A DNA stretch of 64,000 nucleotides from Clostridiaceae bacterium (GTDB lineage Bacteria; Bacillota_I; Bacilli_A; Erysipelotrichales; Coprobacillaceae), in NCBI GenBank assembly GCA_902363625.1, contig CABJAS010000003.1:280996-344995 (forward strand), in the 5' to 3' direction. The translations under genes and the position numbers were made by a program. This document shows, one piece after another, positions 1 through 64,000 of this stretch. The notes below the pieces were generated by a model that saw only the letters and a list, made by a program, of their open reading frames with translations, was not told where the DNA came from and searched no databases. Numbering within the stretch: position 1 is the stretch's first letter; the number at the start of each line of letters is the position of its first letter.

Positions 1-944
<944 letters not shown>

Positions 945-1009
945 TTAATAATACATGTTATATCTTACCAAAAATCCTATTAAGATACAATATCCTTTCT
1001 ATGCCCCAT

Positions 1010-1036
1010 AACAAAACATGAGGATCACCTCATGTT
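1010..1036 (-). terminator. Rho-independent terminator after the TPM gene
   Basis: A perfect 9-bp stem, AACATGAGG paired with CCTCATGTT around a 4-base loop, sits just past the stop of the TPM-domain gene. On the minus strand it is followed by TTTTGTT, a short and imperfect U tract. Confidence 0.7.
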
Positions 1037-1038
1037 TA

Positions 1039-2019
1039 TTAGTGTCTGCCTACTCCGCCCCCGCTGGAACGACCGCCTCCACTTCCTCTTGATCGACTTA
1101 CTGAGGAAGAAGAGGGTGAGCTTGGTTTAGAGACAGGTCTGGAAATCGGCGAAGAAGCTCTGGTGCTGCTGCGCCTATGCGTCGTTGAACTCGATGACTT
1201 GACTACTGGTTTAGGGGTATAGCGTGGTGTTTCTTCATAAATGATCGTTGTAGGTGTAACTGGTGGTGGTGTTTGTTTCTCATTCACCGGTCTTTTAGGT
1301 TTGCTCTTCTTGACCGGCGGTGCTTTTTCTTTCTCTGTAGAAATCACCGAAAGTTTTTTAGGCTCCACCAAGATTTCAGCACCTTCTAATTCCTTTAATG
1401 CTTTCTTATTTTTTTTAATACGATATGCCAATAAAATGACGATACCGCCCCATATTACACTCAAAAACACTTTGATCGGATAGGTAAGCTGAACCGTTTC
1501 CTTAGAAATAGAATAATAATAATTATCCAGTTTAGAACAAATGCTATTATAGGCACCCTCTATTCGGGTATCATAATTATTGCCATAATCAACCATATCG
1601 TTAAATTCATAATTATATACGACATTGGAGAGGAATGAATCAGAAACAATCGATTTAATTCCATCCCCCTGCATAATCCAATAATCTTTTTGCTTAGTTA
1701 CTATAAGAATCAATACTCCATTGTTCTTCTTTTCATCTCCAAGTCCCCAACTGTTGAACAGCTCATTGGCATAGTCTGAGACAGACAAGCCTTCGGTTGT
1801 TTCAACCGTTACAACAACTACCTGTGCCCCACTTTGTCTTTCTAATTCTTTGCCCGTCGCATTAATCTGTGAAATCGTAGAAGAAGATAAAATACCTGCA
1901 CTATCATTGCAGTATTGTCCATTATCCTCAACAATTGCGTGGATTGGGGTTATCGTGACGATACAAATGAATAAACCGATTAGAATGATTATATATTTTT
2001 TCATTATCTTATCCATCAT
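1039..2019 (-). CDS. TPM-domain membrane protein (YgcG-like)
   Basis: The protein has a signal peptide (residues 6-28), an extracytoplasmic TPM domain (about 32-150, with the family's NNGVLILIV strand), one transmembrane helix near 181-201, and a long cytoplasmic tail rich in Ser, Pro, Arg and Gly that ends in Gly-Ser-Arg repeats. TPM proteins are envelope proteins of uncertain activity, some reported as phosphatases or photosystem repair factors. The start ATG overlaps the stop of the LemA-like gene by ATGA, so the two are translationally coupled. The LemA-TPM pairing is common in bacteria and supports a joint envelope role. The exact substrate cannot be told. Confidence 0.8.
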   Translation of the reverse strand: MMDKIMKKYIIILIGLFICIVTITPIHAIVEDNGQYCNDSAGILSSSTISQINATGKELERQSGAQVVVVTVETTEGLSVSDYANELFNSWGLGDEKKNNGVLILIVTKQKDYWIMQGDGIKSIVSDSFLSNVVYNYEFNDMVDYGNNYDTRIEGAYNSICSKLDNYYYSISKETVQLTYPIKVFLSVIWGGIVILLAYRIKKNKKALKELEGAEILVEPKKLSVISTEKEKAPPVKKSKPKRPVNEKQTPPPVTPTTIIYEETPRYTPKPVVKSSSSTTHRRSSTRASSPISRPVSKPSSPSSSSVSRSRGSGGGRSSGGGVGRH

Positions 2020-2543
2020 GCAAATAATTCTGCATTCCCTTTCCCAACAATTTCTTTAAATATGAAAATCGGAAAATGAGTCAGTTCCTCGTTCCATTTC
2101 TTTGCCGCTTGATTATAATTCTCCTTTGAACGTGAAATCAGATCATAGGCAGAATAAAAGTTTTGATAAATCTGATTCAGCAAGCGATCATTTTCCACTA
2201 CTGACATTTGTCCTACCATACTGATTTTAAGAGCATCAAACGAAGACTGCAGCTTAACAAAAGCAATGTATAATTCATGTTTAGCTGTGGTCTCATTAAA
2301 GATTTTTAAATCTGCTTCCAATTGTTCGATTAAGTTCTTATCTTTATTCTCATTCTTCGCTAAAACAATCAGGCTCGCTGCATACTGGGACTGACGTTCC
2401 AATTCCGGCTGAAGCTGCTGAACATAGATGGATTCGATTTGATCGCTTTTTTGTATAACGGCTTTACTTCCGCCTAAAAAGACAGCCGCCGCGATCATTA
2501 ATCCCATGATCATGGCGGCTGTTTTATAATTTTTAAAGTTCAT
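2016..2543 (-). CDS. LemA-like membrane protein
   Basis: A 175-residue protein with one N-terminal transmembrane helix (about 9-28) followed by helical, coiled-coil-like sequence, typical of the LemA fold (short N-terminal segment outside, helical bundle on the other side). It lies between the TelA-like gene and the TPM gene on the same strand and overlaps the latter by 4 bases. LemA family proteins have no firm biochemical function. The LemA assignment rests on overall architecture and the TPM neighbour rather than on a strong signature. Confidence 0.65.
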   Translation of the reverse strand: MNFKNYKTAAMIMGLMIAAAVFLGGSKAVIQKSDQIESIYVQQLQPELERQSQYAASLIVLAKNENKDKNLIEQLEADLKIFNETTAKHELYIAFVKLQSSFDALKISMVGQMSVVENDRLLNQIYQNFYSAYDLISRSKENYNQAAKKWNEELTHFPIFIFKEIVGKGNAELFA

Positions 2544-2560
2544 TCGTGTTCACCTGCTTA

Positions 2561-3709
2561 CTATGCACGAATATCTAATAATTTCTGTTTCAATTCTCCC
2601 TCAATACGCTGTAATTCCTTTTCGGCTTCAATACGTTTCTGTTTACCTTCGTCTTGAATTTTTACAACTTCATCCAACGTTTCGATTAAAGATTGGTTTG
2701 TATGCTTTAATGTTTCTATATCAATGATACCACGTTCAGATTCTTTCGCTGTTTCAATCGTTCCCATTTTCAATGTATCTGCATTTTTCTTCAATAAGTC
2801 GTTTGTCATTTCCGTTACACTTCTTTGGGCTTCCATTGCTTCACGTGAATGCTGAATCCCTAATGCCAATACCATTTGTGATTTCCATAATGGTATTGTA
2901 TTGACGATGACAGACTGAATCTTTTCAGCCATCAGCGTATCATTATTTTGAACTAAGCGAATCTGAGGTGCCATTTGAATTGCTACGATTCGAGTCAGTT
3001 CCAAATCATGAATCTTCTTTTCAAAACGGTTAATTAAACTGGCATAATCATTAGCAGCCTGTGAGTCTTCCGGTGTTTGAGTCTGCTGAGCCTTTTCCAC
3101 CAATTTAGGCAGTTCTTCTGCTTTTGCTTTTTCCAGTTTTTTCTTACCCGCTAAAATATACAGTGTTAATTCTTTATAGTTTGTCATGTTTAATTCATAC
3201 ATCTGATCTAACATGGCGATATCTTTTAATAACGTCACCTGATGATTTTCTAAGTTACGTGTGATCTTATCTACATTTGATCCCACTTTAGAATATCTAG
3301 CTTTAATTTCTTCTGTCTTGCTTCTTGCTTTTTTGAACATTCCGAAGAACCCTTTGTTTTCTTCCGTTCCCATATCCATTTCTTTTAATTCTCCGACTAA
3401 AGAAGACACCATATCTCCTATTTCGCCAAGGTCTTTTGTACGCACTTTATCCAAAGTAGATTCTGAAAATCCGGAAATCTTATTTTGAGCTGCTGCTCCA
3501 TACTGTAAAACTAACTGAGAATTTGTAATATCAATTTTTTCTGAAAAGTCTTCTACTAATTTCTTTTCTTCCGGTGTTAGTTTTGATTCTTCCAAATCAG
3601 ATTCCGGCAGCGCTTCTTCCACAGGCTTGATTTTAGGTTCTTCAACCGCCGCACTTTCTCCTAACGGGTCTAATGTCAAAGTTGGCATTTTTACTTCTTT
3701 TTCTTCCAT
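2561..3709 (-). CDS. TelA / YaaN family protein (toxic anion resistance)
   Basis: A 382-residue soluble, highly helical protein with long coiled-coil stretches and the TelA-family core (DITNSQLVLQYGAAAQNKIS near residues 59-78; LWKSQMVLALGIQHSREAM near 275-293). Members were named for tellurite resistance and are linked to antimicrobial tolerance and envelope stress; the molecular activity is unknown. The ATG follows directly on the stop of the XpaC-like gene (TAAATG), with GAGGAG as ribosome site. In Bacillus subtilis a TelA homologue (yaaN) sits next to xpaC, the same pairing as here. Confidence 0.85.
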   Translation of the reverse strand: MEEKEVKMPTLTLDPLGESAAVEEPKIKPVEEALPESDLEESKLTPEEKKLVEDFSEKIDITNSQLVLQYGAAAQNKISGFSESTLDKVRTKDLGEIGDMVSSLVGELKEMDMGTEENKGFFGMFKKARSKTEEIKARYSKVGSNVDKITRNLENHQVTLLKDIAMLDQMYELNMTNYKELTLYILAGKKKLEKAKAEELPKLVEKAQQTQTPEDSQAANDYASLINRFEKKIHDLELTRIVAIQMAPQIRLVQNNDTLMAEKIQSVIVNTIPLWKSQMVLALGIQHSREAMEAQRSVTEMTNDLLKKNADTLKMGTIETAKESERGIIDIETLKHTNQSLIETLDEVVKIQDEGKQKRIEAEKELQRIEGELKQKLLDIRA

Positions 3710-4375
3710 TTAGTTTCTCTCCTCTTTCATTTCATCTAACAATAAACCATCTTGATGCAGCATTGTCTTTAGCACTTCAATCTCTGCATTGGCATCAATT
3801 ATCTGATTTTGGTATAACTCTTCATACTTATGATGAATCGCTTGTTTCATCATTTCTACTGCTCCCTCAATTTCTCCAGCTGTATCTTTTACTTTTCCTT
3901 TTGGCTCATTCAGCGTTTCATAGTGAGCATAGGTTTCAAGCAATTCGATTAAAACCGGTAAATAATAAGCTAACAGTTTTCGTATACTTGCTGTATCCTC
4001 TGGATGTTCGCGCAAATATTTGAATATCTGCTTAATCGTACTGACAATTTCATTAAGATCCTGACTAATCTTTTCATCTGCAATCCCTTGGTTCAGCTCA
4101 TTTAAAGCCTGCATTTGCGTTTCTGCTTCTTTTTCCATCTCAACTAAAGTCAAGGTTTTTTCAACAGGATCCGAATTCACTGTTTTTTGTATTGTTATAT
4201 CGTGAAAAAAAACACTTTTTAACACTACATATACCGCTATCCCAAGTCCTGTCAAAATAAAATAATCGGTTATTCGATACAGATCAAATACGAAAGCATA
4301 GATTAAGCAAAAAATACCTACTCCATAAAATGGATACGGTGAGCGAATTTTATTTTTAATTGTCATTTGCCCCAT
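3710..4375 (-). CDS. XpaC-like membrane protein, copy 1
   Basis: Two hydrophobic segments in the first ~55 residues are followed by a cytoplasmic helical domain. That domain (DEKISQDLNEIV ... YLPVLIELLETY ... ANAEIEVLKTMLHQDGLL) recurs in the two genes at 4962 and 5611, so this is one of three paralogues. The family is annotated from xpaC (hydrolysis of bromo-chloro-indolyl phosphate), a phenotype and not a proven activity. I take the ATG at 4375, which follows AAAGGA; a GTG three codons upstream is possible. It is coupled to the TelA-like gene downstream. Confidence 0.7.
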   Translation of the reverse strand: MGQMTIKNKIRSPYPFYGVGIFCLIYAFVFDLYRITDYFILTGLGIAVYVVLKSVFFHDITIQKTVNSDPVEKTLTLVEMEKEAETQMQALNELNQGIADEKISQDLNEIVSTIKQIFKYLREHPEDTASIRKLLAYYLPVLIELLETYAHYETLNEPKGKVKDTAGEIEGAVEMMKQAIHHKYEELYQNQIIDANAEIEVLKTMLHQDGLLLDEMKEERN

Positions 4376-4426
4376 TTTTTGCACATCCTTTAATTACCAT
4401 TATACATGGTTTTCGTTTATTTTCAA

Positions 4427-4924
4427 TTAGGACTTTTTGATCCTTCCCATCATATATTCATCTACATATGCTCCGTTTCTAATAGATGCTTTACGTTGTG
4501 TTCCTTCGATTTCAAATCCATATTTCTTATATAGATTAATAGCTTTCTCGTTATCTACAAAAACATTTAATTCCACTCTTACAAGCATCAGCCAATTATC
4601 CGCAATATCCAATGCTGCTTCCATCAGGCTGCTGCCGATATGCTGATTCTGATAGCGATGATCAACCATAATGCCAATCGTTCCGCAATGACGGCGACGC
4701 GGACTTCCCTCGACACTTAATCCAATGTCACCGATGATCTCTCCATCTTCACTCACGGCAACAAAACGGTGATCATTCACACCTAAATTTTCTATGCCTT
4801 TACGATTTCTTTCCAGTCGTTCAGAGGGTATACCGAGGATATTCTCAAATACTCCCGGCATCCTGCGCAAACGATTGATTCCTACTTCATCTCCTTGTTG
4901 AATTGGACGTATTGTATATTTCAT
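4427..4924 (-). CDS. GNAT family N-acetyltransferase
   Basis: A 165-residue acetyltransferase of the GNAT fold. The acetyl-CoA pyrophosphate loop is visible as YQNQHIGSSLMEAAL (about 91-105), followed by LFVDNEKAINLYKKYGF-like sequence near 122-137, the conserved strand-helix that carries the conserved asparagine and tyrosine. The best match by eye is the RimI/YncA-like group that acetylates amino acids, peptides or small amines; the substrate cannot be told. It interrupts the run of XpaC-like genes but has its own ribosome site (AGGGAG before the ATG). Confidence 0.85.
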   Translation of the reverse strand: MKYTIRPIQQGDEVGINRLRRMPGVFENILGIPSERLERNRKGIENLGVNDHRFVAVSEDGEIIGDIGLSVEGSPRRRHCGTIGIMVDHRYQNQHIGSSLMEAALDIADNWLMLVRVELNVFVDNEKAINLYKKYGFEIEGTQRKASIRNGAYVDEYMMGRIKKS

Positions 4925-4961
4925 TTTCTTTCTCTCCCTATCTTATTTAATATTTTTATCA

Positions 4962-5618
4962 TTATTGCTGTATCAGCATCGTTTCTAAAGCTGCAATATC
5001 TGCTGTCACATCTGTAATTTTCTCACTGTAGAAAACCTGTATTTTTTCTTCTAATTCTTCCCTTACAAAATGACTGCTTTTTTCGATCTCCTTCAGTCCT
5101 TCTTTCATTTCTTTACTGATCATTGGATCTTTTTCATATTTGATATACATCGTCAATAGCTCCATAAAAGGAGACATATAGGATTCAAACAGCTTTTGCA
5201 ATGATTTTATTTGATCGGGATTATCGATTGCATACTGCAGCATCATTTTAATGATGACGATCATTTTTTCCAGTTCATCGTTTAAACGATCTGACTCAAT
5301 GTTCTCCTTATCCTCTTTTAAAGTGGTGATATACTGATTCATTTCTTTCTTCATTTGTTCCAAAGACTCTTTTTGATTCTCTTTTAAAAATTTCCCCAGC
5401 CGATTTTCAACAACTCTTGCCCGCACTTTTTTGCCATTGCTGAAAAGACGAGCTACTCCATAAATGACTGAGCAAATAAAGATATCTGCCGGGATATTAT
5501 ATAAAAGTGATTTAGGGGCTGTGAAATAAAAGAAAGTCCAGAAAACAAGCAGGATGACTGCTGGTGCAGGTGAAGGAATATACACACTGTAGACTAAACC
5601 GATATTATCTTCATTCAT
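4962..5618 (-). CDS. XpaC-like membrane protein, copy 2
   Basis: A 218-residue paralogue of the proteins at 3710 and 5611. Two membrane segments lie at about 17-33 and 41-60; the helical cytoplasmic domain follows (RLNDELEKMIVIIKMML near 106-122, ending TADIAALETMLIQQ). It lacks the short HQDGLL tail of the other two copies. Its ATG lies 8 bases inside the preceding gene and is preceded by AAAGGAGG, so the pair is translated together. Confidence 0.65.
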   Translation of the reverse strand: MNEDNIGLVYSVYIPSPAPAVILLVFWTFFYFTAPKSLLYNIPADIFICSVIYGVARLFSNGKKVRARVVENRLGKFLKENQKESLEQMKKEMNQYITTLKEDKENIESDRLNDELEKMIVIIKMMLQYAIDNPDQIKSLQKLFESYMSPFMELLTMYIKYEKDPMISKEMKEGLKEIEKSSHFVREELEEKIQVFYSEKITDVTADIAALETMLIQQ

Positions 5619-6816
5619 CTGTTATTCCTCCTTTTAATTCATCCAGCGGATCATCAAGCAGTCCATCTTGATGAAGCAGGGTATTCAGCATTGCAATGTT
5701 CGCTCCTGTAACCATTGATTCTTCCTGATAAAACTGTTCTATTTTCTTATTTAGAGCTTGCTTCATACTTTCCAATGAATCTTCTATCCTTATTAATGTT
5801 GCTTTCATATCTTCACTTAAATTAGGTATTTCATCATATAGCTGATATACTTCTAAAAGCTTCATGACAGTTGGCAGATAGTAATCTAAAAACTTATTCA
5901 TCGAACTAGCCTGACTTGGATATTTTTCAAGATACTCCATGATGGCTTCTATTAAATGAATAATCGCCTCAATATCCTGACTGACTTTCTCATCCGGAAT
6001 CTTTTCATTATAATCTTTCAATAACACGATCTGCTTCTTAGCTTTATTATCCATCGCTTTCTGATCTATCTTTAACTCCTGTTCAATAACCGGTTGGCTA
6101 TCCTTTGGTATGTCCTCTGTTTTTTCAACGTTAACATAGCATTTTAAACAGAAGTGAAATATGGCATAAAGAATCAAGCCGACAGCTGCGTTGATAAATA
6201 GATTATCTGTATATTTACTAGGCCAAAACAAGATGAAAGAAAACCAGCAAATCACACTGCCCGCTATAGCTTCAAAAGAAAAATTGAAAATAGAATGCGT
6301 TCTTTTGACTGCTTTTTCTGAGACTGTGTCGTTTCGTAAATTTAGCGTTTTAGCTTGTTTTAATAAAGCTAAAGTCTTTTTAATCTGTTTAAGATCTTTT
6401 TCCTGCTGGAAAGGAGAGTTATCCTTTGTTTCAATGACCTTGCGAAAATCTGAAATTATATGTTTTATATAGAGTTTCCGTACTTCAATATCAATCGATT
6501 GGCATAATTCTTGAATTGGCGTCTCGATATGAATCGGAATATTCTGATTGCCCTCTGCATTATATTTCTTTTTAAGATTTAATAAATCTAAAGCTGCCGA
6601 TATATAATTGCTGATCGTCGTGAACGATTCTTCAGAAACACATGCCTGTTTACTACAATAATCAAATAAAGCACTTAAATCATCAGTGATCACTTTTAAA
6701 TGATTTTTTACTGTATTATTAGTTGTTTCTTTATAAAAGTTTTCCAACACTCCCATCGCATTCAAAATATTTTCTTGATAAGACTGGAGAGAATTTAAGT
6801 TTGATTCATTTTCCAT
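5611..6816 (-). CDS. XpaC-like membrane protein with N-terminal helical extension, copy 3
   Basis: A 401-residue protein. The first ~175 residues form a soluble helical domain with no recognised family. Two membrane segments lie near 180-230, and the last ~150 residues are the XpaC-like domain shared with its two neighbours (VSQDIEAIIHLIEAI ... ANIAMLNTLLHQDGLL). I take the ATG at 6816 because it follows GGGGAGG; a longer frame to 6873 exists but lacks a ribosome site. The extension may be a partner-binding module added to the common unit; this is inference. Confidence 0.65.
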   Translation of the reverse strand: MENESNLNSLQSYQENILNAMGVLENFYKETTNNTVKNHLKVITDDLSALFDYCSKQACVSEESFTTISNYISAALDLLNLKKKYNAEGNQNIPIHIETPIQELCQSIDIEVRKLYIKHIISDFRKVIETKDNSPFQQEKDLKQIKKTLALLKQAKTLNLRNDTVSEKAVKRTHSIFNFSFEAIAGSVICWFSFILFWPSKYTDNLFINAAVGLILYAIFHFCLKCYVNVEKTEDIPKDSQPVIEQELKIDQKAMDNKAKKQIVLLKDYNEKIPDEKVSQDIEAIIHLIEAIMEYLEKYPSQASSMNKFLDYYLPTVMKLLEVYQLYDEIPNLSEDMKATLIRIEDSLESMKQALNKKIEQFYQEESMVTGANIAMLNTLLHQDGLLDDPLDELKGGITDE

Positions 6817-6887
6817 TGTTTTTTCCTCCCCATCAATTATTTTATCCTTAATTATCATTATATATGTTTTCATGTGAATTGAAAATA

Positions 6888-6912
6888 AAAAAGGAGCCTA
6901 AGCTCCTAATTA
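6888..6912 (-). terminator. Rho-independent terminator of groESL
   Basis: On the minus strand, directly after the groEL stop, AGGAGC and GCTCCT form a short hairpin followed by a run of six T. Confidence 0.8.
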
Positions 6913-8819
<1,907 letters not shown>

Positions 8820-8833
8820 ATTAATTCCTCCTT

Positions 8834-8860
8834 CTGGCACTTGATACTTTCTAGTGCTAA
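8834..8860 (-). promoter_or_regulatory. CIRCE operator 1 (HrcA site), degenerate
   Basis: On the minus strand, TTAGCACTA, nine bases, then AAGTGCCAG. The left arm matches the CIRCE consensus (TTAGCACTC-N9-GAGTGCTAA) at 8 of 9 positions, the right arm at 6 of 9. It lies between the -10 box and the groES start, a usual place for HrcA repression. Confidence 0.8.
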
Positions 8861-8864
8861 GACT

Positions 8865-8892
8865 ATTATAGCTCATTTTAGCAGTTTGTCAA
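8865..8892 (-). promoter_or_regulatory. groESL promoter
   Basis: On the minus strand TTGACA (8887-8892) and TATAAT (8865-8870) are separated by 16 bases. Both hexamers match the SigA consensus perfectly. The -35 box lies inside CIRCE operator 2. Confidence 0.85.
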
Positions 8893-8904
8893 TATGAGTG
8901 CTAA
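8878..8904 (-). promoter_or_regulatory. CIRCE operator 2 (HrcA site)
   Basis: Plus-strand reading: TTAGCAGTT, nine bases, GAGTGCTAA. The right arm is perfect and the left arm has two changes. It overlaps the -35 box, so HrcA bound here would block RNA polymerase. Confidence 0.85.
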
Positions 8905-9075
8905 AACTTTTTTAATATAATTTTAGTCATCTTTTCTCTTCAATTTCTGTCTAAATATGATACAATAGATAAGTAAAATAACTAAAAATATTATCATGGT
9001 TACTCGCTTTAGGCGGGTTATCTTTAAAGGCTTTATTAAAGCCCTTACAATATGATTATAAAGGAGATTAGGGAT

Positions 9076-9417
9076 ATGGTTGTCGTTATTGTTTCACCTG
9101 TTACTCAAAAGATTGTCAATGCATTAAATACTGTGAAAGATTATCATTTCATTAAATCAAAAGGTCCGCGCTGTTTTTATTATACTGAGGGTAAAGAGGG
9201 AGATGCTGCTACTATCTATAAAACTAAGAAACTGATTGTTCAATTGATCGGTGCGGTTTATGTATTTGAAGCCTATGGCATTTATAATGGGATGATTGAT
9301 TTATTTAGCTACCTGCCATCAGAAAAGAAAGATAAAAATAAATATTATAACCAAACAAAAAAAGATATCAGTGATGAAGAACTGCAGGCATGGAAAAAAG
9401 AAAATAATATTGTTTAA
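9076..9417 (+). CDS. Hypothetical protein, 113 residues
   Basis: I do not recognise this protein. It starts at the ATG at 9076, preceded by AAGGAG at 9061. It is a mixed sequence without signal peptide or clear membrane helix; the middle (KKLIVQLIGAVYVFEAYGIY) is hydrophobic and aromatic, and the end is charged and lysine-rich. The gene stands alone between groESL and the YitT gene, with a hairpin leader upstream and a terminator-like hairpin downstream. Its codon use looks like its neighbours. Confidence 0.65.
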   Translation: MVVVIVSPVTQKIVNALNTVKDYHFIKSKGPRCFYYTEGKEGDAATIYKTKKLIVQLIGAVYVFEAYGIYNGMIDLFSYLPSEKKDKNKYYNQTKKDISDEELQAWKKENNIV

Positions 9418-9423
9418 TATAAA

Positions 9424-9461
9424 TATGGGAACCCTATCATTGATAGCCGTGGTTCCCTTTA
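9424..9461 (+). terminator. Hairpin with short T run between the small protein and yitT
   Basis: GGGAACC and GGTTCCC form a 7-bp stem around a ~17-base loop, followed only by CTTTAAAA. It could be a weak terminator or, because a similar block precedes the upstream gene, part of a shared leader element. Confidence 0.5.
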
Positions 9462-9508
9462 AAATGCTTTATTAAAACTTACTAGGATGTAAGAGAAAGT
9501 AGGATAAC

Positions 9509-10378
9509 ATGCAAATATTAAAATCAAAGAAAAATAAAGAATATATGTGGATGTTTATTGGTTCATTGCTATTTTGTGCCGGATTAAACTGGTTTATTGT
9601 TCCGGTTGGTCTCTATAACGGCGGTACCGTGGGGATTTCACAAATCATCCGCTCATTACTGCAAGATTATATACATTTGCCGGCAGGCTTTGATATCGCG
9701 GGGATTATTAACTTTCTTATCAATATTCCCCTGTTATTCTTAGCCTACTCTAAATTTGGGAAAGATTTATTTTTAAAAACAGTTTTCAGTGTCATTACTC
9801 AAACGATTTTATTTTCAATATTAACGATTCCTCAGATTCCGATCATTGATGAACAAATTACTGCCTGTCTGATTGGCGGATTAATGGCAGGTGCGGGAGT
9901 CGGTCTCACCCTACGTGCAGGCGGTTCAGGCGGAGGAGCAGATGTATTGGGATTATATTTTACCCAAAGATTTAAAGATTTTAGTGTTGGAAAGATGACT
10001 TTAATCATCAATGCTGCTGTTTATAGTACCTGTGCACTTTTATTTGATCTTCAAGTCGCTATTTATTCTATTATTTATTCTGCTGTTTACTCCATTGTTG
10101 TGGATAAAATTCATTTACAAAACATTAATTCCAGTGTCATGATTTTCACAAAACAAGAGAATTTATATAAAAAGATTATCGAGAATCTGCGACGTGGTAC
10201 TACTTATTGGAAAGGAACTGGCGGATATACACAAACAGATACTTATGTCATCGTGACAGTATTATCTAAATATGAAATCCAGCAGCTAAAGCAGCTACTG
10301 ACCGCTGAAGACCCTCATGCGTTTATCATTGTTAACAATGATTTGGAAATTATCGGGAATTACGAATTAAGATTGTAG
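9509..10378 (+). CDS. YitT family membrane protein (DUF161 + DUF2179)
   Basis: A 289-residue integral membrane protein. About five transmembrane helices fill residues 14-200, including the glycine-rich LRAGGSGGGADVLGLYF signature near 135-151. The C-terminal ~85 residues are the soluble DUF2179 domain with GTGGYTQTDTYVIVTVL. The family is widespread in Firmicutes; a transporter role is often assumed but not shown. It is monocistronic and followed by a strong terminator. Confidence 0.9.
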   Translation: MQILKSKKNKEYMWMFIGSLLFCAGLNWFIVPVGLYNGGTVGISQIIRSLLQDYIHLPAGFDIAGIINFLINIPLLFLAYSKFGKDLFLKTVFSVITQTILFSILTIPQIPIIDEQITACLIGGLMAGAGVGLTLRAGGSGGGADVLGLYFTQRFKDFSVGKMTLIINAAVYSTCALLFDLQVAIYSIIYSAVYSIVVDKIHLQNINSSVMIFTKQENLYKKIIENLRRGTTYWKGTGGYTQTDTYVIVTVLSKYEIQQLKQLLTAEDPHAFIIVNNDLEIIGNYELRL

Positions 10379-10436
10379 AATATTTTCATTTACAGAATAC
10401 TTTAGTTAACAACCATTTATTCTCACACCAAGTATA

Positions 10437-10493
10437 AAAAAGGAATCCAAAATGCGGTCTATTTTGTGACTGCTGCATTATGGATTCTTTTTC
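10437..10493. terminator. Bidirectional terminator after yitT
   Basis: AATCCAAAATGC pairs with GCATTATGGATT (one mismatch), flanked by A6 on the left and T5 on the right, so it can work in both directions. Confidence 0.8.
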
Positions 10494-10607
10494 TTGTTAA
10501 ATCTTACATTTATAAATATAGATCATTGATAATTTTATTAAAAGTGTTTGAACAATTGTCTCTTCACTATTATTAAATTCACTATTTAATGATCTCCCGT
10601 ATTGAAT

Positions 10608-10642
10608 TAAAAAAACAGCTTAGCTGCTCTGAGCTAAACTGT
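10608..10642 (-). terminator. V-ATPase operon terminator overlapping the ntpD stop
   Basis: On the minus strand ACAGTTTAGCT and AGCTAAGCTGT form an 11-bp stem with one G-T pair and a 6-base loop, followed by seven T. The last seven codons and the stop of the subunit D gene lie within the hairpin. Confidence 0.85.
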
Positions 10643-11246
10643 CTTTTTGATTCTTAATTACTTTTTGTCTCGTAAATTCTTCACGATCTTTTTCTTCTAA
10701 GGCTTCTGTAATGAACTTAACTGTATTAGTAAATTCAGGAATAGAAATATTCTTTAAAGCATTGGCTCTTTTTTGTGTTTTACGAATGGCATTTGCCAGA
10801 CGGTAAACACTGTTTTCTACTTCTGCCAAAATGACAGTTAATTCTTTAACGTGATAGAAGCAGCGATAAGCATAATCCACTTTTGAATTGGCTCTTTCGA
10901 ATCCATATCCTAAACGGATTGGCTGTTTATCATATTTTACCGTTGGCAGTTCGACTCCCATGACACTTCGATAGCTGACACTTAATCCCGTATCAATCGG
11001 TACTGCTTCAACGATGTCGGTAATAACCCCTAGTGAGATATTAGCTTCCTGCAAAGCATAGTAAGCTCTTTGATAAGAACTCGTAATTTCATCACGAATC
11101 TTTTTTACATCGTCCAACAGGTTCATCATTTCGCGAATCAGGACATTTCTTTTTTTATCAAGCAAATCATAACCAAGGTTCGCCAGTTCCAAGGATTTCT
11201 TAGTTGCGATCAGATTCCCTTTTGTTGGGAAAACTTGCGCTGCCAT
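10620..11246 (-). CDS. ntpD: V-type ATP synthase subunit D
   Basis: Central rotor-stalk subunit that couples the A3B3 head to the membrane ring. At 208 residues the length is normal. The N-terminus (VFPTKGNLIATKKSLELANLGYDLLDKKRNVL) is the family signature, followed by the long antiparallel coiled coil and the C-terminal RRANALKN-like segment near 166-175. It is last gene of the operon, 2 bases after ntpB. Confidence 0.97.
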   Translation of the reverse strand: MAAQVFPTKGNLIATKKSLELANLGYDLLDKKRNVLIREMMNLLDDVKKIRDEITSSYQRAYYALQEANISLGVITDIVEAVPIDTGLSVSYRSVMGVELPTVKYDKQPIRLGYGFERANSKVDYAYRCFYHVKELTVILAEVENSVYRLANAIRKTQKRANALKNISIPEFTNTVKFITEALEEKDREEFTRQKVIKNQKDSLAQSS

Positions 11247-11248
11247 AA

Positions 11249-12700
11249 TTAATTACCTGCCGCGTTTGCGTTGTGCAATTCTTTAATAATCGTATCTTCG
11301 TTTAGTCCGAAATCTTTTATAGCTTTTTCATGATCATAATGCTGATCTACAACAGCGTTATCGATACGATCTAATTCCCCTTTAGGCAAGACAGAAAGTA
11401 AATTCCATCCTAAATCCAAAGTTTCTACGATACTACGATTGACATCGAATCCCTGGTTAATAAAGTGTTGTTCAAATAATTTTCCAAATTCCATATATTT
11501 TTTATCAGTAGGAGATAATTCATCTTCCCCGATAACAGATGTTAATGAACGTACTTCCTGAACATGGTTGTAGCAGGCAAATAACTGGTTTGAAACATCT
11601 GAATGATCCGCTCTTGTGTATCCTTCACCGATACCATCCTTCATCAAACGGCTAAGTGATGGCAAAACTCCAATTGGCGGATATATTCCCATTGCATTTA
11701 ATTCTGAATCTAACGTAATCTGACCTTCCGTAATATATCCGGTTAAGTCAGGTACCGGGTGAGTAATATCGTTGTTAGGCATAGTCAGGATTGGAATTTG
11801 AGTAACTGATCCTTCTGCCCCCTTGATAATTCCGGCTCTTTCATATAATGAAGCTAAATCAGAATACAAGTATCCTGGATAACCTTTACGTCCCGGAATT
11901 TCACCTTTACTTGATGAGAACTCACGTAAAGCTTCACAATATGAAGTAACATCAGTATAAATAACCAATACATGCATATTGTGTTCAAAGGCTAAATATT
12001 CTGCAGCTGTTAAAGCACAGCGAGGTGTTAAGATACGTTCGATGATTGGATCGTTTGATAAGTTCAAGAACATAACCACTCTTTCCATAACACCGGCTTC
12101 TTCGAATGAACGACGGAAATAATCCGCAACATCATTCGTTACCCCCATTGCGGCAAAGACAACGGCAAATCCTTTACCGTTATCATCAGCAACTTTGGCT
12201 TGCTTAACGATTTGTACAGCTAATTGATTGTGAGGCATCCCTGATCCTGAGAAGATCGGTAATTTCTGTCCACGAATCAAAGTCATCAAACAGTCGATTG
12301 AAGAAATCCCTGTATTGATATAGTTTCTTGGGTAAACACGCCCAACCGGATTTAATGGCTGACCATTAATATCAGCAGTTTTAACGGCATAAATATCCCC
12401 TAGTCCATCGATTGGCTTTCCAGCTCCACTAAATACTCTTCCTAGAATTTCCCTAGACAGAGCTAATTCCATTGGATGTCCAACTAATTTTGTTTTTGTA
12501 TTTGATAATGAAAGATCGTTCGTTCCTTCAAATACCTGAACAACGACACGTTCTCCTTCGATCTGAACAATACGTCCTAAACGAGTAGTTCCATTATCTA
12601 ATTGTAATTCAACCATTTCATCATAAGATGCACCCTGTACGTGATCCAGTACGACTAATGATCCATTAATTTCACTAAGACCTATATATTGAAGACTCAT
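11249..12700 (-). CDS. ntpB: V-type ATP synthase subunit B
   Basis: Non-catalytic nucleotide-binding subunit of the soluble head. It lacks a Walker A lysine motif: the position reads [18 protein letters not shown]. The downstream conserved run ([51 protein letters not shown]) is typical. At 483 residues it is slightly longer than the Enterococcus hirae protein because of a C-terminal extension. Like the other subunits it lies in one tightly packed operon. Confidence 0.97.
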
Positions 12701-12714
12701 AGTAATACTCCTTT

Positions 12715-14466
12715 CTACGCAATACTAGCAATCGCTTCATCGATATCGTTCATATAATCATCTAATAAAGCAATATTACTATTAGGCACATCATATTTCA
12801 TTTTTACTACTTTTTCAAAGATTCCTGTTTCTACTAATAAACGAATCGGTTTACCAGAAGAAACGAATTCTTTTCCTCGCTTATTCAAGTAAAGAATGAC
12901 TTCCATCATCTTTAACTGTTTTTCTAGCGGCACATAAGTATCGTCCGGATGGAATGCATTTTGCTGCAAGTATCCAACACGCACTACTTTAGCTACTTCA
13001 ATAATTAATTTTTGGTCATCCGGCAATACATCAGATCCCATTAATTTAACGATTTCCATCAGCTTGCTTTCTTCGGCTAAAATAGAAGCTAAATCTTGAC
13101 GGTCACGAACAAATTTAGGACCTACATTTTTATTAAACCATCTTTCCAAATCCGGTACATATTCACTATAACTTTGATTCCAGTTAATCGCGAAGTAATG
13201 TCTTGCATAAGCTAATGCTTTATCTAATGCCCAGAAGCAACGAACGAAACGTTTTGTATTCTGAGTTACAGGTTCAGAGAAGTCCGCTCCCTGAGGAGAT
13301 ACAGCTCCGATAATTGTTACTGAACCTTCTTTATTGTTTAATGTTTCCATATACCCTGCACGTTCATAGAACTGTGACAGTCTTGACGGCAAGTAAGCAG
13401 GGAACCCTTCTTCAGCAGGCATTTCTTCCAAACGCCCTGAAATTTCACGCAATGCTTCCGCCCAACGAGAAGTTGAGTCTGCCATGATTGCTACGTGATA
13501 TCCCATGTCACGATAATATTCAGCTAATGTTACCCCAGTATAAATACTTGCTTCACGAGCCGCAACGGGCATGTTTGACGTATTGGCAATCAATACTGTT
13601 CTGTCTGTTAACGGACGGTTTGACTTAGGGTCAATCAACTCACTAAATTCTTCCAATACCTGTGTCATTTCGTTTCCACGTTCTCCACAACCTACATAAA
13701 CGATAACGTCTGCATCACACCATTTTGCTAACTGGTGCTGAGTCATGGTTTTCCCTGTACCGAATCCACCCGGAATCGCTGCAGCTCCCCCTTTAGCAAT
13801 TGGGAACAGAGTATCAATAACACGCTGTCCAGTTACTAATGGACGAGAAATCGGTAAACGCTTTGCAACCGGTCTTGATTTTTTGATTGGCCATTTTTGG
13901 CAAAGGCTACATTCATGAATGTTGCCTTCTTTATCTTCTACTTTCATCACAACATCATTGACACGATATAACCCACTTGGTTTTACTTCAATGACTTTAC
14001 CGCTGATGAACGGACTAACCATACAACGATGTTCAATTAAATCTGTTTCCGGACATGTAGCATAAATGAACCCGCCAGATACTTCATCGCCAACTTTAGC
14101 GATCATTGTTACATCCCATTGTTTTTCTTCATCTAGTGGCGCAACGTTACTTCCTGTTGCAATGAAAGCACCAGATTCTTTTGCCATTTCTTGCAATGGT
14201 CTTTCGATACCATCAAAAATATTTCTTAAAATCCCTGGCCCTAAAGTAACTGAAATAGGATTCCCAGTACTGTATACTGGTTCTCCCGGTTTTAATCCTG
14301 TTGTTGTTTCATAAACTTGGATCGTAGTAAAGTCTTTATTAACAGAGATAACTTCTCCCATTAAACGTGCTTCTCCTACATATACCATTTCCAACATTGA
14401 GAATTCAGTTGCTTGTTTTACTTTAACGACGGGACCATTGATTGAATAAATTACACTATTACTCAC
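12715..14466 (-). CDS. ntpA: V-type ATP synthase catalytic subunit A
   Basis: Catalytic ATPase subunit of the head. The Walker A motif is GGFGTGKT (233-240). The long non-homologous insertion characteristic of A subunits (about 110-200) is present, as are the GCGERGNEM strand and the [19 protein letters not shown] segment. Length, 583 residues, is normal. Start ATG at 14466, 32 bases after the subunit E stop. Confidence 0.98.
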
Positions 14467-14498
14467 ATTGTCACCTCCAGCAGGACAACGCCTGCATC

Positions 14499-15092
14499 CT
14501 ACTTAATAATTAAACCAGAGTTTTTATAGAACCAATCTTTTTGGCCTTCCAAAGCACTGTCCAGTGATTCATTGATCACCAATTTATCTGCTTTATTTTC
14601 AATGATAAAACCACCGATTGTGATATCTTCACTTGTTTGTACGGTAATATCTTTTCCATAAGCAGCCACTAATTTATCTTTCAAAGCTAAATCAGCTTCT
14701 CTTACATACATCACTGAATTTTCTAATCCATAAGTCGCTGCTTTTTTCACTTTTTCAATTAAGAAATCGCTATAATCAGCACTCTTGGTAAATTCAACTA
14801 ATTTATCTTTTGCTTGAGTAAATACGTTATTGACATATTCATCTCTTTTTTCAATCAGTTTTTTTGTTCTTTCGCTATGACTTTCAGAAATCTCAGCAGA
14901 AGCGGTAGAAGAAATTTCAGCTAATTCCTGACTCATTTGCAAGTCAGCATCTCTTTTTGCTTCTTCTTTCATTTGTTGATCCGCTTGTTCTTCAAGTTTT
15001 TTCACTTCTTCAAGAATAGCCTGACGTTCTTTGCTTGCTACTGATGTAATTTCATCTTTCATATAGAGAAATACTTGTTCGATATTCTGCAT
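14499..15092 (-). CDS. ntpE: V-type ATP synthase subunit E
   Basis: Peripheral-stalk subunit, paired with subunit H/G. It is 197 residues long, with a charged coiled coil in the first ~105 residues and a mixed alpha/beta head (VREADLALKDKLV ... IGGFIIENKADKLVINESLDSAL) that binds the top of subunit B. Position between F and A fits operon organisation. Confidence 0.92.
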   Translation of the reverse strand: MQNIEQVFLYMKDEITSVASKERQAILEEVKKLEEQADQQMKEEAKRDADLQMSQELAEISSTASAEISESHSERTKKLIEKRDEYVNNVFTQAKDKLVEFTKSADYSDFLIEKVKKAATYGLENSVMYVREADLALKDKLVAAYGKDITVQTSEDITIGGFIIENKADKLVINESLDSALEGQKDWFYKNSGLIIK

Positions 15093-15104
15093 AACACATA
15101 TCTC

Positions 15105-15413
15105 CTATAGTTTAACCCCAATTGCTTCAGATACATATCTGTCAATCGTCTCACCGATCTTAGATTCGCCATGACGATCCGGTATTTCAACAATTAAAGG
15201 TTTTGGTTGTTTTAATTTGACTTCAGATATAATATCTGGACACAGCTCGATGAGCTTTGTAGTAACTAAAATTACAGCGATTGAAGGATCTTTCATCTTC
15301 TCTTCAAGCTTCACTAAAAACTCGTGACGTTCATGAAGTACGACCCCTTCAATCCCTACTAATCTTAATCCCATTAGTGTGTCTGTATTATCGCTGATTA
15401 AGAAAAATTTCAT
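15105..15413 (-). CDS. ntpG: V-type ATP synthase subunit F
   Basis: Small rotor subunit that binds subunit D. It is 102 residues long with the CheY-like fold of the family (FFLISDNTDTLMGLRLVGIEG at the start, AVILVTTKLIEL in the middle, PLIVEIPDRHG near 79-89). I take the ATG at 15413, placed 9 bases after AAAGGTG; the in-frame GTG at 15425 lies inside that ribosome site. Confidence 0.93.
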   Translation of the reverse strand: MKFFLISDNTDTLMGLRLVGIEGVVLHERHEFLVKLEEKMKDPSIAVILVTTKLIELCPDIISEVKLKQPKPLIVEIPDRHGESKIGETIDRYVSEAIGVKL

Positions 15414-15434
15414 ATAATCAGACACCTTTCATTT

Positions 15435-15863
15435 TTATAATTTGTTGATAATTAAGATAGAAATTAATAATCCGTAGATCGCAACCCCTTCACCTAAGGC
15501 AACGAAGATCAATGATTTACCAAAGTTCTTTTCGTTTTCAGAAAAAGCTCCGATAGCAGCAGGAGCAGCAGCAGCAACGGCAATCCCTGCACCTAATGCT
15601 GAGAAACCAGTGGCAGCAGCAGCACCAACAAATCCTAAACCTTGAGCGATTGTTCCGGCGATGCTAGCAGCACCTTCAGCAGCAAATACACCGTTAGCTT
15701 GGAATAAGAATACTCCACATACAACAGCTAAGAAACTACAAATATGAGTAGTTAAACGCCATTTAGCTGATTTAGCGTTTACTTTTCCGGTAAACATTTT
15801 TACTAATGGTAATGAAATTAAAGCAATGATTAAAGCTGGTAAAATAAATTCTAATACTGTCAT
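15435..15863 (-). CDS. ntpK: V-type ATP synthase subunit K (c ring)
   Basis: Membrane rotor subunit, 142 residues. The C-terminal hairpin carries the ion-binding glutamate in VALGEGVAIYGLLISILI, after the Ala/Gly-rich helix near 75-105. The first ~65 residues form another hydrophobic hairpin with no carboxylate, so there is one ion site per four helices. The helix 2 motif lacks the glutamine and serine/threonine ligands typical of sodium-binding rings; a proton-type or unassigned specificity is therefore more likely, but not proven. Confidence 0.93.
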   Translation of the reverse strand: MTVLEFILPALIIALISLPLVKMFTGKVNAKSAKWRLTTHICSFLAVVCGVFLFQANGVFAAEGAASIAGTIAQGLGFVGAAAATGFSALGAGIAVAAAAPAAIGAFSENEKNFGKSLIFVALGEGVAIYGLLISILIINKL

Positions 15864-15882
15864 TTTATAAATCCTCCAATAA

Positions 15883-17775
15883 TTATTTATCCTTTATAGT
15901 TGTAAACGGAATACCATTTCCTTCATAGTAACGGCTGAACATTTCATAGAATTCCAAACGCAATACTTGGATTCCAACGATAAGTCCTTCCAAACACATA
16001 ACAAAGATATTCCCAATGACTAATACGATCCAATATCCTATACCACCGACCATGTTTGCCAATGTATAAACAACGAGCATCATTCCGGCATGGGACAAGA
16101 TGAATCCACCAACACGCAAGTAAGACATGGTATTGGCAACAAATGTTAACACAACTTCAAATAGTTCAAAGAACCCTTCTGTAAAGAATGCCCCAAATCC
16201 TTCTGGGAACAATGGTTCATTTTCAAAACATTTTCTAGTTAACGGTTCTTTTAAGAAGATGGCAAACAATGGAATTACGATAAAGATGATGATTGTAACT
16301 GGATTAAGCACATTCATTCCTAAAACAGTTAACAAAGCTAATACTAAGATAGATCCGTAGAATAACAATCCGGCAATCCCATTTTGTGAGAACAGCGTTT
16401 CTCCATAGTTCTTCTTCTTTAAGTTTGTATAAATATTAATCAGCATTGAAATAATCGTTAAACAAATCCCAATACTAATTGCACCAATTAATAAAGTCAT
16501 GGTTGTTTCTTCCGCCATTGGATGTACCAATGGTGAAATCAGTTCTTCATAACCAAAGACAGATCCAAACACGAATCCAAAGATCGTACTTGAGAACCCT
16601 AAACGAATCCCTACTGCCCCTAATTCCATATGGAATTTTTTATAGGCAATAAATCCAACTAAAGACAGCAATAAGCCTTGCCCAACATCCCCAAACATGA
16701 TCCCAAACAGCAATGTGTAAGTTAGTGCTACAAACGGTGTTGGATCAATATCGGTATAGGCAGGTACGCCATACATTTCAACAAACATTTTAAACGGTCT
16801 TGAGAACCATCCGTTAGATAATTTACTTGGCGGTGTCAAACGTGAATCACCTGTACCAGGACGAACATTAACTTCAACGCCCTCAATGCTTTCAAAATCT
16901 TTTTTGATCTTTTCTGCATCTTTCTTAGCCGCAAATCCCATAATTGCTGATTTGCCACCCAATACGATAACATATTTTTGTGCTTCATATGTTTTATTCA
17001 AATGAAGAGCAATCGTATAAATACGATCTAATTCAGCTTTATTATCAGCAAATAGCTTGACAATGCGTCCTGCCAAATCATCTGACATCTTTTGTGCTGC
17101 ATTTGTTTCTTCTTGAATTTCTGAAATCGCTAATTCAGGAGTTCCATGAACGAATTCTGGAATATGCACTCTTTCAAAATACAGTGATGAGAAAATATTG
17201 TCGATTTCCGGTGCTTTAGACGGTGTTGTGATATACATACACCATGTATATTGGAAATCATCATGGAATCTTTTTAAGATAAACGGCTGTCCTTCATAAT
17301 ATTGCAGTTTATCCACATTGCTGATCGGCAAACGACCAAAACGCACCTGCAAGTATTTACAAGAGAACAAGTCATCAAAATCGACTTCCATTCCTGCGAC
17401 ATGGTTTAACTGCACCATGGCATCATTATTTTCTTCAACTACGATATCCAATTCTTTCTTTACACGATTGAATGCATCGGCTTGCTCTGCAATATCGCAA
17501 AAGAATGAATCAGCTTTAATTACATTCATTACATTATTTTCTACTTTGACCTCATCCAGTTTAAACCCGTATTGTTCACTGGCTTGAGTCATACGTGATA
17601 ATAAATCAGCATATGGATTTTCACGGTTTAACACCGACAGTCCATGTACTGAATCTACAAATTTAGATGCTGGCTCCGGATGGAGGTTATCTTGTTCAAT
17701 TAATTTCAATAAAACTTCATCGTATTGTTCTTGATTGAACTCGATATCCAAAAGCATCATCTTTGCAATTGCCAT
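15883..17775 (-). CDS. ntpI: V-type ATP synthase subunit I (a subunit), full length
   Basis: Stator membrane subunit that forms the ion channel against the K ring. It is 630 residues, with a soluble arm (1 to ~330) and about eight C-terminal membrane helices. The two regions with the essential arginines are intact: SYLRVGGFILSHAGM and GIQVLRLEFYEMFSRYYEGNG. It lies directly downstream of a shorter paralogue and 19 bases before ntpK. Confidence 0.96.
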   Translation of the reverse strand: MAIAKMMLLDIEFNQEQYDEVLLKLIEQDNLHPEPASKFVDSVHGLSVLNRENPYADLLSRMTQASEQYGFKLDEVKVENNVMNVIKADSFFCDIAEQADAFNRVKKELDIVVEENNDAMVQLNHVAGMEVDFDDLFSCKYLQVRFGRLPISNVDKLQYYEGQPFILKRFHDDFQYTWCMYITTPSKAPEIDNIFSSLYFERVHIPEFVHGTPELAISEIQEETNAAQKMSDDLAGRIVKLFADNKAELDRIYTIALHLNKTYEAQKYVIVLGGKSAIMGFAAKKDAEKIKKDFESIEGVEVNVRPGTGDSRLTPPSKLSNGWFSRPFKMFVEMYGVPAYTDIDPTPFVALTYTLLFGIMFGDVGQGLLLSLVGFIAYKKFHMELGAVGIRLGFSSTIFGFVFGSVFGYEELISPLVHPMAEETTMTLLIGAISIGICLTIISMLINIYTNLKKKNYGETLFSQNGIAGLLFYGSILVLALLTVLGMNVLNPVTIIIFIVIPLFAIFLKEPLTRKCFENEPLFPEGFGAFFTEGFFELFEVVLTFVANTMSYLRVGGFILSHAGMMLVVYTLANMVGGIGYWIVLVIGNIFVMCLEGLIVGIQVLRLEFYEMFSRYYEGNGIPFTTIKDK

Positions 17776-17799
17776 ATTCTTTCTCCCTTCATTGTTACA

Positions 17800-19353
17800 T
17801 TAAGCTGTATTTTGTTTCCCAAAAATAGTTTTAATTTTATTTTTGAAAATAGTTAGTACAACTGCTACCGCAACAACTAGTTCCAATGGTAAGTTCAGAA
17901 TGTTTTGACCAAATTGTACTTCTTCAAACGCTGCAACAGCAACGATAAGTAAAATAATCAGACCGGTTACTCCACAGAAGCCAAAGATCACATCACTCAT
18001 TTTTTTCAAACGAATATTCTTGATGATCGCACATAAGCATCCTGTTAGCCAATATCCCAATACTAACGTTCCAGCCAAATAGGCAAAACGCATTGGTAAA
18101 GAGATCGGCAGGGAAATGATCGCCGGATAGACAAATGAATAGGCCGCACTACCATAAAGCAAACCAAATATTAAAGTGGCTATACCGATACGGTTAATGA
18201 TCTTCCATGTATCTGATTTCTTGGCAAATAAGAATCCAGCTACACTTAATACTGCTCCTAAAGCAATATCCCCTAAACAGATACCAAATGACAACATCCA
18301 AAGTACAGCAATAAAAGGTGCTGAATCTACATCCCCATATTGTTTTACCTTTGCCAATTTTTCAAATGGTTTGATTATCTTATTGTTTTTACGAATGATT
18401 GGTGGGTAAACTTTTTGACTCTGATAAATATTGCTCGGCAAAGTCAAAGCCTGTACCCCATCAATTTGTTCAAATTCTTTTCTAATCGAATCTAGTTTAT
18501 CTGTCTCTACAAATCCAATGACAGCCGCAGAATTACTGTAATCGATAATACATTCATGAATCGAATATAAATCCTGCAGACAAATAGCTTTAGTATAAAG
18601 CTCATTCAGCTGCAAACGATGCTGTTCTTTCAGCACACTGATTCTCTGATCCATTTTTGCAATGTACCCGTCCATTGCTTTGCTTTCCTGTTTCACTTCT
18701 TCAAGCGCTTCTTTAGCCGTTCCATGCACGAATGCCGGTACTCTAATTCTTTCGAATCCGATTGAAGAAAAGATATTATCGATTTCTAATACATCTTTAT
18801 TTACAGCAATATAAGCGCACCAAGTATACTGAGATGTTTCCTTATATACACGAAGTATAAACGGATATCCATCATAGTATTCTAATTTAGCCACATCCCT
18901 TGTCGGAATACGACCAACTCTCACTTTTAAATAATGGCTGTTGAATAAGTGATCTAGATTTAATTCATGACCCTCAATATTTTCCAATATTACTTGAGTC
19001 GCATCATTTTCATCTTTTTCAGCTACTAATTCTTTCTTAACTTTTTCAATCTTGTCAAGTGCTGCTTCAATTTCATCAAGATATTGATTTTCTTTTTCAA
19101 CATTGATTCTTTCATTATGATAAGGCAGTTTTTCTAAATTCAATCCTAAGCGTACACTCAGTTCATTGACTCTAGTCAAAATCTTATCATAAGAATCATC
19201 TTTAGGCATCACTTCAACATGTTTGACATCTTTAATTAAACTAGTTGCTTTCTGAGGATGAAAAGCAGTCATATTTTTTATTTTCACCAACATGTCAAAT
19301 GTATTTTCATGCTGAAAGGTTACATTCAACAGGTTCATTTTTTCTATAGCCAT
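17800..19353 (-). CDS. Second V-type ATP synthase subunit I, truncated membrane domain
   Basis: A 517-residue paralogue of the downstream subunit I. The N-terminal arm aligns over its whole length (for example VRVGRIPTRDVAKLEYYDGYPF matches VRFGRLPISNVDKLQYYEGQPF). The membrane part starts alike (FIAVLWMLSFGICLGD) but stops after about six helices. The last helices, which carry both essential arginines in the neighbour, are missing. The reading frame is clean, ribosome site good and spacing operon-like, so this is not a recent frameshift. It may be a structural or regulatory stator protein; that is inference. Confidence 0.88.
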   Translation of the reverse strand: MAIEKMNLLNVTFQHENTFDMLVKIKNMTAFHPQKATSLIKDVKHVEVMPKDDSYDKILTRVNELSVRLGLNLEKLPYHNERINVEKENQYLDEIEAALDKIEKVKKELVAEKDENDATQVILENIEGHELNLDHLFNSHYLKVRVGRIPTRDVAKLEYYDGYPFILRVYKETSQYTWCAYIAVNKDVLEIDNIFSSIGFERIRVPAFVHGTAKEALEEVKQESKAMDGYIAKMDQRISVLKEQHRLQLNELYTKAICLQDLYSIHECIIDYSNSAAVIGFVETDKLDSIRKEFEQIDGVQALTLPSNIYQSQKVYPPIIRKNNKIIKPFEKLAKVKQYGDVDSAPFIAVLWMLSFGICLGDIALGAVLSVAGFLFAKKSDTWKIINRIGIATLIFGLLYGSAAYSFVYPAIISLPISLPMRFAYLAGTLVLGYWLTGCLCAIIKNIRLKKMSDVIFGFCGVTGLIILLIVAVAAFEEVQFGQNILNLPLELVVAVAVVLTIFKNKIKTIFGKQNTA

Positions 19354-19369
19354 AATACATCCCCCTCTG

Positions 19370-20407
19370 CTAATAAATTAGCATTTTCTCAATGCTTGAC
19401 GCTGGTTCTTCATAACGAATACCCTCAATGATATGTTTTAAGTTATCGACTTCAATATTTAATATAATACTGTAAGTCATATAAACAAGTGAGGCATCTG
19501 TAGAAAAGCGCATATAACGTTTTGCAAGGTTATACTTGATTTTCTCTGTATAATATTCGATATAAACAAAATCCTGATCATCAACAAATAGCCTGTAACT
19601 TGACTCGGCTAATTTTCTCAGGAAAGTAGCAGCATCTGGTGTCGCAATCAATTCTTCCAAGAATGATCGTGGCATACGTGAATATTCCATAAATAATGTT
19701 GATTTAATATGTTGTGGTGTAGCATGGAAATATTTCTTCAAACGATAGATTTTAGTAATATTCTGAAGTTCAATCATCGTATAAAGAACGGTTAATAGAT
19801 CCTTCTGCTTTTTCCCCCGATAAAGCTTCTTCACTACACTGACGTATGTGCTAAAGTAGACACGTTTTAATTCAATTTCCAAAATATTGTAATCCATTGG
19901 TTCATCATCTTTAGGTCGTAATGAAGCCAATACATCATAGTACTTTGTTTTTTTAACGAGTTCTAAAATATCATCATACGTACTGGCATTGATCAGTCCA
20001 TAAATATTAAAGCTTGCTTGGCTAGCCAAATATTCCGGGATATCTAAATCAAAGCCTGTATAAATTTCAGAATTTAAAATTCTAATTTTATTAAGCAGCA
20101 GTTCGATTTCTCCTGAAACCACACCGATCTTATAGAATTCCATTTCTGATTTAGAAGCATAACGAATCAAACGACTAGTTCTTTCATAGTACTCTTTATT
20201 CAGTAACGCTTCCAATTGTCCACGATGAACAGTATTTTCCTTGATATCAGATAACACGTTCGCATATTCAGTGTCACTTTTTAAATAAGCAACCATATCG
20301 GAAATGTTTCTTCTTTTTAGGAGTTCATCATAATCATTTTGCGTAAGCTTTTTGGCATACATTGATCTCGCTTTCGCAGAGACCGCATTTGATGATAAAG
20401 ATCCCAT
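19370..20407 (-). CDS. ntpC: V-type ATP synthase subunit C
   Basis: Socket subunit linking the central stalk to the K ring (archaeal C / eukaryotic d). It is 345 residues, all helical, starting with NAVSAKARSMYAKKLTQNDYDELL and repeating the R-x-x-x-L-Y helical pattern of the family. Length is normal. It lies second in the operon, after the H-type stalk subunit. Confidence 0.93.
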   Translation of the reverse strand: MGSLSSNAVSAKARSMYAKKLTQNDYDELLKRRNISDMVAYLKSDTEYANVLSDIKENTVHRGQLEALLNKEYYERTSRLIRYASKSEMEFYKIGVVSGEIELLLNKIRILNSEIYTGFDLDIPEYLASQASFNIYGLINASTYDDILELVKKTKYYDVLASLRPKDDEPMDYNILEIELKRVYFSTYVSVVKKLYRGKKQKDLLTVLYTMIELQNITKIYRLKKYFHATPQHIKSTLFMEYSRMPRSFLEELIATPDAATFLRKLAESSYRLFVDDQDFVYIEYYTEKIKYNLAKRYMRFSTDASLVYMTYSIILNIEVDNLKHIIEGIRYEEPASSIEKMLIY

Positions 20408-20422
20408 TCTTTCACCTCTATC

Positions 20423-20734
20423 CTAAACTTCTTTACAACGACTTACGATAGTTTCAACCCAAGTGTCCTTCTTTGTCTCGTAAAGATTCAAAAGTGAAGC
20501 AAGAGATGCTTTAAACTCTTCTTCATTTCGAGTTTTTGTTGCTTCGATTTCAGCTTGCAGTTTTGCTTTATGCTCAGCAATGATCGCTTGTTGTTCTTTC
20601 ATGAATGTATCATAGATTTCTTTCTTTTTCGCATTCATGTTGGTTTGAACATCATTTCTCTTTTGCTTTGCATCTTCAACGCTCTTTGCACAGTCACGAT
20701 CGATTTCAACAATGTCTTGAATAAATTTGTCCAA
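20423..20734 (-). CDS. V-type ATP synthase subunit H/G (peripheral stalk)
   Basis: A 103-residue, highly charged coiled-coil protein at the head of the operon, as expected for the stalk partner of subunit E. The start is most likely TTG at 20734: GGGAGG lies 8 bases upstream, and the longer frame would begin inside that ribosome site. There is little beyond composition, size and location to identify it. Confidence 0.8.
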   Translation of the reverse strand: MDKFIQDIVEIDRDCAKSVEDAKQKRNDVQTNMNAKKKEIYDTFMKEQQAIIAEHKAKLQAEIEATKTRNEEEFKASLASLLNLYETKKDTWVETIVSRCKEV

Positions 20735-20798
20735 TTTATTACCTCCCAACTATACTTTAACAATTGAATTACATCTAATTCTCTAAAAGTACTCTGTT

Positions 20799-20826
20799 AG
20801 TATACACCTAATAGTTTTTTTTTCAA
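20799..20826 (-). promoter_or_regulatory. V-ATPase operon promoter
   Basis: On the minus strand TTGAAA (20821-20826) and TATACT (20799-20804) are 16 bases apart, 65 bases upstream of the first gene. Confidence 0.6.
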
Positions 20827-21134
20827 GGATTTTTTAATAATTGAACGCAATTTTTATACCGATAAACTAACTCTGTAAATATGCCGATTTCACGGGAATT
20901 TATGGGCTTTTTTTCACAAAGCGGTTTCAATACTTAGGCTACCTAACAATTCCCATTTGACAATTTTGGATAATATAAAAAACATAACCCCTGTATAGCC
21001 ATAAAAAAGAGACAAGAATTATGCTTTTAGAATCATTATTTTTTAATTCTCGATAAGCGATAACGATCATTTATTAAATATACTAACCCTATATTCTATG
21101 TAGCCGTTTTCCATTTGTGAACCGTTATTAAGAT
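20827..21134. other. Intergenic stretch between the V-ATPase promoter and CRISPR array 1
   Basis: About 300 AT-rich bases at the trailer end of array 1. I see no gene, no convincing repeat unit and no strong terminator. It may hold older, fully decayed CRISPR or cas sequence, but nothing can be aligned by eye. Confidence 0.5.
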
Positions 21135-21619
21135 TTCTTAACACATGAAATGTTGCGGTTAAACATAAACAAGATTTATGAATTCGGAACACTTGTTTAA
21201 TTTAAATACATCTTATATTGGGGTTAAACAGATAAGGACACCACCTTTGAGGAATACACGACCATATTTAAATACATGGGATGTTGTTATTAAACATTTT
21301 ATCAATTCGATAGTCAGCCATTTAATCAAATTTAAATACATCTTATGTTGTTGTTAAACGCAGCTTAATTTGGAGAGGAGAAAAATGAAACAGCTATTTA
21401 AATACATCTTATGTTGTTGTTAAACTCTTAGCCACAAAGGGTACTACGCCAGGTCAATTAGATTTAAATACATCTTATGTTGTTGTTAAACTTATGAAGG
21501 GTTAGGAGGTGAATAGATATGGCTAATTTAAATACATCTTATGTTGTTGTTAAACTTATGAAGGGTTAGGAGGTGAATAGATATGGCTAATTTAAATACA
21601 TCTTATGTTGTTGTTAAAC
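21135..21619 (-). CRISPR. CRISPR array 1: 8 repeats, 7 spacers, type I-B
   Basis: Repeats of 30 bases start at 21135, 21200, 21266, 21330, 21396, 21462, 21526 and 21590; spacers are 34-36 bases. Read on the minus strand the repeat begins GTTTAACAACAACATAAG and ends ATGTATTTAAAT, the I-B style with an ATTTAAAT-type 3' handle. The first three units by coordinate are degenerate, the remaining five identical, so the leader end is at 21619. This agrees with the shared leader found there. The two leader-proximal spacers (21492-21525 and 21556-21589) are identical to each other. Confidence 0.95.
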
Positions 21620-21788
21620 CCTCGTAAATACCGCTTTCTGTAACTTCATTATTTCATAATTTCCCTATAAATTCAAGGGATTCTCCTTATTTTACCAGCG
21701 ACACCTTCATTTTTAAAGTTGAAATCAAAATGAAGAGGATAGCCAGTATTTACAGGCATAATCTCACTTTTATGAAAAGTGAGCCTGG
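21620..21788 (-). promoter_or_regulatory. CRISPR leader 1
   Basis: About 170 AT-rich bases next to array 1, closely similar to the sequence next to arrays 2 and 3 (shared blocks include TACCGCTTTCTGTAAC, TTATTTTACCAGCGAC and CATAATCTCACTTTTAT). It holds a perfect 9-bp inverted repeat, CTCACTTTT / AAAAGTGAG, near 21763-21783. The crRNA promoter should lie here, directed to the minus strand. Confidence 0.8.
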
Positions 21789-21789
21789 T

Positions 21790-22050
21790 AAAATTACATA
21801 ATTGAATTTATTTCCCGTTTTTATAGGATATTTCTCTACTGTTTCTTGACTAAAATGATTGTTATTAAATGGTCTAAAAGATACAAACATAATTTTTGCA
21901 TCTATTTATTCCTTCTTTAATCTTCTTTTTAAGTTCCACAAGATAGATTAGAGTATTCCCTCCTCTAAAATAGAATAATAAAATGACATTTGTTTCTTAC
22001 ATATTTTAGAAACCACTTCCCCTCTGTTTGCTTAATTTATTAAAGTACAG
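21790..22050 (-). pseudogene. Decayed cas2 relic next to array 1
   Basis: The minus strand translates to KICKKQMSFYYSILEEGI, stop, SILWNLKKKIKEGINRCKNY, VCIF, which lines up with KVCKKYLSHFQYSVFRGE ... NLKRELNKVINKEEDYICII of the intact cas2 at 24215. At least five in-frame stops and no start remain. At the DNA level similarity continues on both sides, from the leader through to the cas2 5' part. It sits directly upstream of leader 1, exactly as cas2 sits upstream of leader 2, so the unit array-leader-cas2 was duplicated and this copy then decayed. Confidence 0.8.
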
Positions 22051-22087
22051 AATATCTCAATTATTAAATCAAGACATTCTATAAAAA

Positions 22088-22639
22088 TTAATAAACAGAA
22101 TTGAAAAACTTTTTAATAATTGGTGATATAGTTTCTTTCCAATTTTCATTAAGAGTCGTTGCGTCAAAATCAGTTATACCAAAAATATATAATTTATCAG
22201 TATAGGTTTGCATCATTATAGTAGCAGTTGATTGATCTTCTCCTATATAAAGAATACATTCAACTTCATAGTTAATAGTCTTAACCGTCCATTTATCAAT
22301 TAATTCAGATGATTCACTAACAGTATGCATAACACGATCTTTCTTATCGATACTTACAACATTAAATTTAGATAAAACAAAAATATTTTTAATTGATAAT
22401 AATTGGTATACATCTTTTGGGAAATATTCAACTACAATATTAGTTATGATTCCTCGTCCCTTAACATACTTTACCTTATAATCTATTTCATTATTATAAT
22501 CTGTGATTTCTTTAAGTATTTGTGACGTAGGGAAATTTGGCAAGCTATTTAATAAGTCTATTTCTTTATTTCTTCTACCGTACATATATATACCACATAT
22601 AACTAAAATAAAAACAACAATATAAATGAATTTTTTCAT
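22088..22639 (-). CDS. Membrane-anchored 183-residue protein of unknown function, copy A
   Basis: I do not recognise the family. One N-terminal membrane anchor (residues 3-20) is followed by an extracytoplasmic mixed domain of ~160 residues. A close paralogue of the same length lies at 33816; the C-terminal thirds are nearly identical (VECILYIGEDQ ... LGITDFDATTLNENWKETIS in that copy). The other copy is the downstream partner of a secreted cysteine peptidase; here no peptidase gene is present, but the sequence just upstream (22640-22685) resembles the peptidase gene's own leader. Confidence 0.75.
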   Translation of the reverse strand: MKKFIYIVVFILVICGIYMYGRRNKEIDLLNSLPNFPTSQILKEITDYNNEIDYKVKYVKGRGIITNIVVEYFPKDVYQLLSIKNIFVLSKFNVVSIDKKDRVMHTVSESSELIDKWTVKTINYEVECILYIGEDQSTATIMMQTYTDKLYIFGITDFDATTLNENWKETISPIIKKFFNSVY

Positions 22640-22666
22640 TTTATATACCTTTTACAATAAATCTTT

Positions 22667-22680
22667 ACACAATTTTGTGT
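22667..22680. promoter_or_regulatory. Inverted repeat ACACAA-TT-TTGTGT upstream of copy A
   Basis: A perfect 6-bp palindrome arm pair, 28 bases before the start of copy A. The same motif (ACACAA-TC-TTGTGT) lies at 35459, 27 bases before the cysteine peptidase start, within ~30 bases of otherwise similar sequence. It is either an operator or an mRNA hairpin. Confidence 0.5.
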
Positions 22681-22694
22681 TACTCCAAAATCCT

Positions 22695-23687
22695 TTAATG
22701 TCCAGTTCGCTTATATTTCTGCATACGGCTATTCGGACTTTCAGGTATAGTCATCTCAACTAGCCCCATTTCAATTGCTGGCAAAAGATAATTGTTACGG
22801 AATGTCGGTCGATGCTTTAATCCCAACAGATCCATTAATTCCTTAGTTGAATAAACTTGATTACCTAAACACATAAGTAATTTTTTCACTTGTTCGGTAA
22901 CTTGAACGGTAACTTGTTCGGTTTCATCAATTTCTATCAATGCATCATAAATAACAGTTAATAAAAATTCTACAAATTGTCCTGAATCTCCAAGATGGTC
23001 ACATTCTCCAAGAATCTTGTAATATTCCTGTTGGCGCTCACGAATCAGTGTTTCAATTGGCAGCCAACCAAACACAGTATTCCATTGATACAACAATAAA
23101 GTCTGCCACATTCTTCCCATTCTGCCATTTCCATCTATAAAAGGATGGATAAATTCAAATTCGTAATGAAAAACACAACTTTTAATAAGCGGATGTGCAT
23201 CAGATTCTCTTAGCCAGTTAAATAGATCACTCATAAGTTGAGGTACAAACTCTGCTGATGGCGCTACATGAACAACCTTTTTACCTGAAAACACTCCAAC
23301 TCCACCAGTCCTGTAAACACCCGGCTTATCTGTCAATTGCTTCATCAAAATATGATGTGCTTTTAATAAATCCTTTTGTGATAAAGGATTAAATTGTAAT
23401 AATATTTCATAAGCTTCAAAAGCATTTTTTACTTCACAAATTTCAGAAGGTGCCCCTAAGATACGTTTACCATTAACAATATCTGTTACTTGCTCCAAAG
23501 ATAAAGAATTATTTTCAATTGCTAATGAGGCTTGTATTGTCTTGATACGATTATCTCTTCGCAATCGGGGATTTTTGTTCATTCTATCATTAATTGTAAT
23601 TCTTGTAATCAGTTCTGTAATCTGTGATACTAAGTTGACTGTTTTATCAGTTATTGTATAAGGCGGAATATGTAAATTTTCTTTCAT
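22695..23687 (-). CDS. Fic family protein (putative AMPylator) with C-terminal winged helix
   Basis: Fic enzymes transfer AMP (or related groups) to target proteins. The catalytic motif HPFIDGNGRMGR is complete (about residues 176-187). An N-terminal SLAIEN (about 54-59) fits the S/T-x-x-x-E-G/N inhibitory helix of self-inhibited Fic proteins. The last ~70 residues look like a winged-helix DNA-binding domain (STKELMDLLGLKHRPTFRNN), as in many Fic proteins of this architecture. It lies between arrays 1 and 2 on the same strand. There is no evident antitoxin gene, in line with the built-in inhibitory helix. Confidence 0.9.
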   Translation of the reverse strand: MKENLHIPPYTITDKTVNLVSQITELITRITINDRMNKNPRLRRDNRIKTIQASLAIENNSLSLEQVTDIVNGKRILGAPSEICEVKNAFEAYEILLQFNPLSQKDLLKAHHILMKQLTDKPGVYRTGGVGVFSGKKVVHVAPSAEFVPQLMSDLFNWLRESDAHPLIKSCVFHYEFEFIHPFIDGNGRMGRMWQTLLLYQWNTVFGWLPIETLIRERQQEYYKILGECDHLGDSGQFVEFLLTVIYDALIEIDETEQVTVQVTEQVKKLLMCLGNQVYSTKELMDLLGLKHRPTFRNNYLLPAIEMGLVEMTIPESPNSRMQKYKRTGH

Positions 23688-23751
23688 CTTTAAACCTCCT
23701 TATATGCAATACCTTGTTCTTATATTTTTTTAAAATTATACCTTATTTAAA

Positions 23752-24040
23752 TAAAAAAAACATTAAATGTTGTTGTTAAACGTAGATAAGATGGAATTTC
23801 AGTTCAACAATGTACTATTTAAATACATCTTATGTTGTTGTTAAACATGCAACATTTTTAAAAGATAGTGCACATTGGCGATTTAAATACATCTTATGTT
23901 GTTATTAAACGCTATATGCAACAGCTTATGGAAGTCCGCATAATGATTTAAATACATCTTATGTTGTTATTAAACCGCCGGACAGTTATTAGGACATTAT
24001 CCGAATTAACATTTAAATACATCTTATGTTGTTATTAAAC
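23752..24040 (-). CRISPR. CRISPR array 2: 5 repeats, 4 spacers, type I-B
   Basis: Thirty-base repeats start at 23752 (degenerate in its distal half), 23817, 23881, 23946 and 24011; spacers are 34-35 bases. The repeat is that of array 1, but the three leader-proximal copies carry GTTATTAAAC instead of GTTGTTAAAC on the plus strand. The leader follows at 24041, and then cas2, so the array lies just downstream of the cas operon in the same direction. Confidence 0.95.
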
Positions 24041-24214
24041 CCTTGTAAATACCGCTTTCTGTAACTCCATTATTCCATAAATACCCTGTAAATTCAAGGA
24101 ATTCTCCTTATTTTACCAGCGACATCTTCATTTTTATAGATGAAATCAAAACGAAGAGAATAGTCCGTATTTATAAGCATAATCTCACTTTTATAAAAAA
24201 TGAACCTGGTAAAA
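24041..24214 (-). promoter_or_regulatory. CRISPR leader 2
   Basis: About 170 bases between array 2 and the cas2 stop, highly similar to leaders 1 and 3. Differences from leader 1 are scattered substitutions; the inverted repeat seen in leader 1 is imperfect here. Confidence 0.8.
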
Positions 24215-24508
24215 TCATAAGATCAAATCTTCACCAGTTTCTACTGGGCGTTTCCCTAATATTTCTTCACCAAAAACATTATTACTTATGGTCTTAATAA
24301 TACAGATGTAATCCTCTTCCTTATTTATTACTTTATTTAATTCTCTTTTTAAATTTACTAGATTAGCTGGGGTAATTTCTCCTCTAAAAACAGAGTATTG
24401 AAAATGAGATAAATATTTCTTACAGACTTTAAACACTTTCTGCACTCGTTTTTCTTTAACGTCATAAAAAACAATGGCATAATTGTAATTAATCTTCTGC
24501 TTCTTCAT
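24215..24508 (-). CDS. cas2: CRISPR-associated endonuclease Cas2
   Basis: Cas2 holds the two Cas1 dimers in the spacer integration complex. This protein has 97 residues with the first strand NYAIVFYDVKEKRVQKVF (residues 8-25), including the conserved aspartate, then FQYSVFRGEIT near 36-46. It is intact. Its ATG overlaps the end of cas1 closely (stop TAG, one base, ATG). It is last gene of the cas operon. Confidence 0.95.
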   Translation of the reverse strand: MKKQKINYNYAIVFYDVKEKRVQKVFKVCKKYLSHFQYSVFRGEITPANLVNLKRELNKVINKEEDYICIIKTISNNVFGEEILGKRPVETGEDLIL

Positions 24509-24509
24509 G

Positions 24510-25508
24510 CTACATTCCTCTTTTTAATGAAAATGGAATAAACTTCTGATCTTCTAATATGCATTTTATCAATTTATAACAGTCTAACTTGATCGCTGTT
24601 TGATAAGTAATCTTTCTTTTTAGTTTTGGATGTATGAAAGTATTTGATAAGCGTTCTTCAAAAGCTTCAATAAATATTTTTTCCCCTTCTTCATTTAAAA
24701 TACAATAATTAAGTTTCTTTTCAAAGTGTTTGTCTACCTTAATTTTTTTATTATTGATTAATTCAAAGATTGTTTTAAATACTATTACCGGTTTAAATAT
24801 TTCACTGATATCTAAACTTAAAGAAAAACGCCTTTCACTTGGTTCATGCAGAAAGCTGATACGTTGGTCTAAATGCGTTTGGTAAATGACTGATATTGTT
24901 TTTGTATAAAGCAAAGTATTTCCAAAAGAGATTAATGCATTAATAGGATTATCTGGCGGACGTTTTACTCTTTTTTGAAAAACAAATTCTTCAATTAAAA
25001 TATATTGAAACATATTATAAAATCTTTGCCACAGTTCACCTTCTAAAGCCATGATTGAGTAGATATCTTCAGTTTGCAATATTTTATTGGTAAACTCGCT
25101 TTGAATCCAATCAATAGTTTCTTTTACTTCTTTTTTACCGTGCTTATAATAATGATATAAGATTTCATAGATATTTTCGCCAATCCCATTTACAATATTT
25201 TGAGCAATTCCTATTCTTTGATTTGTATGTTTTTCAACTTGTTTAATAAGCAGTCTACCACTATTAAACTGATCTTTTGGATAAAAAGTATCACTATAAT
25301 TTCCATAATAATTAAAAAAATGAATAATGATATGGTGCGATGAAATAAAATCTAATAACTTACTATTGATTGAAACTTCATTCAAGCAATAGATTTCTTT
25401 CGTATTTTCAATGGGAATATAAATGTTTTACCGTTTTTTTCTATAACAGAGTGAGTGATCTTTCCTAGATAGTTCCCCCATACTCATAATATATCGAGTC
25501 GTTCCCAT
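24510..25508 (-). pseudogene. cas1: Cas1 integrase, interrupted by an in-frame TAA at codon 27
   Basis: Cas1 inserts new spacers. A strong ribosome site (AAGGAGGAAAGG) precedes the ATG at 25508, which opens MGTTRYIMSMGELSRKDHSL, a normal Cas1 start. After 26 codons a TAA follows (25428-25430). The same frame then continues (NIYIPIENTKEIYCLNEVSI) to the end at 24510. Read through, the product would have 332 codons, the usual length. The local bases (A-run, CGGT, A-run) suggest that an ancestral Lys-Asn-Gly-Lys-Asn was altered by two compensating one-base slips, or that a sense codon became TAA. No good internal start exists before residue 41, so a functional Cas1 is doubtful. Confidence 0.88.
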
Positions 25509-25522
25509 AAATCCTTTCCTCC

Positions 25523-26014
25523 TTATATGTAGCAATATTCATAATAAGCACATTTTTTACAGGTTGGCTGATGCAATATAGGGGGTATATCGGTAGATTT
25601 AATAAGTAATTGAATCGACATTAAAAGCTGTTCAAGCTGATTTTCTATATCCTCTGTTAGCTCTATAATCTCTGTATGACTATTTTTGTTCTTTTCAATG
25701 AATTGTATTTTCCCTTTTCTGATAATGCCCTTATCTTTAAGAACTTTCAAATAGAAGATTACTTACCAACGACACGCTTCTTCATCCGCATCACTCTTTT
25801 TTATTTCAATTAAATAGTCTTTAGTTAATTTATCTAAACGAATATTCTCAATACTTATTTCGCTGTTTAAATCATTTTCTAATTTTTCTTTATGTAAAGC
25901 TCTACCTATCATTACATTCTGACTATTGTCTTCTAAATTGATTTTATTTCCCATTAAATAGCATTGGCGCTTACAATGAATATAGTAGTTTACTAATGTT
26001 CCTGTTATATTCAT
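25523..26014 (-). pseudogene. cas4: Cas4 nuclease, interrupted by an in-frame TAA at codon 84
   Basis: Cas4 is an iron-sulphur nuclease that trims prespacers. The first part begins NITGTLVNYYIHCKRQCYLM and runs to EIKKSDADEEACRW; the second continues VIFYLKVLKDKGIIRKGK and ends with the cysteine cluster CKKCAYYEYC. Between them is TAA (25763-25765), exactly where relatives carry a glutamine (CAA), with no change of frame. Total 163 codons, the normal Cas4 length. A TTG just after the stop could restart translation, but the product would lack the N-terminal cysteines and nuclease core. It overlaps cas3 by ATGA. Confidence 0.9.
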
Positions 26015-28500
26015 AGAAATCCCCCTCTTAATTTCTTTCTATCCAGTTTTCCGTTAACTATGTATTCATCTCCTTCTTCAATGTAATATAAGTCACCAAT
26101 GACATCAGTATAATTCGATAAATCACTCGACTTAACTGTATAAATAAAATAATTCAATTGGCTTTTCACCAAAGACAGACGAACCATTTTTTCAGGATAA
26201 TCCATCTTAGCCTTTAATAATTGACGATATTCCTTCCATAGTTCTTCACCTTGTACACTAATTCCATTTATTTGCTCAGTTGTATTTATACATACATCAC
26301 AATATAATAGCTGGTCATCAATTAATTTCATCTTGTCCGCAACATCAGCACCTTTTAATAGACGTACTTCATTATTAAAATAGGAAAGTAGTCCATTTAT
26401 TGTATTGGCATCTCTTTTTTTAATAAGATCAAATATTTGTTTGTAATAATGGTCAAAATCTTTATCAATTAAAGATTTTATATTTTCAATTTTATTCAAT
26501 GTTAATTCTATATTATTTCTGACATCACCGCGATAAATAGCCCTTGCATTTCGATAGTTAAAGAAATATGCTTTCCCCTCTTTTAAGCAAGAACGATTGA
26601 TTCTCCCCATAAACTGTTCTTCATTATCAAATAAAGAGACGTTTTTAAAACCTATATCCATATCGATATCTAATCCTGCTTCTACCACTTGTGTAGCCAC
26701 TAAAAGCAATGTTTCATCTTTATCGAGCTTTTGCTGGATAGTATTTAAAATACGTATTCTTTCTGCTTTATTATCATCACCCGTTAGTAATAAAAATTTG
26801 ATTTTTTCTTCTCTATCTAAACCTTTAGTCATTATGATCTCATAAAAATCATAAGCATCTTGTTTAGCGATAAATTCAACCATGACCTTATTATGATTAC
26901 AGTGTTCAAGTACAAAATCAGCAAGACCATCTAAGGTTAAATTCTCTATTTTGAGCAAATCATCATGAATCGTAACTCTATTTTTAAAATATGGATGCTG
27001 GTAATAGAAAGAAGGTTCTTTGACTAATGGATATACCGGTACATCAATAGCTGTTAGCCGATCAATAGGAGGCAGTGTCGCAGACATCATAATGACTTTT
27101 ATATCTAATATCTCAGAAATGGTTTGAATAAATGTCATGATATACGACCATAAGCTGTTTTTATATGTTTGAATTTCATCAAAAACAATAACACTATTGA
27201 CCAATTTATAAAAACCATATGTATTTTCTCGTCGTGGTGAAAACAGAGTATTAAACAAACTGACATGCGTTGTTAGTATAAATGGATAATTTAAGAATTG
27301 GCGGTCGAGCAATAATTCATTGAAATCTATGCCCTCATAAAGATCTTCTTTAATGGGAGTTACTGCATTAATAGCCACTATATTTTTTAGATATTTATCC
27401 TTATCTTGAAATATATTCTTCAGGGAATTGAAATTTTGTTCAATTAAGGAATTAAACGGATAAATATAGAAAATCTTACGTTTATCCTCTACTGCCATTT
27501 GTAAGCTTAAATAATAAGCTATATTACTTTTCCCACTTCCTGTTGGAGCTTCCAAATAATAAATAGAATGATTTGAATTTTTCTTATAGCAATCCGCTAC
27601 TTCCAAAAATAAGCGGCTTCGCAAATGATTGATGTTTGGAGCTTCCATAGTTTGATATTTTTCTAACGAACATGACGTTATTTTTTGATACAGCTTTGAT
27701 GCTTTATACCCCTGATATAATTCACTGGAATGATTGATTTCTTTATCTATAGAATAGTGATTAAAAAACTGATTTGCTGCATAGTGATCACATGTCAATA
27801 AAGTAGAATAAAGTAATCGACTGTATGTATAAACCACAGTATCTTGTTTAGTGTTAAAATTACGTGTTACTTTCTCATAAACACCATAAAACCATCTTTT
27901 AGTAAATGCTTTTTCTATAAACCCAGCATCATTTTCTAATGTATAAAAATCATTTCCCGCTGATAACTGAAGCACTATATTTCTTCCTATATTCTGTTCA
28001 TTAAATTCATCTAAATATTTTCCGACATCATCCAATTGAGTATGATGTCTTGATATCACATAGCTATTAATTAAACACAATGCCACTAATTTTTGATCTA
28101 ATTTAAAATCATCCTGGATTCTTCTTAGATAATAGTCTAAATAAAGAATTGCAGAAAGCAGAGAATGCTGACTTCCATAAAATTCATTCAACACTAATCC
28201 ATTCTTATTTTTCATCTTTTCTTTTTGAAATTTATAATTTATTTTTCCCATATCATGAAAAATAATGAATCCCTTAATCATTTCTTTGGAAAACTCAATT
28301 TGCTTTTTATCCATATCTGGAAAAAGAGCTGTAAATATTCGATGAAAGATTTTCTCAAGATCTCTTTCCTGATTAAGAAGATTATAATATTTTTGTACGA
28401 GGTATAGATGATCTTTCAGTAATTCTTTATTTGTATTTGTCTTATCATAGTGACAATAGATGTCCTTCTTTATTTTTGACATTAATTCTTCTATAAGCAT
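26011..28500 (-). CDS. cas3: CRISPR-associated helicase-nuclease Cas3 (HD + DExH)
   Basis: Degrades target DNA after Cascade binding. An N-terminal HD nuclease domain (HD at residues 82-83 in FHDMGK; further histidines in SQHSLL and SRHH) is followed by a superfamily 2 helicase: Walker A APTGSGKS near 310, DEIQ in the Walker B position, SATLPP, and TQVVEAGLDID plus FMGRINRS as motifs V-VI. It is 829 residues and intact. A ribosome site AGGAGG precedes the ATG at 28500. A perfect hairpin separates it from cas5 upstream. Confidence 0.96.
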   Translation of the reverse strand: MLIEELMSKIKKDIYCHYDKTNTNKELLKDHLYLVQKYYNLLNQERDLEKIFHRIFTALFPDMDKKQIEFSKEMIKGFIIFHDMGKINYKFQKEKMKNKNGLVLNEFYGSQHSLLSAILYLDYYLRRIQDDFKLDQKLVALCLINSYVISRHHTQLDDVGKYLDEFNEQNIGRNIVLQLSAGNDFYTLENDAGFIEKAFTKRWFYGVYEKVTRNFNTKQDTVVYTYSRLLYSTLLTCDHYAANQFFNHYSIDKEINHSSELYQGYKASKLYQKITSCSLEKYQTMEAPNINHLRSRLFLEVADCYKKNSNHSIYYLEAPTGSGKSNIAYYLSLQMAVEDKRKIFYIYPFNSLIEQNFNSLKNIFQDKDKYLKNIVAINAVTPIKEDLYEGIDFNELLLDRQFLNYPFILTTHVSLFNTLFSPRRENTYGFYKLVNSVIVFDEIQTYKNSLWSYIMTFIQTISEILDIKVIMMSATLPPIDRLTAIDVPVYPLVKEPSFYYQHPYFKNRVTIHDDLLKIENLTLDGLADFVLEHCNHNKVMVEFIAKQDAYDFYEIIMTKGLDREEKIKFLLLTGDDNKAERIRILNTIQQKLDKDETLLLVATQVVEAGLDIDMDIGFKNVSLFDNEEQFMGRINRSCLKEGKAYFFNYRNARAIYRGDVRNNIELTLNKIENIKSLIDKDFDHYYKQIFDLIKKRDANTINGLLSYFNNEVRLLKGADVADKMKLIDDQLLYCDVCINTTEQINGISVQGEELWKEYRQLLKAKMDYPEKMVRLSLVKSQLNYFIYTVKSSDLSNYTDVIGDLYYIEEGDEYIVNGKLDRKKLRGGFL

Positions 28501-28517
28501 CTTTCATTCCTCCTAAA

Positions 28518-28540
28518 AACTACTTCGTAATGAAGTAGTT
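28518..28540 (-). promoter_or_regulatory. Hairpin between cas5 and cas3 (possible attenuator)
   Basis: AACTACTTC and GAAGTAGTT form a perfect 9-bp stem with a 5-base loop, followed on the minus strand by TTTA and then the cas3 ribosome site. The cas5 stop codon lies in the stem. It could lower cas3 expression relative to Cascade or protect the upstream mRNA end. Confidence 0.6.
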
Positions 28541-29261
28541 AGAAAAAACTGATATTTTTGTTATCCACACAGTAAACTAGATCTGAAGTCGTTTTAAGTG
28601 CAAAATCAGTATAAATCATAGGCTCCATAATGTACTGATTGCAAAACTCATCTAATCCAATCGGTAAGAATTCTTCATATTTATAAGTTGGAAAAAGGAT
28701 TTCTTCACTTTCAATATTTAAATTCACGTCAGACTTTTTGCATAAAGAATCCACATGTGTGATATTTTCAGCTTTGATTCCATCATCAATAACCACAACA
28801 TGATTAATATCAGCATAATGATCATTAGCACCTAAATAAGGCACATAACAACACTGATCGTGAATCATTGCATCTTTTAAATTTTCAGCTTCTTCTTGAT
28901 CGATTAAGACATAAATTTCCCATTTAGGATCATGCAGCCATTGCTGTCTGACAATTAAATTGCCCCCCTGTTCCCTAGAAGCATATCCAACTGAGTTATT
29001 GAAAGTATGTATTTTCTTCATAAAGTAGCCAGTTTGAGAAGGAACAATCGCAATCTTTAATTCTTTTAAACGCTGATAAAATTCAGGATAGTTTTGTTCC
29101 TTTGTCATTTGATTATAACCGTTATAGCCTAAAATAGCTCCAAAGATTCCCAGTAAGGCAACCTTATGAATATTTCCAAAAGTAAAATAAGCATATTCAT
29201 TTACATCCGGCTTTTTAAAAAAAGCTGTTTTTCCATTTAATGTAAATTGCAAGATTTCCAT
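28539..29261 (-). CDS. cas5: Cascade subunit Cas5 (subtype I-B)
   Basis: Binds the 5' handle of the crRNA within Cascade. It is 240 residues, with the Cas5 N-terminal RAMP strand and the segment YFTFGNIHKVALLGIFGAILG (residues 21-40), typical of Cas5 in I-B systems. I take the ATG at 29261, one base after the cas7 stop, giving coupled translation. The alternative start at 29291 lies in the cas7 coding end. Confidence 0.9.
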   Translation of the reverse strand: MEILQFTLNGKTAFFKKPDVNEYAYFTFGNIHKVALLGIFGAILGYNGYNQMTKEQNYPEFYQRLKELKIAIVPSQTGYFMKKIHTFNNSVGYASREQGGNLIVRQQWLHDPKWEIYVLIDQEEAENLKDAMIHDQCCYVPYLGANDHYADINHVVVIDDGIKAENITHVDSLCKKSDVNLNIESEEILFPTYKYEEFLPIGLDEFCNQYIMEPMIYTDFALKTTSDLVYCVDNKNISFF

Positions 29262-29262
29262 C

Positions 29263-30192
29263 TTAAAGTGCCACTTTCGTATAAATATCAAAATATTGGG
29301 CGTTGCTTATATCACTTTCTATATCAAGATGTAATGAATCAAAATATATTTCTACTGATTTTATTTGATCTTTATGTGCTTCTATCAACTTTCCTAAATC
29401 CAAATGCAAAGTATCTTTGTCTCCTCCTTTTTTAAAAGAAATGAAGTTCGTTAAATTTGGCAAATATGTTTTTTCATCTGTTTCAATAAATAAAGTAAAT
29501 TCATTATCACAGCCAGCTTTTGAATTTGAAGAAAACGCACTTACTGAAGAAAGAGCCGCCTTTTTAAAGGCTTGATAATCTTGATCTTTATATCCTTCTG
29601 TAATACTTAGCTCAATATAATTACGATAAGCATTAGGATTAATTGAAAATGGATAATAATAGTGCGCTTCATCACTTAAAATCATAGACCCTATTGTTGT
29701 ATTTTGTGCTAATTCATCACTTGTTTTATCTCTGAAAGGAGAAAGAATCTGTTGATCAAAGGTTTGCGTATTTTCAAAAACATTCATTCCCTGTCCAATC
29801 TGTACTGCTCCTGTAATAGAATAATTATTTTTGGTTTCGGCAAAAGTCGCTCCAAAAGTTCTAATATCTAAAACTTTAAAAAGATTTCCTAAAACTTCTA
29901 CCGAATTTGTTTTCTCTGTTACTTCTGATTTGAAGAACTGAGTATATCTTTCTGACAGCGAACGTGGCACTAATACCATTCTTCCTTTGCTATCGGATAC
30001 TAATGTATGGGAACGTGTATAAAGTACCATTTCACCTTGTTCTTCCCAAAATTTACGCATGGTAAATTTCAAAGCCTTGTCACTGGCAAATATTTCTCCT
30101 GTCGGAGTTGTTTTAGGATAACCACTGAAATCTGCATTCCAATTTGACATTATTGCTTTAATTCCGATGATACCATAGACCTTATTCTTCAT
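29263..30192 (-). CDS. cas7: Cascade backbone subunit Cas7 (Csh2-like)
   Basis: Forms the helical backbone along the crRNA. It is 309 residues from the ATG at 30192, which has a strong AAAGGAGG site; it overlaps cas8b by 11 bases. The N-terminus (YGIIGIKAIMSNWNADFSGY, then PTGEIFASDKALKF) is typical of the I-B DevR/Csh2 group, as is RTFGATFAETKNNYSITGAV near 120. Confidence 0.93.
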   Translation of the reverse strand: MKNKVYGIIGIKAIMSNWNADFSGYPKTTPTGEIFASDKALKFTMRKFWEEQGEMVLYTRSHTLVSDSKGRMVLVPRSLSERYTQFFKSEVTEKTNSVEVLGNLFKVLDIRTFGATFAETKNNYSITGAVQIGQGMNVFENTQTFDQQILSPFRDKTSDELAQNTTIGSMILSDEAHYYYPFSINPNAYRNYIELSITEGYKDQDYQAFKKAALSSVSAFSSNSKAGCDNEFTLFIETDEKTYLPNLTNFISFKKGGDKDTLHLDLGKLIEAHKDQIKSVEIYFDSLHLDIESDISNAQYFDIYTKVAL

Positions 30193-31966
30193 CTTCCTTT
30201 TCCTCCTTTGAATTTCCTTCATATATCAAGTTTTTACTAGCCGTTCCCGAACTAATTAACCATTTCTCCACCACATCCTTATTCGGTTCGTATCTCATAA
30301 TTCGACTATACAGTTTATTTGATCGGTGATTAAGTGAGATCGTCAATGCATAGCTTACGCTATTATGTAATTTATCTATTTCCTGTTTTACAATATTATC
30401 TTTTTTTGCTTGAGTCAGTCTAAGAAAACGTACTGGTGCTTTTTTCTTAGCTTTAATCTGTGAAACATAATAAAAAGCTAATTGTCCTACTGCAAAATAG
30501 TATTCTTCATCACTGCTGAACTCCCAATCATTATTAGGTTCATTTAAATGCTCTTTTAACAATTTTAATACATCCATTATTTTTTCTATCTCCTTTGCAT
30601 TATTATCTATATATTTCATTAAGCATAGCTGTAAGTTCAAAAGATGTGCCGCTTTCGCCATTTCTCCAATATTGAACAAGCGCTGTATCAACTGTGATAA
30701 TCCAATATAGATAAAGTGATTTAACCCATCTTTTTTACCTAGATGAAACCATGAAAATAATTGATTGCGATATTGAAGCAGAAAATGCTTAATATCCCCT
30801 AACTTATTATCAATTTTATTAGCTTCTGTTGTATAGTTATTGATCAGATAGCCATTGAAGCATACCTTATTTATCAACATTTCGATTTCAGATAATGTTC
30901 TATATGATTTATAATAGTCATTATAGGCGCTTTCCTTAGGAATCATCATGTGGATCACATTACCATAAATAAAATCTTGCTTTAAATGATTCTTGTAATT
31001 AACTATTATTTCTTGATTTAAAATAACATCTCCTGTTGTTTGCTTATTAATTCGTAAGTATAGTCCACTATCTATGGAATCAGGAAATTTTTTATCATCA
31101 AATGCTTCGATCGTACCTTTATCGAAATCTAAATAAATATTGAGCAATCCTTTATTACTAAATCCATTGAGAAAATCAAAAAACTTCTTTTGCAGTAAAG
31201 CATGTTCTTTATCAAAAAGAAATGGATACTCGACCTTTCTCGTTCTATTCATCAAATATGGTTTTTTGTCATTTAACCCCATATTGTAATTAGAAACACC
31301 TAAAATTTTATTATCTGCTTCTATGTTGTAATCATTTTTATTATAGAGATTGACAGTAAAATAACGATTTCCTTCTTTTTCATAAGCAGCCAATGTTTGA
31401 TCTATATCAGGGTAAATAAAGAATATCTTAATATATTTAGTCTTTTCACTCTCTTTTGTTTCTTCGTTTAAATGAGTAGACATCCAATTCTTAATCAACG
31501 CTATACTATCCTGATCCGGCTTTCCATACTCTTGTTCATATTGGTTATATATAGCTAAACTGTTTTTTGAATTATATTTCAGTCTAGGATCTGTCAATAT
31601 ATTATAATACCCTTCAATAATTTCTTTCGTTACTTCCCCTTTTTTAAATCGGTCACACTTTACAAAGAAAGTTAAATAATTATTGGATAATATTTTTTTC
31701 TTTCTATCCATGCATTTATTGGTACTAAGAATCTTACTTTGACTATCTAACTGTTTGATCAAGTCATAATAGATGTCTTCAGAGCCAATGGTTACTTTTT
31801 GCTTTTTATCATATTTGATCTGCAATTGACGTATTTTCTTTATTTCATGTTCACCAATCTCATATATATAGTAGTCTCCTTCTTCTGGTATATAGTTATC
31901 TAAGATCGCTCGTTCTCCTACTTTATCAAGGTAACGTTTAAGCCCCTCTAAATAATCATCTATCAT
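30182..31966 (-). CDS. cas8b: Cascade large subunit Cas8b
   Basis: Large I-B subunit that recognises the PAM and recruits Cas3. At 594 residues it has the usual length. Sequence is divergent, as for all Cas8; it is assigned from position between cas6 and cas7, size, and the family-like N-terminus (LEGLKRYLDKVGERAILDNY). Two cysteines (C84 region and VKCDRF) may be remnants of a zinc site. The I-B subtype follows from the gene set. Confidence 0.85.
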   Translation of the reverse strand: MIDDYLEGLKRYLDKVGERAILDNYIPEEGDYYIYEIGEHEIKKIRQLQIKYDKKQKVTIGSEDIYYDLIKQLDSQSKILSTNKCMDRKKKILSNNYLTFFVKCDRFKKGEVTKEIIEGYYNILTDPRLKYNSKNSLAIYNQYEQEYGKPDQDSIALIKNWMSTHLNEETKESEKTKYIKIFFIYPDIDQTLAAYEKEGNRYFTVNLYNKNDYNIEADNKILGVSNYNMGLNDKKPYLMNRTRKVEYPFLFDKEHALLQKKFFDFLNGFSNKGLLNIYLDFDKGTIEAFDDKKFPDSIDSGLYLRINKQTTGDVILNQEIIVNYKNHLKQDFIYGNVIHMMIPKESAYNDYYKSYRTLSEIEMLINKVCFNGYLINNYTTEANKIDNKLGDIKHFLLQYRNQLFSWFHLGKKDGLNHFIYIGLSQLIQRLFNIGEMAKAAHLLNLQLCLMKYIDNNAKEIEKIMDVLKLLKEHLNEPNNDWEFSSDEEYYFAVGQLAFYYVSQIKAKKKAPVRFLRLTQAKKDNIVKQEIDKLHNSVSYALTISLNHRSNKLYSRIMRYEPNKDVVEKWLISSGTASKNLIYEGNSKEEKEDEE

Positions 31967-31977
31967 CTCTCTGCCTC

Positions 31978-32670
31978 CTAATACCAGACATAATTCAAAT
32001 AACCGTAACCACGAGAACCCATTTCACCTAAAGAAACCCCTAATAGAAAATAAGCAAAATCTTGAGCCAAATCACTTGTACCTACTTCTATTTCCAATTT
32101 ATCTCCAAGTAGATGCACACTTTTAATAGGACATTTGATAGGAACACTATTTTTAAATAATAAATGCGTATATAAAGTAAAACTTTCATCTACTTTTTTC
32201 TTCATAAATTGATTATATTTCTTTATAACATTTACTTTTAGTCTTTCTTCGTATTCCTCCAACGTCATGGAATTTCGCCAATACCCCTTATCACTTTTAA
32301 CAATAACCGGTGTTAATGTATGTAGTTTATAAATTTTCTTCTTAGGGACTATCCTAACCTCAGTATTTAATCCTACCAATTCTTTTGTGCGTTGCGAACC
32401 TAACTGTTCATTAAAATAATGAGCTAAATTAGAATCAACGGTTCTAACGATAAAAGTATAATTTCGATCTGCTTCGTAAACTTTATCAGCCGATAATGGA
32501 TACAGGTTATTAAATGTATATAGTTTAAATTCATTTTTACTATGAAACGTTGACCATTCCTTACTTTTAGTAAGCGTACTATCAATATAATAAGCAATTT
32601 TCCCTAATGCATCTTCCGCAAATAGCTTTTCCAACAGATACACTTTAACCTTGATTTCGTATACTTTCAT
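31978..32670 (-). CDS. cas6: CRISPR RNA endonuclease Cas6
   Basis: Cuts the array transcript within the repeats. It is 230 residues, a two-RAMP protein with the glycine-rich C-terminal loop GEMGSRGYGYLNYVWY. It is first gene of the cas operon, preceded by AAAGGAGG. Divergent from it lies leader 3, so the 140 bases between carry the cas promoter; possible -10 boxes (TATATT) are seen but no clear -35. Confidence 0.93.
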   Translation of the reverse strand: MKVYEIKVKVYLLEKLFAEDALGKIAYYIDSTLTKSKEWSTFHSKNEFKLYTFNNLYPLSADKVYEADRNYTFIVRTVDSNLAHYFNEQLGSQRTKELVGLNTEVRIVPKKKIYKLHTLTPVIVKSDKGYWRNSMTLEEYEERLKVNVIKKYNQFMKKKVDESFTLYTHLLFKNSVPIKCPIKSVHLLGDKLEIEVGTSDLAQDFAYFLLGVSLGEMGSRGYGYLNYVWY

Positions 32671-32804
32671 ATAATTCCTCCTTTCGTTTCTAATTTGATA
32701 CTATGAATTAATATACAGCTAAAATATATCACTTCCTTTCTTTTTCTACAAGCGCTTTCATTAAAACCGTTTATTCTACATAGTTTACCAAGTTCATTTT
32801 TCTG

Positions 32805-32956
32805 AAGAGTGAAATTATGCCTGTAAATACGGACTATTCTCTTCGTTTTGATTTCAACTTTAAAAATGAAGATGTCGCTGGTAAAATAAGGAGGATCCCT
32901 TGAGTTTATAGGAGATTTATGAAATAATAGAGTTACAGAAGGCGGTATTTACGAGA
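32805..32956 (+). promoter_or_regulatory. CRISPR leader 3
   Basis: Inverted copy of the leader found beside arrays 1 and 2. Shared blocks include GTCGCTGGTAAAATAAGGA and GTTACAGAAGGCGGTATTTA. It lies between cas6 and array 3 and points to the plus strand, so array 3 is transcribed away from the cas operon. Confidence 0.8.
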
Positions 32957-33184
32957 GTTTAACAACAACATAAGTTGTATTTAAATACTATTCTCGCACC
33001 TAATGACTTTTTCATAATGAGTGTTTAACAACAACATAAGTTGTATTTAAATTAATACGCAAAGCATTCATTGTCTTTGTTGAAAACTTGTCTAATAACA
33101 ACATAAAATGTATTTAAATAAGGTAGTGTTGGGGTTCTACCACCATACACATATGGGTAACAACAGCATAAGATGTATCGAAAT
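32957..33184 (+). CRISPR. CRISPR array 3: 4 repeats, 3 spacers, type I-B, opposite strand
   Basis: Thirty-base repeats start at 32957, 33023, 33090 and 33155; spacers are 35-37 bases. The two leader-proximal repeats are identical and carry ATAAGTTGTATTTAAAT, one base different from arrays 1 and 2. The two distal ones have several changes. Decay therefore increases away from the leader, as expected. Confidence 0.93.
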
Positions 33185-33548
33185 CCGCATATAAATTAGA
33201 AATCGTTTCTAACTTTAATACTTAAGAATAAATTGTTAAGATTTGTATTAGATAAGAGACAATTAATCTCTATTATTTATTGCATCTGCTAAAATATTAT
33301 GGAATAATAAGTTTAGCGAAATTATATTTTCGCATCACTTCAATAATAACATTTATGTATTTAAAGTTATAGATTGTGTATTAAGTGATTTAATAACAAC
33401 ATAAGATGTATTTAATAGGTTTGCTATAAATTATATAATTTATATTATAGCAAATTTATTATTTCCTTTTTTACAATATCATTATATATTGTATATTAAT
33501 AAAAAATCAATATAATAATTAAAATTTTAATAAAGTTTATTTATTTTG
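33185..33548. other. Trailer region of array 3 with an orphan repeat and a palindrome
   Basis: AT-rich sequence without genes. An orphan repeat-like unit lies at 33388-33417 (AACAACATAAGATGTATTTA is intact), about 200 bases after the last unit of array 3. Directly after it TTTGCTATAA and TTATAGCAAA form the arms of a ~35-base palindrome at 33420-33454. I see nothing else here. Confidence 0.6.
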
Positions 33549-33647
33549 TCACCAAATAAACAGAATAATAAAATAATCAGTGATTGAATATGTACAGTAA
33601 CAATCAATGCAACTATTTTGGTCGATAAGTTCAGCATGTCGGGAACC
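33549..33647 (+). pseudogene. Relic of the esterase gene 5' region
   Basis: The stretch matches the promoter region and early codons of the esterase gene at 35875: AGAATAATAAAATAATC, then GTACAGTAACAATCAATGCA and GATAAGTTCAGCATGTCGGG (the gene has GATAAGTTAAGCATGCCGGG). About 75 bases including ribosome site and start are missing from the middle. It is a non-functional fragment. Confidence 0.75.
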
Positions 33648-33663
33648 TGATAAGATAGATTTA

Positions 33664-33752
33664 CTACATCCCTCTTTTTAATGAAAATGGAATAAGCTTC
33701 TGATTTTTTAGTATATATTTTATCAACTTATAACAAGCCACCCTGATATTAT
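33664..33752 (-). pseudogene. Relic of the cas1 3' end
   Basis: The minus strand translates to CYKLIKYILKNQKLIPFSLK, RGM and a stop, nearly the same as the C-terminus of the cas1 at 24510 (CYKLIKCILEDQKFIPFSLK, RGM). Similarity stops abruptly at both ends. It lies between the esterase relic and the second 183-residue gene. Confidence 0.8.
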
Positions 33753-33772
33753 TCACTCGATCTGTTTTCAAA

Positions 33773-33804
33773 TAAAAATATCCCGACCACTAGACCGAGA
33801 TATT
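33773..33804 (-). terminator. Terminator after copy B of the 183-residue protein
   Basis: On the minus strand AATATCTCGGTC pairs with GTCGGGATATT (with G-T pairs) and TTTTATTTG follows. Confidence 0.65.
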
Positions 33805-33815
33805 TCATTTATAAA

Positions 33816-34367
33816 TTAATAAATAGAGTTGAAAAACTTTTCAATTATTGGTGAGATAGTTTCTTTCCAATTTTCATTAAGAGTCGTTGCATCAAAATCA
33901 GTTATACCAAGAATATATAATTTATCAGTATAGGTTTGCATCATTATAGTAGCAGTTAATTGATCTTCTCCTATATAAAGAATACATTCAACTTCATAGT
34001 TAATAGTATTAACAATCCAATGATCCACTATTTCAGATGCTTCGTTAATAGTATTAATGACACGATCTTTCTTATCAATACTTACAATATTAAATTTAGA
34101 TAAAACAAAAATATTTTTAATTGGTAATAATCGGTGTACATCTTTTGGGGAATAATCTATTACAAAGTTAGTTGTGATTCCTCGTTCCTTAACATATTCT
34201 TCCTTATAATCTATTACATTATTGTATTCGGTGATTTCTTCGAGCATTTGTGTGGTAGGAAATTTTGGCAAGCTGTCTAATAAATCTAATTCTTTAGTAC
34301 TTCTTGCATATGTATACATACCACATATGATTAGAATAATAACGATGATAGAAATAAATTTTTTCAT
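33816..34367 (-). CDS. Membrane-anchored 183-residue protein of unknown function, copy B
   Basis: Paralogue of the protein at 22088, same length, same single N-terminal membrane anchor (3-21) and extracytoplasmic domain. It follows the cysteine peptidase gene by three bases, so the two are co-translated. By analogy to streptococcal SpeB and its downstream inhibitor Spi, or to peptide-processing pairs, it could restrain or anchor the peptidase; the sequence itself shows no known inhibitor motif. Function otherwise unknown. Confidence 0.75.
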   Translation of the reverse strand: MKKFISIIVIILIICGMYTYARSTKELDLLDSLPKFPTTQMLEEITEYNNVIDYKEEYVKERGITTNFVIDYSPKDVHRLLPIKNIFVLSKFNIVSIDKKDRVINTINEASEIVDHWIVNTINYEVECILYIGEDQLTATIMMQTYTDKLYILGITDFDATTLNENWKETISPIIEKFFNSIY

Positions 34368-34370
34368 AAT

Positions 34371-35432
34371 TTATTGGTTTAGATACACAATTCCCATTGT
34401 CCATGAATACGAAATAACAACATCTGAGTTACCATGATTATCATTACTCCTGTAATAGTAACTTCCGCCATCTGTTGTATATGCATATGCAGTTACCCAA
34501 TGCCAACCATAAGGATTATCGCCGGCTAATCCACTTAATCCAATGCACACTGGTCTTCCCGAATCAATTTTGCTCGTAGCAGTTCCCCAGGCAGCTCCAC
34601 TTGAGTAAAAACAGGTGGCATAGGAACCTGCAATATTGTAATTATTAAGCATACTTGCAACTCCCACTGCTACATCTGAAGGTAGAGTGCCAGTTGATGA
34701 AGGAGTTAATGCAGCTAAAGTAGAAATTAAACTATTTGCATTAGTAGAATTCTGCGGTCTAATCGAAGAATTGAAATTTACGACACTAGGAATATAATCT
34801 TGATAATATGCTAACATAATTCCAGCTGAATATGGTCCACATTGATTCGAATAATTTTTCCAACTTGAATTAGTATATCTAGAAAATCTAGAGGCATCAA
34901 TCCCATACCAAGTAGATCGAGTCGCACGAAAACTATGATGATCATCTTTTTGACTAAGCATTTTATTATTTGCTTCGATTAATTCATCAGTTTCAATAGC
35001 ATCAATGGGATTTAAATGGCTGTCTACATATATATTATCATTAGTTTTAAAAATGTAATTTAATGGTCCAGCATAGATATACCTATCACATTCAATGTTG
35101 TCATGGATATATGGTATTTTCTCCGTATTTAAACTATATTCACTCACATTTCCAAATTCAGTCACAATTGCATATCCCCCTTCATTAAATGTAATCAAAA
35201 AATAACTTTTAGAGTCATTAATATCATACAATTGATAGGAATTTTCAATTGATAAATTAGTGTTTTCTAAAAAGCTGATAGTTGAAATTACAGAATTTTT
35301 GATTGAGGAATTGGCTTCTGTGACATGCTCAATGTTTGATGTTTCTTTTGTTAATGCTTTTGTGTTAAGGACCGAAGAAAATAATAATGTAAAAACTGTA
35401 GCGCAAATGTACAAATATCTTATTTTTTTCAT
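34371..35432 (-). CDS. Secreted papain-like cysteine peptidase
   Basis: A 353-residue pre-pro-protein: signal peptide (1-26), a ~140-residue prodomain, and a C39/papain-like catalytic domain from about 170. Catalytic Cys198 lies in NQCGPYSAGIMLAYYQ, His311 in YGWHWVTAYAY, and Asn330 or Asn332 in RSNDNHG is the likely third residue. I take the ATG at 35432, 7 bases after GGGAGG. It should act outside the cell. It heads a two-gene operon with the 183-residue protein; an ACACAA/TTGTGT inverted repeat lies just upstream. Confidence 0.85.
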   Translation of the reverse strand: MKKIRYLYICATVFTLLFSSVLNTKALTKETSNIEHVTEANSSIKNSVISTISFLENTNLSIENSYQLYDINDSKSYFLITFNEGGYAIVTEFGNVSEYSLNTEKIPYIHDNIECDRYIYAGPLNYIFKTNDNIYVDSHLNPIDAIETDELIEANNKMLSQKDDHHSFRATRSTWYGIDASRFSRYTNSSWKNYSNQCGPYSAGIMLAYYQDYIPSVVNFNSSIRPQNSTNANSLISTLAALTPSSTGTLPSDVAVGVASMLNNYNIAGSYATCFYSSGAAWGTATSKIDSGRPVCIGLSGLAGDNPYGWHWVTAYAYTTDGGSYYYRSNDNHGNSDVVISYSWTMGIVYLNQ

Positions 35433-35874
35433 CTTTATACCTCCCATAATAAATCTTCACACAATCTTGTGTTACTAGAAAGGAGCAAAGCGATAATGTA
35501 GCAATAATTAATATTCAACCAATAAATATACACACAAAAGAAACATATCCTATTATTATTCTTACATATATATACTTCATTTTCAATAGGGTAAAGCATA
35601 TTTGTATTAATCATTACAAAAAACAATATTCAACTAACAAAAAAATATAACCTTCCTTACCATAAATTATCTATATAATCCGTTCAATCTAAATATCACA
35701 TTCTGCACACCAAAATCCCCTAATCCGTTAGAATTCATTCTACCTTTTTAAGGGATTTTTCTAATGTCATCGCTTCTTTTGTATTGCAAATTAATCCGCC
35801 TAAAATGTAACCGAATACATAGAATAATAAAATAATCTGTGATAAAATAGTAAAAGCAAGGAGGAATTAAATTT
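35433..35874. other. Divergent promoter region, peptidase / esterase
   Basis: No gene is supported here; the small open frames are AT-rich and lack ribosome sites. The left part has the inverted repeat at 35459-35472. Near the esterase, TGTGATAAAATAG (about 35838) could be a -10 region, and GCAAGGAGG is the ribosome site. Confidence 0.5.
35459..35472. promoter_or_regulatory. Inverted repeat ACACAA-TC-TTGTGT upstream of the peptidase
   Basis: Same motif as at 22667, in a similar ~30-base context (AATAAATCTT before it and TACTA or TACTC after). The matching copy lies in front of the 183-residue gene copy A. Confidence 0.5.
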
Positions 35875-36711
35875 ATGGCTTTAATTAAAGTAGACTTTAT
35901 TTCAGAATCATTAATGCGTACAGTAACAATCAATGCAATTGTTCCCGTTGATAAGTTAAGCATGCCGGGAATGCCGGTTAGAGAGAAAAAACCATTTAAA
36001 ACACTATACTTATTACATGGAATCTTTGGAAACTATACAGACTGGGTAACCGGTACACGTATTCAGGCTTGGGCACAGGAACGTAACCTAGTGGTGATTA
36101 TGCCTTCAGGTGAAAACAAATTCTATGTAGACAATCCATTATCAGGAGATATGTTCAGTCAATTTATTGGGAAAGAATTAGTACAGGTCACACGTGATTT
36201 ATTCCCATTATCTGATAAGCGTGAAGATACATTTATTGCCGGATTATCTATGGGAGGATATGGTGCCTTGATAAATGGACTTCGTTTCCATGAAACATTC
36301 AGCCACATCGGAGCATTATCATCTGGATTGATCCTTGATCGTGTGCTTCATTCAACCAATGACGAGGTTATGCCTACCAACCGTCGCAGCTATTATGAAT
36401 CTATTTTTGGTGATCTTGACCAATTAATCGGAAGTGAAAAGGATTATAAAGCCTTGATTACTAAATTGAAGAAAGAAAAAGCAGACCTTCCTAAAATTTA
36501 TATGGCTTGTGGTACAGAAGACTTTTTACTTGAAGCAAACCGTGATTATCACGAATTTTTAGTGGATAATCAAGTTGATGTCACTTATGTAGAAGGACCG
36601 GGAGCACATACATGGGAATTCTGGGATACTTACATCTATAAAGTATTGGAATGGCTGCCACTGGAAAACTCATCTGAAGGGGTTCACAGCGGAAACGTTG
36701 GAAAGAAATAA
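35875..36711 (+). CDS. Alpha/beta-hydrolase esterase (EstA / esterase D type)
   Basis: A 278-residue cytoplasmic serine hydrolase similar to lactic acid bacterial tributyrin esterase EstA. The oxyanion segment is LLHGIFGNYTDW, nucleophile Ser125 lies in GLSMGG, the acid is in CGTEDFLLEAN and the histidine in GAHTWEFW. It likely acts on short-chain esters. The next gene starts 12 bases downstream, so the two may form an operon. A broken copy of its 5' end lies at 33549. Confidence 0.92.
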   Translation: MALIKVDFISESLMRTVTINAIVPVDKLSMPGMPVREKKPFKTLYLLHGIFGNYTDWVTGTRIQAWAQERNLVVIMPSGENKFYVDNPLSGDMFSQFIGKELVQVTRDLFPLSDKREDTFIAGLSMGGYGALINGLRFHETFSHIGALSSGLILDRVLHSTNDEVMPTNRRSYYESIFGDLDQLIGSEKDYKALITKLKKEKADLPKIYMACGTEDFLLEANRDYHEFLVDNQVDVTYVEGPGAHTWEFWDTYIYKVLEWLPLENSSEGVHSGNVGKK

Positions 36712-36722
36712 TTCATATTAAA

Positions 36723-38483
36723 ATGAAACATTATAAAATCAGAAAAGGGCGTCTCGGTATCGTAGTCGCCCTTGCTCTTATATTGGTGGTATCCGGAGTT
36801 TTAATCTTTATTAAAACATCAAAAAAAGCAACTGTAACCTACTACATTGCTTCGGATCAGCCCTCCATAACGATAAATGCTGACAATGAAGAAATCCATT
36901 TAATCAGAGGAACCAAAGTCATTGGTATTAAAGCTTCAGATAAAAATAAAGAAAACATGATCATTAAAACAGATCAAAATAGTAAAGAATTTGAAATTGA
37001 TAAAAAGTATTTAGTTGAAACAATAGAAGAATGTGTAACGAATCAAACCATATATCCACGTCTAATGGTGAATCTTCGAAAAGATAAAGGGGAACCTTTG
37101 GAAAAGACAGTAGGAAATAAGGGAGAAGCCCTGCCTATCAAGAGAATTAACTATGAACGTGATTTTAATAAGGATACCGGTGAAGTCAACGGCTATATGA
37201 TTGAAAAAGAAGGACAGATATATTATGTAGATTCAATGTATGTTGAGCCTACTCTTGAAGAAGCGACTAAAGCCTATCCGCAACATGTGATCCATTCTGC
37301 TTATTGGGATTACTACTTTGGCGATGGTTATTCACAAACGGCATATATAGACAGTTTAGATTATAAACCATTTAATAAAAAGCAATATACAAATAATCCT
37401 TTAAGATCAGATATTAACGCTGTACATATTTCGATGAATATTTTTAAACAGGAATTTGATTATTTATTAGGACTATGCAAGGAAACAGGGATTAATGCAT
37501 TAGTTGTGGAAGTAAAAAGTGATATCGGGGATATTGCTTTTGAAAGTGAGCAGTGCAAGCCTTATCTAAACGATTCAAATCGAGCAATTAAAGATGCCGT
37601 TGTAACCAAAAGTGAACTACAATCATTGATCGATCGCTGTCATCAAGAAGGCATCTATTTGATTGCACGTATCGTTACCTTTAAAGACCAAATCTTTGCA
37701 CAGCAGAACAGTGAAGAAAGTATTCTTTCCAATGATGGTTCTCTGCTTATACATAATGGTGAAAACTGGCCCTCTGCTTACTCTCGAAAATCTTGGATGT
37801 ACAATGTAGCAATCGCAAAAGAAGTGGCAGTAATGGGATTCAATGAAATCCAGTTTGATTATGTTCGTTTCCCTGATGGTTTAGTCAACGGAGAAATGAA
37901 TGGTGAAATCAACTTACATAATACATACGATGAATATAAGACGCAGGCCCTTCAGCGCTTCTTGATGTATGCTTATGAGGAACTGTCTCCTTTAGAAGTG
38001 TATGTAGCAGCCGATGTCTTTGCTTGGCCCGCGGTGGCAGAAGATGATCAGAATATCGGACAGTTTATCCCCGCTTTAGCGAATGTTGCCGATGTCATTT
38101 CCCCTATGCCTTACCCGGATCACTTTGGTCCCGGCAATATGGGATCTGATCAGCCTTGGCAAAACCCTGAAAGCACTTTGCAGAATTATAGTGAAATAAT
38201 GAAAGAAGTTTTAAACAGCGTCCCTACTCCCGCAGCCTACCGCACTTGGATTCAAGGTTATGCCTGCATGGGACATGTCTGCAAGGGAACTCCGGGGAAT
38301 CCGCAAAGAGATTATGGCAGTCAGGAAATGATGGATCAAATCCATGGAATTAATAATGCCGGCTTTGAAGGCTATATGGTATGGTCAGGTTATGGCGGAA
38401 GCGGAATGTTTGAAGAACGAAAAGCGGGATTTATTTCCAGTACATTACCAGAGAATAAAAAATGGAAGCACAGCTTCCAATGA
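36723..38483 (+). CDS. Membrane-anchored putative glycoside hydrolase (DUF4015 type)
   Basis: The protein has one N-terminal membrane helix (10-29), a ~170-residue N-terminal extracytoplasmic part, and from about 225 a TIM-barrel-like domain. Recognisable pieces are LVVEVKSDIGDIAFES, LIARIVTFKD, EIQFDYVRFPDG, ADVFAWP and ISPMPYPDHFGPG, ending with GYMVWSGYGGSG, the pattern of DUF4015 proteins. Two carboxylates in EIQFDY and the ADVFAW aspartate are plausible catalytic residues. The substrate, presumably a cell-wall or mucus glycan, is unknown. Confidence 0.85.
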   Translation: MKHYKIRKGRLGIVVALALILVVSGVLIFIKTSKKATVTYYIASDQPSITINADNEEIHLIRGTKVIGIKASDKNKENMIIKTDQNSKEFEIDKKYLVETIEECVTNQTIYPRLMVNLRKDKGEPLEKTVGNKGEALPIKRINYERDFNKDTGEVNGYMIEKEGQIYYVDSMYVEPTLEEATKAYPQHVIHSAYWDYYFGDGYSQTAYIDSLDYKPFNKKQYTNNPLRSDINAVHISMNIFKQEFDYLLGLCKETGINALVVEVKSDIGDIAFESEQCKPYLNDSNRAIKDAVVTKSELQSLIDRCHQEGIYLIARIVTFKDQIFAQQNSEESILSNDGSLLIHNGENWPSAYSRKSWMYNVAIAKEVAVMGFNEIQFDYVRFPDGLVNGEMNGEINLHNTYDEYKTQALQRFLMYAYEELSPLEVYVAADVFAWPAVAEDDQNIGQFIPALANVADVISPMPYPDHFGPGNMGSDQPWQNPESTLQNYSEIMKEVLNSVPTPAAYRTWIQGYACMGHVCKGTPGNPQRDYGSQEMMDQIHGINNAGFEGYMVWSGYGGSGMFEERKAGFISSTLPENKKWKHSFQ

Positions 38484-38508
38484 CACCTAAAAACAGGTGT
38501 CTTTTTTA
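38481..38508 (+). terminator. Terminator after the glycoside hydrolase gene
   Basis: GACACCT and AGGTGTC form a 7-bp stem around AAAAAC, followed by TTTTTTAT. Confidence 0.85.
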
Positions 38509-38510
38509 TC

Positions 38511-39275
38511 TTAATATTTTGTTTTAAACATTAAATAGACAGGGATCCCTGCAACAATCGAACCACCGATGATGTTGCCTAAAGTTGCGATCAGCATATG
38601 AATCCCCATCAAAGCAAAAGGAGAATCGCCAATTCCAAACTGGGTGACACACATCGCAAAGAATCCGCTATTAGCAATACAGTGTTCAAATCCAGGTAAT
38701 ACAAACGCCGCTACAAAAAACATAATCATAACTAAACGTACCATATCATCTTTCACTTTGATTCCTGCGTAACCGGCAATACACACAAGAAAGTTACATA
38801 AGATTCCTTTAATCAATAACTGCATTGGTTCAAATGCCAACTTCGCATCCATTAATGATTGTAAATAGGTTGGGAAAATCGTATTAAAAGATCCGCTTAA
38901 TATAAATAATGCCCCTACTGCAAACAAACCCAGAATATTTCCGACAAAACAGATCCACCAAGCTGGAATAATATCTAAAAAATGCATCTTTTTATCATAA
39001 ACCGGAATAATTGTCGTTAAACAGTTCCCCGTAAATAATTCAGCTCCCAAGAAACATATAGCAACCAATCCGATTCCAAATGTCACAGCCACCGCAATCT
39101 TAGAAAATTCCGGGTAATTAGTTGAAAGCAAGGCACCGAAAGAATAGGATAAAATAACCGCTCCCCCTAAATATAACCCCGCCATGATAGATCGCATGAA
39201 ATAGCGCATCGGGTCATCTTTCGCCATGAGTATTTTATTAATGCCTACACTATTTAATAATTCAATGTCGTTCAT
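38511..39275 (-). CDS. Formate/nitrite transporter family channel
   Basis: A 254-residue FNT channel protein with six membrane helices. The family motifs are present: YLGGAVILSYSFGALL in the first helix, FTGNCLTT in the helix 2 break, and FVAAFVLPGFEHCIANS in the helix 5 region, which carries the pore histidine. In a fermenter with PFL it would export formate, but nitrite or hydrosulphide are possible. I take the ATG at 39275, preceded by GGGAGGA. It ends the aromatic operon. Confidence 0.9.
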   Translation of the reverse strand: MNDIELLNSVGINKILMAKDDPMRYFMRSIMAGLYLGGAVILSYSFGALLSTNYPEFSKIAVAVTFGIGLVAICFLGAELFTGNCLTTIIPVYDKKMHFLDIIPAWWICFVGNILGLFAVGALFILSGSFNTIFPTYLQSLMDAKLAFEPMQLLIKGILCNFLVCIAGYAGIKVKDDMVRLVMIMFFVAAFVLPGFEHCIANSGFFAMCVTQFGIGDSPFALMGIHMLIATLGNIIGGSIVAGIPVYLMFKTKY

Positions 39276-39311
39276 TTTATTCCTCCCACGCAAAACTTAC
39301 AAAATTATAAA

Positions 39312-39755
39312 CTATTTTGCCTCTTTTTGCAATTGCCAATAGTAGATTCGCTTACGTGTTTCACTCCCTGTGAATTCTTTTCTTAAATCACTCGGAATCG
39401 GTTTTGTTTCAACGAACTCTGCGCCTAGTTTTTCGATTGTTTTTTTAGAAGCTATATTATCTGGTGAACAGGTAATTAAAACATGATGATAGCCTAATGA
39501 ACGAATGAATGGTTTTAAAGCAAGGCACGCCCAAAGAGCATAATGATGTCCTCTGTAAGGCTCGTCAACACTGTATCCGATATGACCGGCAAACTCATGT
39601 TCCATATCACTGCCACAGCGAAAGACGATGCGTCCGACAGGTTCTTTGACCGAGGCTATACAGATATTAAATATATAATATGGTGACCAGCCTTCAACAT
39701 CATCGACATATTCATTTAGTTCCAATACAACATCTTGATAGTTTAATTTTTCCAT
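39312..39755 (-). CDS. GNAT family N-acetyltransferase (RimJ/RimL-like)
   Basis: A 147-residue acetyltransferase. The acetyl-CoA region reads HIGYSVDEPYRGHHYALWAC, then VLITCSPDNIASKKTIEKLG near 104-123. The latter is the RimJ/RimL-type signature with Asn. I take the ATG at 39755, after GGAGAAAG. Its role within the aromatic operon is not evident. Confidence 0.85.
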   Translation of the reverse strand: MEKLNYQDVVLELNEYVDDVEGWSPYYIFNICIASVKEPVGRIVFRCGSDMEHEFAGHIGYSVDEPYRGHHYALWACLALKPFIRSLGYHHVLITCSPDNIASKKTIEKLGAEFVETKPIPSDLRKEFTGSETRKRIYYWQLQKEAK

Positions 39756-39783
39756 ATGCTTTCTCCATAAAAAAGGAGACAAT

Positions 39784-40278
39784 TTACATTGACTCCACGT
39801 AGTCTGTGATCTGTTTTAAAGTATACTCGATATCCTGATTATTATCAATAATGACATCAGCACTTTGATGATATAATGTATTTCTTTCCTGATAAAGCGT
39901 ATATAAGCGTTCTTTTCCTTCTTTTAATAATGGACGGGTACTGGTTTCAATATCCTGAATAATATTTTCAACGTCACGATCCAATAAGAAAATAATTCCA
40001 TTCTTTTTTAAAGCCTTAATATTTTCCTGATTTTTAATAACGCCGCCACCTGTAGATAGGATATGTCCGGATAACTGTGCAACTTCCTGACAGCAAAGAG
40101 TCTCTCTTTCTCTGAAATAGGCTTCACTGATTGAAAACATATCATCAATCGACTGCTTGAATTTCTGAACTAAATAGTCATCAATATCAATCAGTGGACG
40201 ATTCAGTCTTTTAGACAGCTGCTGTGAAATCGTTGTTTTCCCGCTTCCCGGCATGCCAATCAATACTATATTTTTCAT
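39784..40278 (-). CDS. aroK: Shikimate kinase
   Basis: Phosphorylates shikimate to shikimate 3-phosphate. It is 164 residues with Walker A GMPGSGKT (8-15), the shikimate-binding DIDDYL (31-36), RERE near 56-59, and STGGGVI near 75. Length and motifs are normal. It is 8 bases after pheA in the operon. Confidence 0.95.
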   Translation of the reverse strand: MKNIVLIGMPGSGKTTISQQLSKRLNRPLIDIDDYLVQKFKQSIDDMFSISEAYFRERETLCCQEVAQLSGHILSTGGGVIKNQENIKALKKNGIIFLLDRDVENIIQDIETSTRPLLKEGKERLYTLYQERNTLYHQSADVIIDNNQDIEYTLKQITDYVESM

Positions 40279-40286
40279 ATTTCCCC

Positions 40287-41414
40287 CTAGGATTGCTGAT
40301 ATGTGCCTAACACTCTTAACAGTTCAGTGTTATACTGCATCTTTGTTAGTGCTTTAATAACGTTAGGATCTTTAATATTTCCTTCAAAATCAATATAGAA
40401 ATAATACTGCCATGGTTTTGAATGAATAGGTCTTGATTCAATTCTGACCATGTTTAAGTCATGATTGCGAATGATATTTAGAATAGTAGCTAATGCACCT
40501 ACCTCATGTTTTAATGAACACATGATACTGATGCGATTATATGCCTCATTTGATTCCATTTGCTTCCCTATAACAATAAAACGCGTATGATTTGTTTTAT
40601 CCGTATGAATATTTTCTTTTAAAATATGAAGTCCGTAAAGCTCCGCCGCTTTTTTAGAAGCAATCGCTGCTTTGGTTTTATCGTTAGTTTCCATGACCAT
40701 TTTCGCTGCCATTGCCGTATTAGGATATGGAAATCTGCGAATGTCTGGACAGGTATCTAAAAACTGAATGGATTGAGCTAACCCCTGAGGGTGAGAATAT
40801 ACTTCTTGGATATCGTTTAATTCAGCTCCGGGCAACGCTAATAAATGCTGAGCGATGGAGATGCTTTGTTCTCCAACAATATAGAAGCCATAATTGCGGA
40901 TCAGATCATAAACATCGTTAATTGCTCCTGTTGATGAGTTTTCGATAGGCACTACACCATATTGAATCTCATGCTGATCCAGCGCTTTAAAAACATCTTC
41001 AAACTGATCATAATGCATCACATCTACCTTTGAAGAGAAGTACATTTCCAATGCTTCCTGTCCGAAAGCTCCCTCTACTCCTTGATAACCCACTTTCAGC
41101 ATTTCATTTTTTGATAAAGGTGCATGAGCTTCAATCTCAAATTTTTCCGGTATAAATTCTGCCTGATAATCTTTAGATAAATCCATTATCGATTGAATAA
41201 GCTGAGCTCCATATTCTTTAAGATTTTCCTGTTGTATCTTTTGCTTGCTTTTTTCGATCACTAGCTTTTCTCTTTCGGGCTGAAAGATTTCCATATCATG
41301 AGCAAGTTTATATAAGATAACGTCTTTAGAGACTTGCATTCGGGCTTCAAATAAGCTCAGTAATTTTGTATCAATTTCATCAATTTCCTGACGGCATTCT
41401 TCTAATGTTTTCAT
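40287..41414 (-). CDS. pheA: Chorismate mutase / prephenate dehydratase (P-protein)
   Basis: A bifunctional enzyme that turns chorismate through prephenate into phenylpyruvate. Order: chorismate mutase (1-~85, ECRQEIDEIDTKLLSLFEARM), prephenate dehydratase (~105-285, GYQGVEGAFGQEAL and VVPIENSSTGAIND), and a C-terminal ACT domain (~290-370, with ESRPIHSKPWQYYF), which should bind phenylalanine for feedback. It overlaps aroC by 4 bases. The fused form is usual in proteobacteria and also found in this Firmicute branch. Confidence 0.97.
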   Translation of the reverse strand: MKTLEECRQEIDEIDTKLLSLFEARMQVSKDVILYKLAHDMEIFQPEREKLVIEKSKQKIQQENLKEYGAQLIQSIMDLSKDYQAEFIPEKFEIEAHAPLSKNEMLKVGYQGVEGAFGQEALEMYFSSKVDVMHYDQFEDVFKALDQHEIQYGVVPIENSSTGAINDVYDLIRNYGFYIVGEQSISIAQHLLALPGAELNDIQEVYSHPQGLAQSIQFLDTCPDIRRFPYPNTAMAAKMVMETNDKTKAAIASKKAAELYGLHILKENIHTDKTNHTRFIVIGKQMESNEAYNRISIMCSLKHEVGALATILNIIRNHDLNMVRIESRPIHSKPWQYYFYIDFEGNIKDPNVIKALTKMQYNTELLRVLGTYQQS

Positions 41415-42490
41415 TGATTTCCCCCCATAGCTTCATAAATAGCGATAGCACACATCGCTTCTACAACGGCAACCGCACGAAATACGATACAGGGATCGTG
41501 TCTCCCTTTAATCTCAATTTCTGTATTTTCTTTCGTCTCCACATTAATTGTCTCTTGTTTTTGGGCAATCGATGGAGTCGGTTTAATGCCTACCGTAAAG
41601 GTGATCGGCATCCCATTGCTGATGCCACCGACAATTCCCCCGTTATGATTTGTTTTTGTTTTCACTTTATTATCTTCATAATAATAAGAATCGTTTGCCT
41701 CGCTTCCTTGCATTTTGCATAAATCAAAGCCATCACCAAATTCTAATCCCTTTACTGCGGGGATCGAGAACATCAAATGGGCAATCGTACTTTCTAACGA
41801 ATCAAAGAAGGGTTCACCAATACCTGCCGGTAAGCCAATGACTCCGCATTCAATCTGTCCGCCTACAGAATCACATTGAGAACGGGCTGCATCTACAGCT
41901 GCTTCCATCTGCGTGAACACGGCTTTATCTAAAACTGGATAGAGCTGCTGACCTAATTGGTCAAGTACATTTTTATCTAATGTCGCATCAAAGACCTGAT
42001 CCTGAACAGATTGAATACTTTTTATATGTGCCCCAATATAAATCTTTTGCTGTGCTAATATTTGTTTGATTACCGCTCCGGCAAAAACAATCGGGGCAGT
42101 AATTCTTCCAGAGAAGTGTCCTCCTCCGCGAACATCATTATATCCATGATATTTCACGTATGCAGCAAAGTCGCTATGTCCCGGGCGCATATGCGTTTCT
42201 AATAAAGAATAGTCTTTTGAATGCTGATCCGAATTATAAATCATGGCACATAGCGGTGCTCCGGTTGTAATCCCATCTTGAATTCCGCTCATGATTTCTA
42301 TCTGATCTTTTTCTTTGCGGGCAGTTGACAGCTTATTATTTCCGGGAGCACGGCGCAGCATTTCCTTTTCTACTAAAGTCATATCAATTTTTAAGCCGGC
42401 TGGCAGTTTACCTAAGTTAATCCCAATCGCTTTTCCATGACTTTCCCCAAAAATAGATAATTCAATATTTTTTCCCCAATTAGCACTCAC
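41411..42490 (-). CDS. aroC: Chorismate synthase
   Basis: Makes chorismate from EPSP and needs reduced FMN. It is 359 residues with GESHGKAIG (14-22), RPGHSDFAAYVKYHGYNDVRG near 102-122, and the C-terminal GRHDPCIVFRAVAVVEAMC. It is complete. It overlaps aroA upstream by 11 bases and pheA downstream by 4 bases. Confidence 0.98.
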   Translation of the reverse strand: MSANWGKNIELSIFGESHGKAIGINLGKLPAGLKIDMTLVEKEMLRRAPGNNKLSTARKEKDQIEIMSGIQDGITTGAPLCAMIYNSDQHSKDYSLLETHMRPGHSDFAAYVKYHGYNDVRGGGHFSGRITAPIVFAGAVIKQILAQQKIYIGAHIKSIQSVQDQVFDATLDKNVLDQLGQQLYPVLDKAVFTQMEAAVDAARSQCDSVGGQIECGVIGLPAGIGEPFFDSLESTIAHLMFSIPAVKGLEFGDGFDLCKMQGSEANDSYYYEDNKVKTKTNHNGGIVGGISNGMPITFTVGIKPTPSIAQKQETINVETKENTEIEIKGRHDPCIVFRAVAVVEAMCAIAIYEAMGGNQ

Positions 42491-43748
42491 TTGTCATTCC
42501 TCCTAATTGTTCAAAATCCTGCCAAAAGCTTGGATATGATTTCTTCACACATTCCTTATTATCGATGATCATTTCTGTTTGTGCACATGTTGAAGCAATG
42601 GCTAAAGTCATCGCAATACGGTGATCTGCCCAGGCACTCACCTGTCCCCCTTGTAATTGACAAACGCCTTCAATGATCAATCCATCTGTAGTTTCAGTAA
42701 TCTTTGCCCCTAATTTTGTCAGTTCACTGGCTACTGCAGCTAAACGGTCACATTCTTTAATACGTAAGCGTTCAGCATGTTCGATTTTAGTGGTTCCCTC
42801 GGCAAGGCACGCAGCTAAAGCTAATACCGGAATGACATCCGGACACTGACTGCCATCAATCGTTGTTGCTTTCAACCCTTTAGCTTCTACTTTAATTAAG
42901 TCGCCCGTTTGTGTTAAAACAGCTCCCATTCTTTTTAGGATATCAATCGCTTCTTTATCTCCCTGTAAAGAATCTAAATTTAAGCCTTTTAATGCAACTG
43001 AATTCCCCAATGCTCCGGCAACTAGATAAAAAGCCGCCTGTGAATAATCCGCTTCCACATAGTAATCATGAGCATGATAACTCTGTCTTCCGGCAATATG
43101 GAATTCCTGATAATGATCATGAGTGATGACAATGCCAAAGGTTTCCAGCATCTGCAAAGTAAGGTCAATATAGCCAATCGATTCTAATTTAGAAGTAATA
43201 ATAATTTTTGAATCGCCTTCTAATAGGGGTAAGGCAAACAGTAAGCCACTGATAAATTGAGAACTGACATTGCCCGGCACCTTAAATTCGCCTGCTTTTA
43301 AGTGCCCCTGAATCGTTAAATCTAAAATTTCATTTTGATATTGATATGATATTCCTTGTTCATCAAAGATATCATAGAAGACATTCAACGGGCGTTTTCC
43401 TAAATTTCCTTCACCGATAAAACGAACATGGTTTTCATGAATCAGCGATACAGGTACCATAAAGCGCAGAGTTGAACCCGATTCTTTACAGTCAATCTGA
43501 CATTCCTGCTGACAGCCCGTAGAGGTTCCATCGATGAATAAATAATCTTCATATGTCTCAATTTGGGCACCAAGAGCCTGCATAGCTGAGATTGTCGCCA
43601 AAATATCCTGAGAATACTCAATATGATCAATACGGCTTTTCCCTTTCGCAAGTGCGGCACAGATAATCGCTCGATGAGCCATACTTTTTGATGGCGGAAT
43701 GGCAACTGTTCCATTTAATTGTGTTGGTGTAATTTTGATCTGACTCAT
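42480..43748 (-). CDS. aroA: EPSP synthase (3-phosphoshikimate 1-carboxyvinyltransferase)
   Basis: Joins PEP to shikimate 3-phosphate. It is 422 residues with PPSKSMAHRAIICAALA at the start, GNLGKRPLN (the PEP/glyphosate loop region) and LRIKECDRLAAVASEL near 338-353. In the catalytic loop the sequence is ESGSTLRFMVP, in place of the NAGTALR form. I take the ATG at 43748, with AAAGGG upstream, right after the aroB stop. Confidence 0.97.
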   Translation of the reverse strand: MSQIKITPTQLNGTVAIPPSKSMAHRAIICAALAKGKSRIDHIEYSQDILATISAMQALGAQIETYEDYLFIDGTSTGCQQECQIDCKESGSTLRFMVPVSLIHENHVRFIGEGNLGKRPLNVFYDIFDEQGISYQYQNEILDLTIQGHLKAGEFKVPGNVSSQFISGLLFALPLLEGDSKIIITSKLESIGYIDLTLQMLETFGIVITHDHYQEFHIAGRQSYHAHDYYVEADYSQAAFYLVAGALGNSVALKGLNLDSLQGDKEAIDILKRMGAVLTQTGDLIKVEAKGLKATTIDGSQCPDVIPVLALAACLAEGTTKIEHAERLRIKECDRLAAVASELTKLGAKITETTDGLIIEGVCQLQGGQVSAWADHRIAMTLAIASTCAQTEMIIDNKECVKKSYPSFWQDFEQLGGMTSEC

Positions 43749-43749
43749 G

Positions 43750-44808
43750 TTAAACCCTTTCTGCTCCATCAAAGAATGAGAGGTCTGTCGGATAAATAAA
43801 AGCTTCCCCTAAATTCTTTAAAAGAATCAATGATAATTTACTGTTAATATTCTTTTTATCTAATTTAATCGTATTTTTAAGAACCTCCATCTCTAAATGG
43901 CAAGCCGTCGGAAGTTCATATCGTTCTAATACAGATTTGATCTTTTCTGCTGTATCTGCCGGTGTCAGTCCGTGTTCTTGTGCAATTTTAGTTAGTTGAT
44001 ACATACCAATTGCCACAGCTTCTCCATGAGAGTACGATTCATAATGATAATACTGTTCAATCGTATGTGCCAAGGTGTGTCCGAAATTCAATATCAATCG
44101 ATCACCAAAGTCTTTTTCATCATTTTCTACTACGATTCTTTTAATGTCAATACAGCGATAGATAATTTCATCAATATCTTTATAAAGGTCATTAAAATCC
44201 TGATAAGCTGCCAGCTGATCGAATAGAGCAGCATCTTTAATACAGCCATATTTAATGACTTCTCCCATTCCATCGTGAATAAATCGCGGTTCTAGCGTTT
44301 TTAATACCAAGGGGTCAATCAACACCAGCTTAGGATGATGAAATGCTCCTACCAGATTTTTTCCCGAAGGCAGGTCCACTGCCACTTTCCCACCAACGCT
44401 TGAATCTACCTGAGCAAGCAGTGAGGTAGGTATTTGAACAAATGGGATTCCTCTTAAATAAGTTGCGGCAATAAAGCCGGCAAGATCGCCAATCACTCCC
44501 CCACCTAAAGCAACAATTAAATCGCTGCGAGTTAGATTAAAATCTAATAATTGTTTGTAGAGTGCTGGTAAAACATCAAAGCTTTTGCTTTTTTCACCAT
44601 GTGGCATTTCTACAATAGTGACGGCATAATCTTTTTCTAACTGTGATTTAACGATCTCTCCATAATAATGGTTCACCTGATCATCTGTAATAACAGCAAT
44701 CTTTTTCCCCTGATAAATTGCCTTTATTTTTTCTCCCACTTGATGAAGCAATCCCTGTTCAATATAGATGGGATAGCTCTTTTCTTTTAAATTTACCAGC
44801 ATCTCCAT
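43750..44808 (-). CDS. aroB: 3-dehydroquinate synthase
   Basis: Converts DAHP to 3-dehydroquinate with NAD and a divalent metal. It is 352 residues with [19 protein letters not shown] (about 102-120), [21 protein letters not shown], and the metal ligands in [12 protein letters not shown] and [10 protein letters not shown]. It begins with ATG at 44808 after AGGAGG. Confidence 0.98.
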
Positions 44809-44819
44809 AAAACATCCTC

Positions 44820-45833
44820 CTAAATTTCTTTCCCTATTACTCTTGCGATATCACGTACTTGTTTGATGACCGCTTCAAATTTCTCCGGCTTCAATGACTG
44901 TGGTCCATCACATAATGCTTTTTCCGGATTGTTGTGGACTTCGATCATTAAACCATCTGCTCCCGCTGCTACTGCCGCTCTTGCCATGGGTTCGACTAAC
45001 CACCATTTTCCTCCGGCATGACTTGGATCAATGATAATCGGTAAATGCGTCAGTTTCTTTACTACCGGGATCGCTTGTAAATCCAAGGTGTTTCTTGTAT
45101 ATGATTCAAAGGTTCGGATTCCTCTTTCACATAAAATGACATTAGGATTTCCAGCTGCCATGATGTATTCGGCTGACATAATCCATTCTTCAAAGGTAGC
45201 AGATAAACCTCTCTTTAATAAGATCGGTCTTTTTGTCTTTCCTAATTGTTTCAATAAATCGAAGTTCTGCATGTTTCTTGCACCAATTTGAATCAAGTCT
45301 ACTTTTTCATCGAATTCCTCTAAATGATCGGCTGACATTAATTCTGAAACGATCGGCATTCCCACTTCTTTTCCCGCTTTATACAGGATATCCAATCCGC
45401 TTGATCCCATTCCTTGGAACGCATATGGACTGGTACGAGGCTTGAAAGCACCGCCGCGAAGCATATTAGCACCGGCTGCTTTTGCCGCTTTGGCAATCTC
45501 GATGACTTGCTCTTCTGATTCAATAGAACAAGGACCGGCGATCACTGCTAAATGGTCACCGCCCACTTTAACCCCTGACACATCAATGATAGAATCATCA
45601 GGGTGGAAAGCACGATTTGCTTTCTTATAAGGCTCAGAGACCTTCATCACTCTTTCAACAACTTCATCGACTTCCAAACTTCTTGGATCAATCTTAGTCG
45701 TATCCCCTATGATCCCAATAACAGTCATTTCAGATCCTACCACGATTTGTGGCTGTCCCCCTCTTTCTTTGACCATTCCTTCAATTCTTTCAATATCTTC
45801 TTGTTTTGTTTTTGGTTTTAATACGATAATCAT
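44820..45833 (-). CDS. aroF: DAHP synthase, type I-beta with N-terminal regulatory domain
   Basis: First enzyme of the shikimate pathway (PEP + erythrose 4-phosphate). It is 337 residues: an N-terminal ferredoxin-like domain (1-~70) as in the Thermotoga enzyme, where it gives tyrosine feedback, then the KDO/DAHP synthase barrel with [35 protein letters not shown] and [12 protein letters not shown]. It is first gene of the aro operon, directly behind a T-box. Confidence 0.97.
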
Positions 45834-45871
45834 AATATTTCTCTCCTCTTCTTTCTATAATCCTTGGATAA

Positions 45872-46150
45872 AATATAAAAAGCCCTCATTCTCTAATTGC
45901 TTAGAGGACGAGAGCTATGCTTCGTGTTACCACCTCAGTTTGTAAATATCTCACAATATTTACCTTATCAAGTACGCTAAATAACTTAGTTCATACTCTA
46001 ACATGATAACGGCATGTAACCGGATATACCTACTAATTTCAGTACTCAACTCCAAGATGAATTCACTATTTTTCATTTGATCCTATCTCACCAACCTAGG
46101 ACTCTCTTTGCAAATGGCCAATACCTACTATTTCTTTTCACAGTATTTTA
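45872..46150 (-). promoter_or_regulatory. T-box riboswitch leader of the aro operon
   Basis: The minus strand shows a Stem I region (GAGAGTCCTAGGTTGGTGAG), the T-box CTGAGGTGGTAACACG (45923-45938) and then the terminator stem AGCTCTCGTCCTCTAA / TTAGAGAATGAGGGCT with TTTTTAT (45872-45916). The likely specifier is TAC (46043-46045) in GGAGTTGAGTACTGAAA, which points to tyrosyl-tRNA. Uncharged tRNA would favour the antiterminator and switch the operon on. The specifier assignment is less sure than the T-box itself. Confidence 0.88.
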
Positions 46151-46168
46151 TCGATAGATTATGCAATA

Positions 46169-46197
46169 ATATTAATACGATTTTTAACCTTTGTCAA
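46169..46197 (-). promoter_or_regulatory. aro operon promoter
   Basis: On the minus strand TTGACA (46192-46197), 17 bases, TAATAT (46169-46174), just upstream of the T-box leader. Confidence 0.75.
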
Positions 46198-46390
46198 TTC
46201 TTTTATATAAAATAGCAACATCATTCTGATAATTATTGAATTTCAGAAAAAACCTATCTTAAAATAAGATTTTTGTATTTTAAGCATGATTTCTTCAGTT
46301 AAATCATACTATTTATAGAACAAAATAATGGCATATTCTTAGAACATTCGACAAAATATATGGTATGATAAATAAAAAGGGGTGAAGCGT

Positions 46391-47299
46391 ATGAAATGCT
46401 TACTGATCGTCAATCCAACGTCAGGGCGTAAAAATATTCAGGCGACACTGCATGAATTAATTGGGAAGCTTGTTTTAAAAAAAGTTATTTCTTCTTTTGA
46501 GGTTTTTTATACCCAAGGAAACCGTGATGCCTATCAGCTTTTATTAACGCTTGCACCTCATCAGTATGATTTGATTATTTCGGTTGGCGGAGATGGAACA
46601 CAAAGTGAAGTCATCAACGGAATCATTGACGGAAAATGTGATATTCCGTTGTATATTTTAGCGGCAGGAACCGTTAACGATCTATCCCGTGCCTTAAAGA
46701 TTCCGGAAAAGCATGATGATGTCGTAAAAACAATAGCGAAATTTCATCAGATCAAGATGGATGTGGGAAAAGCCAATCAGGTTTATTTCGCTAATGTCTT
46801 AGCCGGGGGAATGTTTACCGATATTGGTTTTAAAGTAGACAAAAAGAAAAAAGCTATTCTAGGTCCCTTCGCTTATTATCTGAACGCTGTTTTAGATCTT
46901 CCTAATCAGCTCAATAGCACGATGGATCTCCATATTGAGGTTGACGGAGAAGCCATCGATGAAGAAGCCTATATGTTTCTAGTTACCAATTCTCGTTTAG
47001 TTGGCGGCTTCTTATTAGCTTCCCAAGCCGATTTATGTGACGGATTGCTTGATTTATTGGTAGTAAAGAAGTGTGATATCACTGATCTGATTGCGTTATC
47101 TAAAGATATTCTATTAAACAAGCATTTAGAAAGTCCGTTTATTATTTACCGACAAGCAAAGCATATTCATCTTTCCTCTTCTAAATCTATCACATTGGAT
47201 ATTGATGGAGAACAGGCAAATGAACTGCCTATCGATATTTCCGTGGCACCTCAAGCCATCAAGATCATTACTCCTAAAGTCAAAAAAAATAAAAAGTAA
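46391..47299 (+). CDS. Diacylglycerol/lipid kinase (YegS/DagK family)
   Basis: A 302-residue lipid kinase. SVGGDGTQSEVINGII carries the GGDGT nucleotide signature, preceded by the family start LLIVNPTSGRKN, and GTVNDLSRAL follows. Such enzymes phosphorylate diacylglycerol or related lipids at the membrane. I take the ATG at 46391 (AAGGGGTGAAGCGT upstream); a GTG at 46382 is within that site. It is monocistronic and followed by a terminator. Confidence 0.92.
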   Translation: MKCLLIVNPTSGRKNIQATLHELIGKLVLKKVISSFEVFYTQGNRDAYQLLLTLAPHQYDLIISVGGDGTQSEVINGIIDGKCDIPLYILAAGTVNDLSRALKIPEKHDDVVKTIAKFHQIKMDVGKANQVYFANVLAGGMFTDIGFKVDKKKKAILGPFAYYLNAVLDLPNQLNSTMDLHIEVDGEAIDEEAYMFLVTNSRLVGGFLLASQADLCDGLLDLLVVKKCDITDLIALSKDILLNKHLESPFIIYRQAKHIHLSSSKSITLDIDGEQANELPIDISVAPQAIKIITPKVKKNKK

Positions 47300-47333
47300 C
47301 CGTTGAACAATATGTTTCATCAGGTTACTTTTT
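47295..47333 (+). terminator. Terminator after the lipid kinase gene
   Basis: AGTAACC and GGTTACT form a 7-bp stem and TTTT follows. The stop codon lies in the left arm. Confidence 0.75.
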
Positions 47334-47393
47334 GCATTTATCCGATCATTTATCTTTCTTACCCGTTTTTCATTACTACAGGCATATCTAATA

Positions 47394-47417
47394 ATAAAAA
47401 AAGTGGGAACTCCCACT
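47394..47417 (-). terminator. Terminator of trxA
   Basis: On the minus strand AGTGGGA and TCCCACT form a stem with a two-base loop, followed by TTTTTTT. Confidence 0.85.
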
Positions 47418-47420
47418 CTC

Positions 47421-47723
47421 TTAATATTTTGATAACATATTTCTTAATTGCGGTTCACCGGTAAAACCAACTTGAGTTTCTACAGGCTGACCATCTTTAA
47501 ACATCACCAAAGTCGGAATAGATTGTACCCCATAACGTCCTGCAATATCAGGAGATTGGTCTACATCTACTTTGATTATTTTCACATTTGTATACTCACC
47601 AGATAATTTTTCTAGTACCGGAGCAATCATTTTGCATGGTCCGCACCATGTTGCAAAGAAGTCAACTAATACTGCTCCTGTTGAAATTTCTTGATCAAAT
47701 TCATTTGAATTCACGATTTTCAT
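47421..47723 (-). CDS. trxA: Thioredoxin
   Basis: General protein disulphide reductase. It is 100 residues with the active site WCGPC (26-30) and the cis-proline segment SIPTLVMFKDGQ near 69-80. Complete. Confidence 0.98.
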   Translation of the reverse strand: MKIVNSNEFDQEISTGAVLVDFFATWCGPCKMIAPVLEKLSGEYTNVKIIKVDVDQSPDIAGRYGVQSIPTLVMFKDGQPVETQVGFTGEPQLRNMLSKY

Positions 47724-47743
47724 GTTTTATCACCTCTATACAT

Positions 47744-47772
47744 ATTATGCCAAAGTATCTGAATTTAATCAA
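47744..47772 (-). promoter_or_regulatory. trxA promoter
   Basis: On the minus strand TTGATT (47767-47772), 17 bases, CATAAT (47744-47749), 21 bases upstream of the trxA start. It abuts the 3' end of the mscS gene. Confidence 0.6.
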
Positions 47773-48579
47773 TTAATTTGCTTTAAGAGTGACATCTAAC
47801 TGATTAAATGGAATTTTAATACCTTCTTTATCAAAAGCTGCTTTTACTTGTTCCAACATGTCGAAACGAAAATCAACGAAATCATCGTTTTCGCACCACG
47901 CTCTTAAGAGAACCTGCACACTGCTTTCTTTATAACCGGATACACGGATAAGCGGTTCGGGATTTTTTAAAGCCTTAGGATGTGACAAGATCACATCATG
48001 GATAACTGCTTTTACTTTTTCAATGTCGGCATCATAAGCTACATCAAAGATTAATTCTAAACGGCGATGCTCCTCATGAGTACTGTTTACAATGATATTT
48101 TGAGTCATTTGCGAGTTGGGAACGACGATGCGTTTATTATCAATCGTATTGAGAACAGTGAACATCACTTGAATTTCTTTAACCGTTCCCGCAAACTGAT
48201 TCACTTCAATATAATCACCTGCCATGAACGGCTTTGTAAATAAAATAATAATACCACTTACAAAATTACTAAGGTTATCTTTGAACCCCAGAGCCAAAGC
48301 GGCACCGGCTGTCCCAAAAATCGCAAATAATGAAGCCGTAGGAAAGCCTAATGCTCCAATAGCACTGATAATGACCACTACTTTTAATCCGCTGCTTACT
48401 ACCGAACGCACAAACGAAATCAGTGTCAGTTCAATCTTAGCTCGGTTCATCGCCTTCACTACAAATTTCGTGACAAACTGTGACAGATAAAGTCCAATAA
48501 CCAGAACTAAAATCGCTGAAAAACACTTTTCTCCTAATTCTAATCCCTTTGTGATTAAAAAGTCGATAACTTGTTCCAT
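47773..48579 (-). CDS. mscS: Small-conductance mechanosensitive channel (MscS family)
   Basis: A 268-residue membrane protein with three N-terminal helices. The pore helix region reads ASLFAIFGTAGAALALGFKDNLSNFVSGI (about 82-110, here cut into parts: AIFGTAGAALALGFKDNLSN), the typical Gly/Ala-packed TM3. A cytoplasmic beta domain follows (FMAGDYIEVN, VVPNSQMTQNIIVN). It releases solutes on hypo-osmotic shock. Confidence 0.95.
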   Translation of the reverse strand: MEQVIDFLITKGLELGEKCFSAILVLVIGLYLSQFVTKFVVKAMNRAKIELTLISFVRSVVSSGLKVVVIISAIGALGFPTASLFAIFGTAGAALALGFKDNLSNFVSGIIILFTKPFMAGDYIEVNQFAGTVKEIQVMFTVLNTIDNKRIVVPNSQMTQNIIVNSTHEEHRRLELIFDVAYDADIEKVKAVIHDVILSHPKALKNPEPLIRVSGYKESSVQVLLRAWCENDDFVDFRFDMLEQVKAAFDKEGIKIPFNQLDVTLKAN

Positions 48580-48614
48580 GTTTCCTCCTAGACTAAAAAT
48601 AAGCGATCAATCGC

Positions 48615-49490
48615 TTATTTAGCTGCTGCTTCACTCTCTTTTACAACTTGTTTATAAAAGACCGTGATCGCTAATTGTAATTTAACTTTATAGATCATAA
48701 CTGCAAATGTGATAGAGGCTAATGCAATCAGAATAGTCATTACACAAGCTAAGACAAAGCTTAGTGATGGCAGCATACCAATCAATTGTGTAAATCCGTT
48801 TGTTAAAGCGATATTTGCTAAAGTGATGGCAATCAATGCGCCAAGATAAGGAATCGCAAAGCGAAGAAGCAGCGTGATGTACGCCCATGTTCTTCCTTTC
48901 ATTCCTTTCCAAGATGCAGAAAGTGATTCAAACAATGAATATTCTTTATCTACTGCATAATAATAAGTTAAAGCAAATTTAATTTCTAAGAATAGCCCAA
49001 CGATCATAGCAATCGCAAAGCCAATCAGCATTCCAGCAGGAATCAGCCATTGAATTAAATTATTAGAATCCGTTGTTTTAATAAAATCAATGCTACCTGT
49101 TAATAATGCTCGGATACATGCAAAAACATGTTCAACATCTCCTGAAAAAGCAACCATTGATCCTAAAATGATTAAGATCTGGATAATCACAATGATCAGT
49201 CTTTTTCCAACAAACACAGAGAATGCACTCGGATATTCTTTAAGTCCCATTAACGTATATTTTAATGTAGTGACTTCTTTTGCTTTTCTATCGTAAGCTT
49301 TTAATGATGCACGAATCGTTCCTAATTCCAATGTCTCCATCAGTACTGATAAGATCATAAATGGAATAAAGTAAGAAAATCCTCCAAGGATTCCCAATAT
49401 TGCACCAACCGCTAAAAATGTTCCTGATATATAATGTGAACTTTTTTGATATAAGAAATTGGCCTGTTCCTTTATTTCTTTTGTATTCAA
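48615..49490 (-). CDS. DUF975 family integral membrane protein
   Basis: A 291-residue protein with about six membrane helices. The N-terminal amphipathic stretch ending in ETLELGTIRASLKAYD and the middle YYAVDKEYSLFESLSASWKG resemble DUF975 proteins of Firmicutes, whose function is unknown. It may be co-transcribed with mscS, 35 bases downstream. The family call is from memory of its architecture and is moderately sure. Confidence 0.7.
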   Translation of the reverse strand: MNTKEIKEQANFLYQKSSHYISGTFLAVGAILGILGGFSYFIPFMILSVLMETLELGTIRASLKAYDRKAKEVTTLKYTLMGLKEYPSAFSVFVGKRLIIVIIQILIILGSMVAFSGDVEHVFACIRALLTGSIDFIKTTDSNNLIQWLIPAGMLIGFAIAMIVGLFLEIKFALTYYYAVDKEYSLFESLSASWKGMKGRTWAYITLLLRFAIPYLGALIAITLANIALTNGFTQLIGMLPSLSFVLACVMTILIALASITFAVMIYKVKLQLAITVFYKQVVKESEAAAK

Positions 49491-49631
49491 TTCTATTCCC
49501 TCCTGCCATTTACACCATATTATATCATAAAATTACAGCGTTTCCACTAAAATAATAATTTTGATAAAAATAAAAAACGTTGTGTAAACATGTTATTTTT
49601 GATATGATGATTAAGTTAGGAGGAATCTTCT

Positions 49632-50498
49632 ATGAAAAAAATCGCAATCGTAACCGACAGTAATTCAAGTATTTCTCAAAAAGAAGGAAAAGAGCTTGGA
49701 ATCTTCATTATTCCAATGCCTTTTACGATTAACGGGAAAGAATATTTTGAAGATATCAATTTAAGTTCAGATGAATTTTTTGAGTTGCTGGAAAGTGGAA
49801 ATAAAGTATTTACATCACAACCCTCTGCTGGAAACATTACGGCTTTATGGGATGAACTTTTAGAAGAATATGACGAGATTTTGCATATGCCAATGTCAAG
49901 CGGACTAAGCGGTTCTTGTCAAACAGCGATGCTTTTAGCTGAGGAATATAAAGGAAAAGTGTTTGTTGTAAATAATCAGCGTATTTCGATTACTTTAAAG
50001 CATGATGTGTTAGAAGCTTTAAAGCTGATCAGTCAAGGAAAAGATGCACAGTATATAAAAGATATATTGGAAGTCAATAAATTTAATTCAACCATTTATA
50101 TCACGGTTCCAACCTTAGAATATTTAAAACGTGGCGGACGTTTAACACCGTTAGCGGCAGCTTTAGGCGGTCTGTTGAAATTGAAGCCTATTTTAACGAT
50201 TCAAGGGGAAAAGCTTGATGCTTTTGAAAAGACACGTACAATGGCTAAGGCTCATAAGATTATGGCTGAAGCGCTTGTAAGAGATATTAATGAAAAATTA
50301 GATCCTGAAGGAAAAGGTGCGAATTGTAATATCTATGTCGCATATACTAAAGATGAACAAATCGCTAGAGATATGGTTGAATATTTAAAAGAATATTTTC
50401 CAAATAATGTTATTACTTATGCTCCACTGTCGTTATCTATTGCATGTCATACGGGACCTAATGCAATCGGAATCGGTGCTTGTTTGAACATTGACTAG
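49632..50498 (+). CDS. DegV family fatty-acid-binding protein
   Basis: A 288-residue two-domain protein. The N-terminal TDSNSSISQKEGKELGI and FTSQPSAGNI with the MSSGLSGSCQTA loop bind the fatty-acid carboxylate. The C-terminal part has YLKRGGRLTPLAAALGGLLK and HTGPNAIGIG. DegV/FakB proteins present fatty acids to the kinase FakA; no FakA gene is in the window. Confidence 0.93.
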   Translation: MKKIAIVTDSNSSISQKEGKELGIFIIPMPFTINGKEYFEDINLSSDEFFELLESGNKVFTSQPSAGNITALWDELLEEYDEILHMPMSSGLSGSCQTAMLLAEEYKGKVFVVNNQRISITLKHDVLEALKLISQGKDAQYIKDILEVNKFNSTIYITVPTLEYLKRGGRLTPLAAALGGLLKLKPILTIQGEKLDAFEKTRTMAKAHKIMAEALVRDINEKLDPEGKGANCNIYVAYTKDEQIARDMVEYLKEYFPNNVITYAPLSLSIACHTGPNAIGIGACLNID

Positions 50499-50518
50499 AG
50501 GTTAACTCTAGTTTTTTA
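50494..50518 (+). terminator. Terminator after degV
   Basis: ACTAGAG and CTCTAGT, 5-base loop, then TTTTT. The left arm contains the stop codon. Confidence 0.85.
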
Positions 50519-50545
50519 TTCTTTTCTATAAAAGAATGGCTGGAA

Positions 50546-50557
50546 TTATGCTATAAT
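50546..50557 (+). promoter_or_regulatory. Extended -10 promoter of the RNase J gene
   Basis: TATGCTATAAT has a perfect -10 hexamer (50552-50557) with an upstream TG. A clear -35 box is not seen. It lies 38 bases before the start. Confidence 0.5.
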
Positions 50558-50594
50558 TTATGGAGATGAAAAATTTAAAAAAAGAGGTGAAATC

Positions 50595-52352
50595 ATGCCA
50601 ACAGAAAAAGTTGCAAATAAAGAAAAAAATAATAAAGCTGCACAACATGCGCCTAAAAAGCGCCCTCTTGCTGGCACTAAAGAACCTAGATATACACATG
50701 AAACAAAAGTATATGCTTTAGGTGGTTTAGGTGAAGTCGGTAAGAATATGTATTGCATCGAACACGATAATGAAATTATCATTATTGATGCCGGTGTTAA
50801 ATTTGCTGAGGAAGGATTACCGGGAATTGATTACATCATTCCAGATTATTCTTATCTCGTTAAAAATCAAAAGAAAATCAAAGCCTTGTTGATTACCCAT
50901 GGACATGAAGATCATATCGGAGGAATTCCTTTCTTACTACAATTAGTGACGGTTCCTTTCATTTATGCTTCTCCATTAGCGAGTGCGTTGATCAAACGTA
51001 AATTAGAAGAAAGAAAATTAACAAAAGCTTCTAAGATAATAGAAATTGATGATTCTTCAAGAGTTGAAACGAAGTTCTTCAACATTGGTTTCTTTAGAAC
51101 GAACCATTCTATTCCGGAATCTGTCGGAATTATTATCAATACACCTAATGGACGTATTGTAACGACCGGTGATTTTAAATTTGATTTAACGCCAGTCGGT
51201 GAACCGGCTGACTTTCAAAAAATGTCATTCTTAGGTACAACCGGAGTTACTCTTTTGATGAGTGATTCAACAAACGCAGAAGTACCGACTTTCTCACTAA
51301 GTGAAAAAGTAGTAGCTAATTCTATTCAGAATGAATTCAGAAAAACGGAAGGACGTATCATTGTCGCAACATTTGCATCTAATGTTGACCGTGTTCAGCA
51401 GATCGTTCAGGCAGCGGTAAAATTTGATCGTCGTATTCTTGTTTTCGGACGTTCAATGGAAAATGTTATTCAGACTTCCCGCAAACTGGGACACATTAAA
51501 TGTCCGGATCGTTATTTTATTAAAAGTGATGAAGCAAAGAAATTTCCTGACAGTCAGCTGCTCATCTTGTGTACAGGAAGTCAGGGAGAACCTTTGGCGG
51601 CATTGTCACGTATTGCTGCCGGAACCCATAAATTTATCCGTATTAAACCAACTGATACGATTATTTTCTCATCAAGTCCAATTCCCGGAAATGCGGCAAG
51701 CATCAATCGTGTCGTAAACAAGCTCTTTAGATTAGGCGCTCGTGTATTAACACATTCTCCATTAAACAGTCTGCATACATCAGGACATGCTTCTCAGGAA
51801 GAACAAAAGCTGATGCTGCTGCTAACAAGTCCTAAATATTTTTTCCCAGTCCATGGAGAATATCGTATGCTTAAAATTCATAGTGAATTAGCTCATGATG
51901 TCGGTATTCCTAAAGAAAATACTTTCGTTCTTTCAAACGGAGATGTCATTATCTTAAAAGATGGAGAAGCTCGCTTAGGAAATCGTATTCATGCAGATGA
52001 TATCTATGTCGATGGAAATGATATTACGGGATTATCTACTGCGGTATTAAGAGATCGCCAAATCTTATCTGAAGATGGAATGGTATCTATTCTTATCAGT
52101 ATGGATTCACGTACAGGTAAGCTGCTATCTCGTCCGGTCATCGTATCTCGTGGATTTGTCTATATGAAAGACAGTTATCAATTAATTAAAGAAGCCGAAC
52201 GTTTAGTACAAGACGCTTTAAATAAATTATTGGCAGGAAAGACGACATTCAGTGAAATTAAGAATACAATTCGTGATACTTTAAGTCCATATTTCTATCG
52301 TAAAACGAAAAGAAATCCAATGATCATTCCGGTGATCATGAATAAAAAATAA
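50595..52352 (+). CDS. rnj: Ribonuclease J
   Basis: A 5'-3' exo- and endoribonuclease of mRNA turnover. It is 585 residues: a basic N-terminal tail (1-~35), a metallo-beta-lactamase core with HGHEDHIGG (about 93-101) and NHSIPESVG, then beta-CASP motifs (TGSQGEPLAALSRIA, HTSGHASQEE), and a C-terminal domain. The Ribosome site is AGAGGTG. It lies in one transcript with the phosphoesterase gene. Confidence 0.97.
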   Translation: MPTEKVANKEKNNKAAQHAPKKRPLAGTKEPRYTHETKVYALGGLGEVGKNMYCIEHDNEIIIIDAGVKFAEEGLPGIDYIIPDYSYLVKNQKKIKALLITHGHEDHIGGIPFLLQLVTVPFIYASPLASALIKRKLEERKLTKASKIIEIDDSSRVETKFFNIGFFRTNHSIPESVGIIINTPNGRIVTTGDFKFDLTPVGEPADFQKMSFLGTTGVTLLMSDSTNAEVPTFSLSEKVVANSIQNEFRKTEGRIIVATFASNVDRVQQIVQAAVKFDRRILVFGRSMENVIQTSRKLGHIKCPDRYFIKSDEAKKFPDSQLLILCTGSQGEPLAALSRIAAGTHKFIRIKPTDTIIFSSSPIPGNAASINRVVNKLFRLGARVLTHSPLNSLHTSGHASQEEQKLMLLLTSPKYFFPVHGEYRMLKIHSELAHDVGIPKENTFVLSNGDVIILKDGEARLGNRIHADDIYVDGNDITGLSTAVLRDRQILSEDGMVSILISMDSRTGKLLSRPVIVSRGFVYMKDSYQLIKEAERLVQDALNKLLAGKTTFSEIKNTIRDTLSPYFYRKTKRNPMIIPVIMNKK

Positions 52353-53170
52353 TGAAGAAGCTTCATTACTTAAAAGTTATTGTAATATTATTACTGATCG
52401 CAGTGATAGGGGTAACCGCTTATTTAAGCTTTTATCGAACTCCTTATGCGATCAGTCTTTCTAAACACGAAGTCGTTCATACAGATTTACCGGAAGCTTT
52501 CAATAATTTTAAAGTAGGCTATTTTTCTGATTTGGATTTAAAAGATAATGATGATATTACACGACTTAAAAAAATAGTAGAAAAAATAAATGCACAGAAT
52601 TTTGATTTGGTTCTATTTGGCGGTGATATTTACGATGCGCAGATTATCAGCCAAGATGAAGTCAGTCAGCTTTTAAATCAGATTACAGCTAAATATGGAA
52701 AATTTGCCGTATTAGGTGAAAAAGATTACACAAGTGTCAATGATACCAAAAACATATTGCAGTTAGGTGGATTTGAGGTGCTGTCAAATGAGGCACGTTC
52801 TATTTACTACAATAACAGTTCAATTACTTTATTCGGTTTGGAATCGGCTGATAATTTAGGTACTCTAATTAATGCCAACAACAGCGGTAATTATAAAATT
52901 GCGTTAGTGCATCAACCTGATTTCTTTACAAATACGGTGGGCAAAGACATTGAATTACAGTTGTCAGGACATTCACATGGAGGCTATATCTATCTTCCGT
53001 TTTTAGGTCCTTTGATTACTGTTGATGGAGCAAAAGCATATAACCATGGTCGTTATGATGTTGGTGCTTCTACCTTGATCGTTTCTAACGGTCTGGGAAT
53101 GGAAAGCGGACAGTCAGCACGACTGTTCTGTACTCCTGATATCCTGCAAGTCACACTGAAAAATAAATAG
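52352..53170 (+). CDS. Membrane-anchored metallophosphoesterase-like protein with altered motifs
   Basis: One N-terminal membrane helix (7-27) is followed by a calcineurin-like domain of the YaeI type. GGDIYDA and LSGHSHGGYIYLPFLGP are recognisable. Two metal motifs are changed: the usual D-x-H appears as FSDLDL, and the usual GNHD as GEKDY. The enzyme may be inactive or use a different metal site. Its ATG overlaps the stop of the RNase J gene (TAATG). Confidence 0.85.
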   Translation: MKKLHYLKVIVILLLIAVIGVTAYLSFYRTPYAISLSKHEVVHTDLPEAFNNFKVGYFSDLDLKDNDDITRLKKIVEKINAQNFDLVLFGGDIYDAQIISQDEVSQLLNQITAKYGKFAVLGEKDYTSVNDTKNILQLGGFEVLSNEARSIYYNNSSITLFGLESADNLGTLINANNSGNYKIALVHQPDFFTNTVGKDIELQLSGHSHGGYIYLPFLGPLITVDGAKAYNHGRYDVGASTLIVSNGLGMESGQSARLFCTPDILQVTLKNK

Positions 53171-53200
53171 AGGAGCAAAATTTATTGCCCCTCTTTTTTT
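53169..53200. terminator. Bidirectional terminator between phosphoesterase and pflA genes
   Basis: AGAGGAGCAA and TTGCCCCTCT pair with one mismatch, then seven T on the plus strand. The right arm holds the pflA stop region, but the minus-strand U tract is weak (TTTATTT). Confidence 0.7.
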
Positions 53201-53943
53201 AATTCACTTTTACGGTCTTTATAACCTTTTAAAACAACCTTACGTGCCTGAATTGCTTCCGACTTATCCAATGCAGGAATACCTTCTAATGGATAATCCA
53301 TTCCTAAGCTTTTATATTTATTGATTCCCATTGTATGATAAGGCAGAATATCCAACGCCTTAACATTGTGGAACTGTCCAATATAGTATCCTAACTGATA
53401 AAGATAGTCATCGTTTTGTGTTATTGTCGGAACCACCACATGACGAATCCAGACTTCCTTGCTAGTCTCATCAAGATAAGCTAAAAAATCTAAGATGCGA
53501 TCATTTTTCTGTTGTGTCAGTTTGATATGCTCCTGAGGATCAATATGCTTTATATCTAACATCACCAGATCAGTCACAGCCATTAAACGATTCATCTTTG
53601 CCAATGCTTTTTCTTCTCTGGAGAAGGTTATTCCCGATGTATCTAAACAGGTATGAATTCCTTTTTCCTTGGCTTTAGCAAACAGCTCTGTAACAAAATC
53701 CATCTGCATCAACGGTTCTCCGCCAGTAACCGTTAAACCGCCTTCTTTATAAAAAGATTTATTTTCATCATAAGCCTCTAAAATTTCTTTCGTCGTCATT
53801 TTATTTCCGGTATTTAATTCCCAAGTATCCGGATTATGACAATACAAACAGCGCATTGGACAACCTTGAGTAAACACGACAAAGCGAATCCCCGGTCCGT
53901 CAACAGTACCAAATGATTCAGTTGAATGTATATATCCTTCCAT
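53182..53943 (-). CDS. pflA: Pyruvate formate-lyase activating enzyme
   Basis: A radical-SAM enzyme that makes the glycyl radical on PFL. It is 253 residues with CPMRCLYCHN holding the CxxxCxxC cluster (about 29-38), then LTVTGGEPLMQ near 74-84 and VMLDIKH. Here its target glycine lies on a separate 79-residue protein. It has its own promoter downstream of the pfl genes. Confidence 0.97.
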   Translation of the reverse strand: MEGYIHSTESFGTVDGPGIRFVVFTQGCPMRCLYCHNPDTWELNTGNKMTTKEILEAYDENKSFYKEGGLTVTGGEPLMQMDFVTELFAKAKEKGIHTCLDTSGITFSREEKALAKMNRLMAVTDLVMLDIKHIDPQEHIKLTQQKNDRILDFLAYLDETSKEVWIRHVVVPTITQNDDYLYQLGYYIGQFHNVKALDILPYHTMGINKYKSLGMDYPLEGIPALDKSEAIQARKVVLKGYKDRKSELKKEGQ

Positions 53944-53973
53944 TACGCGCCCTCCATTCTTATTTCACTATAC

Positions 53974-53984
53974 CCATTATAGCA
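53974..53984 (-). promoter_or_regulatory. Extended -10 promoter of pflA
   Basis: On the minus strand TGCTATAAT, a perfect extended -10, about 30 bases before the pflA start. The -35 region is only AT-rich. Confidence 0.5.
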
Positions 53985-53995
53985 TTATTTAATTT

Positions 53996-54020
53996 AAAAA
54001 GGGAGCTAAGCTCCCTTTTA
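53996..54020 (-). terminator. Terminator after the glycyl-radical subunit gene
   Basis: AAAAGGGAGCT and AGCTCCCTTTT form a long stem with almost no loop; T5 follows on the minus strand. Confidence 0.75.
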
Positions 54021-54021
54021 A

Positions 54022-54261
54022 TTACATTGAATCGTGGAAAGTACGTGCGATAACGTCATCTTGTTGTTCTTTTGTAAGTTTAACGAAGTTAACTGCATAT
54101 CCTGATACACGGATTGTTAATTGTGGATAGTTTTCAGGGTGAGCCTGAGCATCTAATAATGTTTCTTTAGTAAAAACATTAACGTTTAAATGATGTCCAC
54201 CTTTTTCAACATAACCATCTAATAAAGATACTAAATTATCGATTTGAGCTTGATTTGCCAT
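54022..54261 (-). CDS. Glycyl-radical subunit of pyruvate formate-lyase (GrcA-like)
   Basis: A 79-residue protein that equals the C-terminal end of a normal [21 protein letters not shown] (13-30), [15 protein letters not shown], and the radical loop [12 protein letters not shown] with Gly54. It differs from E. coli GrcA/YfiD in having no N-terminal extension. It comes third after pflB and a 68-residue gene, with AGGAGGGG before the ATG. Since the adjacent pflB lacks this domain, it is likely an obligatory subunit here and not just a repair spare. Confidence 0.9.
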
Positions 54262-54276
54262 AGTATTCCCCTCCTA

Positions 54277-54483
54277 TTAAAATTCGTCGTCTTCCTCTGT
54301 AAAGAACGTTGGAATCTGGCATGCTGACTGTACGCCGCATGAGTCCAAGCCTTTCTTTACCTCTATTTTATCAACATTGAATTCTTCGCTGTCATCATTG
54401 AACTGCACATTCATATGACCACCGCCATCCTCAACAAATTGATCTAACATTTTAATTAATTCTTCTACTTTTTTTTCGTTCAA
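54277..54483 (-). CDS. 68-residue protein related to the PFL linker, no glycyl-radical motif
   Basis: Lies between pflB and the glycyl-radical gene, starting with TTG after AAGGAAG. The first ~24 residues (KVEELIKMLDQFVEDGGGHM) resemble the start of the radical subunit ([20 protein letters not shown]). The rest is unrelated: acidic, with DSCGVQSACQIP carrying two cysteines and an acidic end. The RVSGYA loop is absent. Function unknown; it may dock in the same place on PflB as the radical subunit. Confidence 0.75.
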   Translation of the reverse strand: MNEKKVEELIKMLDQFVEDGGGHMNVQFNDDSEEFNVDKIEVKKGLDSCGVQSACQIPTFFTEEDDEF

Positions 54484-54500
54484 AAGAATCGCTTCCTTTT

Positions 54501-56558
54501 TTATTTATCTTCTAAATCAATATCAACATCCAAGTCACCAACAAATACTTGGTCATCTTTACCTAAAGCACCTGGAATGATTGAGAAAGTATTAGAAATA
54601 CCATCTTGTGCATCTTTAAATGGTAATTTTGCTACTGAAGCAAGTGAAGCAACAGCACCATGAGTATCTCTGCGATGCATTGGGTTAGCACCTGGAGCAA
54701 ATGGTTCCCCTTTCTTTCTACCATCTGGTGTACTTCCTGTTGCTTTACCATAAACAACATTAGAAGTAATAGTTAAGATAGATGTTGTAGGAACACTGTC
54801 ACGATAAGTATGATGAGATCTTACTTTATCCATGAATGTTTTTACTAGCCAAGTTGCAATTTCATCAGCTTTGTCATCATTGTTACCGTATTTAGGGAAG
54901 TCTCCTTCAGTTATGAAATCTGTTACGATACCATCTTCATCTCTGACACATTTAACTTTTGCATATTTAATTGCTGATAATGAGTCAGCTACTACTGAAA
55001 GACCGGCAATTCCTGTTGCGAAATAACGTTTAACATCTCTGTCATGTAATGCCATTTGAATTCTTTCATAGCAGTATTTATCATGCATATAGTGGATGAT
55101 ATTTAATGAGTTAACATAAACTCCAGCCAACCAGTCCATCATATCTTCATATTTAGATACTACATCGTTGAAATCTAAATATTCTCCTTCAACAGGTCTG
55201 AATTTAGGACCAACTTGTTTTTTAGAAACTTCATCGATACCACCGTTGATTGCATATAATAAACATTTAGCTAAGTTAGCACGAGCTCCGAAGAACTGCA
55301 TTTCTTTACCAACAACCATTGAAGATATACAGCATGCGATAGCATAGTCATCACCATGAGTCACTCTCATTAAGTCATCGTTTTCATATTGAATTGATGA
55401 TGATTTGATTGACATCTTAGCACAGTATGCTTTGAAGTTAGCAGGTAAGCGAGTTGACCATAAAACAGTTAAGTTTGGTTCCGGTGCTGCACCTAAGTTG
55501 TCTAATGTGTGTAAATATCTGAATGAAGTTCTAGTGACCATTGGACGTCCATCGATACCAACACCACCGATTGATTCAGTTACCCATTGTGGATCTCCTG
55601 AGAACAATGCATTGTAATCTGGAGTACGAGCGAATTTAATCAATCTTAATTTCATGATGAAATGATCTACTAATTCCTGTGCTTCTTCTTCAGTTAAGAC
55701 ACCATTTTTAATATCTCTTTCGATATAGATATCAATAAATGTTGAAGTTCTTCCTAAAGACATTGCAGCTCCGTTTTGTTCCTTAACTGATGCTAAGTAA
55801 CCAAAATATAACCATTGAATAGCTTCTTTAGCTGTTGTAGCTGGTTTTGAGATATCTAAACCATAGATTTTTCCTAATTCTTTCAATTCTCCTAAAGCTC
55901 TGATTTGTTCACTTAATTCTTCACGTAAACGAATGTTTTTACTATTCATACGTGCAACATGTGATGTAGCGAATTGTTCTTTTTTATCTTCAATTAAACG
56001 ATCTACTCCATATAATGCAACACGTCTGTAATCTCCGATAATACGTCCACGTCCGTAAGCATCAGGTAATCCAGTAATGATATGAGAAGATCTGCATGCT
56101 CTCATTTCTGGAGTATAAACATCGAATACACCTTGGTTATGTGTTTTTCTGTATTTTGTAAAAATATTTACAATTTCAGGATCTACTTCGTATCCATTAT
56201 CTGCACATGCTTGCTGTGCCATACGAATTCCACCAAAAGGCTGTAAAGATCTTTTAAATGGTTTTTCTGTTTGGAAACCAACAATCTTTTCCTTTGATTT
56301 ATCTAAATAACCTGCTTCATGTGATGTGATGGTAGATACTACTTTAGTATCCATATCTAAAACACCACCGGCATCTCTTTCCTTAGCAGTTAAATCCATA
56401 ACTTGATCCCATAATTCTAAAGTAGCTTTAGTAGGCCCGGCTAAGAATGATTCGTCTCCTGTGTAAGGTGTGTAGTTTAATTGGATGAAATCTCTTAAGT
56501 TGATTTCAGAAGTCCATTTACCTTCTACAAACCCTTCCCATGCATTTGTTAAACTCAT
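54501..56558 (-). CDS. pflB: Pyruvate formate-lyase catalytic core without glycyl-radical domain
   Basis: Splits pyruvate with CoA into acetyl-CoA and formate. It is 685 residues from the ATG at 56558 (AGGGGG upstream). The two active cysteines are Cys409-Cys410 in [20 protein letters not shown]. The N-terminal and barrel sequence is normal ([20 protein letters not shown]), ending [17 protein letters not shown] and an acidic tail. The ~75-residue C-terminal radical domain found in other PFLs is missing and is supplied by the gene at 54022; both together make the usual ~760 residues. Confidence 0.95.
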
Positions 56559-56599
56559 GTGTTTAAACCCCCTGTTTGATTTTTTATTTTTCCTAGTCA

Positions 56600-56628
56600 A
56601 TTATAGCACCGCCAAAATATGAATACAA
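56600..56628 (-). promoter_or_regulatory. pflB promoter
   Basis: On the minus strand TTGTAT (56623-56628), 17 bases, TATAAT (56600-56605) with an upstream TG, 42 bases before the start. No clear Rex or Fnr site is seen; the 230 bases upstream hold no gene. Confidence 0.75.
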
Positions 56629-56863
56629 CAAATTTATTACAATTTTAAAAAATTATTAGTATTTCATAAAAGTGTACTAGAAATGATAAATAAAACGCTG
56701 TAAAAGAAGATAATTAAAAGTGATCGCACTCTTAATGTATCAGATAATAATTCCTATTACCACTTATTTGCTTGATTATTTTTAATATCAAATTCTACTC
56801 TTTTCAGCATGTTAATTATATCACAAAAGACTTATATCGACAATTAAAAGCATTCAAAACTCT

Positions 56864-56889
56864 ATAAAAAAACTGCCTAGAATGGCAGT
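56864..56889 (-). terminator. Terminator after the EIIB-like gene
   Basis: On the minus strand ACTGCC and GGCAGT with a 6-base loop, then TTTTTTT. Confidence 0.85.
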
Positions 56890-56893
56890 ATAT

Positions 56894-57244
56894 TTAAACT
56901 TTCGCTTTCATTTCATTTTCAATTGCCTGAGAGGTTTTTCCAAAGATCATCGAAACTTTATTTTCATTTTGAACAATTCCGCTGGCACCTAGAGCTTTTA
57001 TTTTTTCTGCTTCGATTACTTTAGGTTCTTTAAGCTCAACTGTTACTTTTGACATTGAACTGCTGATCTCTTTAATATTGCCGCTGCCGCCAAGGGCTGA
57101 TAATAAATGCTCAATATCAACACCGGATTTAGCTAATACTTTCTGTTTTGGCTTCTTATTCTTTAAATAAAAACGAATTCCTAATAGAAGCACTGCAATC
57201 GCAATCACTCCTATAGCTATATATAAATAAAGTTCATTTCCCAT
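56894..57244 (-). CDS. Membrane-anchored PTS EIIB-like domain without the active cysteine
   Basis: One N-terminal membrane helix (6-26), then a domain (about 43-112) that resembles glucose-family EIIB: HLLSALGGSGNIKEIS, VTVELKEPKVIEAEKIKALG, and VSMIFGKTSQAIENEM. The phosphorylated cysteine expected in the D-x-C-x-T-R-L stretch is replaced (SSSMSKVTVEL), and the protein has no cysteine at all. It cannot carry out normal sugar phosphotransfer, so a sensing or structural role is more likely. Confidence 0.75.
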   Translation of the reverse strand: MGNELYLYIAIGVIAIAVLLLGIRFYLKNKKPKQKVLAKSGVDIEHLLSALGGSGNIKEISSSMSKVTVELKEPKVIEAEKIKALGASGIVQNENKVSMIFGKTSQAIENEMKAKV

Positions 57245-57322
57245 TTTCGCATATCCTTTCTTACGGTATTCTTTGTATTTTCTTCAATTTATAGTATACT
57301 ATAGTCTAGAGGTGAAGGAAAC

Positions 57323-57370
57323 ATGAAAATAGAGAATTTTGAGTTAAGAGGAAGAGATTCGTGGATGTAG
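57323..57370 (+). CDS. Possible 15-codon upstream frame overlapping the SEDS gene start
   Basis: ATG at 57323 follows GAGGTGAAGG at a good distance and reads MKIENFELRGRDSWM before a TAG at 57368-57370. It overlaps the GTG start of the next gene (57361). It could be a leader peptide that couples translation of the SEDS protein. No other evidence. Confidence 0.4.
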   Translation: MKIENFELRGRDSWM

Positions 57371-58545
57371 AAAAGAAGCAATATTTTCATATGCCGCTGC
57401 TAGTGATCATGATTATTGTTGCTATTATAAGCTGTATTGCGATCGCCTCCGCAAAGCCTCTCATTACCTATCCAAATCCTGGCGGGTATTGGTCAAAACA
57501 ATTACAATGGTACATTATTGGCTTTGTTGCCATGTATGCTGTATATAAATTTGGAAGTGACAGGATTTATTCTTGTATATGGATTATTTATTGGCTGTTG
57601 ATGATTTCACTGCTGTTATTAGCCCTCAAGCATCGTTTTGGGCTGCCGGTTCCCTTTGCTGAAGAAGTAAACGGGGCAACCAGCTGGTTTCAATTTCCCG
57701 GTGTTGGCGGAGTACAGCCAAGTGAATTTATGAAGATGGCAATCATTATCGCATTATCTAAGGTTGTTCAAGAACACAATGAACTTTACACACTGCACAC
57801 TTTTGAAACAGATTGTAAACTCTTAGCTAAAGTAGCTGCGGTATCCTTGCCGCCATGCCTGCTGATTTATCTGCAAAACGATGCCGGGGTAACGATGATC
57901 ATTGCAGTATCTGTAATTTTCTTACTATTTGCCAGTGGTCTGCAAATGCGTTGGTTTATCGTTGGAGTAAGTATTCTCCTAGTCGGAATATTAGTGATCG
58001 TTTATATCTTCTTATATAATCAGGAATTGTTTAAATCAATCTTCAGCGGACATAAAGCCGGGCGTTTCTATGGCTGGCTGGATCCCGAAGGTACCTATGG
58101 ACAAGAAGGCTACCAGCTCTTCAATGCGCTGTTATCCTATGGAACCGCCTCCGTTTTCGGACATGGTTTTCAATCCGTCGTTATGAACTTCCCTGAAGCA
58201 CATACAGACTTTATTTTTGCTGTAATATGTCAAGGTGGCGGGCTGGTTGCCGGGGTTACCGTACTAACCGCAATCGTTTCTTTAGACATTACCATTCTAA
58301 AAATCGGGATTCAAGCTGATGAAAAAGGGCGCTGTCTAACAACCGGTTTATTTGGTCTACTGTTTATACAGCAGATCTGGAATATCTTTATGATTACCGG
58401 TTTACTGCCAATCACAGGAATCACGCTTCCGTTTATTTCTTATGGCGGATCTTCGCTTTTATCCTATATGCTGATTATCGGAATGATCTTTGATATTGAA
58501 AAGCAGAATAGAATTAAACACAGTAAGCTTCATAATTATGAATAA
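57361..58545 (+). CDS. SEDS family protein (FtsW/RodA/SpoVE-like)
   Basis: A 394-residue peptidoglycan glycosyltransferase-type membrane protein with about ten helices. Visible family parts: GATSWFQFPGVGGVQPSEFMKMAII (read as W-F-x-x-P-G, then QPSEFMK), FGHGFQSVVMNFPEAHTDFIF-like region with PEAHTDF, and LPFISYGGSSLLSYM near the end. The start is likely GTG at 57361 with AGAGGAAG upstream. FtsW or RodA cannot be told apart by eye; there is no adjacent PBP gene. Confidence 0.9.
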   Translation: MDVEKKQYFHMPLLVIMIIVAIISCIAIASAKPLITYPNPGGYWSKQLQWYIIGFVAMYAVYKFGSDRIYSCIWIIYWLLMISLLLLALKHRFGLPVPFAEEVNGATSWFQFPGVGGVQPSEFMKMAIIIALSKVVQEHNELYTLHTFETDCKLLAKVAAVSLPPCLLIYLQNDAGVTMIIAVSVIFLLFASGLQMRWFIVGVSILLVGILVIVYIFLYNQELFKSIFSGHKAGRFYGWLDPEGTYGQEGYQLFNALLSYGTASVFGHGFQSVVMNFPEAHTDFIFAVICQGGGLVAGVTVLTAIVSLDITILKIGIQADEKGRCLTTGLFGLLFIQQIWNIFMITGLLPITGITLPFISYGGSSLLSYMLIIGMIFDIEKQNRIKHSKLHNYE

Positions 58546-58568
58546 AACCGCTAAACAGCGGCTTTTTA
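58544..58568 (+). terminator. Terminator after the SEDS gene
   Basis: CCGCT and AGCGG, 4-base loop, then CTTTTTATT. Confidence 0.75.
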
Positions 58569-58619
58569 TTATACCTTCAATTTTTATAATCTTTAAGTCT
58601 TCTATTCCTACAACTTATT

Positions 58620-59468
58620 TTACATGTTGCAAAAATATGTTTCATCGATTTTACGCTCTTTGGCAAACCGCAATGTCTGCTTTGTAATCGGATGAACAAA
58701 GCTTAGCTGATAACTATGAAGAAAGTAGGTATCAGCTAAATTTTTTATATCCCCATATAAACGATCACCAATTAATGGATGCCCAACAGCGGATAAATGC
58801 ACACGGATTTGATGTGTTCTTCCAGTCTCCAGCTGACATTCCACGACACTAAAGTTTTCATCCTGTTTTAAGACATGGCAATGTGTGACAGATGGTTTAC
58901 CGATAGGCAGTATTTCTCTGCGAACGTTTTTGTTTATTCGACCAATAGGTAAGTCAATCGTTTGATCGACGACATGCCCATAAGCCAGCGCAACATATTT
59001 TCTTTCGATATGCTCTTTACTTAGCAGATAATGAATATAGCGATATTTCGCAACAATCAACAGCCCGCTGGTCTCTCGATCAAGTCTGTTCACAAAGTGA
59101 ATTGTGCTGTCTAATCCGATGGCTTCATAATAAGCAATAAGACCGTTTGCTAAGGTCTGATCATGATAGCGATGATCGGGAATACAGGGCATCATAGCCG
59201 GTTTATTCACTACTAATAAGTACTCATCTTCATAAATGATATCAAGCTCCATTTTTGATGGAGACAGCTGTTTTCCACGTTTTTCTTGCGGAAAAATGAT
59301 TTCCAGTACATCATTTTTTCTAAGCAAATATCGAATCGTCACATGAATGCCATTCACTCGCATATCCCCATTCGTCTTTACTGCGGATAAAAGCTTATCC
59401 GAAATATCATGTTCAGCAATAAAATCACGCAGCGATTGATCTTGTTCAATCTTAAACTTTAGCTTCAT
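58620..59468 (-). CDS. Pseudouridine synthase, RluA family
   Basis: A 282-residue RNA-modifying enzyme. An S4-like N-terminal part (1-~65) is followed by the catalytic domain with LVVNKPAMMPCIP and HFVNRLDRETSGLLIVAK, whose aspartate is catalytic, then ETGRTHQIRVHLSAVGHPL. Whether it acts on 23S rRNA or tRNA is not evident. It overlaps nadK by one base. Confidence 0.95.
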   Translation of the reverse strand: MKLKFKIEQDQSLRDFIAEHDISDKLLSAVKTNGDMRVNGIHVTIRYLLRKNDVLEIIFPQEKRGKQLSPSKMELDIIYEDEYLLVVNKPAMMPCIPDHRYHDQTLANGLIAYYEAIGLDSTIHFVNRLDRETSGLLIVAKYRYIHYLLSKEHIERKYVALAYGHVVDQTIDLPIGRINKNVRREILPIGKPSVTHCHVLKQDENFSVVECQLETGRTHQIRVHLSAVGHPLIGDRLYGDIKNLADTYFLHSYQLSFVHPITKQTLRFAKERKIDETYFCNM

Positions 59469-60256
59469 TAACTAATGAACGACCTTTTAATACGGCTGAT
59501 AAATGTGAGTGGACGATACTGTATACATTGTACAGAATGAGAAGATAAAGAAACATTAATCTTTTCAAATGGTTTCAAATTATAAGAATATTGATCAACA
59601 CCAATAAAAACACCATCAAAACGATCACAGGTCAATGTAACCAGCTGTTCTTTTCCCAGCACGATGCTTGATCCTAATGAACGATAGGCATTATGCTGTA
59701 TCCCAGCCACCTCTGACAGCTGCATTACTTCTAAATCGGGATGGATTACTGCTCCTCCCAGTGATTTATTATAGGCCGTCGATCCTGAAGGTGTGCTGAT
59801 GCAAAGTCCGTTCCCACGGAATGTTTCCAAATGCTCTTCATTAATATAAACATGAAGCACCTGAGTATAATGAGGATTTTCAATGCGCATTTCATTTAGT
59901 GCATAATACTGAGAGATTCCATTTTGATTCACTACCTGCACATCCAGCACAGCACGCTTATTAATCGTGTACTCTCCTTTTTTAATATCTGCCACAAGCT
60001 CATCAATTTCATCAGCCTGATAATCTGTATAAAAACCTAAAGTTCCGGTATGAACCCCTATGAAATAGACCTGATCGACTAAATGGAAATATTCATGCAG
60101 AGCATACAGCATCGTTCCATCTCCGCCAATGCTAATAATTAAGTCAGGCTCACTCTCATTATATTCTAATATCCCCTTCAATTTTTCTTTTAATGTATTT
60201 GAAATATTTTTTGATTTTTCATCCTGCTTTACGACCATTAAATAACTCTTTATCAT
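59468..60256 (-). CDS. nadK: NAD kinase
   Basis: Makes NADP from NAD and ATP. It is 262 residues with SIGGDGTMLYAL (about 42-53), the NE motif in ALNEMRIENP, and STPSGSTAYNKSLGGAV near 155-171. The pairing with an RluA gene is common in Firmicutes. Confidence 0.96.
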   Translation of the reverse strand: MIKSYLMVVKQDEKSKNISNTLKEKLKGILEYNESEPDLIISIGGDGTMLYALHEYFHLVDQVYFIGVHTGTLGFYTDYQADEIDELVADIKKGEYTINKRAVLDVQVVNQNGISQYYALNEMRIENPHYTQVLHVYINEEHLETFRGNGLCISTPSGSTAYNKSLGGAVIHPDLEVMQLSEVAGIQHNAYRSLGSSIVLGKEQLVTLTCDRFDGVFIGVDQYSYNLKPFEKINVSLSSHSVQCIQYRPLTFISRIKRSFIS

Positions 60257-60343
60257 TCTATCACCGCCATTTAGTCATATTATATACTATCTTACTTTAA
60301 AATCCTAGCTTTCTTCTATATAATATAAGGAGAGGTGAAGCGT

Positions 60344-60919
60344 ATGAATAAAAACATTGAAATTGAATATAAACTGCTTTTAACTAAGGAACAGTATGAT
60401 ATCTTAAAGCCTTTATTTAAAGGTCCTGCCTATCAGCAAACAAACTATTATTTTGACACTAAAGAAGAGAAACTAAGATTAGCCCGCATTACTTTGCGTG
60501 TTCGTTTAAAGGATGATCATTATGAATTTACTTTAAAACGCTCTGGAGCTGTTGGTCTGGATGAATTTAATGAAAATATTTCAAAAGAAGATTTTCAGCA
60601 TTTAATTCACAATGAAGAAATTGACAGTGAAATTTTAGAATTACTCAAAGAATATCATATCACTTTAAAAGATCTCTGCCAGATCTATACATTACAAACA
60701 TATCGCTATGACCTTCCTTATAAAAACGGTCTCCTATCTTTAGATAAAAGCGAGTATCTAGGTGTAACAGATTATGAAATAGAATATGAAGTTACTAAAA
60801 CCGAAAATGCGATAGAAGATTTCAATGCCTTTTTAAAGACAGCTGATGTCAAATACGTTCAAAACTGCAAAGGAAAAAGACACCGCTTATGCGATGTCTT
60901 ATATGGAACACCACAGTAG
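60344..60919 (+). CDS. CYTH domain protein (triphosphate-binding)
   Basis: A 191-residue tunnel-fold protein with the E-x-E-x-K motif at residues 6-10 (EIEYK), then YFDTKEEKLRLARITLRVR and FTLKRSG, and a C-terminal EIEYEVT. Close to the Firmicute YjbK group; likely a tri- or polyphosphatase or related enzyme. I take the ATG at 60344, after AAGGAGAGGTG. Confidence 0.9.
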   Translation: MNKNIEIEYKLLLTKEQYDILKPLFKGPAYQQTNYYFDTKEEKLRLARITLRVRLKDDHYEFTLKRSGAVGLDEFNENISKEDFQHLIHNEEIDSEILELLKEYHITLKDLCQIYTLQTYRYDLPYKNGLLSLDKSEYLGVTDYEIEYEVTKTENAIEDFNAFLKTADVKYVQNCKGKRHRLCDVLYGTPQ

Positions 60920-60942
60920 GTTACTGCTGTGGTATTATTTTA
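60910..60942. terminator. Bidirectional terminator between CYTH and spx genes
   Basis: ACCACAGTAG and CTGCTGTGGT form a 10-bp stem with a G-T-type irregularity and a 4-base loop. Both stop codons lie in the hairpin; the plus side is followed by ATTATTTT. Confidence 0.75.
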
Positions 60943-61364
60943 GGTTGAACTCGTAATTTAGGATCACTGAACTGAGGGCAAGCCACATGTTCACATTCTG
61001 CCAACTTTCTCAATTCTCGAGGAATAAACGCTCTGATTTCCTCACTGTTGAATCCTACCTGGAAACGTCTTTCATCCATGATGATCGGTCTTTTTAAGAC
61101 AGATGGATTATTTTGAATGAATTCTATCAACTCATTGGTCGTCATATCATTGACATCCACTCTATTTTCCTTAATAATCTTAGAACGCTTTGAAATAATA
61201 TCATCTGTTCCGTTCTCAGAACGTTCAAGCAGTTCTCTCAATTCATTTTTTCTCAATAATGTAGAAAATATATTTTTTTCCACATAAGGTATGTTTTGTT
61301 CTTTCAGCCAAGATTTTACCTTACGACAAGAGGCACAACTTGGAGCCGTATATATTCTAATCAT
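60921..61364 (-). CDS. spx: Spx/ArsC family regulator
   Basis: A 147-residue thioredoxin-like protein that binds the RNA polymerase alpha subunit under thiol stress. The redox switch CASC is at residues 10-13; LLRKNELRELLERSENG and RPIIMDERRFQVGFNSEEIRAF (in parts) follow the Spx pattern. It is somewhat longer than Bacillus subtilis Spx (131), with a C-terminal extension. Confidence 0.92.
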   Translation of the reverse strand: MIRIYTAPSCASCRKVKSWLKEQNIPYVEKNIFSTLLRKNELRELLERSENGTDDIISKRSKIIKENRVDVNDMTTNELIEFIQNNPSVLKRPIIMDERRFQVGFNSEEIRAFIPRELRKLAECEHVACPQFSDPKLRVQPKIIPQQ

Positions 61365-61483
61365 AATTTCAACTCCTTTGCTTTAGTTAATAATACATCA
61401 AATCCTATCATTTGACTATGATTATTTTCAGCTTCTGCATTAATACTACATTACAATTATAAACTGAAAATGAATTAAATAAA

Positions 61484-62068
61484 CTAAATTAAGTATAATA
61501 ATTTATAAAGATATTCGTGAAAATTCAAATAACCGCTTTTTAACTGCTTTAAAATACGTTTATAGGCCTTATTGGGATCACTTTCTTCTATTAAATAAAG
61601 CTGTGTATAAATGCTGAGGAGTTTTCTTGGCTGATATTGATACAATAACTCTATCTTTTGCAAGAGATATTGTTTTTTTATTCTTTCGGCTCTGGTTAAG
61701 CCATATTCTTTGTTTTCACAATAATCCTGAACAGTGTAATGCAGAGAATGGGCAGGCATAGTTTTAACAATTTCACCGATCTCATTGCGCTTGTCATATG
61801 TGAGAACACTGCGATATTTTAAGTGCCCGTTATGATCTAATTCAATAGCGATCGCGTAGGTTTCATTTGCGACAATAAATTCGTTGCTTGTTCGTTCCAT
61901 AGAAATGGTTACGATGTTGTTGAAAAGATCATTTAAACATAATTCATCCACACGAATTAAATTGATTTCATCAATTAACTCTAAATCATCGTCTTCTTTC
62001 CATTCATATGGTTCTAAGAGTTCTTCATCATATAGAGACCAATTGACTAAGACATTTTTTATTTTCAT
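61484..62068 (-). CDS. DUF3603-like protein
   Basis: A ~194-residue soluble protein. The start (VLVNWSLYDEELLEPYEWKE, then DDDLELIDEINLIRVD) and the segment GLTRAERIKKQYLLQKIELLY resemble DUF3603 proteins of Bacillus. Their function is not known. The start is unclear: GTG at 62077, ATG at 62074 or ATG at 62068; the last has GGGTGA at a good distance. Confidence 0.7.
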   Translation of the reverse strand: MKIKNVLVNWSLYDEELLEPYEWKEDDDLELIDEINLIRVDELCLNDLFNNIVTISMERTSNEFIVANETYAIAIELDHNGHLKYRSVLTYDKRNEIGEIVKTMPAHSLHYTVQDYCENKEYGLTRAERIKKQYLLQKIELLYQYQPRKLLSIYTQLYLIEESDPNKAYKRILKQLKSGYLNFHEYLYKLLYLI

Positions 62069-62157
62069 TTTCATCACCCGTACTCATGTATATGCCTTCT
62101 TTCTATAAATATTCTATGAACTCCTTATTTGCTTTAGAAAGCGACACTTTCAGACAA

Positions 62158-62188
62158 TAAAAAAGATTATCCGCAGCTAGGAATAATC
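62158..62188 (-). terminator. Terminator after the ComK-like gene
   Basis: On the minus strand AGATTATTCC and GGATAATCT form a stem around TAGCTGC, then TTTTTTATT. The stop codon TAG lies in the loop. Confidence 0.85.
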
Positions 62189-62644
62189 TTTCAATATTGA
62201 TTGCATTTTTTCTACAGTAATTTCATTTCCGAATACTGGTATTTCCGGTTTTAAATCAAACATATTCTTATAAGCAATAGCACTGCTTAAAAGCTTGCTC
62301 CATTGAAACGCCGTGATGTTTTCGTCTAGTAAAGAATTAAATTCTTCCCGAACATGATGTAAGCAATAATGAAGTGAAACCCAAATACATTTTTGATTCC
62401 GATATGAACCGGTCGGAATTAAAATATTCAATCCCTGTTCTGTATAATAGCTGATAGGCTTTTTATAACGACTTTCGCCCAAAATTCCTTTACTGGATTG
62501 CTGAATGGATGAAAACGACAGCAGCAGCGGCTTTAAATAATTATCCATCACTTTTTCTACCGGCTGTTCATAATAAAATATTTGGTTTTCTGATGTCACA
62601 ACGATGCAATGTGTAGAATTCACTTTAAATAAAATATCAATCAT
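62177..62644 (-). CDS. ComK-like competence regulator homologue
   Basis: A 155-residue protein. The middle resembles ComK: SSKGILGESRYKKPI parallels the family's G-R-x(n)-K-P-I stretch, and ILIPTGSYRNQKCIWVSLHY parallels IFLFPTLSSTRPQCGWISHV. It is shorter than Bacillus subtilis ComK (192). ComK switches on DNA-uptake genes; none are in the window. The assignment is by eye and moderately sure. Confidence 0.65.
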   Translation of the reverse strand: MIDILFKVNSTHCIVVTSENQIFYYEQPVEKVMDNYLKPLLLSFSSIQQSSKGILGESRYKKPISYYTEQGLNILIPTGSYRNQKCIWVSLHYCLHHVREEFNSLLDENITAFQWSKLLSSAIAYKNMFDLKPEIPVFGNEITVEKMQSILKDYS

Positions 62645-62673
62645 TTTAACTCCCCTTTTGAGGCAGTCAGCAA

Positions 62674-63054
62674 TTAACCTTTATAAGCAATAACTTCCAC
62701 TTCTACTAAAGCGCCTTTTGGCAGCTTATCTACAGCTACTGCACTTCGAGCAGGAAATGGTGCAACAAAGTAGTTCGAATAAACTTCATTCATTGCTGCA
62801 AAGTCATCCATATTATCAAGGAAGACTGTTGTTTTCACTACATTTGAAAAATCTAATCCTTGATCATTTAATAGTGCTTTTACGTTTTCTAATGATTGTT
62901 TCGTCTGCACTTTAATATCATTTTCAACCATCTCCCCTGTTTTAGGATCTAATGGAATCTGACCAGAAAAAAAGATAAAATCTCCAATATTTACTCCTTG
63001 ACTGTATGGACCAATTGCTGATGGTGCCATTTCTGTATTAACTATATTTTTCAT
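62674..63054 (-). CDS. ridA: RidA family enamine/imine deaminase
   Basis: Removes reactive enamines made by PLP enzymes. It is 126 residues with the family start (APSAIGPYSQGVNIGDFIFF, then SGQIPLDPKTGE) and the C-terminal FPARSAVAVDKLPKGALVEV with the substrate-binding Arg near 105, plus the final EVIAYKG. Complete. Confidence 0.96.
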   Translation of the reverse strand: MKNIVNTEMAPSAIGPYSQGVNIGDFIFFSGQIPLDPKTGEMVENDIKVQTKQSLENVKALLNDQGLDFSNVVKTTVFLDNMDDFAAMNEVYSNYFVAPFPARSAVAVDKLPKGALVEVEVIAYKG

Positions 63055-63123
63055 TTAGCAAATCCCCCTTTTACTCCTCTATTATAGCATAATCCTGCCG
63101 GAGATAGAAAGAGCTAAAATTCA

Positions 63124-63152
63124 TTGACTCAGAGGTTGTGAAGTTATAATAA
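63124..63152 (+). promoter_or_regulatory. Promoter of the 159-residue membrane protein
   Basis: TTGACT (63124-63129) and TAATAA (63147-63152) 17 bases apart; a TATAAT overlaps at 15 bases. Confidence 0.45.
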
Positions 63153-63187
63153 TTATGATAAAATGGATTGAACGAAGGAGGCTAAGT

Positions 63188-63667
63188 ATGGATAAACTTA
63201 AAAAGTTCGCTAAAGAAATTAGTGTCTTTGGTATCGTTATTGTCATTGTTGGGGCACTATTAATTTATAAACAATTCAATATGAATGATTATACTATAAT
63301 TTCAGCTGATAAGGCTGTTTCCATGATTCAAGCTGATAAGGACTTTATTGTAGTATTTGGTACCGTCAAAACAACGACAACATCAAGCTCTACAACAGAG
63401 GAACAAAATAATGATCCTGCTAACCTAACAGCAGAACAGGCAACATATGTAAAAGAATACATAAAGAAACATCGTCAAAAAGTTTATTATGTAAATGCTG
63501 ATAAAATTGAAGATTTAGCAACATATATGAAAGATAACTTCAATAGTGATTCTACTCTACCACAGACATTCTTTATTAAAAATGGAGAGATTACTTCAAA
63601 TAAAAGTGGTGCGATTAAATATGTAGAGTTTTCTAAATTAGTTACCGAATGGAAAGAAGCCGAATAA
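63188..63667 (+). CDS. Membrane-anchored thioredoxin-fold-like protein without cysteines
   Basis: A 159-residue protein from the ATG at 63188 (GAAGGAGG upstream). One membrane helix (11-29) is followed by an extracytoplasmic part whose pattern (DFIVVFGT ... VYYVNADKIEDLATYM ... TLPQTFFIKNGEI) resembles thioredoxin-like or bacteriocin-accessory proteins, including a cis-proline-like LPQTFFI. It has no cysteine, so it has no thiol chemistry. Function unknown. Confidence 0.65.
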   Translation: MDKLKKFAKEISVFGIVIVIVGALLIYKQFNMNDYTIISADKAVSMIQADKDFIVVFGTVKTTTTSSSTTEEQNNDPANLTAEQATYVKEYIKKHRQKVYYVNADKIEDLATYMKDNFNSDSTLPQTFFIKNGEITSNKSGAIKYVEFSKLVTEWKEAE

Positions 63668-63676
63668 TAAAATGAA

Positions 63677-63708
63677 AACATAACCTCAACTGTGGTTATG
63701 TTTTTTTA
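63677..63708 (+). terminator. Terminator after the 159-residue protein gene
   Basis: AACATAACC and GGTTATGTT, 8-base loop, then TTTTTT. Confidence 0.9.
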
Positions 63709-63879
63709 TACTCTTTTTTCCTTTATATACCTTAATTAAGTATATAGGAATCTCTATTCATTTATTTCCTATATCCTACACTCTTTATACAAGCAAGTAA
63801 CACATAATGATGCTTAGTCCTATTTATCCTATTCTTATCTTATAGGAGACTACATTTGCCTATCTCTATACTTAAACAC

Positions 63880-63901
63880 AAAAAAAGGAGGAAACCCTCC
63901 T
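63880..63901 (-). terminator. rRNA operon terminator
   Basis: On the minus strand GGAGG, GTTT, CCTCC and seven T, directly downstream of the 5S gene. Confidence 0.9.
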
Positions 63902-63907
63902 CTCTTC

Positions 63908-64000
63908 TCTTACCCGGCAATCTGCTATTTTCGCGATCTCTCACTATCTTCGCCGTTGATATGCTTAACTTCTGTGTTCGAGATGGTTACAGGTGTGTCC
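63908..64000 (-). rRNA. rrf: 5S rRNA, 3' part (5' end outside the window)
   Basis: On the minus strand the sequence opens GGACACACCTGTAACCATCT and continues CGAACACAGAAGTTAAGC, the strongly conserved loop B/C region of 5S rRNA, and ends GCAGATTGCCGGGTAA. About 93 bases are visible. The rest of an rRNA operon should lie beyond the window edge. Confidence 0.92.

Follow-up and report, generated by a model that had tools for sequence, protein, structure and literature searches.

Gene organization of a divided pyruvate formate-lyase

The window, by which we mean the whole 64 kb stretch of DNA that was analysed, carries a pyruvate formate-lyase (PFL) locus in which a short ORF lies between the gene for a truncated PFL core and that for a free glycyl-radical domain. 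The features are as follows.

53182..53943, minus strand: pflA, PFL-activating radical-SAM enzyme, 253 aa (TIGR02493, 290.5 bits, cut-off 231.75)
53997..54019, minus strand: terminator-like hairpin, core GGGAGC-TTA-GCTCCC with a T5 run, fold about -14 kcal/mol
54022..54261, minus strand: GrcA3, free glycyl-radical domain, 79 aa, RVSGYA with radical glycine G54 (NF038360)
54277..54483, minus strand: middle ORF, 68 aa, TTG start with AAGGAAG upstream, unnamed family
54501..56558, minus strand: pflB core, PFL without glycyl-radical domain, 685 aa, ATG start (TIGR01255)

The core, the middle ORF and GrcA3 are separated by gaps of 17 and 15 nt, and each start is preceded by a Shine-Dalgarno-like sequence, that of GrcA3 being a strong one (AGGAGGGG). 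For pflA, a TGCTATAAT element whose end lies 32 nt upstream was picked out by eye. The hairpin lies immediately 3′ of the GrcA3 stop codon and is absent from the output of the consensus terminator scan, which returned 4 terminator-like sites vs 2.3 expected by chance. Given the short gaps and the hairpin after GrcA3, the three ORFs look like a single transcript ended by the hairpin, with pflA behind. We claim no promoter, as the promoter scan yielded 15 sites vs 18.2 expected by chance; no Rfam family reached threshold within 53000-57400, and tblastn (E <= 1e-3) revealed no second copy of the core, GrcA3, the middle ORF or PflA in the 64 kb. Upstream of pflB, at 56894-57244, is a 116-aa ORF whose N-terminus is hydrophobic; it contains a PTS EIIB-like domain, a weak one, as Pfam is below cut-off and TIGR02002 gives 2e-11 yet falls far under its own cut-off.

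An earlier note on this DNA had claimed that pflB ends before the RVSGYA radical loop, that the loop sits on a 79-residue gene two genes downstream, and that both pieces together have the length of a normal PFL; each of these observations holds. The C-terminus of the 685-aa frame is a short acidic tail without Cys and without the loop, the RVSGY loop with its radical glycine is carried instead by the 79-aa gene, and a single 68-aa ORF lies between the two. The core aligns with residues 7-681 of E. coli PflB (PDB 1h16) and the 79-mer with residues 682-759, the GrcA3 alignment beginning at its own residue 7. Similarly, the core matches TIGR01255 with 1114.4 bits (cut-off 994.2) over only model positions 1-670 of 744, the 79-mer spans positions 663-744, and the Pfam Gly_radical model is divided, with positions 1-51 on the core and 50-106 on the 79-mer. 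The latter is a member of the NCBIfam family GrcA3 (NF038360, 167.8 bits, cut-off 158), which NCBI labels 'autonomous glycyl radical cofactor'.

The catalytic Cys pair is retained in the core as C409/C410, equivalent to C418/C419 of E. coli, and is invariant among 32 aligned cores (28 split, 4 whole), over which the mean column identity is 71%. A fold search with a structure model of the core ranked E. coli PFL first. The mean pLDDT of this model is 70.9, with 396-424, 594-635 and 651-685 among the stretches below 50; the model was built on a shallow alignment (32 rows), and we therefore draw no conclusion from its low-pLDDT stretches. In what it retains, namely the 7-681 core, the Cys pair and predicted activation by an adjacent PflA-type radical SAM enzyme, the protein resembles E. 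coli PflB. It differs in that G734, the radical glycine of E. coli PflB, is on the same chain, whereas here the chain stops at about residue 681. The core, which holds the active site, lacks the last barrel strand and the glycine loop, and GrcA3 is the missing C-terminal domain, encoded as a separate subunit.

Recurrence of the split and the partnership of core and GrcA3

The nearest genome found (G026; genomes and loci carry our own G and L numbers) encodes these three ORFs as well, with 94% DNA identity over 3.4 kb. It has a single truncated core, a single GrcA3 and a single PFL2-like enzyme, and no whole PFL. A 97%-identical middle ORF is recorded under the name Beduini massiliensis. The arrangement that the earlier note had suggested looking for in relatives was indeed found: when the core was used to scan species genomes and the best 80 loci were kept, 74 were split, that is, had a truncated core with GrcA3 within 2.5 kb, four encoded a whole PFL (L073, L077, L078, L079) and two were ended by contig edges. 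The titles among these 80 loci include Clostridia, Erysipelotrichaceae, Ruminococcus, Lachnospiraceae, Olsenella, Collinsella and Gastranaerophilales, and a whole PFL was found in none of 20 genomes chosen for a split locus. The split PFL thus recurs in many related bacteria and is not peculiar to this genome.

That the pieces adjoin and complement each other might suggest one gene broken in two, by sequencing error or as a pseudogene. However, G026, which is 94% identical, and 74 other loci show the identical break, the pieces are separated by a further conserved ORF, and GrcA3 has a strong ribosome site of its own, so that the sequencing error raised in the earlier note as a possible refutation is ruled out and this explanation as a whole is extremely improbable. 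It is also highly improbable that the pieces are joined during or after translation, by read-through, frameshift or ligation, into a whole PFL: core and GrcA3 do share a frame in 20 of the 74 loci, but these 20 have 1 to 10 intervening stop codons, the frames differ in the other 54, and GrcA3 can sit elsewhere in the genome. Fusion by read-through or frameshift was accordingly rejected on the frame and stop-codon counts in the 74 loci.

Whole and truncated PFLs were then counted in samples from four families (of G001, G009, G002 and G006) and two phyla (of G001 and G009). Matches in the phylum samples were taken to E 1e-20, and a match that covered roughly positions 660-744 within a short frame was taken as a free GrcA3.

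Family of G001, 43 genomes: 23 whole, 18 truncated, 1 without, and G024, which has GrcA3 and the middle ORF at a contig end
Family of G009, 60 genomes: 24 whole, 21 truncated, the remainder fragmentary or without
Family of G002, 41 genomes: 18 whole, 7 truncated
Family of G006, 41 genomes: 0 whole, 39 truncated, 2 without
Phylum of G001, 110 genomes: 12 whole, 16 truncated (2 and 1 of these, respectively, counted before)
Phylum of G009, 109 genomes: 32 whole, 1 truncated (the truncated one counted before)

In the non-redundant total of the six samples, 107 genomes have a whole PFL, 100 have a truncated core and none has both, and a free GrcA3 is present in all 100 truncated-core genomes and in none of the 107 whole-PFL genomes. 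Six of the 100 (G001, G002, G006, G007, G009, G013) were reached via their split locus; the other 94 were not. These counts leave out the whole PFLs of G095, G241, G256 and G333, which are fragmented or broken in frame, the partial cores of G106 and G144, where GrcA3 is lacking, and a fragment of 49 bits in G099 with no SGYA in its sequence. They include as whole the imperfect PFLs of G059 (model positions 1-724), G154 and G269 (both with in-frame stops), and as truncated the fragmentary cores of G025, G028, G083, G103, G182 and G190. In G028, G241 and G256 the core or whole PFL extends over two overlapping frames, i.e. a frameshift or assembly error.

This strict co-occurrence of core and GrcA3, with no genome that has a whole PFL too, indicates that GrcA3 is very probably an obligatory PFL subunit and not a spare part. 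The counts thereby support the claim of the earlier note that the radical glycine would come from the free protein alone. Of the two-part PFL that it proposed, the pairing of core and GrcA3 stands, but a conserved third component, the 68-aa ORF, had been passed over. Furthermore, GrcA3 lies apart from the core in three truncated-core genomes, G222 (about 100 kb away), G273 (about 470 kb away) and G296, and its retention at a distance argues for action in trans.

We also weighed the reading that GrcA3 is a mere repair spare, with a whole PFL at work elsewhere and the truncated core a relic. It would agree with the NCBI name of the 79-mer and with the way in which E. coli GrcA functions, four split genomes (G044, G102, G092, G103) do have a second GrcA3 elsewhere, and our search for whole PFLs covered relatives rather than the window's own genome. 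However, a whole TIGR01255-type PFL is found in none of the 100 truncated-core genomes, G026 included, and the core, at 71% mean column identity over 32 rows, shows no decay, which together make a mere spare highly improbable. E. coli YfiD coexists with a whole PflB, whereas GrcA3 occurs only with truncated cores in these samples; the 79-mer fits NF038360, a family whose name implies a spare, yet here it is apparently the only radical subunit. The second copies in the four split genomes may be true spares on top of the obligatory subunit. They lie at L110, L111, L112 and L113, and the L113 copy follows what looks by eye like a Crp/Fnr-type regulator gene.

Some further arrangements were encountered in this search. 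At G010:C9:57517-58850 an extra partial core (model positions 442-666) with its own GrcA3 is present besides the split PFL. A split PFL was also seen in nine small TGA-rich, Mollicutes-like genomes (G222, G273, G233, G240, G257, G277, G281, G296, G301; L162-L173), of which three do not have GrcA3 beside the core and eight have no two-Cys tail.

The middle ORF and an exchangeable cysteine module

Eleven close relatives of the middle ORF were found in addition to the ORF itself, and a 34-member alignment of it retrieved 985 proteins at E <= 0.001; among the 120 of these that were listed, every given name is 'hypothetical protein' and a Pfam domain is shown for none. D14, G22, H23, C55 and P58 are invariant over the 34 rows, and the acidic tail contains a C49-x5-C55-x2-P58 motif. 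Homology to the helix and strand at the start of GrcA3 extends over the first ~30 residues (hhalign probability 95.3, E 2e-8), whereas no glycine loop is present; the profile also weakly touches the helix-strand region of some whole PFLs. Its dN/dS is 0.03 between the window and G026, and 0.03-0.14 in 8 of 22 printed pairs, those with unsaturated dS. A structure model was of low confidence (pLDDT 58.8), and a search for PDB relatives gave six chains at E <= 10, the best at 0.026 (calreticulin), with no glycyl radical enzyme subunit among them.

In three of the four families the middle ORF was found with split cores. All 19 GrcA3-bearing genomes of the family of G001 have it, and none of the 23 with a whole PFL does; in that of G009 it is present in 15 of 21 truncated-core genomes (two of them with shortened ORFs) and 0 of 24 with a whole PFL, plus G068, in which no PFL was found; and in that of G002, in 6 of 7 split and 0 of 18 whole-PFL genomes. 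It is found in none of the 39 truncated-core genomes of the family of G006, nor in any of the 65 whole-PFL genomes searched for it. The shortened ORFs, in G074 and G087, end after the first Cys pair; those at L115 and L116 terminate in GCTTCSQ and GCTDCAK. In G064 the middle ORF is on a different contig from the core, among unrelated genes, which indicates that it too can be encoded apart. Homologues away from PFL genes were observed at G064:C64:103694-103885 and G068:C13:12154-12345 (L106, L108).

Among the 74 split loci, 43 have a middle ORF together with a Cys-free core tail (three of these ORFs, at L019, L023 and L066, having been assigned by eye), 30 lack the middle ORF and carry two or three Cys in the core tail, and L072 (Collinsella) is the sole locus with neither; a middle ORF and a Cys-rich core tail never occur together. 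Some of the Cys tails, for example CSNGACASPTLFEGLD, are much like the C-terminus of the middle ORF, and others consist of just CC or CxC. A Cys tail is present in all seven ORF-less split genomes that the G009 and G002 families contain, G013 (L048) and G145 among them. In the core tree (100 rows, FastTree, local supports only), the starred branches carry at least three changes of the ORF label and at least four of the tail label.

Across the 101 GrcA3-bearing genomes, 40 have a middle ORF, 39 others have a core tail with at least two Cys, and 22 have neither; in these counts the ORF was sought in fetched stretches rather than genome-wide for the 15 genomes added by the G001 phylum sample, and core-tail Cys were read for some of the 40 ORF-bearing genomes in the family and phylum samples. 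Eleven of the 22 belong to the family of G006 (ten sharing one short tail, plus G187), and the other 11 come from the sample of the G001 phylum, where eight have Mollicutes-like cores rich in TGA. The proposition that every split PFL has a Cys module is thus wrong, failing in Collinsella-family, Mollicutes-like and other Bacillota genomes. Since 22 of 101 genomes show neither module, and a whole family (39 genomes) is without the ORF, neither can be needed for catalysis as such. To judge from sequence, then, the middle ORF is an accessory part of the split PFL, Mollicutes-like and some Collinsella-family split PFLs having neither ORF nor Cys tail.

The same tree bears on the order of events. 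The four whole, Lachnospiraceae-type PFLs (L073, L077, L078, L079) form one group (support 99) inside a fork of 45 rows (support 99) whose other members are split cores; they have a GrcA3-like C-terminus directly after the core and no Cys module. Their nesting among split cores, together with this C-terminus, suggests that they are re-fused PFLs.

A proposed mechanism for the split enzyme

We consider it highly likely that the locus encodes a naturally split PFL, made of core, GrcA3 and an accessory middle ORF, that works in the following way. GrcA3 would dock on the core, its strand completing the barrel; PflA would install the radical on G54 of GrcA3, and the radical would then move to C409/C410 of the core. 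Upon attack by oxygen the 79-aa subunit would be replaced and the core kept and re-used. The middle protein would most likely dock on the core via its helix-strand half and offer the enzyme a pair of thiols with a redox or metal-binding role, and this is the least certain step.

As to what the thiol pair might do, one tentative version, which we hold as possible but not probable, is a three-part PFL in which the core would be long-lived, GrcA3 would be disposable, and a 'pseudo-radical' subunit without the glycine would dock by that same helix and strand and, with a flexible dithiol tail, re-reduce or protect the core Cys pair after oxygen attack. The tail of the middle protein would then be likened to that of class I ribonucleotide reductase, in which a swinging Cys-pair tail re-reduces the active site. 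Dithiol servicing would be needed only by a core that survives oxygen, and this would explain why the middle ORF accompanies split cores and is found in 0 of 65 whole-PFL genomes.

Two other roles for the middle ORF, each of which strikes us as unlikely, are the main rivals. It could be a placeholder, its strand occupying the barrel position in the core ahead of the arrival of GrcA3, or doing so in one half of a dimer that holds one radical. Just the helix-strand half of the ORF is homologous to GrcA3 and the glycine loop is absent, as a placeholder would predict, and Kammel et al. (PMC12338860) state that half-site radical content is reported for E. coli PFL in vitro; the same paper, however, argues against half-site reactivity in vivo. 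Moreover, 30 of the 74 split loci have a Cys tail without the helix-strand part, which marks the Cys motif rather than a plug as the recurring element, and the middle-ORF model that a plug would call upon is of low confidence (pLDDT 58.8). The second role is that of a metal or Fe-S site. Small metal or Fe-S subunits, such as the HPD small subunit and BSS beta and gamma, are found in other glycyl radical enzymes, and the Cys motif might bind a metal or cluster as they do. The usual two to three Cys per module and the occurrence of further subunits in other glycyl radical enzymes (PDB title 'Benzylsuccinate synthase alpha-beta-gamma complex') are consistent with such a site, but the Cys spacing varies widely (CC, CxC, CxxC, C-x4-C, C-x5-C, C-x6-C), no PDB chain resembles the middle ORF, and the search for PDB relatives at E <= 10 matched no solved HPD or BSS small Fe-S subunit.

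The core-GrcA3 part of our proposal has a close parallel in E. coli, where GrcA/YfiD (6owr; TIGR04365), like GrcA3, is a free glycyl radical domain that gives strand, loop and C-terminal helix in trans. YfiD carries a disordered N-terminus of 60 residues (Andorfer et al. 2021, PMC8683613), whereas GrcA3 is 79 aa in all and starts at the helix. The same paper states that residues 690-695 of E. coli PFL are protease-sensitive, near which the natural split, at residue ~681, falls. It further states that E. coli PFL cut after residue 695 can be activated with YfiD and has activity equal to wild type, and that its activation is 32-fold lower and YfiD binding undetectable. Kammel et al. 2025 (PMC12338860) list intermediate formate in vivo for a PflB G734A strain with GrcA, and none without GrcA. 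The truncation and G734A results indicate that radical supply in trans works and that docking is the difficulty, and the weak activation without detectable YfiD binding implies that the natural pair must dock better. A 2017 paper (PMC5476646) mentions a mycoplasma PFL with an 'autonomous glycyl radical cofactor', termed a replacement part.

In the open-licence literature, a scope that mostly excludes subscription papers, our searches gave no paper about GrcA3 or about PFLs split in nature, and no description of a third component or of its cis/trans exchange. The closest solved chains to the core are PDB 38la and 38lb, both named 'Formate acetyltransferase'. Neither is among the 34 sequences matched by a GrcA3 query; 38la has a C-terminus (...LGKED) like that of natural tail-less split cores; and over the first ~200 residues, compared with the cores of the surveyed loci (window excluded), 38lb is nearest to split cores L035/L055 and 38la to L004. 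Both are absent from the best 50 of 142 listed fold-search matches (library end 2026-04-08) and were probably released after that date. By sequence, 38la and 38lb look like solved split cores, and, closest to our core and without a GrcA3 match as they are, they suggest that another group seems to have solved such cores.

PFL occupies a central place in gut fermentation and is a textbook example of an oxygen-sensitive enzyme. Should GrcA3 prove obligatory to the PFL of many gut Clostridia, Erysipelotrichia, Coriobacteria and Gastranaerophilales, numerous proteins annotated as 'autonomous' cofactors would be mis-described. Recovery from oxygen in these anaerobes could, if the proposal is true, cost 79 residues and not about 760, and the loading of a free radical domain onto a PFL core would be open to study in a system optimised by evolution. 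The middle ORF, for which the only name seen is 'hypothetical protein', would be a testable third component of this enzyme.
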